Shown here: positions 1 to 39,578 of the stretch, one piece after another
Numbering within the stretch: position 1 is the first letter of the stretch
Layout: every line of letters starts with the position of its first letter
Source of the DNA: Mariniblastus sp.
GTDB taxonomy: Bacteria > Planctomycetota > Planctomycetia > Pirellulales > Pirellulaceae
Assembly: GCA_014237975.1 (NCBI GenBank)
Contig: JABACA010000028.1
Span: forward strand, 1 to 39,578
Reading direction: 5' to 3'
Length of the DNA: 39,578 nucleotides
Notes under the pieces: model-generated
Database searches by the model: none
What the model was told of the DNA's origin: nothing
What the model saw: the letters and a program-made list of their open reading frames with translations, nothing else
Program-made: the position numbers and the translations under genes

Positions 1-513
1 AATCGTATTGCCTGGCAGGGAATTAGAGGTCGGTCTCAACGAGGGTGCTGGAATATTCGCTGTTGAGGGGGTGGACTGGTTAATTCGTGAAAACGTTTCC
101 TGTTTGGCAATCAGCGAAGTTCCAGTTGCTTCGAGTAATTTTGGAACACTCGGATTATCACCGTCGTTCTTAACGGTTTCGTCAAAGTTAACTTGACGTT
201 CCGTAAACGAAACCTCGGCCTTTGAGGGGGCGGCGCTGTTATTGCCCAGCGGTGTTTGTGGCAAGTTCGGATGCAGACGGTTAAGTTCAGGCTGGCGTTG
301 GATGATGGGGACCGTTGATTTTGCTTTCGGCAACCGTTGGGTGGTGACGGGAGGAACGTGGACCGTAGGCGGCACATTTCTGAGTGGCTGGTAACGCTGG
401 GACGGTTGTTGTGGCTGTTGGGCGGCAACAGGCAGGGTGGCCATGGACCACCAGCAAACGACAGCCGTCAAAAGGGTGACGGTCCCAAACGAACGTTTGT
501 TAAAAGCGAACAT
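1..513 (-). CDS. Secreted Pro/Gln-rich protein, N-terminal part only (runs off left edge)
   Basis: The minus strand is open from an ATG at 513 to the first base of the window, 171 codons without a stop, so the gene is cut by the window edge. The start is preceded by an AAGGT-type ribosome site about nine bases upstream. The N-terminus (MFAFNKRSFG followed by a hydrophobic stretch and an LPVAAQQ-like cleavage region) looks like a Sec signal peptide. The mature part is rich in Pro, Gln, Thr and Asn, with no recognisable domain, and resembles the low-complexity linkers of planctomycete cell-surface proteins. I do not recognise the family. The function is unknown; export from the cytoplasm is inferred from the signal sequence. 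Confidence 0.6.
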   Translation of the reverse strand, partial: MFAFNKRSFGTVTLLTAVVCWWSMATLPVAAQQPQQPSQRYQPLRNVPPTVHVPPVTTQRLPKAKSTVPIIQRQPELNRLHPNLPQTPLGNNSAAPSKAEVSFTERQVNFDETVKNDGDNPSVPKLLEATGTSLIAKQETFSRINQSTPSTANIPAPSLRPTSNSLPGNTI

Positions 514-613
514 CAAAATCTACCTTGGAATTAGGGGGCTATTCCTTCTTTCCACTGATCGACCTTAACGATTAGGCAAGATTAACCGATTACTGAAAAT
601 TCCCTGAAATCCA

Positions 614-635
614 ATCGGAACGCTAGCGTTTCGAT
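614..635. repeat. 22-bp near-perfect palindrome, operator-like
   Basis: ATCGGAACGCT at 614-624 is followed directly by AGCGTTTCGAT at 625-635. The two halves are reverse complements except for one position, and the inner 12 bases (619-630) form a perfect palindrome. There is no loop and no T-run on either side, so it is not an obvious terminator. It lies between the end of the cupin gene (656) and the start of the secreted protein gene (513), which allows a role as an operator for the latter. A dispersed genomic palindrome is the alternative. Confidence 0.4.
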
Positions 636-655
636 GCTGTTGGTGATGTGTGCCG

Positions 656-979
656 CTATCGATAATCGTCCCGGGACGGATTAAACACATCGATTATTTT
701 GCAGTCAGTAATGGCACGGCCCGCATGTGGCACATGAGACTCCAGGACCACCGTGTCACCAGCGGTCAACTGCATCGTTGATCCTGCCACCGTCAGTTCG
801 AATTCGCCTTCCAGCAGATGGAGCACTTGCTCGTGGTGATGATCATGCTCGGGTAACGAGGCATTTTGGGTGATTTCCCAATAGGCCATGGTCGTTCGAT
901 CGGAATGGACGAACCGACCGTGAAAACCGGGCAGCACCTCTCGAGATTCGGTTTTCCAGATATTGATGGCTTGGTTCAT
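656..979 (-). CDS. Small cupin-domain protein
   Basis: This 107-residue protein is a single cupin barrel. Cupin motif 1 is visible at residues 45-58 (HDHHHEQ, then E57-G58) and motif 2 around residues 74-87, with GDTVVLES and H85. These His and Glu residues are the usual ligands for a divalent metal. Single-domain cupins of this size include sugar- or small-molecule-binding proteins, dioxygenases and isomerases, and the sequence does not tell which. It is transcribed divergently from the AcuI/YhdH-type reductase across about 295 bases. There is no signal peptide, so it is probably cytoplasmic. The fold is confident; the substrate is unknown. Confidence 0.85.
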   Translation of the reverse strand: MNQAINIWKTESREVLPGFHGRFVHSDRTTMAYWEITQNASLPEHDHHHEQVLHLLEGEFELTVAGSTMQLTAGDTVVLESHVPHAGRAITDCKIIDVFNPSRDDYR

Positions 980-1274
980 AAAGGACCTCGTTCAAGGGTA
1001 GAAACTCGTTGCTGGACAGGTTCCTGTCAGCAAGATCAGCGAAAACCGGGCGTTCTGGCCGAGTGTACATTTCCTTTGATCGCGAGTTCGATTAACTTCT
1101 AATTTCAAGTCGAGGGCAGAGGGTTCAATGCCTTCAATGGTGTCGGTCATTATCGTATTCCCAGGGCCTTGAGAACAAGGTGACGAACGGATCGCCGTTC
1201 CATTGGCAGGCATCGCTCCCAACCGGCCGATGGTTGTCTTCAGGTATTTAAGGTTCATTGCAGAGAAACAAGAC

Positions 1275-2267
1275 ATGGCTACCAAGTCGAAGTGTATATG
1301 GGTCAGTAAAGACGAATCAGGGTCGATCCTGCGCAGCCAGGCCGAATTCGAACTGCCAGAGCTGCCCGAGGGGCACGTTCGTATTCGAGTCCGTTACTCA
1401 TCGTTAAATTACAAAGACGCCTTGGCGGCGACCGGGAACTCCGGAGTCGTCCGCCAATTACCAATCATTCCAGGTATCGATGCGGCCGGCGAGATTCTGG
1501 ATAGTGGAGTGTCAGATTTCAAAGAGGGGCAGCAGGTCATGGTGGCCCATGCCCAGTTTGGGACGGTGTCCCACGGAGGTTATTCCGAAATCATCCAGGT
1601 TCCGGCCGAGTGGGTCAGTTTGCTGCCCGACAACCTGTCGCCGCGCGACGCCATGGCGATTGGTACGGCTGGATTTACTGCGGCCCAATGTGTCAGTGAA
1701 CTGGAACGTCACTCAATACAGCCAGACCAGGGGCCCGTGGTCGTATCGGGTGCGACGGGCGGTGTAGGTGTTTTTTCCGTCAAGCTGTTATCCAAATTGG
1801 GTTTCGAAGTCTTTGCTGTTACGGGCAAGAGCGACAAGGCGGAATGGCTTGAGTCGCAGGGCGCTGCCCATGTCATGGAGAGAGCTGACGTCGACGACTC
1901 GTCGGGTCGACCGCTGTTGTCCTCGCGTTGGGCCGGTGCAGTGGACACGGTTGGCGGCAATGTACTGGCGACCATTTTGCGCAGTGCCAAACCGTATAGT
2001 TGCGTGACGGCTTGCGGGTTGGTGGGAGGGAATGATTTGAATCTGACCGTTTACCCGTTTATTTTGCGAGGGATCACGCTTCAAGGTGTCGATACGGCCA
2101 ATATTTCGGTTCAGCGTCGCAGGCAAATCTGGCAGCGGATCGCGACCGAGTGGAGTTTTGGTGAATTGGATAGTCTGGTTACCGAGGTCGATTTTGATGG
2201 CCTGGACGATGCGATCGAGTCGATTTTGCAGGGGCAGATCTGCGGTCGAGTGGTGCTCAAGGTCTAA
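1275..2267 (+). CDS. Acrylyl-CoA reductase (AcuI/YhdH family), zinc-independent MDR oxidoreductase
   Basis: The protein is 330 residues from the ATG at 1275, matching the usual 325-330 residues of AcuI/YhdH. An in-frame upstream start at 1203 would add 24 residues without homology, so 1275 is preferred. Seen in the sequence: a GroES-like N-terminal domain with SSLNYKDALA, the GIDAAGEI segment, and a Rossmann nucleotide-binding motif VSGATGGVG near residue 157. The structural and catalytic zinc ligands of alcohol dehydrogenases are absent, as expected for this quinone-reductase-like branch. Characterised relatives reduce acrylyl-CoA to propionyl-CoA with NADPH, for example in DMSP or 3-hydroxypropionate metabolism. 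No other gene of those pathways is nearby, so the exact substrate is inferred only from family membership. Confidence 0.85.
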   Translation: MATKSKCIWVSKDESGSILRSQAEFELPELPEGHVRIRVRYSSLNYKDALAATGNSGVVRQLPIIPGIDAAGEILDSGVSDFKEGQQVMVAHAQFGTVSHGGYSEIIQVPAEWVSLLPDNLSPRDAMAIGTAGFTAAQCVSELERHSIQPDQGPVVVSGATGGVGVFSVKLLSKLGFEVFAVTGKSDKAEWLESQGAAHVMERADVDDSSGRPLLSSRWAGAVDTVGGNVLATILRSAKPYSCVTACGLVGGNDLNLTVYPFILRGITLQGVDTANISVQRRRQIWQRIATEWSFGELDSLVTEVDFDGLDDAIESILQGQICGRVVLKV

Positions 2268-2437
2268 TCCAGCGTTTTCGTTGTCAGGACTTGAACCAAC
2301 GTAGTCACACGAATTTGGATGGTGTGCGACCGGCAAGTTTGGTTTGAGGGACTACTCAGATTCGGCCGGCAAATTTATGCTGAGGAATTCCGAATTACCT
2401 GTTTATTCCAGGTCATCCGAACCCACGAGCCAACATA

Positions 2438-5290
2438 GTGTCGGACCATCAAATCAGTTTGCGAGGCGTGCGAGTCCATAATTTACAGGATGTGGATTTG
2501 GATATTCCACACGGACAGTTGCTCGCCATTTGTGGTTTAAGTGGCAGTGGGAAATCCAGCTTGGCCTTTGATACGCTTTATGCAGAGGGCCAACGTCGAT
2601 ATATCGAGAGCTTGTCGCCCTACACCCGCCAGTTTCTCGAGCAACTGGGGAAGCCCGAGGCGGAACGGATTGAGGGCATTCCGCCGGCAATCGCCGTCCG
2701 CGCTGCACGGGGCACCGCCGGACCACGGGCCACCGTGGGTAGCGCTACGGAGGTGGTTGACTACCTGCGTTTGCTATATGCCAAGCTGGCGCAAATTAAC
2801 TGTGTCCATTGCCATACGTTGGTCACCCGCGATGATCCTCAAACGGTAGGCCATTTTTTTGAGGCGTTACCGGAGGGTTGCCGTTTTCAAATCGGGTTTT
2901 CTGTAGCGATCCAGGGGAATGAACTGACCGAAACGAAATTTCTTTTTGAGGGGTTGCGGCGGAATGGCTTCAGCCGAATCGTGATCGGTCAAACGACCTA
3001 TGATCTGGCAGGTTTTCCGGATCAGTCCGATGCGAACTTGCAGCAGCGGGTGGCCGGGAATACGGAGGCGTTTGTCATTGTTGACCGATTGACCGTTGGA
3101 TCAGCCGAAACAGACCGGGTGCGCGAATCACTGGAAACGGCATTTCAATTTGGCGGTGGTTGTGTGGTCCTGGTCCAGCAGGACCAAGACGATGTGGCAT
3201 CAGACGGGTTGACGATTGACGACCGCCATTGGGAACTCAAACGATTCAGTAAAAACTTGCTGTGTGATCAGTGTGGCACGGTCTATCCGGATCCCGAACC
3301 GAATCTGTTTAGTTACAACAATGCACTGGGTGCCTGTCCCGAGTGCGAAGGGTTTGGCAGTGTGCAGCGGTTTGATATCGACTTGATTGTTCCGGATGCC
3401 TCCAAGAGTCTTCGTGAAGGGGCGATTGCCCCATGGAATTCTCCCTCGTACCGCCACGAATTGGATGAACTGTTGGACTTGGCAGATGATTATGGTGTGC
3501 CGGTGGATGTTCCCTTTGACCAATTGTCAAAATCGGAAGTCGAGCTGCTTTGGACGGGGGTTCCGGAACGAGAATTTGGTGGTTTAAACGGTTTTTTTGC
3601 CTGGCTTGAAAAACGGAAATACAAGATGCATTTGCGGGTTTTCCTGAGTCGCTGGAGAACCTATGACCCCTGCCCTGTCTGTCATGGTGATCGGCTCAAG
3701 CCGGAAGTTTTGGCTTACCGAATCGAGAACCAAAGCCTGGCTGAAATGAGTCGTCAAAAGGTGTCTGATTTAAGGCAGGGATTCGAGGAACTTCAATTGG
3801 GTTCGGCCAATTCGGAGATCGCCGGCCGTGTGCTGCAACAGATACGTGTTCGACTCAAGTACTTGTGTGAAGTGGGTCTTGGTTACCTGGCCTTGGATCG
3901 ACCTTTGAGAACCTTGAGTGGTGGTGAAACCCAGCGGGTGGCACTGACCTCAAGCTTGGGTTCGCAGTTGGTGAACATGCTGTACGTATTGGATGAACCA
4001 TCAGCCGGTCTTCATCCTGGAGATATGCAGCCTCTGATCGAAGCGGTGCAGCAACTCAGTCAGCGCGATAATACGGTGGTTGTCGTTGACCATGAACCGC
4101 ATATGATCACGGCCGCACAGCGGGTCATCGAAATAGGACCCGAGGCGGGTTCTGCCGGCGGCCAGATTGTTTTCGATGGAACGATCAAGCAGATGCTGAG
4201 ATCGAAACAGAGTATGACGGGGCAATACATGGCCGGCAAACGGGGCCTGTTGGGCGAGGAGGTTCAGCGTCGTCCGGCCCGTGGATTCCTGCGTTTGACC
4301 GGAGCCCGTGGAAATAACCTCGATCACCTGACGGTCGAATTTCCGCTCGGTTGTCTCTGTCTGGTGACGGGTGTCAGTGGGGCAGGAAAAAGCACACTGG
4401 TTCAAAAAACGTTGTACGGAGCTGTTTGTAAACGTAAAGGCAAGACGGTTCAGCGTCCATTGGCATTTGATGACGTTTTCGGCGATAGCCAGTTCGATGA
4501 GATTGTGCTGATCGACCAGTCGCCGGTCGGGCGATCACCTCGCAGCAACCCGGTCACCTACGTCAAGGCGTTCGATGAAATCCGCAAGGCATTTGCGGAA
4601 ACGGTCGACGCCAAAACCAGGAACTTCAAAGCAGGACATTTTAGCTTTAACGTGGACGGAGGCCGCTGCAACAAGTGTCACGGAGATGGCTCTTTGTCGA
4701 TTGACATGCAATTCATGGCCGATATTTACATCAAATGCGATCAATGTCGGGGAACCCGTTACCGTGACGAGGTATTAAAGGTCCGGTATCGAGGCAAGAA
4801 TATACATGACGTGCTTAGTATGACCGTCCGTCAGGCCTTTTCGTTTTTCCGTGGACAACCCAAAGTTCAGGGTAAACTGAAGGCATTGATTGATGTGGGT
4901 TTGGACTATATCCGCTTGGGCCAGCCGGCCACCACGCTTTCCAGTGGCGAAGCGCAACGTTTGAAACTGGCGCTGTATTTGAATTCATCCAGGAAACGGC
5001 GTACGTTGTTCCTGTTGAACGAACCGACGTCGGGACTCCATATGCGGGACGTGGTGCGGCTGGTTGATTGTTTCGATGCCCTGATCAGCGTCGGGCATTC
5101 CTTCATCGTCATCGAACATAATTTGCAGTTGATCAAACACGCAGACTGGATCATTGACCTGGGGCCGGGAGCCGCCGACCTGGGAGGACAGATTGTTGTC
5201 CAGGGGACGCCCGAGCAGGTGGTTGAATGTGAACATTCAGTGACGGGTCGCTATTTGAAAACAGAACTTGAACCGCAGGTAAAACCGTGA
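2438..5290 (+). CDS. UvrA-family ABC ATPase (excinuclease subunit A-like) with altered ATPase motifs
   Basis: This protein of 950 residues has the full UvrA plan and near-normal length. Walker A1 (GLSGSGKSS, 33-41) is followed by a region of UvrB-binding-domain length, zinc Cys pairs (C277/C280 and C300/C303), signature 1 (LSGGE, 493-497) and Walker B1 (LDEP, 518-521). Walker A2 (GVSGAGKS, 645-652), C-terminal zinc Cys 744, 747, 767 and 770, and signature 2 complete it. Canonical UvrA scans DNA for damage and loads UvrB. Oddities: the first Q-loop segment that reads IEQK in E. coli UvrA is VRAA here (87-90), signature 2 is LSSGE (834-838), and Walker B2 is LLNEP with Asn861 in place of Asp. 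It may be a divergent second UvrA paralogue rather than the housekeeping copy. The start is GTG without a clear ribosome site. The stop overlaps the next gene's start (GTGA). Confidence 0.9.
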   Translation: MSDHQISLRGVRVHNLQDVDLDIPHGQLLAICGLSGSGKSSLAFDTLYAEGQRRYIESLSPYTRQFLEQLGKPEAERIEGIPPAIAVRAARGTAGPRATVGSATEVVDYLRLLYAKLAQINCVHCHTLVTRDDPQTVGHFFEALPEGCRFQIGFSVAIQGNELTETKFLFEGLRRNGFSRIVIGQTTYDLAGFPDQSDANLQQRVAGNTEAFVIVDRLTVGSAETDRVRESLETAFQFGGGCVVLVQQDQDDVASDGLTIDDRHWELKRFSKNLLCDQCGTVYPDPEPNLFSYNNALGACPECEGFGSVQRFDIDLIVPDASKSLREGAIAPWNSPSYRHELDELLDLADDYGVPVDVPFDQLSKSEVELLWTGVPEREFGGLNGFFAWLEKRKYKMHLRVFLSRWRTYDPCPVCHGDRLKPEVLAYRIENQSLAEMSRQKVSDLRQGFEELQLGSANSEIAGRVLQQIRVRLKYLCEVGLGYLALDRPLRTLSGGETQRVALTSSLGSQLVNMLYVLDEPSAGLHPGDMQPLIEAVQQLSQRDNTVVVVDHEPHMITAAQRVIEIGPEAGSAGGQIVFDGTIKQMLRSKQSMTGQYMAGKRGLLGEEVQRRPARGFLRLTGARGNNLDHLTVEFPLGCLCLVTGVSGAGKSTLVQKTLYGAVCKRKGKTVQRPLAFDDVFGDSQFDEIVLIDQSPVGRSPRSNPVTYVKAFDEIRKAFAETVDAKTRNFKAGHFSFNVDGGRCNKCHGDGSLSIDMQFMADIYIKCDQCRGTRYRDEVLKVRYRGKNIHDVLSMTVRQAFSFFRGQPKVQGKLKALIDVGLDYIRLGQPATTLSSGEAQRLKLALYLNSSRKRRTLFLLNEPTSGLHMRDVVRLVDCFDALISVGHSFIVIEHNLQLIKHADWIIDLGPGAADLGGQIVVQGTPEQVVECEHSVTGRYLKTELEPQVKP

Positions 5291-6354
5291 ACCAATCATC
5301 GAAAGATGGGCCGCCAGGATGGGGAGATGAAAAACTGGCCCGATACGAAAAACAGGTTCGCTTTACCCCTCTGGGGCGCGATGGACAGGTTCGGCTGCTG
5401 CAATCGTCGGCCGTGATCGTGGGCTGTGGTGCGTTGGGCACTGTCCAGGCCAATACACTGGCGCGTGCCGGGGTGGGCCGCTTGAGAATCATCGACCGCG
5501 ATTTCATCGAATTGGACAACCTGCAGCGGCAGGTGCTTTATAGCGAACAGGATTTGGGCCAGCCCAAAGCGGTGACTGCCTGTCAGAAAATCCAGGAAAT
5601 CAACAGCCAGGTCGATTGTGATCCGGTGGTCACCGATGTCGATTTTACCAATATTGAATCACTGATTGACTCGTACGACGTCGTGCTGGATGGCACGGAC
5701 AACTTCGAGACTCGCTTTCTGATCAATGACGCCTGTGTGAAAATGGAGATCCCCTGGGTCTACGGCGGTTGCCTTGGATGCGAAGGTCAAACCATGACAA
5801 TCCGCCCGGGCATTACGGCTTGTCTGAATTGCCTGATGCTCGATGGTCCCCCGCCGCCCGGCACGACGGCCACCTGTGATTCGGCTGGCATCCTGGCGTC
5901 GATCATTAACCTGATCGCCTCGATCCAGTCCCTCGAAGCGATCAAACTGTTATCCGGAAATGCCGAGGCGATCAGCCGGCACCTGCAGGTGTTTGACCTG
6001 TGGGGTCATCGCCATCAGCAGATCGACATGACGGATCTGCGAGATCGTGTCGACTGTCCCACTTGCAAACAGAAACAATTTCAATGGCTCTCCGGAGACC
6101 TGGCCGGGCATACGGCCATCCTCTGTGGGCGGAACGCGGTTCAATTGAGTTTTCCGGAACGGCCAATGCTGGACCTCGCGCGGCTGGCCGAACGGCTGGC
6201 GCCCCTGGGAGAGGTCGAACTCAACCCGTTTTTGCTGAGGTTCCAGGTGGGCGAAATGACGATCACCCTGTTTCCCGACAGCCGGGCGATCATTAACGGC
6301 ACCGAGGATCTGGCAATCGCCAAACGTCTCTATTCACAATATATCGGGGCCTGA
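5287..6354 (+). CDS. E1-like adenylyltransferase, ThiF/MoeB/HesA family
   Basis: The protein is 355 residues from a GTG start that overlaps the UvrA-like stop by four bases, implying translational coupling. It has a Rossmann motif GCGALG (46-51), the adenylation segment IIDRDFIELDNLQRQ (68-82) and LDGTDNFETRF (134-144). The zinc Cys pairs are C179/C182 and C257/C260, and there is a probable catalytic Cys197 in TTATCDSAG. Relatives adenylate the C-terminus of a small ubiquitin-like sulfur carrier (ThiS, MoaD) for thiamine, molybdopterin or related synthesis. About 90 extra C-terminal residues contain LCGRNAVQ, probably a second domain. No sulfur-carrier gene is in the window, so the partner is unknown. 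The last bases overlap the convergent VOC gene. Confidence 0.88.
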   Translation: MNQSSKDGPPGWGDEKLARYEKQVRFTPLGRDGQVRLLQSSAVIVGCGALGTVQANTLARAGVGRLRIIDRDFIELDNLQRQVLYSEQDLGQPKAVTACQKIQEINSQVDCDPVVTDVDFTNIESLIDSYDVVLDGTDNFETRFLINDACVKMEIPWVYGGCLGCEGQTMTIRPGITACLNCLMLDGPPPPGTTATCDSAGILASIINLIASIQSLEAIKLLSGNAEAISRHLQVFDLWGHRHQQIDMTDLRDRVDCPTCKQKQFQWLSGDLAGHTAILCGRNAVQLSFPERPMLDLARLAERLAPLGEVELNPFLLRFQVGEMTITLFPDSRAIINGTEDLAIAKRLYSQYIGA

Positions 6355-6795
6355 ATCGGCGGCGGGGCGTGAGAAAAATTCGATCAGGTGACCATCCGGG
6401 TCCTCGACATAGAACTGGGCCGCCCCGTCCGGCCGTTGTTTGGGTGCCACCGAGATGTTGACGCCCAGCTTGGCCAGGTGTTGATAGGCCTGGTTTGCGT
6501 CCGTTACCTCAAAGGCAAAATGGTGACCACGGGAAACCCGTTTGACCTGGCGATCTCCCCAGCCAGCCAGGCCGGAATTCTGATCGGCCAGCGTGATATG
6601 GATCATCGCTTGCAGGAACCCGCGGGCCTCGCCGCTTGCTTGAGGCGCCGTCAGCCAGATTCCGGGAAAATCAAAATCGGGTCGGTCGACTTCCTGCATG
6701 CCGAGGCAATCGCAATAGAACCGGCGGGTCTGGTCCAGGTCGGATACGATCAGAGTGATGTGATCGATCGATTGAAATTTGATAGGTGAGGGCAT
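6334..6795 (-). CDS. VOC-superfamily (glyoxalase/dioxygenase-like) protein
   Basis: This 153-residue protein has the paired beta-alpha-beta-beta-beta repeats of the vicinal-oxygen-chelate fold. DHITLIVSDLDQTRRFYCDCLG starts the first module, with likely metal ligand H12. GHHFAFEV starts the second module, and DPDGHLIEFF supplies the C-terminal Glu ligand. The family covers glyoxalase I, extradiol dioxygenases, fosfomycin-type resistance enzymes and epimerases. The size fits a single-chain dimer-forming member, but the substrate cannot be told. It is convergent with the E1-like gene, and their 3' ends overlap by about 21 bases. No signal peptide is present. Confidence 0.88.
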   Translation of the reverse strand: MPSPIKFQSIDHITLIVSDLDQTRRFYCDCLGMQEVDRPDFDFPGIWLTAPQASGEARGFLQAMIHITLADQNSGLAGWGDRQVKRVSRGHHFAFEVTDANQAYQHLAKLGVNISVAPKQRPDGAAQFYVEDPDGHLIEFFSRPAADSGPDIL

Positions 6796-6950
6796 GTCGG
6801 TTGCGCCGTGGATGCGAATAAAAGGCCGGCTGCCCCGGCAGCAGGGAATCCAATATTCCCGGTTGATTCTAACCCGCCCGGGTCTGCTTGTCAGAGGGAA
6901 GACTGCTTTTTATCCAGCAGATGGACATTCGAACCTGGACGTCAATGAGC

Positions 6951-6980
6951 AAAAAAAAAGAGCGACCGATGAGGTCGCTC
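6951..6980 (-). terminator. Rho-independent terminator of the BBP7 gene
   Basis: Read on the minus strand, GAGCGACC (6980-6973), a five-base loop and GGTCGCTC (6967-6960) form a perfect 8-bp stem followed by nine T residues (6959-6951). It lies about 30 bases past the BBP7 stop at 7009. Confidence 0.9.
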
Positions 6981-7008
6981 CCATGATTCGTTTTTTCAGT
7001 GCGGAGTC

Positions 7009-9639
7009 TTACCGATAGAATTCCAGGCCGAAGTTGATCCCCTGCAGCAACACCGCGCTACGATTCGTTTTCGGATCGGTGCCCGTAAATGGAGTCAAGG
7101 TGGCCGGGTAATTGTCCTCGGCCGTGATCACGCCCCACAACCATAGTGCGTTGTAGCCAAACCGGAAGCGACTCTGGGGTGCCACCTGGTAATGCGTCTG
7201 AAACCCGAGTTCCAAGGTGCCGGCAACTTTTGTTTTGTCAGCACGTTGATTCAGGAAAAAAGTCTCTGCCGGCGGAGCAGCAGAATAATCGATATTTTTC
7301 AGACTGGTGTTTAACTCTGAAAAGTTAACATGAACGCCGACTTTTGTTAGCAGCGAGAATGATACACGGTAACCGACGTCGTAAAAGTACTCGGTGCCGA
7401 TCTGGGGTCCAAACAGGTTGTTAGACGAATCGAGCGTAAACACACCAACACTTGTGTTTCCGGGAAAACCCCTTCGACTGGCCAGAAGGTAGTCGTCGTC
7501 GAAGTAAATGTAACGAATTCCGTAAAATGATTTGAAGACATCCCAGGCCCATTTGGTCCGGTTGTACTCAAATGATTGGAACTCGGTGCTCATTTGTTGG
7601 GCTTGCCAATCGGCAGCGTAAAAATTAAAAGTTTCTGGAGTAAATTCCGTGAAACCGCCGCCAGGAGTAAACGTGGCGCGGAGACGGTTTAAGGAGTCAG
7701 TTCTTTCTTGGGAGCCGTTCAATGTTCTGACTCCCCAGTAAGAGATCTCGGTACCCTCGGCGGCGTCCCTTCGATGTCCGAGAGTCACTCGCATCCCATA
7801 ATTGGAGTCTGTGCCGACACTGAAAAAGTTCGAACCGGCCACACCACCGTTGTCCCGGGTCATAGAGAGTGTGTCAAAAATGTAATATCGACGAGCGCAG
7901 AGCATGGAACCACAATAGTCCATCTGTTTGGCGATCGCCGCTTCGTCGCCGCCAAAGCAGCCGATGCAGTCAGGGTTACCACAACCCTTGAGCGCGTTAT
8001 TGAAGGTCGCATTCTCGTCAAGGAAATAGTCACCAGTTCCCGGGCTTGCCTGTTGGGGAGCAATCGATGGATCCGTTTCGACCACCGACTCCCTGTTCGG
8101 GTTTTGCTCGTCCTGCAAGCCCTTGTTCAGGATCCAGGAATCATTGGAAGATGAAATCAGGTTGGCTGGGCCCTGGAAGCCGGAACGCCCGCTGGACGAA
8201 CCTGGCATTGGGTTGCCATTTCCGACATTTTGCGACAATACTTGGTCCAGCTCTTTTCCGCGAGGGAATTCCGGGTTTTGGGGCGGTGTTGGTTCGTCCG
8301 TTTTGGCTGGGTAAAAGGGGATGCCGGCTGCCGAGACACCACCCGCGCTCGCCACGGGTTCGGATGGGGCAGTGGTTTTGGATACAGGCGTTTCAACTTT
8401 GGCCGTTTCGACTTTGGCCGTTGGTATGTCAACTGTTGGGACGTGTTGAGGTTTTTCTGGGGAATGGTTGGCTGGCGAATTGGCCGGTTTCATTTCCAAA
8501 CGGGTGGGGCCGCGATCAGCCACGTTGAATTGCACGCCAGCCGGTTGAACCACTTGGGGCTGAACGACGGCCGGTCGAACGGTCTCAGCCTGGGTGGCTT
8601 CATTCTGTGCCACGACCGGTTGAATCATTTCCACCTGCACCACCTCGTTTTGCACGACGGCCGGTTGGACGGCATCTGCCTGGACCACCTCTTTTGGTGC
8701 CACGGCCGGTTGAACGGGTTCTGCCTGGACCACTTTGTTTGGGACCACGACTGGCTGGACGGGTTCTGCCTGGACCGCGTTGTTTTGCACGACGGCCGGT
8801 TGAACGGGCTCTGCCTGGACCACTTTGTTTGGGACCACGACCGGCTGGACAGGTTCCGCCTGCACCACCTGGTTTGGCACGACGGGTGTTTGTTTGGTTG
8901 GTTGGTCTGTTTTACTTTGCAGAACAATCGGTTGCAGTGTCATGCTTTGGGCCGGTTCCGCATGAAGTTTTTGAGCCGGTTCGACTTCGTTCTTGATAAT
9001 TTGCAACTGGCCGGTGCCCGAGGTTTTCGGTCGAACGGTCTTACTTTGCAAGACAATCGGTTGTCGGTCTGATGTTTTGTCCTGTTGGACAGTTGGCGAG
9101 GTGCGGTTTGGATACAATACATGCAATGGGATTTCCAAATCCGCTGCTGTTTTTCGTACGTTGGCCGATGAGGATGGCTTGTCATTCACCGGAATCATCG
9201 GAAGCAGTGTCAGTCGCCCTACCGATTTTGATGGTGGTTGTTGATCGGCCGACACGCCTTTAGGCCTCGGCGAAATCGGCAGGATTTTGACATTCGTGAC
9301 TTGAGCCTGGCGATCACTTGGCAATTGCGAGATGGTTGCCCGGCTTGTGGTCGGGTTGGTTGGTGGGTTCTGTGGGCCGTCAGCGGGAGGATTTGACGTT
9401 GCTTGCTTAGGTTGGGTAACGATCAGTTTTGCCGTCGTCTTTTGGCCGTTGATTGGTAACAGCATATTGGATGCGCGCACCGGTTCTGCTTGCACCGGTG
9501 TGACGACAGGCGGTTCCGTTTTTTGTGTATTGCTATCGGGAAGCGGTACGTCTTGTACCGCCATGCAGGGCATTGCCAGGCAGGCTACGAACAAACTTGT
9601 CGAGCAATGCACTAATATTCGTTGGATATTTCGCTTCAT
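7009..9639 (-). CDS. BBP7-type outer-membrane beta-barrel protein with long repeat linker
   Basis: The protein is 876 residues. Residues 1-28 form a signal peptide (basic start, hydrophobic core, PCMAVQD). A long Pro/Val/Gln-rich low-complexity region follows, with two QPIVLQSKT copies and about eight 15-residue repeats (residues 253-372, consensus VVPNKVVQAEPVQPA). A short Cys cluster (CGNPDCIGC, about residue 550) precedes the C-terminal part (about 580-876). That part has alternating aromatic and polar strands typical of the planctomycete putative beta-barrel porin-7 family and ends in an aromatic residue plus Arg (EFYR). An outer-membrane location is inferred. The repeats may span the periplasm or the cell-wall layer, or be exposed outside. 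It is transcribed divergently from the TPR genes and has its own terminator. Confidence 0.8.
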   Translation of the reverse strand: MKRNIQRILVHCSTSLFVACLAMPCMAVQDVPLPDSNTQKTEPPVVTPVQAEPVRASNMLLPINGQKTTAKLIVTQPKQATSNPPADGPQNPPTNPTTSRATISQLPSDRQAQVTNVKILPISPRPKGVSADQQPPSKSVGRLTLLPMIPVNDKPSSSANVRKTAADLEIPLHVLYPNRTSPTVQQDKTSDRQPIVLQSKTVRPKTSGTGQLQIIKNEVEPAQKLHAEPAQSMTLQPIVLQSKTDQPTKQTPVVPNQVVQAEPVQPVVVPNKVVQAEPVQPAVVQNNAVQAEPVQPVVVPNKVVQAEPVQPAVAPKEVVQADAVQPAVVQNEVVQVEMIQPVVAQNEATQAETVRPAVVQPQVVQPAGVQFNVADRGPTRLEMKPANSPANHSPEKPQHVPTVDIPTAKVETAKVETPVSKTTAPSEPVASAGGVSAAGIPFYPAKTDEPTPPQNPEFPRGKELDQVLSQNVGNGNPMPGSSSGRSGFQGPANLISSSNDSWILNKGLQDEQNPNRESVVETDPSIAPQQASPGTGDYFLDENATFNNALKGCGNPDCIGCFGGDEAAIAKQMDYCGSMLCARRYYIFDTLSMTRDNGGVAGSNFFSVGTDSNYGMRVTLGHRRDAAEGTEISYWGVRTLNGSQERTDSLNRLRATFTPGGGFTEFTPETFNFYAADWQAQQMSTEFQSFEYNRTKWAWDVFKSFYGIRYIYFDDDYLLASRRGFPGNTSVGVFTLDSSNNLFGPQIGTEYFYDVGYRVSFSLLTKVGVHVNFSELNTSLKNIDYSAAPPAETFFLNQRADKTKVAGTLELGFQTHYQVAPQSRFRFGYNALWLWGVITAEDNYPATLTPFTGTDPKTNRSAVLLQGINFGLEFYR
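8524..8883 (-). repeat. 45-bp in-frame tandem repeats in the BBP7 gene (about 8 units)
   Basis: Eight 45-bp units encode 15-residue repeats built on NxVVQAEPVQPxVV. The first four units read (from 8883 downward) are nearly identical, and the later ones (toward 8524) diverge to forms such as VVQVEMIQPV and ATQAETVRPA. The unit is a multiple of three, so copy-number change would keep the frame. Confidence 0.9.
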
Positions 9640-10063
9640 GTGTCAACCGACGGCAAAATAGATTTCTTTAACAATGGTGCTGATACAACAGACCCGTTGC
9701 GTGCCATTTTTTGTATTCGGCTTTCAAGGTTGGGGACTTTTGCCGATTTTGCGGGATTTACCATATGAAGGGGTCTTTCTGATTAGATGAGTTAAGCAAG
9801 TAAAGTTGAGGATGCGAGTGAAATCCGTCTTTACGAGGTAGAGTCCATATCAACAGGCTATTTGTTGCTTCTATTTACCGACCGTCTGCTTATGGAGATA
9901 AACGGCCGGTTTGAGTAAGCTAGAATCAAGACACCACGCTAGCTGATGTAGTGGGCCAAGCGGGTAGATTCCCAACTGACGGGACTTTTTCTTATTGAAC
10001 CAATAACGAACAATGTTTTCTTGGCTCGTTGGTCTTTTTTTTGCAAATTGAGTGACTGGAAAA
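9640..10063. other. Intergenic region between divergent BBP7 and TPR genes
   Basis: This 424-base stretch separates two divergent genes and must hold both promoters. I see no RNA gene, no convincing small gene and no strong hairpin. No promoter hexamers can be assigned with confidence. Confidence 0.5.
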
Positions 10064-11788
10064 ATGCACAGTATTATCATGTTTCTTCGAAACCTGATTC
10101 ACTTGCCCTACCGCCTGTTTGCAACGGTCGCGGATTTCTTTTCCGGTATGTGGAGCGAGAGCCAACGAAGTCGATCATTGCTCCTTGGGCTTCCGGCGAT
10201 TCTGGCACTGCTGCTTTGCTTGGCAACATTGGCTTGGGCAAATCTCAGTAGCCAGCCCGGTCTTGAGGTCAAGTACGACGGCCTGGCCCAGGCAGCTAAG
10301 CATAGGTCAAGGGCATTGAGCAAGGAGCTGGATAGGGAACGCCAGATTCTGGGCTCAGCTCCGAACGATGGATCAGCGGAATTGGTGGCATCCGACCAAT
10401 CGGACATTCGGCAAAAAAAACTAGCGGATGACTGGGACGAGGAGCGGGTCTACCTTCAAAAGCTCATTTCTCTCAATTCGTTGGCTCCTGACTATAAGTA
10501 TCGTTTGGCCGAGGTTTATCTTAAGCAAGGTGATTTACAACGTGGGATGTCCATGATGCGTTCATTGGCTCCAGCCAATGAAGCAAAATTTGGCAAGGCT
10601 CATTTTTGGATGGCGAACTTTATAGCCAAACAGCCGGCATCCAATCTGGAAAACAAACGAAAACTGTTGGCGGCTGCGCTCAAGCAAATTGACAACTGCC
10701 TGGTCAGGGATAACGGAAATATTCGAGCGCAAGAAATGAAGGCCGCATTGTTAGTGGCTCTCAAACGACCTCGAGAAGCGAGTGAAATTTATGAAGAGCT
10801 GTTTGATGATAACCCGGTTTATTATGCCCAGTTGTTAAAAATCAATCGACAATTACAACAGCCAATCAGAAATGAATTGGTCATTGACAAAGCCTTGATC
10901 AAGTACTTCCAACGTATCCGTGAAGACAGGGACGATACGGAAAAATGGGTTGACGCATGGCGACACTACAATGACCTTTTGATAAAAAAATCTGAATTCA
11001 ACACCGCCAAGGAAGAATTGCAGCGCGAACTGGCACGGTACTCCACCGATGCAGGGCGACAGCTGTTTCTCAAACGGCAACTTTCGATTATTTACTCGTA
11101 TTGGGCTTCCAAGACCAGTCTGCAGGGAAATTCGGACGAGGTTGATCGCGACGTACTGGACAAGTTGAAAAAGTCGATTGAATATGCCGCGAGGAACGAA
11201 GATGCACTTAGGCAATTGACGCACTTGGCCAATGAATCGTCCGTGTCTGAAGAGGCAAAAGAAATCTACGATGCCCGGCAAGATACACAGGCACCCGCAT
11301 CGGTTTATGCTGAAATGGGTACCTACGCTTTGACCAGGGCAGATTACGATGCGGCCATTCAGTATTTTGAGTATGCCAGAAAGAAGGATCCACGCGATGC
11401 AAGGGTCTTGAATAATCTGGCATATGCGTATCTGGTCTGTGAAAATCGCAACCCGGAAAGGGCCTTGAATCTTGCCAATGATGCATTGAAGTTTCGCCCG
11501 GTCAATGTCCCGGATGCCGACGTTTACCGATCGCATTTCCTGCATACGCGGGGGTTGGCATTGATGCAGTTGAACCAACTAGACGAGGCGGCTGCTAATT
11601 TTGAAGTCGCGCTGCAGGATCGTTCAGACAGCGAAAACATTTTGAAGGATCTGATTAAATGCTATGAGGGCCGCATGGAAGATCAGGCTGAGATCTACCG
11701 ACGGAAATTGGATGAGGTCAGAAATCGTAAAGGGACTGAAACGGAAGAAGATGAACCGTCCGCTGCCAATCAGGGCCAGGACCAATAA
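10064..11788 (+). CDS. Membrane-anchored TPR protein
   Basis: This protein of about 574 residues has one transmembrane helix near residues 38-60 (LLLGLPAILALLLCLATLAW). A long helical domain with TPR-like repeats follows, the clearest being the segment around ARKKDPRDARVLNNLAYAYL near 11380-11435 and the following EAAANFEVAL unit. The C-terminus is acidic and Gln-rich. TPR arrays bind other proteins, and the single anchor suggests the array faces the periplasm, although topology is not certain. Starts at 10052 (GTG), 10064 (ATG) and 10079 (ATG) are all in frame, none with a strong ribosome site; 10064 was chosen as the first ATG. The next TPR gene starts two bases after this stop, indicating an operon. 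Confidence 0.8.
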   Translation: MHSIIMFLRNLIHLPYRLFATVADFFSGMWSESQRSRSLLLGLPAILALLLCLATLAWANLSSQPGLEVKYDGLAQAAKHRSRALSKELDRERQILGSAPNDGSAELVASDQSDIRQKKLADDWDEERVYLQKLISLNSLAPDYKYRLAEVYLKQGDLQRGMSMMRSLAPANEAKFGKAHFWMANFIAKQPASNLENKRKLLAAALKQIDNCLVRDNGNIRAQEMKAALLVALKRPREASEIYEELFDDNPVYYAQLLKINRQLQQPIRNELVIDKALIKYFQRIREDRDDTEKWVDAWRHYNDLLIKKSEFNTAKEELQRELARYSTDAGRQLFLKRQLSIIYSYWASKTSLQGNSDEVDRDVLDKLKKSIEYAARNEDALRQLTHLANESSVSEEAKEIYDARQDTQAPASVYAEMGTYALTRADYDAAIQYFEYARKKDPRDARVLNNLAYAYLVCENRNPERALNLANDALKFRPVNVPDADVYRSHFLHTRGLALMQLNQLDEAAANFEVALQDRSDSENILKDLIKCYEGRMEDQAEIYRRKLDEVRNRKGTETEEDEPSAANQGQDQ

Positions 11789-11790
11789 TT

Positions 11791-13533
11791 ATGGCATTCA
11801 GGGATGACGACAAATGGGGAGGTTCCTTCTGGCGGCGGTTGGTCAAAGCTCCCGTGGGTTGGCTTAGACGGTTTTCCCGTGAGGACAAAATAGGTCACGA
11901 CAAGCCATTTTTGATGTTGGCCTGGGAGTTTGTCACCCTGCCCTTCAGGGCTCTGTTGGCCTTTGCTGTTTTCATGGTGGTTTCCTGGTCGACCACACGA
12001 GTGGGCAGGCAATTTATATTCGGTTTTCCTGCGTTGATTGTGGCCGCTGGATTTCTTGGTGCGATCTGGGTGGATCAATACTTGGGTGAAGAGCGGGCCG
12101 TTTCGTACGCTCGCGCGCGGGGTGCTTCGCATTTGCAGAAAGATCCCGATCAACCCTGGCTGGCAGAAGTGTTTGCCGATAAAGCAGTCGACTTGAATCC
12201 GGAGGATTACGATCAAGCCCGCTTTGAACTGGCGAATGCCTTTTACGCATCCGGAAAAATCGGGTTGGCCGTTGACCTGGTTGAAAAACTGTCTCCGTTG
12301 GAACCGCGAGAGTCGACCGATATATTTGTTGATGGTCACATCTGGCTCGCTGATTTTTATCAATCGAAGGCCAATGCCGAGATGCCAGTTGAAATGCGGC
12401 GAGCCAAGGCAACCGAGCATTACCAACAGGTGGGTGACACGGTGTTAGCCCGAGTCGGGCTTGCGTCGATTTTGGCCAGTCAGGGCGATCTGGAATCGGC
12501 AACGGAAAATTTAAAACGAGTACTGCAAACTCCGTTTGACTATGAAAACCCTCGCTCTGTTTACGCTCAAATTTCATCCTATCCGACACTGATCGATTTA
12601 TATAATCGCCAAGACCAAAAAGAAAAAGCATCGCAAGTTTGTCGCAATGGGGTAGGAACCATGTCCCGGATGGTCATCGATTACCCCGATTATTTGCCGT
12701 TGTGGATATCGATCAGCCACTGCTGTGTGTTGACGGAGGATTTTGATCGAGCGATTCAAGTTCTTATTGATGGTGAACGGAGAGCCAACGAGAATCAAAC
12801 CAAGCAGAGGATCCGCCAACTTGCGGCGGAAGTCCTGGTGGTCAAAGCCAATAGCGTCCAATCGCTTGAAAACCAGAGGAATTTGAGATTCCATTTGATC
12901 GCCTTGGCCCGCGCCATACGAACCGATATCCGCAACGTGGAAGCGTATCGAGCGCTGGCGAAATTCATTGATAAGAAAGAGTTGACCAAGGAGCAGTCGG
13001 TTTGGATTAACGAGCTGGTCCTGGAACGAGGGATCAAGGGAATCATGCATGTGTTGGTAGGCATGCAGCAAATCGTAGATGGCCAGATTGAACCGGGCAG
13101 GAACCACTGGGAGATTGCCAGGCAGCAATACTCGTTTACACCCAACGTTATCTATAACTTGATAGAGGTTTCTGTTAAAGATGATGCAGATTTGGACCAT
13201 CGTAAAATCGAGTTAATCGAAGTTGCCATGCAGCTTTTTCCCAACCAGTCTGCCTTGAAAGTGACGCGCGGTTCTTTCTTGTTGAAGGACAAAAAATATC
13301 AAGAGGCGTTAGAGGATTTTGAGGTTGCCCTTGCCGATGAGGCGTTTAGTAAAGTGCTTGCCAATCAGAAGCGGGCCGTTGAAGGACTTATCGAGTGCTG
13401 CACGGCTATTGGCGATGAAAAAAAACTGGTCGAATATCGGGCCCGTCTGGTCGTGATTGAGGACTTGCTGGCTAACCGAAAGAAGGAAATCGAGGAAGAA
13501 CTAGAAAAAGAACCGGAAGAAGATGCGGATTGA
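11791..13533 (+). CDS. Membrane TPR protein, partner of the upstream gene
   Basis: This protein of 580 residues has an amphipathic N-terminus and two hydrophobic segments (about residues 42-64 and 77-93: FVTLPFRALLAFAVFMVV and FIFGFPALIVAAGFLGAIW). A long alpha-helical TPR region (about 100-560) and a very acidic Glu-rich tail follow. Recognisable TPR-like units include ARFELANAFYASGKIGLAVD and the C-terminal KKYQEALEDFEVAL. It starts two bases after the preceding stop, so the two are almost certainly co-transcribed. Their shared layout of membrane anchor plus TPR array suggests an ancient duplication or a two-part scaffold. No enzymatic domain is visible and the function is unknown. Confidence 0.82.
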   Translation: MAFRDDDKWGGSFWRRLVKAPVGWLRRFSREDKIGHDKPFLMLAWEFVTLPFRALLAFAVFMVVSWSTTRVGRQFIFGFPALIVAAGFLGAIWVDQYLGEERAVSYARARGASHLQKDPDQPWLAEVFADKAVDLNPEDYDQARFELANAFYASGKIGLAVDLVEKLSPLEPRESTDIFVDGHIWLADFYQSKANAEMPVEMRRAKATEHYQQVGDTVLARVGLASILASQGDLESATENLKRVLQTPFDYENPRSVYAQISSYPTLIDLYNRQDQKEKASQVCRNGVGTMSRMVIDYPDYLPLWISISHCCVLTEDFDRAIQVLIDGERRANENQTKQRIRQLAAEVLVVKANSVQSLENQRNLRFHLIALARAIRTDIRNVEAYRALAKFIDKKELTKEQSVWINELVLERGIKGIMHVLVGMQQIVDGQIEPGRNHWEIARQQYSFTPNVIYNLIEVSVKDDADLDHRKIELIEVAMQLFPNQSALKVTRGSFLLKDKKYQEALEDFEVALADEAFSKVLANQKRAVEGLIECCTAIGDEKKLVEYRARLVVIEDLLANRKKEIEEELEKEPEEDAD

Positions 13534-14107
13534 TGTATGGGCAGGTTCTGGTTTGCGACCATTAAATTAAGATCTGGTTAACACGCTTGTTGTAGATTTA
13601 GTTACCTGGTGGGATAGACTCGCGGCGTTTGATTGCCGCTCTTAATCGACTTGGCAACCACCTATGGGTTTGCTGGCCGGTTTCGAGAAACTCCCAGATA
13701 GGCGTACCAAACAGGTGGCAGGACGTGGGTCGTTGGAGCCAGCGTGGTTTCGGCGGTTAATATTTGTGGTTATTAATCGGATCCGATCCACGGTTACAGG
13801 GGGTTTGGTCGATGGATTAAGAACCGAACCGTTTTTTTGTTTCCAAGGTCGGGGATTTTTCAAAATCAGGCGTGAAATGGACTCCTGACGAAACTTTGAA
13901 TTAAATAGAAATGCGGGAAATCCGGGTGTTCAGCAGGCATCCAAGGGGTTTCTCGCATGGGAGATTGGTGCGATCCCATGGATAAAAGCAATAAATTCGG
14001 CGCTGAAAGTTTGCTTCTTGATTGAGTAAATCTTGGCGAAACTTGGACATTAGTCATAATGAAGCTATCCCAAATTATTATGGTTCACATGACGGAGCAA
14101 TTGGCCG
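13534..14107. other. Intergenic region upstream of the DoxX gene
   Basis: This 574-base gap has only short open frames without ribosome sites or recognisable products. A weak GCGGC/GCCGC hairpin lies near 13624-13641 but lacks a T-run. GGAG at 14094-14097 is the likely ribosome site for the DoxX gene. I see no RNA gene. Confidence 0.5.
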
Positions 14108-15229
14108 TTGAATAGGAATACAAAACTGAGTTTGGCAATGGCGTTTGTAGCTTTAATGCTGCTTCGTGTTGCCGTCGGGTTTCACTTCTTTACAGAAGGT
14201 ACGGTGAAGCTGCGGTCCGGTAATTTTACGGCAGAGTATTTTCTCCGTTCGGCCAAGGGTCCCATGGCCCCCATGTTCCAGTCCATGTTGAGTGATGAAG
14301 ACGGCCGGGTCCGATTGTGCCTGATTGAGCAACCGGAGCAGCAGGGGTTCTTGCGTTTTGATGTGAATCCCGAATTGACCTTTGCATTGTGGGACGATTT
14401 TGTTGATCAAGCCGTCAGCTATTACCAGTTCGCCAGCCGAGACATCGAATCGCAACTGGTCGAGCAGCGGGCGGAACTCGCCAAGCAGATACAGGAAGCG
14501 CGATCGAAGAAAGACAAGGCGGTCGATACCGAGTCGCTTGAAGCGGAACGAGTCCAGTTGGAACGAGATATTAAACGGCTGCGAGTCCAAATCGAGGACG
14601 CTGAACAGGTTTTGGAAGCCCACCAACTGGAACTTGCCGATTGGTTGAACCAAAACAGCGTGGCCATCAAAGCTCATTTCGGTACTGAGGACCGACTGGA
14701 CGGTTTTGACAAGGATGGCGATTCCCGGCGGCTTGTCGCCCGAGATGTCGATTCATTGCGGGAGCAAGTTGAAAAAATCCGTAGCGATCGTCAAAAAGAG
14801 CTGGGGCAGTGGAAAGGTGCGGTCGAATCGATCTGGGATTCGTTTGAAGGACAGATTAATGGACTGGCCGTTGGTTCCCAGGCAGACATGGAGCCCATCT
14901 CGCTGCATCGCCCATTTGACCAGAAAACCAGCAAGATCAAGGTCGTCGATCGGTTGATTCCCTGGTTTGACACAATTGTCGGGGCTTTGCTGATTTTGGG
15001 TTTATTTACCCGATTTGCGTCCGTGGCTGCCGCTGGCTTTTTGATTTCCGTGATTGCCACCCAGCCACCTTGGATACCTGACACCGTGCCGACGATCTAC
15101 CAGACGATTGAACTGTTTGCCGTAATCGTGATTTTTGCCACTAGTGCAGGAAGAATGGGTGGACTTGATTTCTTTTTTTCCAATAATTCCCTCATCAATT
15201 CAAATGAATCCCACCAGGATCAGGCATGA
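14108..15229 (+). CDS. DoxX-family membrane protein with inserted coiled coil
   Basis: This protein of 373 residues starts at TTG (14108), with GGAG ten bases upstream; an internal ATG ten codons later is an alternative. The N-terminal helix (LAMAFVALMLLRVAVGFHFF) with the following FTEGTVKL is the DoxX-like start. The C-terminal part has about three more membrane segments, including WFDTIVGALLILGLFTRFAS. Between them lie about 240 soluble residues, containing a heptad-rich stretch (about 113-165) of Glu, Arg, Leu and Gln that looks like a coiled coil. DoxX/DoxD proteins are associated with quinone or thiosulfate redox chemistry in some organisms. The start of the next gene overlaps this stop by four bases (ATGA), linking it to the Tat-exported oxidoreductase. 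Confidence 0.8.
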   Translation: MNRNTKLSLAMAFVALMLLRVAVGFHFFTEGTVKLRSGNFTAEYFLRSAKGPMAPMFQSMLSDEDGRVRLCLIEQPEQQGFLRFDVNPELTFALWDDFVDQAVSYYQFASRDIESQLVEQRAELAKQIQEARSKKDKAVDTESLEAERVQLERDIKRLRVQIEDAEQVLEAHQLELADWLNQNSVAIKAHFGTEDRLDGFDKDGDSRRLVARDVDSLREQVEKIRSDRQKELGQWKGAVESIWDSFEGQINGLAVGSQADMEPISLHRPFDQKTSKIKVVDRLIPWFDTIVGALLILGLFTRFASVAAAGFLISVIATQPPWIPDTVPTIYQTIELFAVIVIFATSAGRMGGLDFFFSNNSLINSNESHQDQA

Positions 15230-17058
15230 ATAATTTATCTCCAGAAGAACGCGAAATTGGTCGCGGAAATTACTATTCAGCTGTTACAGCTCACGACAAC
15301 ATTCATCGGCGCGATTTTATGGTCCGCTCGATTGCAGCAGGTGGCATGGCTGCAGCTGGTATAGGTGGTATGTATTTCGGGTACCACCAACCACGCAATC
15401 CGGTTCGCATTTGTATTATCGGGACGGGCGACGAAGGCAACGTGTTGATTGGCGGACTCAATCCGGATTATGTACAAGTTAAATCGATTTGTGATATTCG
15501 TCCCTCCAGTATCCACCGCGCATTTCATGGCGATTGGGCAACGCCCAACACGATCAAGGTTCGGCCCGGCCTGATGAACGTCTATGGATGGAACTCGGAA
15601 GCGGAAGCCAGGCAGAACGTGGAAGTTCACCGAGATTGGAAAGAAGCGATACAGGATCCGGATATTGACGGAGTGATTATTGCACTTCCACTTCACCTGC
15701 ATGCGCCGGTAGCAGTGGCTGCGATGCAACAGGGCAAACACGTGTTGTGTGAAAAACTGATGGCTCACAATGTGACGCAATGTAAGTTGATGACGAGAGT
15801 TGCCAACGACACCGATTCGTTCTTGTCCGTCGGGCACCAGCGTCACTATAGCATCCTCTACGATAATGCCGTCAACCTGATTCGTTGGGGGCTGCTGGGT
15901 GAAATCCACCATATTCGCGCCCAATGGCATCGTAATAACAGTCCCGGCAAAGACTCCTGGGCGCCGCCGATTCCTGGAGGCGAAATGGCCGTCGACGGTC
16001 GGATGTTGAACCCGATCGTGAAACAGTTAAATGCGTTCCAATCGGTTTACCAGGATCCGACAACGTCGTCCCGGGATCGGGCACAATTGGCACGTCAAAT
16101 AGCCCAGTGGCAGGCTTGGGATCAGGATCAGACGGTCGAAGCATCCAAATATGATTACATTGATGACAAGAGTGTTTATGGTCCGGGACGTGTTCGGTCG
16201 GCGCTGGAAGAACTGGTTCGCTGGCGCCTGTGGGACCGTACGGGTGGTGGTTTAATGGCCGAACTGGGCAGTCACCAATTGGATGCGGCCAGTATTTTTA
16301 TCGCGGCCCTGAGTCAGGAAACTGGCAAAGCCGTCCATCCACTCACGGTCAACGCGGTAGGCGGTCGCCATTTATTCCCGGTCGATCGTGATGCCGACGA
16401 TCATGTCTATTGCATGTTTGAATTTCCAGGACAAGGCTATGATTACAGCTTTGACGTGGGATACAAAGATACCGCCAACAATGTACCGAACCCGAAAAAA
16501 GGTGTTCCCAGCTACAATGATGATCCTCAAAAGAAAGTCGTTGTTTCCTACTCTTCGATTAACGGGAATGGTTTTGGTGGATACGGCGAAGTGGTGATGG
16601 GCACCAAGGCCACCCTCGTTTTAGATCGTGAAAAAGAGGCCCTCTTGTACCCGATTCAGGGAACGTCGACCAAGGCTGGTGTTAGAAAGAAGGGTGCCAG
16701 TGCCATCTTGGACACGTCGGCCAGTGGCGATGCGGCTCCGGCCCAGGCAGCAGCTGGCAATGCTCCACCTAGTCGCGGTTATCGCGAGGAAATTGAACAC
16801 TGGGCCTGGTGTATCAGCCAGGGGGACATTGGCAACCAACCCCGCTGTAACGGACCGGTTGCCTTGGCCGATGCCGTTATTGCACTCACGGCCAAGCAGG
16901 CAATCAAGAATTCAAGGAACCCGGATATTGGACATGGGTTCATTCGGTTCCAGCCGGAATGGTTTGAGGTCGACTCGGACGAAGTGCCCGAGGCGCAATC
17001 GTCAGGCGCGGCGCGACAGATTCTGGAATCGGAAAAGAAAAACCTGAATATCGTTTGA
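15226..17058 (+). CDS. Tat-exported Gfo/Idh/MocA-family oxidoreductase
   Basis: This protein of 610 residues has a twin-arginine-like signal (HRRDF, residues 27-31, then a hydrophobic AAGGMAAAGIGG run) and a Rossmann motif IIGTGDEGN (64-72). The catalytic-site motif is EKLMAH, a variant of the family EKP with the Lys retained. Later segments such as GGGLMAELGSHQLDAASIF fit the C-terminal alpha/beta domain. Family members use NAD(P) to oxidise or epimerise sugars and inositols, and planctomycetes carry many with Tat signals, pointing to periplasmic carbohydrate turnover. It is long for the family (usual size 350-450) because of insertions around residues 255-320 and an Ala/Gly-rich stretch near residues 485-520. 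It is translationally coupled to the DoxX gene. The substrate is unknown. Confidence 0.87.
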   Translation: MNNLSPEEREIGRGNYYSAVTAHDNIHRRDFMVRSIAAGGMAAAGIGGMYFGYHQPRNPVRICIIGTGDEGNVLIGGLNPDYVQVKSICDIRPSSIHRAFHGDWATPNTIKVRPGLMNVYGWNSEAEARQNVEVHRDWKEAIQDPDIDGVIIALPLHLHAPVAVAAMQQGKHVLCEKLMAHNVTQCKLMTRVANDTDSFLSVGHQRHYSILYDNAVNLIRWGLLGEIHHIRAQWHRNNSPGKDSWAPPIPGGEMAVDGRMLNPIVKQLNAFQSVYQDPTTSSRDRAQLARQIAQWQAWDQDQTVEASKYDYIDDKSVYGPGRVRSALEELVRWRLWDRTGGGLMAELGSHQLDAASIFIAALSQETGKAVHPLTVNAVGGRHLFPVDRDADDHVYCMFEFPGQGYDYSFDVGYKDTANNVPNPKKGVPSYNDDPQKKVVVSYSSINGNGFGGYGEVVMGTKATLVLDREKEALLYPIQGTSTKAGVRKKGASAILDTSASGDAAPAQAAAGNAPPSRGYREEIEHWAWCISQGDIGNQPRCNGPVALADAVIALTAKQAIKNSRNPDIGHGFIRFQPEWFEVDSDEVPEAQSSGAARQILESEKKNLNIV

Positions 17059-17238
17059 CTTGGATTTGGCAGGTCATTTCCCGCCAGCGACCGGTACTGG
17101 GGCTGACCAAGGTGAACTCAATCCCTGCTGGCTTGAACGCGTCCCGCTACGGCTGTGTCGATTTACTCCACACACCTTTCAGCCACGGGAGAGTATCCCG
17201 TAATGGTTTGGTGTATAGTTCTGTTCGGTGATGGGGCA

Positions 17239-19407
17239 TCAACCCTTGGTGGATTGACCGTCTGCTGTTGGAGAGTTTGAAACGGCTCCATTCTGCGATC
17301 CGGAATCATCAGTACCCGTTCCCTCTTCAGCCACTGGCTCGGCTGGCGGTTCAGCAGCAGTCGTTTCATTGGAATCGGTGGTCCCTGCTTCTGCTGCAGT
17401 TGCCTGTAACTTCTTTTCCGCATGAACCGATGGGCCAATGAGTTCGGTAATATCCTTTCGATCAAGTTCTTCTTTGACAAGCAGTTCATCCGTAATGCTT
17501 TTCAAGTCGTCTTGGTATTGCTTGAGTAAATCAAATGCTTCCTCGGAAGCGCTTTGCAGAATGATTGTCACTTCGGCGTCGATCAGTTCCATGGTGTGTT
17601 CGCTGAATTGGCGACTTTGATGTATTTCACGTCCCAGGAATGGGTCCTCGTCGGTCATTTTGTAGCTAACGGGTCCCAGTTTTTGGCTCATTCCCCAGTG
17701 GGTGACCATGCGTCGCGCCATCGACGTTGCTCTTTCCAGATCGTTTTCAGCTCCTACGGTAAACTCGTCGTAAATCAGTTTTTCTGCCGCTCGACCTGCC
17801 AACATCACGACCAAGTTGTGACGGATCTCTTCTTCCGACAGGTTCATTCGATCTTCGTCTGGAACCATCTGGGTGACGCCCAATGAACGGCCCCGGGGGA
17901 TAATGGTTACTTTATGGACCGGGTTAGCCCCTATTAATTTCCACGCCGCCAGCGTGTGTCCCGCCTCGTGGTAAGCGGTCCGTTCTTTTTCTAGTTGGGT
18001 CAGTATTTCTTCCCGCTTGGCACCCATTAGTACTTTGTCGTGGGCATAGTAAAAGTCGGACATTTCGACTTTGTTTTTCTCTTGACGGGCGGCCCACAGT
18101 GCGGCTTCATTGACCAAATTTTGGATATCGGCACCGGTCATTCCGGCCGTGGCTTGGGCCAGTAACGCAAGGTCAACGCTTTCGGCCAGTGGGACATCGC
18201 GAACGTGAACTTTGAATATTGCTTCTCGGCCAGCCATGGTCGGTCGGCTGACGGTGACATGCCGGTCGAATCTGCCAGGCCGCAGTAAAGCGGGGTCGAG
18301 AATATCCGGACGGTTGGTTGCGGCAATCACGATCACGGATTCGGTTGCCTGGAACCCATCCATCTCGCCCAGTATCTGGTTGAGTGTTTGTTCCCGCTCG
18401 TCATGGCCGCCCCCCAAACCGGCACCCCGCTGGCGACCGACGGCATCGATTTCGTCAATAAAGATAATGGCTGGCGATTGAGCCTTGGCAGTCGCAAACA
18501 GATCACGCACTCGGCTGGCACCGACGCCGACAAACATCTGGATGAATTCGCTTCCGTTGACACTGAAGTAAGGAGCTTCCGCCTCACCTGCCACGGCGCG
18601 TGCCAGGAGCGTCTTGCCGGTGCCCGGTGGGCCGATCAACAACACTCCCTTGGGTACGCGTCCACCCAGTTTTTGAAAACGAGTTGGATCTTTCAGGAAC
18701 TCGACGATTTCCTGCAGGTCTGCTTTCACGCCTTCCAGTCCAGCAACATTCTTAAAGGTGATAGGCTCAGCCGAGGCTTCATACCTTTTTGCTGGACTGC
18801 GGGAGAAATTGGAAAGGAAGCCGCCTCCACCCATCATCGAATTTTGAGCGCGACGTAATGTCATGAACATCAAAAGCACGAGACCGACCGAAAACAGGAT
18901 CAACATGAGCGTGTAATAACTCAGCATGCTGTTGCCTTGCTGAATATTGATCATGACGCCGGCTTCTCTCAATTGATTCAGCAGCCTGTCACGTGTTTGT
19001 GGATTGACGGGGATTTTTACAAAGAACTTTTTCTTTAGCTTGGCACCTTTTTCGGGCTCAACCATTTTGCCGTCGCTATCGACAATCGGCTCGGCCGGAA
19101 GCGTCGTGGTATCCTCAAAATTCTTGAAGGTGCCGCTGATCCGGTCATCACCAACTACTACCGAATGAATCATGCAACCGACTGGTTTCCCGTCCTTCTT
19201 GATAACGTCACCATCAAAGTTGAGTCCTTTGACGAGATTTGTGTAGTAGCCGTAGCTAATCTGCGATTCATCCAGGGACAGGGTACTGATCACCCAAAAG
19301 GCAAGAAGGCTGCCCACCAGGATCAGAATGATCCAGAAATTGAGACTGCGCGATGGCGGACGGGTGTTGTTTTCAGGCTGATTGGAGTCCTGACGATTGT
19401 TTTCCAT
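17239..19407 (-). CDS. ftsH: ATP-dependent zinc metalloprotease FtsH
   Basis: This protein of 722 residues has all FtsH landmarks. Two transmembrane helices (about 22-42 and 162-183) flank a periplasmic domain. Walker A is GPPGTGKT (259-266), Walker B is IIFIDEID (314-321), and the second region of homology is at 366-382 with two Arg fingers. The zinc site is HEAGH (480-484) with a downstream acidic ligand in [11 protein letters not shown]. FtsH extracts and degrades membrane and unstable soluble proteins as a membrane-bound hexamer. The N-terminus has a hydrophilic Asn/Pro-rich extension, and the C-terminal 60 residues are an acidic Thr/Glu/Ala-rich tail. It lies downstream of recQ on the same strand but 395 bases away, so it probably has its own promoter. 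Confidence 0.97.
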
Positions 19408-19802
19408 TTTGGTTTGGTCCCTGACCCTGACGCTGCGGCAGCAATATGGTTAGATCGACTTGACGTCAAACGTTAGTCTCTTCCGGGTTAACCGCCAAAC
19501 GGTTCCCGGCAAAACTTGATTTAATGCTTTCCTGCGCTGACTTTCAACGTTGACCGGGAAAACTGGAAAAATCAAGATTGTAGCTCACCCTCAATCATAT
19601 GGCGACGTGGCCCTCTGCGAAGGGGGAAAATCTTGCTAAATATATCCTAGTACAATCAGCGGCATATCGTGTTAACGAAACGGCACATTAATCGGTTCGA
19701 TTCGGCTTTGTTCTACTTTCTGACCGCATGTGACATTCAAGTTGGAAAAGTGAGTAAAATGCCGGTTCCCAACGCATCAATGCGGTTGTCATAAGACGGA
19801 TA
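19408..19802. other. Intergenic region between recQ and ftsH (ftsH promoter region)
   Basis: This 395-base stretch holds no recognisable gene. A small CGCAT/ATGCG hairpin (about 19771-19782) just past the recQ stop lacks a T-run. The ftsH promoter should lie here; no hexamers are assigned. Confidence 0.5.
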
Positions 19803-22481
19803 TCAACGGCTGCAAGCCGACCGGTACTTCCAGTAAAAAAGCAGCTGTTGAGTCGTTAATCCCGGCGGAATCATCTCGAGGAGCCGGGAGATACTTGCGC
19901 CATCGTTGGCCGCAACAAATGTCTCCAGGCTCTCAATTTCGATTTGATTCAGTAGCCAGTCGGGTTCGATTTTCAGATCAGTTTCGGCAGCCCTGATCAG
20001 ATGATCATAGACGGTCGTCAATTCCAGTTGTCGTACCTGTTGCAGATCGTTGATCGAATAGCCATCCGACAGCAGCTTCCACGTCCAGTAAAAGGAGGGT
20101 TGGACATCACCCCCGACAGGCACCTCGTTTGAGTTGTCCAGCACCCCGGGTTCCGAACCGGGAATGGATGAAGCCGGTTTGCTATTGTCTTCCGATCCCG
20201 GTTCCTCAATCGGTGGCAGGCGTCCCTCGTCGAGGCATGAGTGGGCAAACTCTGGCACCTCCGATTCGTCGAGCGACGTATCGGAAGGTCCCGTTGGTTG
20301 TTCAACTTGAGTTGTTCCGCTGGATTCTGGAATTGGATTTCGAACCGGCTTTTTGTTTGTTAGTCGGATGGATATGGATTCAACAATGGATTCGGGAATC
20401 CGTTGCGACAAGTCAAAGTCTATGTCGCCTCTCATCAGTTGAAGCCCGCTATCGGTGATTTCCAAAACGGGCCGAAAGCGTGTCTGTTCTGACTGTTTCA
20501 GGTAGCCGTGATCAATCAGCCAATCGATCAGCGTCACAACGTCCACCTGCCGCAGGCCGGAAAGGAGTCCGAATGTCGACAGTTTGTGAAGTCCGTTTTT
20601 CTGGATCTTCCTGGACGACGATCCTGTCAACATTTGCGCCACCAACGTCTTGCCAAACCTGGCCTGTGTTCTGGCCGTGCCACTGAGAGTCACTTGGGCC
20701 GCGTAAAGACAGGCATCCGGGTTTGCCAACGGGGAATGCTTGCGAGGTTGCTGGTTTTCCGACCGCTTTAGACAGTTGTCACATTTGTTGCATTGGTAAC
20801 AGTTGGTATCTCCGAAGTACTCAAGTATTTCAAGTTGTCGACACCGACGCGTGGATGCGAACCGGATCATCGTTGCCAACTTGTCAAACTCTGCTTGTTG
20901 GCGCCGCTCCAATTCGGCAAAGTCTATTTTCAATTCTGCGAATTTCTTGTCATGAGCCAGCATGTGAATTGCGCGGCCTCTGAATGGCGGAACATAATCG
21001 ACACCCTCCAGTTTTGACAAATGGCGGATGGCTCTGGCAACGGATTCCCATTTCATATCCAGCTCAAGGGCGAAGCGTTTCGGTTCAAACAGGACTCGTT
21101 CTCCCCGCATGGATCCCACGATCTGTTCAAGCCCCCGCATGACTTTCCGTTGTTGTTTGGCCTCGCGTGGCAACAATTCAACTAACGTCGACAGGTTGGA
21201 ATCGATTTTAATTGCCGCCATATTGTCTTTGGAATCGAGCCGTTCAATCGCACCGGCTTTTTCCAGCAGGTTTTCACAGGTCGAGATCCCTTCGCTACCA
21301 ATTGTCAGCCCGATTTCGTCCTTGAGTTCGGTCAGTGTCATTTCGATCGGTTTGGATTTGACATTCTTGAGAAACTCAAAGACCTGTTTGACAACTTCTC
21401 TCGACGGATAGGAGTTTTGGATAAAGAACTCCTGGATAAATCGATCCTGGTGGGTGTGCATCAACAGGCAGTTGGAAGGTTTGCCATCTCGCCCTGCCCT
21501 GCCTGCCTCCTGGTAGTAGGCTTCGATACTGCCAGGCAGGTTGTAATGAACCACGAAACGCAAATCCGCTTTGTCGATTCCCATGCCGAATGCATTGGTG
21601 GCTACAATCACTGGGATGTCACCAGACATAAAAGCTTCTTGAACCTTGCGTCGTCGTTCGGGCGTCAAACCGGCATGATAAAATTCTGGTTGCCGGTCAA
21701 TTTGTTCGGACAATAATTCAACAATATGCTCGCAGTTTTTCCGGGTGGATGCGTAGACAATTCCGCAACCAGGGTTCTCGGACAGGAAATTTACCAATCG
21801 GCCGTCTCGGGCACTGTTACTCGAAGGAGATTCAACATTGAGGGCCAAGTTGTCTCTGGCAAAACCCGAAACGAAGGTGGCAGGTGTTTGCAGGTCCAGG
21901 CTGTTGCAAATGTCATCTTGCACAATTTCGGTAGCGGTTGCCGTCAACGCGATGGTTTGGGGATTGCCGATACGTTGCCGGAAAGAACCGAGCCGGGCAT
22001 AATCGGGGCGGAAATCGTGGCCCCACTGACTGATGCAATGTGCTTCATCGATTGCCAGCAGGTTAACGTCGATCTCGCGCAAGGCGCGCATGAACGAGAC
22101 ACTTCTCAGGCGTTCGGGTGCAACATAAACCAATTTAAACTCACCACGAATCATTCCGTTGATCCGATTTTTTTGTTCTGCATAGTCCAGGGAGCTGTTG
22201 ATGAACGTGGCAGGAATCTCCAGTTGTTGTAACGTGTCCACTTGGTCTTTCATCAGCGCGATGAGTGGGCTGATGACAATCGTAATCCCGTCGCGTGCCA
22301 GAGTGGGCAATTGAAAACAGAGACTTTTCCCGCCTCCAGTGGGCATGATGCACAAAGTGTCCTGTCCATCGAGGACGGCCTGGATAACATCCAATTGTCC
22401 GGGGCGAAACGCCGTCAACCCGAATCGGTTGAGCAATTGAGTTGTCGCTGTATCGCCGTCATTCACTGTGCCGGGTGTCAC
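19803..22481 (-). CDS. recQ: ATP-dependent DNA helicase RecQ with extended C-terminus
   Basis: This protein of 892 residues has Walker A MPTGGGKS (46-53), the DEAH box plus aromatic-rich loop (IDEAHCISQWGHDFRPDY, 144-161), and motif VI YYQEAGRAGRDG (322-333). The RQC zinc site has Cys at 547, 561, 564, 567 and 570. A segment after the zinc site resembles the winged helix. RecQ unwinds DNA 3'-5' in recombination repair and fork restart. It is much longer than E. coli RecQ (about 610). After an acidic Pro/Ser-rich linker (about 725-800) comes a helical module (about 805-890) with YSINDLQQVRQLELTTVYDHL, which looks like the helicase helix-turn-helix domain found at the end of some RecQ proteins, in place of a clear HRDC domain. 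Confidence 0.95.
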   Translation of the reverse strand: MTPGTVNDGDTATTQLLNRFGLTAFRPGQLDVIQAVLDGQDTLCIMPTGGGKSLCFQLPTLARDGITIVISPLIALMKDQVDTLQQLEIPATFINSSLDYAEQKNRINGMIRGEFKLVYVAPERLRSVSFMRALREIDVNLLAIDEAHCISQWGHDFRPDYARLGSFRQRIGNPQTIALTATATEIVQDDICNSLDLQTPATFVSGFARDNLALNVESPSSNSARDGRLVNFLSENPGCGIVYASTRKNCEHIVELLSEQIDRQPEFYHAGLTPERRRKVQEAFMSGDIPVIVATNAFGMGIDKADLRFVVHYNLPGSIEAYYQEAGRAGRDGKPSNCLLMHTHQDRFIQEFFIQNSYPSREVVKQVFEFLKNVKSKPIEMTLTELKDEIGLTIGSEGISTCENLLEKAGAIERLDSKDNMAAIKIDSNLSTLVELLPREAKQQRKVMRGLEQIVGSMRGERVLFEPKRFALELDMKWESVARAIRHLSKLEGVDYVPPFRGRAIHMLAHDKKFAELKIDFAELERRQQAEFDKLATMIRFASTRRCRQLEILEYFGDTNCYQCNKCDNCLKRSENQQPRKHSPLANPDACLYAAQVTLSGTARTQARFGKTLVAQMLTGSSSRKIQKNGLHKLSTFGLLSGLRQVDVVTLIDWLIDHGYLKQSEQTRFRPVLEITDSGLQLMRGDIDFDLSQRIPESIVESISIRLTNKKPVRNPIPESSGTTQVEQPTGPSDTSLDESEVPEFAHSCLDEGRLPPIEEPGSEDNSKPASSIPGSEPGVLDNSNEVPVGGDVQPSFYWTWKLLSDGYSINDLQQVRQLELTTVYDHLIRAAETDLKIEPDWLLNQIEIESLETFVAANDGASISRLLEMIPPGLTTQQLLFYWKYRSACSR

Positions 22482-22751
22482 GCAAAAAAGTTAGGGAGTC
22501 TTTTTTTAACATAGGCCGTTGGCTGGCAACCTTTCTCAGCCTGGGCCGAGACAATTATAAATCCGGCAATTTCTTTCGGATAGCGGAGCAGTCCAATTGG
22601 GCGATAGCCGCTTTTTGCGAATTCAACGGAAATAGATAATCTGGTTTGTCGTGATGAAATTCGATTTTGGCCATTCAATTCTGTTGTCCAATGGTAAATC
22701 ATGTATCTGACTGAGATGTTGACTGCCGTTGTTGCGAGGCAAAAGGATGGA

Positions 22752-25673
22752 ATGAATCACTCGATCTTCTTACTAACTGGCTGTGTCGTGTTTGCCACTT
22801 TGGCCAATAGCGGGGGTGGGGCCGCCGGCCAGCAAGTCACTGGTATACAAGTGCCCGCCGGATTTCAGGTTACCAAGTTTGCCGGGGATGATCTGGCGAC
22901 CAATATTTTTTCGATGGCCTTGGACCCCGCTGGTCGAGTCGTGGTTTCCGGACCGGGCTATGTCAGGAGATTGATCGACCGGGACGGGGACGGAAGGGCG
23001 GACGCGGCCGAGGAAATCCTGAAGCTCAAGCAGGGTGCCCAGGGCATGCATTTTGAGAAAAAGGGGGACGCCACCATTCTCTATTTCGTCGGCGACGGGG
23101 GCCTCTGGTCAGTCGCCGATCAAGGGTCGAAGTTGCGTCGCCGAATCCTGGCACTCAAGACCGGGGGCGAGCACGACGCGCACTCGATTCAACGTGGCCC
23201 GGATGGTCAGCTGTACCTTCTGTGCGGTAACGGTGTGCCGATCAAAAGCGAGTATTACAACGATCCCGATTCGCCCGTCAAGCAGCCGGAGGCCGGCTTC
23301 CTGATGAAGGTGGCCGATGATGGTCAGCAGAATTCGATCATCGCCCATGGATTTCGCAACGCTTATGATTTTGCTTTTAACCAGCAAGGGCAGATTTTCA
23401 CGTTTGATTCCGATGGAGAACGGGATGTTTCCCTGCCCTGGTACCGGCCGACGCGCGTGTTCCAGTTGACGCCGGGGGACCATGCCGGTTTCCTTGCGAC
23501 GAGTTGGAAACGACCGAGCCATTATTTTGATATGCCCAGGGAGATTGGCGCGCTGGGGCGGGGCAGTCCTACCGGGGTCGTCTGTTATACCGCTGACCAG
23601 TTTCCCCCGGCATTCCATAATTCGATCCTGGTAGCCGACTGGACCTTCGGTCGAATCGCCTGTTTTCAATACGACCCGGAAACCGAGTCGTATGATCGTG
23701 GCAGGGAGTTTGCCGCGACGGATGGGCAATTCGGATTTGCCGTGACCGACCTGGTGGTTGGAAGCCAGGGAGAATTGTGGGTCAGTGTCGGTGGACGCGG
23801 TACCGAGGGAGGGGTCTACTGCATTCGCTACGTCGACTCCCGGGGGCCGGTGGAAGGGTCGTCCGGAGCGGAGGTTGAACCGGGTGCCACAGCGCCGACT
23901 CCCGAAGCACCGTCGAGTCTGGCGGATCGATTGAGAGCACCGGAACTGGCTGAATTCGGTCAGCTGTGGAAAAGGGTCAAAGCGCTTTCCGCTCAGCAAC
24001 GCTCGGACCTGGATCAGAAGGAGATGCACCCGGCCTCGCGCTGCCTGGTCCGGCTTGCCGAGGGAGTAGAATCAAACCAGGCGCGGGTCGACCGGGCCAG
24101 GTTCTGTCTGGAGATGTTGAAACAGGCGCCGCCATCCTGGCGAGGGCCACTTATCCGCTGTGTCCAACTTGCCCTGGGGGGAGCCGGACGGGGCGGAGGG
24201 CCGGCGGTTTTCTTCGGTTACCAGGCGGTTCAACCGGTGCAGCTCGATGCCAACCAGTCTGCCTGGTTCGGGCGGCAGATCGTTGACCTGATGCCTGCTT
24301 GCGATGAGAACGAGCGGCAAGAGCTCGGCCGCCTGGCGGCGATGCTCCAGTTGGATTCACCCAAGTTGGTCGACTTGTTAGCTGCACAGTCAGGACCCGA
24401 ATCGCGGGCGGTTGATGATATCCACTGGCTGATCTGTATCGCGAAACTCGGCTCTGCCGGTTCGAGTGCGACACAGCAACGGGTGGCCAACACGCTCGTG
24501 CAGCTACCTTACAAAATGGAAAAGGAGTCGTTGCAAACCGATCGCAACTGGGCGCCGCGGATGAATTCCCTGGTCAAGGTCCTGTTCGAAACAACGGGGG
24601 TGATCCGGGGGGTGGTGCAGCACGCGGAGCTGGGTCGGCCCGAACACGTTTACCTGTATCAAGCGTTACCGGATTCGCTCAAACGGCAGGCGGCGTCCCG
24701 TTTCCTGGAAGCGGTCCAGCAGCTGCCTGAACAGGTCAGTTCCGAACAATTGCTGATTGCTGCCTCGGTGGATCCTGCTCATTCAAACGGGTTGTTGCGG
24801 CCGTTTGCCGGCCGCCCCGACCTGGCCGACAGGATCGTTCAACAATTGAGTCATCGGCCGGAATTGGCGGACCGGGAATTATTTGCCGAGGGACTCTCGT
24901 CGGCGGATCTTGAGACGATCAAATTGAGCGCCAGAGCGATGCAGAAACTCGACCTGGAGGTCACCCCCGACGAGCAGATGGCCGCTTTCGCCACGGCGTT
25001 CCGGCTGGGTTGGGAATCGAAAGAAAATCGCGTCCGGGATGCATTGATTCATCTGTTGCGGCAACCGAGGATCAGTCGTTTCACCCCGGCGGGAGAGCCG
25101 ATCGAACCGAAAGACGACGGTTATGAATATGCGTCGGATAAAAGCCAGGATGCCTCCCTTGCCTGGTATCGCCAGGAGCTTGCCACCCGCTACCCAGTCG
25201 AATTTGACCGTTGGATAAAGACGTACGAGATTCCCGACCTGGCGGCCCGGCTGAAACGGATTGACTGGGAAGCGGGAGATGTCGAGCGCGGGAAGATCGT
25301 GTTTCAAGAGATGCAATGTGCCAAATGCCATGACCGGGGCAACCGCCTGGGACCCCGGCTGGAAGGGATTACCAAGCGTTTTAACCGACGTGACCTGTTC
25401 CGTTCGATCGTTTCGCCCGATGAACAGGTTCCCCATCGGTACCGGGCGCTGATCGTGGAAACGACCGATGGCCAGGTTTTCCGAGGGATGGTCATTTATG
25501 AATCGGTTGACGGGATCACGTTGTTGACCGGCAATGGCGAGACGATTCGGATTAATCGCCAGGAGATGGAGCAGCGGAGGATGTCCGCCAAATCCTTGAT
25601 GCCATCCGGGTTGCTGGATCGGGCCGACGATTCCCAATGGGCGGATCTGTTCGCGTATCTTTCAAAGCTTTGA
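22752..25673 (+). CDS. PVC-type membrane dehydrogenase with C-terminal cytochrome c (CxxCH)
   Basis: From the ATG at 22752 this protein is 973 residues and begins with a signal peptide (MNHSIFLLTGCVVFATLANS). An AAAAGGA ribosome site lies just upstream. An in-frame ATG at 22701 would put 17 non-signal residues in front, so 22752 is preferred. The N-terminal part (about 30-365) is a beta-propeller-like dehydrogenase domain of the planctomycete/verrucomicrobial type, with acidic DRDGDGRAD and FDSDGERDVSLPWYRPTR segments. The middle is helical and repeat-like. The C-terminus has the haem site CAKCH (856-860) and the downstream SLMPSGLL segment that may supply the axial Met. Such proteins are thought to oxidise sugars or alcohols in the periplasm and pass electrons to cytochromes. 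The substrate is unknown. Confidence 0.88.
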   Translation: MNHSIFLLTGCVVFATLANSGGGAAGQQVTGIQVPAGFQVTKFAGDDLATNIFSMALDPAGRVVVSGPGYVRRLIDRDGDGRADAAEEILKLKQGAQGMHFEKKGDATILYFVGDGGLWSVADQGSKLRRRILALKTGGEHDAHSIQRGPDGQLYLLCGNGVPIKSEYYNDPDSPVKQPEAGFLMKVADDGQQNSIIAHGFRNAYDFAFNQQGQIFTFDSDGERDVSLPWYRPTRVFQLTPGDHAGFLATSWKRPSHYFDMPREIGALGRGSPTGVVCYTADQFPPAFHNSILVADWTFGRIACFQYDPETESYDRGREFAATDGQFGFAVTDLVVGSQGELWVSVGGRGTEGGVYCIRYVDSRGPVEGSSGAEVEPGATAPTPEAPSSLADRLRAPELAEFGQLWKRVKALSAQQRSDLDQKEMHPASRCLVRLAEGVESNQARVDRARFCLEMLKQAPPSWRGPLIRCVQLALGGAGRGGGPAVFFGYQAVQPVQLDANQSAWFGRQIVDLMPACDENERQELGRLAAMLQLDSPKLVDLLAAQSGPESRAVDDIHWLICIAKLGSAGSSATQQRVANTLVQLPYKMEKESLQTDRNWAPRMNSLVKVLFETTGVIRGVVQHAELGRPEHVYLYQALPDSLKRQAASRFLEAVQQLPEQVSSEQLLIAASVDPAHSNGLLRPFAGRPDLADRIVQQLSHRPELADRELFAEGLSSADLETIKLSARAMQKLDLEVTPDEQMAAFATAFRLGWESKENRVRDALIHLLRQPRISRFTPAGEPIEPKDDGYEYASDKSQDASLAWYRQELATRYPVEFDRWIKTYEIPDLAARLKRIDWEAGDVERGKIVFQEMQCAKCHDRGNRLGPRLEGITKRFNRRDLFRSIVSPDEQVPHRYRALIVETTDGQVFRGMVIYESVDGITLLTGNGETIRINRQEMEQRRMSAKSLMPSGLLDRADDSQWADLFAYLSKL

Positions 25674-26015
25674 TATTGGCCCGGCGATTTTTGGATGCGA
25701 GCTGACTACCTGTTGTGGAACAAGAAGGTTGAGCGGTTGGATGTCTGCAGCCGGTTGCGGTATCCCGTTTTTCGCGTTCGGTCCGGATTGGAACATCGGC
25801 GAAAACGCCAGATAGACGCCAAGCAAAATTAAGGCCGTCCCGGTCGAACCGAGTACCCAGCCGGCTCGAGTGCGCCCCAGATTTCTTTCCAGCATCTGAG
25901 GCGTGCGTAGCCGAAACAGCCAGGCTGGATTGAATAGCAAGCCGTAGTTGATGGTTGCGCCTAGCGCCGTGGAAATACATGCGACTAGTAAATCTCGTGA
26001 ATCCATGGGAATCAT
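25662..26015 (-). CDS. Small two-helix membrane protein
   Basis: From the ATG at 26015 the product is 117 residues with two hydrophobic helices, LLVACISTALGATINYGLLF and WVLGSTGTALILLGVYLAF, then a Pro/Gln-rich tail. A GTG at 26111 would extend it by 32 residues, and no strong ribosome site supports either choice. The Pro/Gln-rich tail overlaps the end of the haem-dehydrogenase gene by 12 bases on the opposite strand. I do not recognise the family. The hydrophobic pattern makes a real protein likely, but the function cannot be told. Confidence 0.55.
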   Translation of the reverse strand: MIPMDSRDLLVACISTALGATINYGLLFNPAWLFRLRTPQMLERNLGRTRAGWVLGSTGTALILLGVYLAFSPMFQSGPNAKNGIPQPAADIQPLNLLVPQQVVSSHPKIAGPISKL

Positions 26016-26197
26016 TAAAAGAGAGAGGGGTTTTGGGTCTCGCAGACAATCCCTGCGAGCTGGGCCGAGTCCGATGTAATTATTGTGAGCGACCGGTAAA
26101 GAGTCCACCACAGAGTGTCGTTATCTTTGAAACCGGTGTGTTTCCTCATCAGTGAGACGAGGTGAACCGGAGTATGTTTTGGATTTTTGAAGTTCTA

Positions 26198-26232
26198 ATA
26201 AAAAACGCCACACTCTTTTGGAGCGCGGCGTT
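26198..26232 (-). terminator. Rho-independent terminator of groES-groEL
   Basis: On the minus strand AACGCCGCGCTC (26232-26221) pairs with GAGTGTGGCGTT (26215-26204) over 12 bp with two G-T pairs and a five-base loop, followed by a T-rich tract (26205-26198). It lies about 50 bases after the groEL stop at 26284. Confidence 0.92.
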
Positions 26233-26283
26233 TCTGTGTCAGTGCAGAGCTGGATTAGTCATCCGACTCTTGGACCGTGCGGT

Positions 26284-28283
<2,000 letters not shown>

Positions 28284-28833
28284 GGGTTGGGCTCCTTGGG
28301 CTCAATGGGTTGAGCAACTCCAGCATCTTATTTAATTCTCAGTGACTAGGTGGCCCAATGGCACACCGAGACCCTGACATTTTTGCGCAATGCAAATAGG
28401 TTGTGCCCTTGAAAGGCAACTCGCGCGCCAAAACAACAAAACCGGCTAAATCCAGTGGAAATAAGACTAAACCACCGAGATTCGCTCATTGTATGAGGAA
28501 ATGCAGGTTGCCCTTGGATCACAAAGTCGGTCACGGCGTACATTTCACGGCCTTTCATGGTCGACAACGAAGCGGTGCCTAATCGGGCCCTGGGCCTAGT
28601 GACATAATGTCAGAGATAGTCAAAACGACGTGCAGATTGGTCGTAAAACCGACAGAAATACTCCAATCGGTCGTTTTTGCTTGTGAATCGTGGGTTACAT
28701 TTTGTGCTATATCTGAATTGGCGGTTGCCAAATGTTGTTCCCATAACAAAATAGAGCTGTCACTGCACTTTTGCGTTTTTTCGCAGCTGACGTCTTTCCA
28801 ATATCGGTTGCAAATATTGCTAGGATCCGTTTT
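28284..28833. other. Intergenic region between divergent groES and zinc-ribbon gene
   Basis: This 550-base stretch must contain the groESL promoter. I looked for a CIRCE element (TTAGCACTC-N9-GAGTGCTAA) and did not see one. A similar pair, ATTGGTCGT and ATCGGTCGT, occurs near 28634 and 28665 with a short ACCGA/TCGGT hairpin between; its role is unknown. No RNA gene is recognised. Confidence 0.5.
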
Positions 28834-29700
28834 ATGGCGATCAAAGCTCAATGTGGAAGTTGCGGGACGAGTTTTAGCGCCAAAGACGAATTTGCCGGAA
28901 AACGGGTGAAATGCCCCAAATGCTCTCAGCCGATGACCATCGAACAACGGAGTCTGGTGGCTGGAACACGGCCAACCACGGTCAGTCTTGCCGGAGCCGC
29001 TGGACACAACCCGTTGTTGGATTTGCTCGACGAGGCGGGAGTTGAGTCAGTTCCCCAAGGGCCCATTTGCGAGAATTGTGGCGCTGATATGGAGCTAAAC
29101 GCTGTTATCTGCGTCGGTTGCGGCTTCAACATGTCAACCGGTTTGCAGTTGGAAACCGAGAGTTTTGAGGATCCAGCCGAGGCTCAAAGCGATGAAGAAA
29201 TTTCCGATGCCGACAGGATCATGGCGAAAGCCGAGCGGGAAATAGAGGAAATGCCCGTAACGGCGGTGGGACAGAACTTCGGTGACGGTGCCGACTCGTT
29301 CCTAATTGCCTTTGTCGGCATGATTGGGCTGCTAATTCTGGTGACCATCGGTGTAGGCATCATTTTCCTGATGGACTTTCTCGGTGACTCGATTGATCCG
29401 GCTTTGATCAGTTTTTATGCGTCGATCGGTATTTACGTATTATGTACAATCTGGATAACCATCATTGCTTTTATGGCAAAACCGGTACAGGGGATCATTT
29501 GTGTTTGTACAGGTGGTCTGTATTGCATCATTTTTGGTTTTCTAACGAGGGGTTTAATTCTCCCCGCCATCATTTTATGCACTTCGGTCGTTATTGGCCT
29601 TGTTTCGGGTGTATTTGCCTTTGCACCCAAAAATGAATTTGGGATGCAGATTCAGTCAATTCAGAGCTTCCTGGGCCAGTTCATTGCCTTGTCGGTATAA
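28834..29700 (+). CDS. Zinc-ribbon membrane protein
   Basis: From the ATG at 28834 this is 288 residues. An in-frame upstream start at 28771 would put 21 unrelated residues before the zinc ribbon, so 28834 is preferred, with TAGGA about ten bases upstream. The first zinc ribbon has C7, C10, C27 and C30 (QCGSCGTSF ... KCPKC), a pattern seen at the N-terminus of many planctomycete proteins. A second CENCG...CVGCG ribbon is near residues 85-105. An acidic linker leads to about four membrane helices in the C-terminal half. It may sense or recruit partners at the membrane, but the function is unknown. It lies 293 bases upstream of the RND transporter, on the same strand. Confidence 0.8.
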   Translation: MAIKAQCGSCGTSFSAKDEFAGKRVKCPKCSQPMTIEQRSLVAGTRPTTVSLAGAAGHNPLLDLLDEAGVESVPQGPICENCGADMELNAVICVGCGFNMSTGLQLETESFEDPAEAQSDEEISDADRIMAKAEREIEEMPVTAVGQNFGDGADSFLIAFVGMIGLLILVTIGVGIIFLMDFLGDSIDPALISFYASIGIYVLCTIWITIIAFMAKPVQGIICVCTGGLYCIIFGFLTRGLILPAIILCTSVVIGLVSGVFAFAPKNEFGMQIQSIQSFLGQFIALSV

Positions 29701-29993
29701 TCAACCAATTTTGACAAGCTTGCCATCAAAACTGCCTATTTTAGCGTGACTTTGACATGGACTTCTTAAGGCGGGACCGGTAACCTCAAACTGTCGATGG
29801 ATGCGTCAATGAACGTTTCCCGTTTCAAGACAGATAGTGTGACCGAAGGTTCGACTGTCGACATGCAAGTCATGGCTGCCCGGCCTCTTGTATTGTCGCG
29901 GCATGAGTTGGGCCAATTTCAGAAAACAGGCGTTTAGTTATTAGCGTTCGACCATTTTTTTCGAAACGGATTCCGATCTTTGGTACGTGCGCC

Positions 29994-32900
29994 ATGCTCA
30001 TTCTTTGCATGGTTTGTTTCTTGTTGCCATTTGCCTTGCGTGGAGCGCGCATGGCGGTAACCAGTATGCAAAACAACGTGGCGGATTGGTTGCCAGCAGA
30101 TTATGAAGAGACCAGGGAACTGCGTGAATTTCGCAAGTACTTTTTTGGTGATCAATTTGTTGTGATCAGTGGGCCTTGGTGTCGCGAGGGGGACCAAGTG
30201 TACACCAACCTGGTCCGGAAATTGCGAGAAGAATCTCTTGAATATGAACCGACACTGCGAGATTCCAAGCAGATTGAAGAACTGAGGGCCCACCGAAAAG
30301 GTGATGACCTCGGTCTCATGTATACCGGAAATTATCACGAAACGTGGGGCCAGCAACGAGAAAAGTGGTTGTTGGGTCTCAAGGGTCAGTGGTATTGGAT
30401 CAATCGTAAAGGCGAACTTTGGCGTTGGGACGGTCAAAACAACGTGATCCAAGGTGCCAAGCGCTCCATGGAACGTTCGGTCAGTGGACGCAACCAGGTA
30501 ACCGGGATTTACATTGATACCTTTGGTGAACCGCCGGATGACGAGAAAGGGATTGAAAATCCGTTTTACAGTGATCCCCAAAAACTTTGTGCGCGTCCAT
30601 TCAAATCGGTTACGACGGGGCCCGAGATCTTTGAAAAGATGGCCGGTCCCAATGGCACCATTCGAATCGGTATGTTTGGTGAAGGCGACGAGACGACCTT
30701 TCAGGCGAAAGTCGAAGCTCACAACCGTCTCACGGGAGCTCTGTTTGGTCCGACTCCGCAGGATACGTTTAAGTGGACGTTCGAGTCACTTTTGCAAAAC
30801 GTCGATGATCCATCCAAGTTGTCGATACTGAGATCGACTAATCAATACCGGGATCTATTTGAAAAGTTTATCGAGGTCGAAGTAGCTCAACGTTACGACG
30901 GTGATTTTGACCGGTTATTGAATGCTCCTCCGTCCGACAAACTTGAGATTTGGTATCGTCTCTGGGAAGAAGCATTGGAGCTGGAAGCTCCTGCAAGACA
31001 AACATGTATCATAGTGACGCTCAATGACCCGGTTATTGAGGAGATGGATCGTGCGGTGGGTCGACCCATTTTGGGCAAGCCAAGGGGCCGTATTCTGGAA
31101 CTGGCTACCGGTGAATGCGGTATCGATCCGGAAAATCTTCACTTGGGCGGGCCGCCTCGCGATAACGTAGCGATTGACGAAGAAGGGGCCAGTACGCTGC
31201 TTCGTTTAGTGAGTCTTTCGTTGATCATTGGAGTTGGCCTGGCTTACGCCTGTTTTCGTTCGATACCCGTCACAATGATGTTGTTTTTTGTGGGGGGGGT
31301 CGCGGCGATTTCCAGTTTGTCGTATGTCTGGTTTGCCGGGAGTACGTTGGACGCAATTCTGATGTCCATGCCGTCACTGGTCTATGTGCTGGGACTGTCG
31401 GGGGCAGTCCACATCGTTAATTACTATCGGGATGCCTGTCACGAAAGCGGCCCGAAATTAGCCGCGGAAATCGCCATTAAGCATGGTTGGTTCCCCTGTA
31501 CCCTGGCTGCATTTACAACCGGTTTGGGGTTGGTGTCGCTGTGTACCAGTAACCTGACGCCGATTCAGAAATTCGGTTTTTTCTCGGCAATTGCCACGAT
31601 GGCAACCGTGACATTGCTGTTTACCTTTCTGCCGGCTGCCCTGACGATTTGGCCACCCGGTTATAAAAAGGAAGACAAGTCCAAAGCGTTCAAGCGAACG
31701 GGGCTGGCTGCCCACGTCGGCCGATTTTGGCAACGAGTGGGTGAGTGGGTGGTGCGACACTACGGGTTAGTGGTCGTGACATCACTGTTGCTCATGGGTT
31801 TCTTTGCCTATGGGATTTCACGCGTGGAAACATCGGTGCACCTGCTGAAGCTGTTTGATGCCAAATCTAAAATTCTGGAAGACTATCGATGGATGGAATC
31901 CAATCTTGGAAAACTTGTTCCCATGGAATTGGTGGTTTGCATTGACGAAGATTCCCAAAAGGAAGCATGGTTGGGCAAAGAACGGGATAAGGCCAAAGCG
32001 AAACGCAAGGCTGAGCTGTTGGCTGCCGGCCAGCCCGTACCCGAGAATGATGAGGATTTTGAATTCGAGTATGACCACCTGGAGTACGACCTTAAGTATT
32101 CAGTGCTCGAGCGAATGGAATTGTCTTCGCGTGTTCGAACCCAGCTGGAACGTTTTTTCGGGCCGGATGGCCTCGACTATGTCGGTCCCGGTATGTCGAC
32201 AGACGTTTTTGCCCCGATGCACCTTGTCGATACCCAAGTGGATCCCGGTTTTGATAACGCGATAGAAACACTTAATAATCCACGCTATCGGTTTAACGCC
32301 CAGTTACAGACCAAGTACCCGGAAATACTGGAGGAAGATTATCTGGCCGTGGCTGGTAAATCCAACCTGGATTACCTTGAGGCGATGGCTGATAAATCGG
32401 ATCCAGAGATTTTTGGTCGTGAAATGTGGCGAATCAGTTTGCGATTGGCCGCGCTGAACGATGTCGATTACGGGAAATTCGTGGCGGATATCAAGTCGGT
32501 CGTGGAACCGATCATGACGGCTTACAAACAACGCACCCAGATCCTGAAGTCGATCCAGAAAAACAACGGTGACGACAGTTTGACCAAAGGGATGATACTG
32601 GTTTTCGGCCGGAATCCAGATAATCTGAGTGAAGAGATGGACAAGCAGATTGAACAGTCCCAGGATATATCCGAATTGGTCGACCAGACTTTTATTTTCT
32701 CGGATGCGTTGCAGGATCTGTTGGAGAATCGCGGCTACGTCAACAAGGATACAAAAGAGGGCAAGAAAAGCCTGAAATCGTACCGCTGGATTGATCCGGA
32801 TGATTTTGGCGAAGGACTGAAGACCTTCCCGACGCAGGATGCCCTCAAGCAATTTATCGAAGGGGAAGACTGTGCCAGTGTCGTCATCATCGAAGACGAC

Positions 32901-33863
32901 GAGTTGTTTGATATTGATTTCATCCGAAAACATGCTGGAGACAAATTCTTTGACAGTCGCCAACATCGATTTGAGATTGACCCGGTTACCAAAAAGGCAC
33001 TCCCGAATCAATTGACCGCGATGCAGGCCAAGAGGAGCGAGGGGCTCGATACGGATGTAGCGACTATTTACACGGGTATCATCCCGATTGTATACAAGGC
33101 CCAAAACCAGCTGTTGAGAAGTCTCGTGAACAGCATCGCGCTGGCCTTTGTAATGATTGCCGGCGTCATGATGTTGTTACTTCGTAATTGGCGAGGGCCA
33201 GTTAGCCCGGGTAATCTGCTTAATATTCCGGGTGGTGCGTTATCGATGTTGCCCAATATTTTTCCAGTACTGATTGTATTTGGGGCGTTGGGGCATCTGG
33301 GTCGTAAAGTCGATATTGGTTCGATGATGACGGCCAGTGTCGCGATGGGTGTGGCTGTTGATGATACGATTCACTTTTTGAACTGGTACCGTAAGGGACT
33401 GTCTCAAGGTCTGCGTCGTGTCGAGGCGATACGTTTGTCTTACAAGCGTGTAGCCACGGCCATGACTCAAACGACGTTAATTGGTGGATTGGGGCTTTCG
33501 GCGTTTGCCTTGAGTACGTTTACCCCCACCCAGGCATTTGGCGTTTTGATGCTTTTCTTGCTGGTAGCTGCTTTGGTTGGCGATCTGATCTTCTTGCCAG
33601 CCCTGCTGGCCAGTCCGTTGGGTAAATTTTTCGGTGAAGAAATTCCTCTAGAAGAAGTAGAGGCCATGCGGCTGGCCGCGGAACAGGATGGGGATTCGTC
33701 CGATGATGTTTCGATGCGGGTTGTGTCACAGCATGACAACGATGGTTCAGCTGGCGAAGATGAAGATGAAGCGGTCCACAAAGTGAAATACGACGTTCAT
33801 CCCGACAGTTTCCAGAACCTTCCGCCCAGCAAGGACAACCCGGGCGAATCTTCGGCCGGTTAG
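29994..33863 (+). CDS. RND-superfamily (MMPL-like) membrane transporter
   Basis: This protein has 1289 residues as written. It has the RND two-fold plan: an N-terminal membrane helix, a large extracytoplasmic domain, a helix bundle (about 400-550), another helix (about 590) and a second extracytoplasmic domain. The second bundle (about 1040-1207) carries GVAVDDTIHFLNWYRK (about 1118), the proton-relay type motif of this branch. The tail is acidic and probably cytoplasmic. Relatives export lipids, hopanoids or other hydrophobic molecules using the proton gradient, and planctomycetes carry several. The ATG at 29994 places the first helix at the very N-terminus; the frame stays open upstream to 29907, encoding a basic RPFFSKRIPIF stretch, but holds no ATG, GTG or TTG. 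The true start may be a rare codon upstream. Confidence 0.88.
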   Translation: MLILCMVCFLLPFALRGARMAVTSMQNNVADWLPADYEETRELREFRKYFFGDQFVVISGPWCREGDQVYTNLVRKLREESLEYEPTLRDSKQIEELRAHRKGDDLGLMYTGNYHETWGQQREKWLLGLKGQWYWINRKGELWRWDGQNNVIQGAKRSMERSVSGRNQVTGIYIDTFGEPPDDEKGIENPFYSDPQKLCARPFKSVTTGPEIFEKMAGPNGTIRIGMFGEGDETTFQAKVEAHNRLTGALFGPTPQDTFKWTFESLLQNVDDPSKLSILRSTNQYRDLFEKFIEVEVAQRYDGDFDRLLNAPPSDKLEIWYRLWEEALELEAPARQTCIIVTLNDPVIEEMDRAVGRPILGKPRGRILELATGECGIDPENLHLGGPPRDNVAIDEEGASTLLRLVSLSLIIGVGLAYACFRSIPVTMMLFFVGGVAAISSLSYVWFAGSTLDAILMSMPSLVYVLGLSGAVHIVNYYRDACHESGPKLAAEIAIKHGWFPCTLAAFTTGLGLVSLCTSNLTPIQKFGFFSAIATMATVTLLFTFLPAALTIWPPGYKKEDKSKAFKRTGLAAHVGRFWQRVGEWVVRHYGLVVVTSLLLMGFFAYGISRVETSVHLLKLFDAKSKILEDYRWMESNLGKLVPMELVVCIDEDSQKEAWLGKERDKAKAKRKAELLAAGQPVPENDEDFEFEYDHLEYDLKYSVLERMELSSRVRTQLERFFGPDGLDYVGPGMSTDVFAPMHLVDTQVDPGFDNAIETLNNPRYRFNAQLQTKYPEILEEDYLAVAGKSNLDYLEAMADKSDPEIFGREMWRISLRLAALNDVDYGKFVADIKSVVEPIMTAYKQRTQILKSIQKNNGDDSLTKGMILVFGRNPDNLSEEMDKQIEQSQDISELVDQTFIFSDALQDLLENRGYVNKDTKEGKKSLKSYRWIDPDDFGEGLKTFPTQDALKQFIEGEDCASVVIIEDDELFDIDFIRKHAGDKFFDSRQHRFEIDPVTKKALPNQLTAMQAKRSEGLDTDVATIYTGIIPIVYKAQNQLLRSLVNSIALAFVMIAGVMMLLLRNWRGPVSPGNLLNIPGGALSMLPNIFPVLIVFGALGHLGRKVDIGSMMTASVAMGVAVDDTIHFLNWYRKGLSQGLRRVEAIRLSYKRVATAMTQTTLIGGLGLSAFALSTFTPTQAFGVLMLFLLVAALVGDLIFLPALLASPLGKFFGEEIPLEEVEAMRLAAEQDGDSSDDVSMRVVSQHDNDGSAGEDEDEAVHKVKYDVHPDSFQNLPPSKDNPGESSAG

Positions 33864-34004
33864 TCTTTAATCTCGTTTGGACCAACCGCCAGAAGTTGGC
33901 TCTCAACTGGGGAATTCAGCGCCCTGAAATTGTTCGGTGGGGTTGGGTGACGGACTCCTGGATGTACCGACAGCGTCGCGCGGCAGTCCGCACCGGTCCG
34001 GTTG

Positions 34005-35027
34005 CTAATTATCGTAATTCAAGGAAATTCTATTTCCGGTTTTGGCACTTTCATTGGCGCTCAAAACGACTTGCATCGCCCGGTAGGCGTCGGTCAGATC
34101 AGCCCGGTTTCGGACGAGGCTTGTGACAGACCGATGAAACTGAATCAGCATTTGTTCACCTACGGAACGTTCCGATTCAAGCGATTCGGTATGTTGCCCG
34201 CCGTCGTCAAACCAAACCAGCGTATTGGGCAAGTCAATAAAAGCCATGCCCCGTTCACAACATACTTGGATGGAAGCTGGCCGGCGGAATGTCAACGCAT
34301 CTTTCCACTTGGCTGGAATATAGTGCCCCAGACTGAGTTGCGCCAGCGGCCGAATACCATCGTCTTCATAGGCCGGAAAATCCAGGCTTACCATTTGATA
34401 AAATGCCTGTCCGTCGTCTGTAGGTGATTCGTGACTGGCGCTTAAAACGGTTTCTGGCGGCATCCCAACCAGGTAGCGACACCAATCCACCAATTCCATG
34501 ATGTGCCGCCAAACCAACGGGCAGTAGTCGCCTCGCCGTAAATGGTCAGACTGGCCCTCCACCGGCATCCGCTCGTGGCAAAACAGAATTCTGGGCCGAC
34601 CCAGTCGAGTGGCAATCAGTTCCTTTAGTCGGAGTGTCGCCGGAGCGAATCGGCGCGGCAATTCCGCCATGAATGCAACGCCCGACGCGTCGACCCGTTG
34701 CCGAATCTCCCTGGCTTGATCAAAAGAGATGTCCAGTGCTGCGGAACTGTATACGGCTTTGCCTGCTTCGCAGGCGGCGATAATGGGTAAGGGCCCGATC
34801 CAGTCCGGGGCCAAGGCCAGTACCGCGTCAATGTCGTCACGTTCGATCATCGCCCGGAACCCGTCCATCGGAGTCGCCGAGAATTCGTTGGCGACCAACT
34901 TGGATTTTTCTGCCACCTCACAGCAGATCGCTTTCACTTCGAAGCGATCTGATAAAGCGAGCAGGGCCGGTCGGTGGCGCGATTGCCAAAAGTCACCGAG
35001 GCCAACAAGACCAACACGTAATTTCAT
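34005..35027 (-). CDS. Gfo/Idh/MocA-family protein lacking the usual EKP lysine
   Basis: This protein of 340 residues is the normal length for the family. The N-terminus MKLRVGLVGLGDFWQ is the Rossmann beta-strand and glycine loop. The segment that usually reads (C/V)EKP is AVYSSAALDISFDQA here, so the active-site Lys is missing. The later region with HIMELVDWCRYLVG matches the conserved helix near the substrate pocket. No signal peptide is present, so it is probably cytoplasmic. It may be a dehydrogenase that uses other residues, or a catalytically altered member; the substrate is unknown. It stands alone between the RND transporter and the thioredoxin-like gene. Confidence 0.82.
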   Translation of the reverse strand: MKLRVGLVGLGDFWQSRHRPALLALSDRFEVKAICCEVAEKSKLVANEFSATPMDGFRAMIERDDIDAVLALAPDWIGPLPIIAACEAGKAVYSSAALDISFDQAREIRQRVDASGVAFMAELPRRFAPATLRLKELIATRLGRPRILFCHERMPVEGQSDHLRRGDYCPLVWRHIMELVDWCRYLVGMPPETVLSASHESPTDDGQAFYQMVSLDFPAYEDDGIRPLAQLSLGHYIPAKWKDALTFRRPASIQVCCERGMAFIDLPNTLVWFDDGGQHTESLESERSVGEQMLIQFHRSVTSLVRNRADLTDAYRAMQVVLSANESAKTGNRISLNYDN

Positions 35028-35599
35028 GGACCGTCAATCAACCTGGTTAAATCGGATATGTCCGCCGGTTAACAACCAACACAGCAGCCGGCAAAACAGA
35101 TTATACCCATCGATTAAAAACAAACGTGTAAAAATCCTGCCGGTTGTTTTTTGATGTTCCCCGTCACTGAGCAGGTGCCATTATCATCAGAATTGCCGAT
35201 GGCAAGATTGAAAAATAAGCATTTTCCGACAAAGTCCCGTGATCATTAAATTTTAACAAGCCATTGCTTTTATTAGCTCGTCGGGTTGGTTTCCCGCCTG
35301 CCGGGCAGCGCGATGGCCGTCCTGGGTCGACCCATACAATTCGCAAAGTCGACTTGGATGTCCGTACATCCGGAATCGTTTAGCAGTTTGCACAATGTCT
35401 CGACAAATACTTGGCAGCATCGTTTGAAAACGGGCAATGCTGCCAGCACATCTGGTCGATACCGAAACAGGAGTCTTAGCTATTTTATTTCTTTTGCCAA
35501 GATTGCCATTTCTGGCCGGATGTATGACCAGCATACCTCGATGGCGGGTCAGGAATGCACCAATTTGGCGATTAGGACGCTATTGCAGGAGAATCAACG
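35028..35599. other. Intergenic region upstream of the thioredoxin-like gene
   Basis: This 572-base stretch holds overlapping open frames on both strands (35253-35534 minus, 35286-35603 plus). Neither has a recognisable product or a ribosome site. A degraded gene is possible but not shown. Confidence 0.4.
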
Positions 35600-36022
35600 A
35601 TGAATTTAGTTGCGGTAATGATGACGATTTCCGCGTTGGTTGTAACTGATGGTGACTCATCGGATTACAAAAGCGCATACGAAAAGGCTCAAGCGGGCAA
35701 TAAGCCGCTGTTAGTTCTCGTTACCGCTGAGTGGTGTCCGCCGTGTCAAAAGATGAAAAAGAAAACGATCCCCAAGCTGATGGCCAAAGAAGCATTCAAA
35801 GGTTTTCACTTTGCGACGGTTGACCTCGATAAAGAGGCCGCATTGGCTCGCAAGTTGATTGGATCACGCGGTGTACCCCAGTTGATCATGTATGAGCGGA
35901 AAAATGACCAGTGGATTCGACGATATTTGCGTGGATCCCAGACCCCGGAAAAGGTCGAAGCGTTCATTGCCCGGGCGGCGTTGATTCGGACGGCAGATGC
36001 CAAGGATGTGATTGAAAAATAA
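35600..36022 (+). CDS. Thioredoxin-like protein
   Basis: This protein of 140 residues has the active site WCPPC (45-49) in the context LLVLVTAEWCPPCQKMKKKT, and a cis-Pro segment GVPQLIMY near residue 96. An AGGAG ribosome site is eight bases before the ATG. The first 16 residues are hydrophobic and may be a short signal or anchor, suggesting an extracytoplasmic role in disulfide exchange, though this is weak. The CPPC pair, rather than CGPC, is found in several thioredoxin-like subgroups. A strong terminator follows the stop. Confidence 0.87.
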   Translation: MNLVAVMMTISALVVTDGDSSDYKSAYEKAQAGNKPLLVLVTAEWCPPCQKMKKKTIPKLMAKEAFKGFHFATVDLDKEAALARKLIGSRGVPQLIMYERKNDQWIRRYLRGSQTPEKVEAFIARAALIRTADAKDVIEK

Positions 36023-36048
36023 TCCCCATTGCTAATAGTAAAAATACC

Positions 36049-36080
36049 AACGCCGCGTGATAATTCACGCGGCGTTTTTT
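36049..36080 (+). terminator. Rho-independent terminator after the thioredoxin-like gene
   Basis: AACGCCGCGTGA (36049-36060), loop TAAT and TCACGCGGCGTT (36065-36076) form a perfect 12-bp stem followed by TTTT (36077-36080). It lies 27 bases past the stop at 36022. Confidence 0.93.
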
Positions 36081-36122
36081 GTTTGTGGCGACTTGGAACA
36101 TCCAGTGGGGACGGGGCCAGCG

Positions 36123-36800
36123 TTGAAGATTTCCGTTGTTATACCAGTGATTAACGAGGCACCGTTGATCGGAGATGCGATCCAGTCTGTCTGGGCGGCC
36201 GGTGTCGACCAAGTGATCGTGGTCGATGGCGGTTCGATTGACCAGACCCGCCAAATTGCCAGTCAGCAGTCGTGCGAATGGTTGGAATCAAAGCCAGGTC
36301 GGGCCCTTCAGCAAAACGTGGGAGCTGCCGCAGCGGATGGTGATCTGATTCTGTTTCTCCACGTCGATACGACACTTCCTGGCGATGCGGGCAGCCAGTT
36401 GAGAAACGCGGTCACCGGTGTGCGAGGATATGGAGGATTTCACCAGCAAATCATGAATCAACGTCGAATTTTTCGGTGGATCGAAAACGGGAATGCCCGT
36501 CGGGTTGGTCGATCAGGAATGGTCTATGGTGACCAAGGACTGTTTGTTACTCGCACCACTTGGCAGGAGCACGGTCCGTTCCCCGTAGAGCCGTTGATGG
36601 AGGACTATCTCCTTTCAAAGCGATTGAGAACGAGTTTGAAGCCGGTCTTGCTACCGGGTCCCTTGCTGGTCAATGCCCGCCGATGGGAGCAATACGGCGC
36701 CATTCGGCAAACGGTCCGCAACAAGCTGATTACTCTTGGCTACGGTTTGGGGGTTTCACCCAAACGTCTGGCTGCCTGCTACCGTCGACATGACCACTGA
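36123..36800 (+). CDS. Family 2 glycosyltransferase (rSAM/selenodomain-associated type)
   Basis: From a TTG at 36123 the product is 225 residues, beginning (M)KISVVIPVINEA as GT2 enzymes usually do. The frame is open back to a GTG at 36057, but that codon lies inside the upstream terminator hairpin, so it is rejected as a start. GT-A fold features are VVDGGSIDQT, the PGRALQQNVGAA segment and the metal-binding FLHVDTTLP. GMVYGDQGLFV and LMEDYLLSKRL follow in the acceptor half. The pattern resembles the TIGR04283-type transfer protein family, whose substrate is not known to me. No radical-SAM partner gene is in the window. Confidence 0.85.
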   Translation: MKISVVIPVINEAPLIGDAIQSVWAAGVDQVIVVDGGSIDQTRQIASQQSCEWLESKPGRALQQNVGAAAADGDLILFLHVDTTLPGDAGSQLRNAVTGVRGYGGFHQQIMNQRRIFRWIENGNARRVGRSGMVYGDQGLFVTRTTWQEHGPFPVEPLMEDYLLSKRLRTSLKPVLLPGPLLVNARRWEQYGAIRQTVRNKLITLGYGLGVSPKRLAACYRRHDH

Positions 36801-37071
36801 ATGATTGCGACGGAATAGCGAGGGAGAGTTTGGGTTGCTTGTTAGACCGAATCGGTGGTCGGCAAGTTTGACAGTGAGAATCGGCAGCGGACTTGGAATT
36901 GTCACCCCTTGCGCAACCTGACCAATCGTTGTGAACGTCACGGGGCCCTCCGGAACGAACCGCTTGCCGCTAAACCTCCAATAAATGGTCGTGAACGGTC
37001 AATAAACATACGATGAATCAGCTAATGCCGTGTTGTAGAACTACAAACATAGTTTTAAGTGGGAGTTCGTC

Positions 37072-37695
37072 TTGATCAAGCAAATTGAATCAACGAGTGC
37101 CAGTCGGTTTTTGCTTTTTGGAATCGTGGTGCTACTCATCGGTTTAATCGCCGTTATTTGGCCACTCATGGTTGAAAAGGGACTTCTCTGGATCATTGGT
37201 ATCCTGATGATCGTGGGTGGCTGTACCCAGGCAATCAAGGGGCTCCAGTCCGGCGAGAGAAATGATAAATCATTTAATTTGATCGCAGGATTGCTGTTTG
37301 CCGTAATTGGGATTGTGATCATCGTTTGCTGGTTTTCGCTACTCGCGTTCTTTACCTTGATCATTGGTATCCTGTTCCTCCTGCAGGGGGTCTGGACACT
37401 GATGGTGGCATTGTCTGCGCGACATTCCCAAGGCCATCTCGTGATGCTGTTGAGTGGCGTCCTGTCAATAATCATTGCCATACTGATCCTGGCCAGGTGG
37501 CCAAGTTCATCCGAGTATGTTGTTGGCATCCTGTTTGGAATCAACCTGATCTTTTGTGGGGCGGCAATGTTGGCCCTCGGCTCCACGTTAAAAAATGCGG
37601 TCCCCGCCGTTGTTGAAGGCCATGCCGAGCCGGCTGCTCCCACTGAGACGAGCCCTTCAGCTGAAGCGCCACCGGAGAACAAGGGCGGCTCCTGA
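37072..37695 (+). CDS. HdeD/DUF308-like integral membrane protein
   Basis: This protein of 207 residues starts at TTG (37072), with GGGAG six or seven bases before. It has about six hydrophobic helices in pairs (for example LLFGIVVLLIGLIAVIWPL and LLWIIGILMIVGGCTQAI), the repeat pattern of the HdeD acid-resistance family. A hydrophilic tail rich in Ala, Pro and Glu follows residue 175. HdeD is linked to acid tolerance in enterobacteria, but related proteins in other phyla have no known job. It is a single gene with a terminator about 115 bases downstream. Confidence 0.85.
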   Translation: MIKQIESTSASRFLLFGIVVLLIGLIAVIWPLMVEKGLLWIIGILMIVGGCTQAIKGLQSGERNDKSFNLIAGLLFAVIGIVIIVCWFSLLAFFTLIIGILFLLQGVWTLMVALSARHSQGHLVMLLSGVLSIIIAILILARWPSSSEYVVGILFGINLIFCGAAMLALGSTLKNAVPAVVEGHAEPAAPTETSPSAEAPPENKGGS

Positions 37696-37810
37696 TAGGT
37701 GCCTTGATCAGCCCCGGTTGCGGGGTTGCCGCTGAAGACGAAAGGGGCCAAGCATCCTGCCAGGTGAGGCCATCGACGCGACGAATAATGGATGCGAAAG
37801 AAACGTTAGA

Positions 37811-37842
37811 AACGCCCCGGTAATTGCCGTGGCGTTTTTTTT
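37811..37842 (+). terminator. Rho-independent terminator downstream of the HdeD-like gene
   Basis: AACGCC and GGCGTT (37811-37816 and 37831-37836) pair, with an inner CGG/CCG after one mismatch, and are followed by T residues through 37842. It is oriented for plus-strand transcription from the HdeD-like gene. Confidence 0.85.
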
Positions 37843-37943
37843 GAGGGCGCATTGACCGCATCGCGTAACGTCTTGCATCGATGAAGGGCCTGTCGGTGTT
37901 CTTGAAGCGTTGACATTTTGGTGCAACGCGAGGGACCGCCTGG

Positions 37944-38342
37944 TCAACTCCAGATATCGCGATCCAGCATCCGGTAATTGATCGCCTCGGCCAGGTGCTC
38001 GATTTGAATCTCGTTCGATGCGTCGAGGTCGGCAATCGTGCGGGCCAGGCGGAGCACTTTGTCATGGGCTCGCGCACTCAACCCGAGCTCATCGAAACTC
38101 GTTTTCAACAAATCCATGCAGGGCCGGTCCAACGGGCAATGATTGCGAATCTGTTTGCTGGACATTTGAGCGTTGTACATGACGGAGGTGTCCGAGAAAC
38201 GCTCGTATTGAACTTTCCGGGCTGCCGTCACCAGTTCCCGGATATCGGCACTCGAAGTACCTGCTACCTTGGAAGAAAGTTCCTTGAAATGGGTGCCCGG
38301 CACTTCCACGTGGATATCGATCCGGTCTACCAATGGCCCACA
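37944..38342 (-). pseudogene. comM: 3' fragment of comM/yifB (Mg-chelatase-like AAA+ protein), cut by an insertion
   Basis: The minus strand encodes GPLVDRIDIHVEVP, then the ComM C-terminal domain with SSADIRELVTAARKVQYERF, LGLSARAHDKVLRLARTIADL and EHLAEAINYRMLDR, ending at the stop at 37944. Full ComM is about 500 residues; only about the last 130 are present. Going upstream, homology stops at the Gly of GPL (about 38339). The next codons read Cys, Lys, Ile, Thr and then a TAA at 38352-38354. The rest of the AAA+ core is not in the window. ComM is a hexameric helicase that promotes branch migration in natural transformation, so the disrupted gene should be non-functional unless it is restored by excision. 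The adjacent serine recombinase is the probable cause. Confidence 0.88.
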
Positions 38343-38408
38343 CTTGATTGTTTACCCATATAGAATATATTCACGGTCTGACCTGGGAAATTCGTTTTGA
38401 GGTAATCA
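38334..38408. other. Probable hybrid attachment site (comM/element junction)
   Basis: The left part (to about 38342) is comM sequence and the right part leads directly into the recombinase gene. Serine integrases usually sit beside their attachment site. A 10-bp palindrome, GAATATATTC, lies at 38363-38372. The exact crossover dinucleotide cannot be fixed from one end; GT or GG in the comM codons AGT-GGG is possible. Confidence 0.55.
38399..38403 (+). promoter_or_regulatory. Ribosome binding site of the serine recombinase
   Basis: GAGGT lies five bases before the ATG at 38409 and supports that start. Confidence 0.65.
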
Positions 38409-39578
38409 ATGACAATCGCACATTCCTATTCGAGATTTTCACATCAAAACCAAGCCGACGGCGATTCGTTTCGTCGGCAAATTCAAGCGACAAAGGACTG
38501 CTGCAAACGAAACGGCTGGAAGTTAAGCAATCAGCGGTACCACGATGCCGGAAAATCCGGATTTAAAGGCGACCAGCAGAAACAGCTGGGGCGATTATTG
38601 GATTTCATCCGTGACGGAAAAATTGCTGCTGGTGATATCTTGATTGTCGAAAACATTGATCGCCTTAGCCGGAAGGGCATTCGGGCGACCCAAGGTCTGT
38701 TTAACGAAATTTTAGATGCCGGAATTGAGGTCGTTATCCTTTCGCCAACGGAAATGAAATTCACGGCAAGTGATAGTGATGACATTTCGCAAGCCATAAT
38801 CCTGGCGACAATGGCCTACCAGGCAAATCAGTATTCGTTGAACCTATCCCAGCGGGTAAAAGCGGCGAACAGCAAAAAGCGCAAAGATTGGGTCGACGGC
38901 AAGACTGTTAAAGTTAGCCCAATTCTTCCCGCGTGGATCGAAGAAACTGGTCCTGGAAAATTGAAGGTTAGGAAGGAGGCTGCAAAGGTAATTCGCTACA
39001 TTTTCAAAAGGACCGTAGATGGTGTTGGACGAAAAACGCTAGTTCGGGAATTAAACGAAAAGTTCAAACCTATTGCATCGCGCAGAAATACAACTGGCTG
39101 GAACGAACAGTATCTAAAGAATTTGATTACGACGCGACGGGTTTTGGGCGATGCTGTTAGCACCGTGACCGGCGAAGAATTCGAAGGAATATACCCGCCG
39201 GTCATCGACGAACGAACATGGAAAGCAGCGAACGCGGCTTCTAAACGCCGAACGTCGCAACGTGGTCCTTCCGCTAAGCGGGTGAATCTGTTCGCTGGTG
39301 TTCTTTTTCACGCAAAAGATCAATGCCCGATGCACTTTACGTCATACAGTCAAAAACGGGCGGATGGGACGCGAAAACAATATCATCGGTATCGTGCAAA
39401 AAAACACGTTAACGGACTGAAAAATGCAAGTTCCGCGACGGTTGACGTTACAACGTTTGAACATTTGGTATTTGAATTTTTGCCGGAAATGAAACTCGGA
39501 AAACGCAAGCGCGACCGTTTCAAGGAAAAAATGGATGAACTGGCGGCTGTTCAAAACCAAATTCGTGAAATGGAAAAC
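38409..39578 (+). CDS. Large serine recombinase/integrase, C-terminus beyond the window
   Basis: The plus strand is open for 390 codons from the ATG at 38409 to the window end with no stop. The resolvase domain shows the catalytic YSRFS (Ser11, Arg9), GDSFRRQ (18-24) and ENIDRLSRKG (81-90, with Arg85 and Arg88). A long helix leads into the recombinase DNA-binding domain (about 165-285: KVIRYIFKRTVDGVGRKTLVRELNEK, then YPPVIDERTW). The region where a zinc ribbon is expected (about 293-332, LFAGVLFHAKDQCPMHF) has only one Cys, so the usual two CxxC pairs are missing. A charged helical stretch at 365-390 begins what is probably the coiled coil. Such enzymes cut at two sites with a 2-bp stagger to integrate or excise DNA. 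It reads away from the comM remnant. Confidence 0.93.
   Translation, partial: MTIAHSYSRFSHQNQADGDSFRRQIQATKDCCKRNGWKLSNQRYHDAGKSGFKGDQQKQLGRLLDFIRDGKIAAGDILIVENIDRLSRKGIRATQGLFNEILDAGIEVVILSPTEMKFTASDSDDISQAIILATMAYQANQYSLNLSQRVKAANSKKRKDWVDGKTVKVSPILPAWIEETGPGKLKVRKEAAKVIRYIFKRTVDGVGRKTLVRELNEKFKPIASRRNTTGWNEQYLKNLITTRRVLGDAVSTVTGEEFEGIYPPVIDERTWKAANAASKRRTSQRGPSAKRVNLFAGVLFHAKDQCPMHFTSYSQKRADGTRKQYHRYRAKKHVNGLKNASSATVDVTTFEHLVFEFLPEMKLGKRKRDRFKEKMDELAAVQNQIREMEN

Follow-up and report, generated by a model that had tools for sequence, protein, structure and literature searches.

A large serine recombinase beside a split comM gene very likely marks one boundary of an integrated element in Mariniblastus

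The right end of contig C210 of a Mariniblastus sp. draft genome very likely represents one boundary of an integrated mobile element whose large serine recombinase (LSR) recombined attP with an attB inside comM. The window analysed is this complete contig of 39,578 bp, part of an assembly of 5.0 Mb in 404 contigs; C210 itself stops at position 39578, where the rightward sequence ends. The initial annotation had proposed an LSR element inserted in comM, and this proposal was supported by a single split comM in the genome, by collinear intact comM genes in relatives and by related LSRs located in comM with the same layout.

The end of the contig carries the final 131 codons of comM. The Pfam family Mg_chelatase_C (PF13335) matched over 37944-38342 of the minus strand (E 4.9e-33), and in an alignment with the intact comM protein of the same-genus genome G011 the piece covered residues 408-539 at 83% identity. 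According to this comparison, host-like sequence starts at Gly409 of SGPLVDRID, confirming the earlier observation that the comM frame breaks off in the GPLxDRID segment. Upstream of Gly409 the frame consists of element DNA, with Ser408 replaced by Cys and an in-frame TAA four codons further up. The last clearly comM base is 38339, leaving a gap of 69 bp to the LSR ATG; the reported adjacency of the serine recombinase to the comM end was thus correct, while its distance had been put at about 65 bases. Within the junction, the 7-mer GGTAAAC at 38350-38356 (minus strand) resembles the attP arms of the elements in genomes G637 and G756. Because this 7-mer occurs nine times in the window, it is offered as a weak hint at a possible recombinase half-site. 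Coordinates of the features are given in Table 1.

Table 1. Features around the comM boundary in the window
Feature	Position	Strand	Basis
Host genes flanking comM on its 3' side, outside the element	28747..37695		Collinear with G005, and with G011 up to the limit of its contig
comM 3' fragment (G409 to stop; Mg_chelatase_C domain), severed from the N-terminal part	37944..38339	-	Pfam and comparison with intact comM
Element-comM junction (one att half-site); host to about 38339-38343, then element DNA	38333..38362		Comparison with intact comM
Large serine recombinase, N-terminal 390 aa; incomplete at the contig end	38409..39578	+	Pfam, motifs, alignment

The recombinase frame, opening with the ATG at 38409, comprises 390 codons and is still open at the contig end. 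It matched the Pfam families Resolvase (PF00239, E 8.9e-22) and then Recombinase (PF07508, E 1.8e-11), both over the cut-offs, and contains the Y-x-R-x-S and DRLSR motifs. Residues Y6, R8, S10, D85, R86, S88 and R89 (L033 numbering) were invariant in all seven aligned LSRs, including that of the window; Y6, R8 and S10 form the catalytic Tyr/Arg/Ser motif. The stretch after the Recombinase domain aligns with zinc-ribbon LSRs and lacks the paired cysteines, with one Cys left, and the zinc-ribbon family PF13408 gave no Pfam match in the window LSR. This region is a usual LSR feature, and its cysteines were not treated as strictly required for assignment to the class; the pair is also missing in L033, L171, L035 and L174, which sit at comM breaks. 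An extra C-terminal region in L033 and L171 resembles, by eye, the core-binding domain of tyrosine integrases, with no Pfam match. Relatives of the window LSR in whole genomes shared at best 31-33% identity with it, and no close relatives were found in genome contigs (single-protein scan) or in viral contigs. Among phage sequences, 51 records matched, all below 60% identity; the highest value among the 20 listed was 31%.

The comM gene of the source genome is very probably split in place. The genome contains one comM N-terminus, at 10341-11507 of contig C46 and stopping 2 bases short of the contig end, and one C-terminus, that of C210. The matching 5' piece expected by the initial annotation therefore exists and complements C210, but it lies on another contig and not downstream on C210. 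C46 stops about 50 bp before the junction, and residues 392-407 of the G011 protein (about 16 codons) are present in neither contig. No third contig with these codons was detected either in a search to E 10 or with the degenerate pattern QIE-[RK]YMGKI (up to 2 mismatches, 0 matches), and the ends of C210 and C46 matched other contigs over chance lengths only (E 0.3 and above). A search of the genome with the full G011 comM to E 10 returned six further weak matches, none with an E value below 0.06, and the Pfam Mg_chelatase search yielded one strong match (C46) and three barely above the cut-off. Neither search revealed a complete comM at another place in the draft, so that the possibility of a second, whole copy raised earlier met with weak matches only. 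A profile of related LSR C-termini, applied to the continuation of the LSR, matched C210 alone, and the far junction and cargo of the element were not found in the assembly by the contig-end, missing-codon and LSR C-terminus searches.

In the same-genus genomes G011 and G005, the C46 genes are followed directly by an intact comM and then by the C210 genes, so that these relatives keep comM whole in the same gene order. Other relatives compared (e.g. G018 and G021) have the same genes on either side, but comM and the C210 genes are several kb farther apart. In 19 of 27 same-genus genomes the comM frame crosses the site without interruption and is at least 513 aa long (that of G017 leaves its contig further on); in the remainder, four frames run off the contig end before 513 aa and four genomes gave no comM match. 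LSR homologues at E ≤ 1e-10 were present in 20 of 396 sampled genomes of the order, among which the source genome (G000) was the only one of its genus. Given the unbroken gene order around comM in these relatives and their uninterrupted frames, the insertion very probably occurred in place, and it is seen in this genome alone of the genus where the site is readable. Contig breaks within comM of G017, G020, G022, G010 and G007 were considered as extra insertions and dropped, as these frames run off contig ends. Separately, G056 (C153:38569-38709) and G050 (C31:21608-21742) carry second copies of roughly the last 45 comM codons, about 0.7-2 kb from the full comM; these could be leftovers of elements integrating near the 3' end of the gene.

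In a sample of the phylum, an LSR homologue at E ≤ 1e-20 was found in 6 of 392 genomes, the source genome included. A comM fragment was present within the 1.5-kb flank of 8 of 26 related LSR loci from the order and phylum samples. At four planctomycete loci (L033, L171, L035 and L174) the comM 3' fragment stands head to head with the LSR, with gaps of 61, 68, 72 and 73 bp, respectively, as measured from the comM match to the first possible LSR start codon (69 bp in the window). Given these four related loci, the adjacency of comM and LSR in the window is more than chance. Among named genomes, a comM fragment lies beside 4 of 15 LSR relatives, namely in Rhodopirellula sallentina (the G368 locus, from the same family as the source genome), two other planctomycete MAGs (one of them the G202 locus) and an Akkermansiaceae MAG; the fetched stretches of the other 11 contained none.

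The full-comM search covered 16 of the 23 other LSR-bearing genomes, the seven left out (G157, G161, G230, G287, G397, G259 and G383) being among the weaker LSR homologues (E 7e-13 to 1e-11). comM was split in ten of the 16 (G368, G386, G202, G078, G648, G564, G756, G637, G257 and G338), a proportion that applies to genomes chosen for carrying the LSR and is not a frequency in the phylum, and whole in six (G088, G253, G108, G097, G099 and G147). G147, first taken as split, was reclassified as whole because a single open frame of 577 aa, containing about 22 extra codons, holds both of its comM matches. As in the source genome, the two comM pieces of G368 and G202 are on different contigs. In G257 and G338 the LSR does not directly adjoin the nearest comM break and is located about 3.3 and 1.9 kb from it, respectively.

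Across these genomes comM is broken in five regions, given here in G011 numbering: about residue 247, just before GPPGSGKT (G386, G637, G756, G564, G257 and G338); about 305-310 (second break of G648); about 330, in the Walker B sequence GVLFLDE (G368, G202 and G648); about 369, in STTFPADF (second break of G338); and 399-409, with G078 at Q399/I400 and the window at S408/G409. Two genomes are broken twice, with comM in three pieces each (G338:C1:746272-768745 and G648:C1:7852085-7984227). The distance between comM ends was 11.5 kb in G386, 11.6 kb in G637, 14.4 kb in G078, 20.7 kb in G756, 34.5 kb in G257 and 37.2 kb in G564. Near one end of the 34-kb stretch of G257, an inverted comM fragment (residues 252-349) was observed at C1:2037074-2037367.

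The palindrome test covered six genomes in which a single contig carries both comM ends; G338 and G648, each with two breaks, remained unscored. The inferred attP was strongly palindromic in four of the six elements (16-19 of 20 positions); random placements for these four scored 14 at best, with 0 of 200 as good in each case. The score was at background in G564 (11; 88 of 200 random placements as good) and G078 (12; 26 of 200). By eye, the rebuilt empty attB reads in frame in the four elements with a strong palindrome. Palindromic arms together with an in-frame rebuilt attB are as predicted for site-specific LSR recombination.

Phylogenetic analysis of the LSRs was based on 24 of 27 rows; L048, L049 and L050 were omitted as near-copies of L047. 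The window LSR pairs with L034 of G097 (100/99), a genome with an intact comM. The catalytic motif of L034 is degraded, reading YAGFL instead of Y-x-R-F-S, with the catalytic Arg and Ser lost. Together with L033, L171 and L035, these two form a five-row clade (100/97) with a four-row fork inside it (93/80). L033, L171 and L035 all adjoin a comM broken at about 330, some 80 codons upstream of the window break, with gaps of 61-72 bp. The elements of G368 (same locus as record L230, R. sallentina SM41), G648 and G202 have LSRs of this clade, which stand head to head with the comM 3' fragment as in the window, but these elements break comM at about 330 (GVLFLDE) rather than at 409. The simplest reading of the five tree rows suggests that the target position has shifted within one gene. 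In the same tree, drawn open, ten LSRs without the zinc-ribbon cysteine pair (the window LSR, L033, L034, L035, L037, L038, L042, L052, L171 and L174) group together (94/91), and the eight rows of their sister group keep a C-x2-C pair.

ComM is a branch-migration helicase of natural transformation. We tentatively consider comM a docking gene with multiple berths, in which one LSR lineage might stay loyal to the gene while its recognition shifts between conserved motifs, so that several elements could occupy one comM at once, as in G338 and G648. Disabling ComM might then be part of the elements' gain, and the window might represent a fresh shift from the 330 to the 409 site.

Other explanations for the right end of C210 were weighed against these data. 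It is very improbable that a rearrangement or deletion put a stray recombinase gene beside a comM remnant, with no discrete element and no targeting of comM. A single boundary is seen, and the other end and cargo were not found in the assembly; however, G011 and G005 have the same genes in the same order on either side of comM, three members of the clade adjoin a split comM in the same layout with nearly the same gap, and the two-ended related elements have rebuildable empty sites. Hardly credible, too, is a chimaeric C210, with comM intact in the organism and the LSR derived from another member of the metagenome. Fragmentation of the draft into 404 contigs, the end of C46 inside comM and the comM contig breaks of the five same-genus drafts named above would fit such an error, yet C210 crosses the junction and continues for about 1.2 kb, and it is very unlikely that a false join would place comM next to a recombinase whose clade targets comM, and in the arrangement seen in its relatives. 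The probability of a Tn7-like island carrying the serine recombinase as passenger cargo is very low: AbaR islands do insert in comM of Acinetobacter by Tn7-like transposition and so share the target gene with the window, but here an LSR begins 69 bp in from the boundary, where an integrase would be expected beside its att site, comM fragments recur within 1.5 kb of related LSRs at the loci counted above, and no Tn7-type gene is present in the visible 1.2 kb (one boundary in view, its one gene an LSR).

In LSR-mediated insertion into comM, the preferred explanation, attP of the element circle would pair with attB at the comM codons for SGPLVDRID (about residues 407-410). LSR dimers would cut both sites at the central dinucleotide and swap strands, generating attL and attR; pairing, dinucleotide cutting and strand exchange are established steps for LSRs in general. 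The host would be left with an N-terminal ATPase piece without its C-terminus (C46) and a C-terminal piece without the gene start (C210). Of the products of this recombination, one junction was recovered. The exact crossover dinucleotide, the far att site and the size and cargo of the element belong to the inferred part of this model; the element may still be mobile, and ComM function has presumably been lost.

Similar arrangements occur on viral contigs. In IMG/VR, searched for LSR frames with three LSR queries only, such a frame was located within about 100 bp of the comM end in 14 of the best 80 of 101 comM-matching loci (L095, L104, L109, L118, L122, L124, L128, L136, L143, L148, L157, L165, L167 and L168) and within 2 kb of it in three further loci (L138, L144 and L154). 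The breaks of L104, L165 and L168 fall in or just after SGPLLD and that of L095 near PQ, close to the window break and not at it. In the G078 element and viral contig L095, comM is broken in the same conserved region as in the window, at about Q399/I400, but their break lies about 27 bp upstream of that in the window, and the LSR of G078 stands very far away in the tree. Acetoanaerobium phage ANDSL2_ph1 (L082, PP197248.1) carries at 3929-6089 its own comM fragment, from about residue 222 to NPCPC, beside an LSR integrase.

The cargo between comM ends was scanned in 47 of 71 predicted frames of the G368 and G648 stretches and in 73 of 169 frames of seven other genomes; all matches belong to the elements of these relatives and not to that of the window, and the families named are among those listed, the 25 most frequent per tally. 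In G368 and G648 they included DNA methylases and the Pycsar cyclase and TIR effector, Shedu, GmrSD, HEPN and Schlafen families. The stretches of the seven other genomes also gave matches to restriction, DISARM-type and Argonaute proteins. The 11.5-kb G386 element encodes a terminase, the G257 stretch an Abi-like protein, and the G564 stretch a prophage set of major head protein, portal and tape-measure genes. Many proteins between comM ends (G368, G648 and the seven others; L205-L214 and L223-L227) match anti-phage defence families.

The initial annotation had viewed LSR use of comM as an unexpected convergence with AbaR islands. This idea fails because the magnesium chelatase/ATP-dependent protease genes, the family of comM, are the target of 12.4% of predicted site-specific LSRs (Durrant et al. 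2022, PMC10083194), and because phage WO sr1WO uses an LSR to insert itself into the magnesium chelatase gene of Wolbachia (PMC9203015; also PMC5447182). DNA competence genes are also described as enriched among LSR targets (PMC10083194). Like the window element, the LSR elements of Durrant et al. interrupt coding sequences of this gene family; in contrast to the mapped break reported here, the passages available give no position within the gene, and the string 'planctomyc' does not occur in the main text. As in the window, integration of sr1WO leaves gene parts on both sides of the element, but sr1WO is a Wolbachia prophage (PMC9203015), whereas of the present element one boundary was found in the assembly. 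Among titles and abstract openings of an incomplete literature collection, none described planctomycete cases or a single comM with more than one LSR site, and the gene names were not found in the text of PMC12884075.

The LSR element in comM is thus a real and well-supported further case of a known insertion type, and the part worth following is retargeting within the gene. The data add planctomycetes, some with single-contig genomes, to the hosts whose comM serves as an LSR docking site, with one gene broken in at least five regions in the planctomycete group. Related LSRs at different positions in one gene provide a natural series for studying how LSR specificity changes, and raise the question of whether an element gains from the loss of a transformation helicase.
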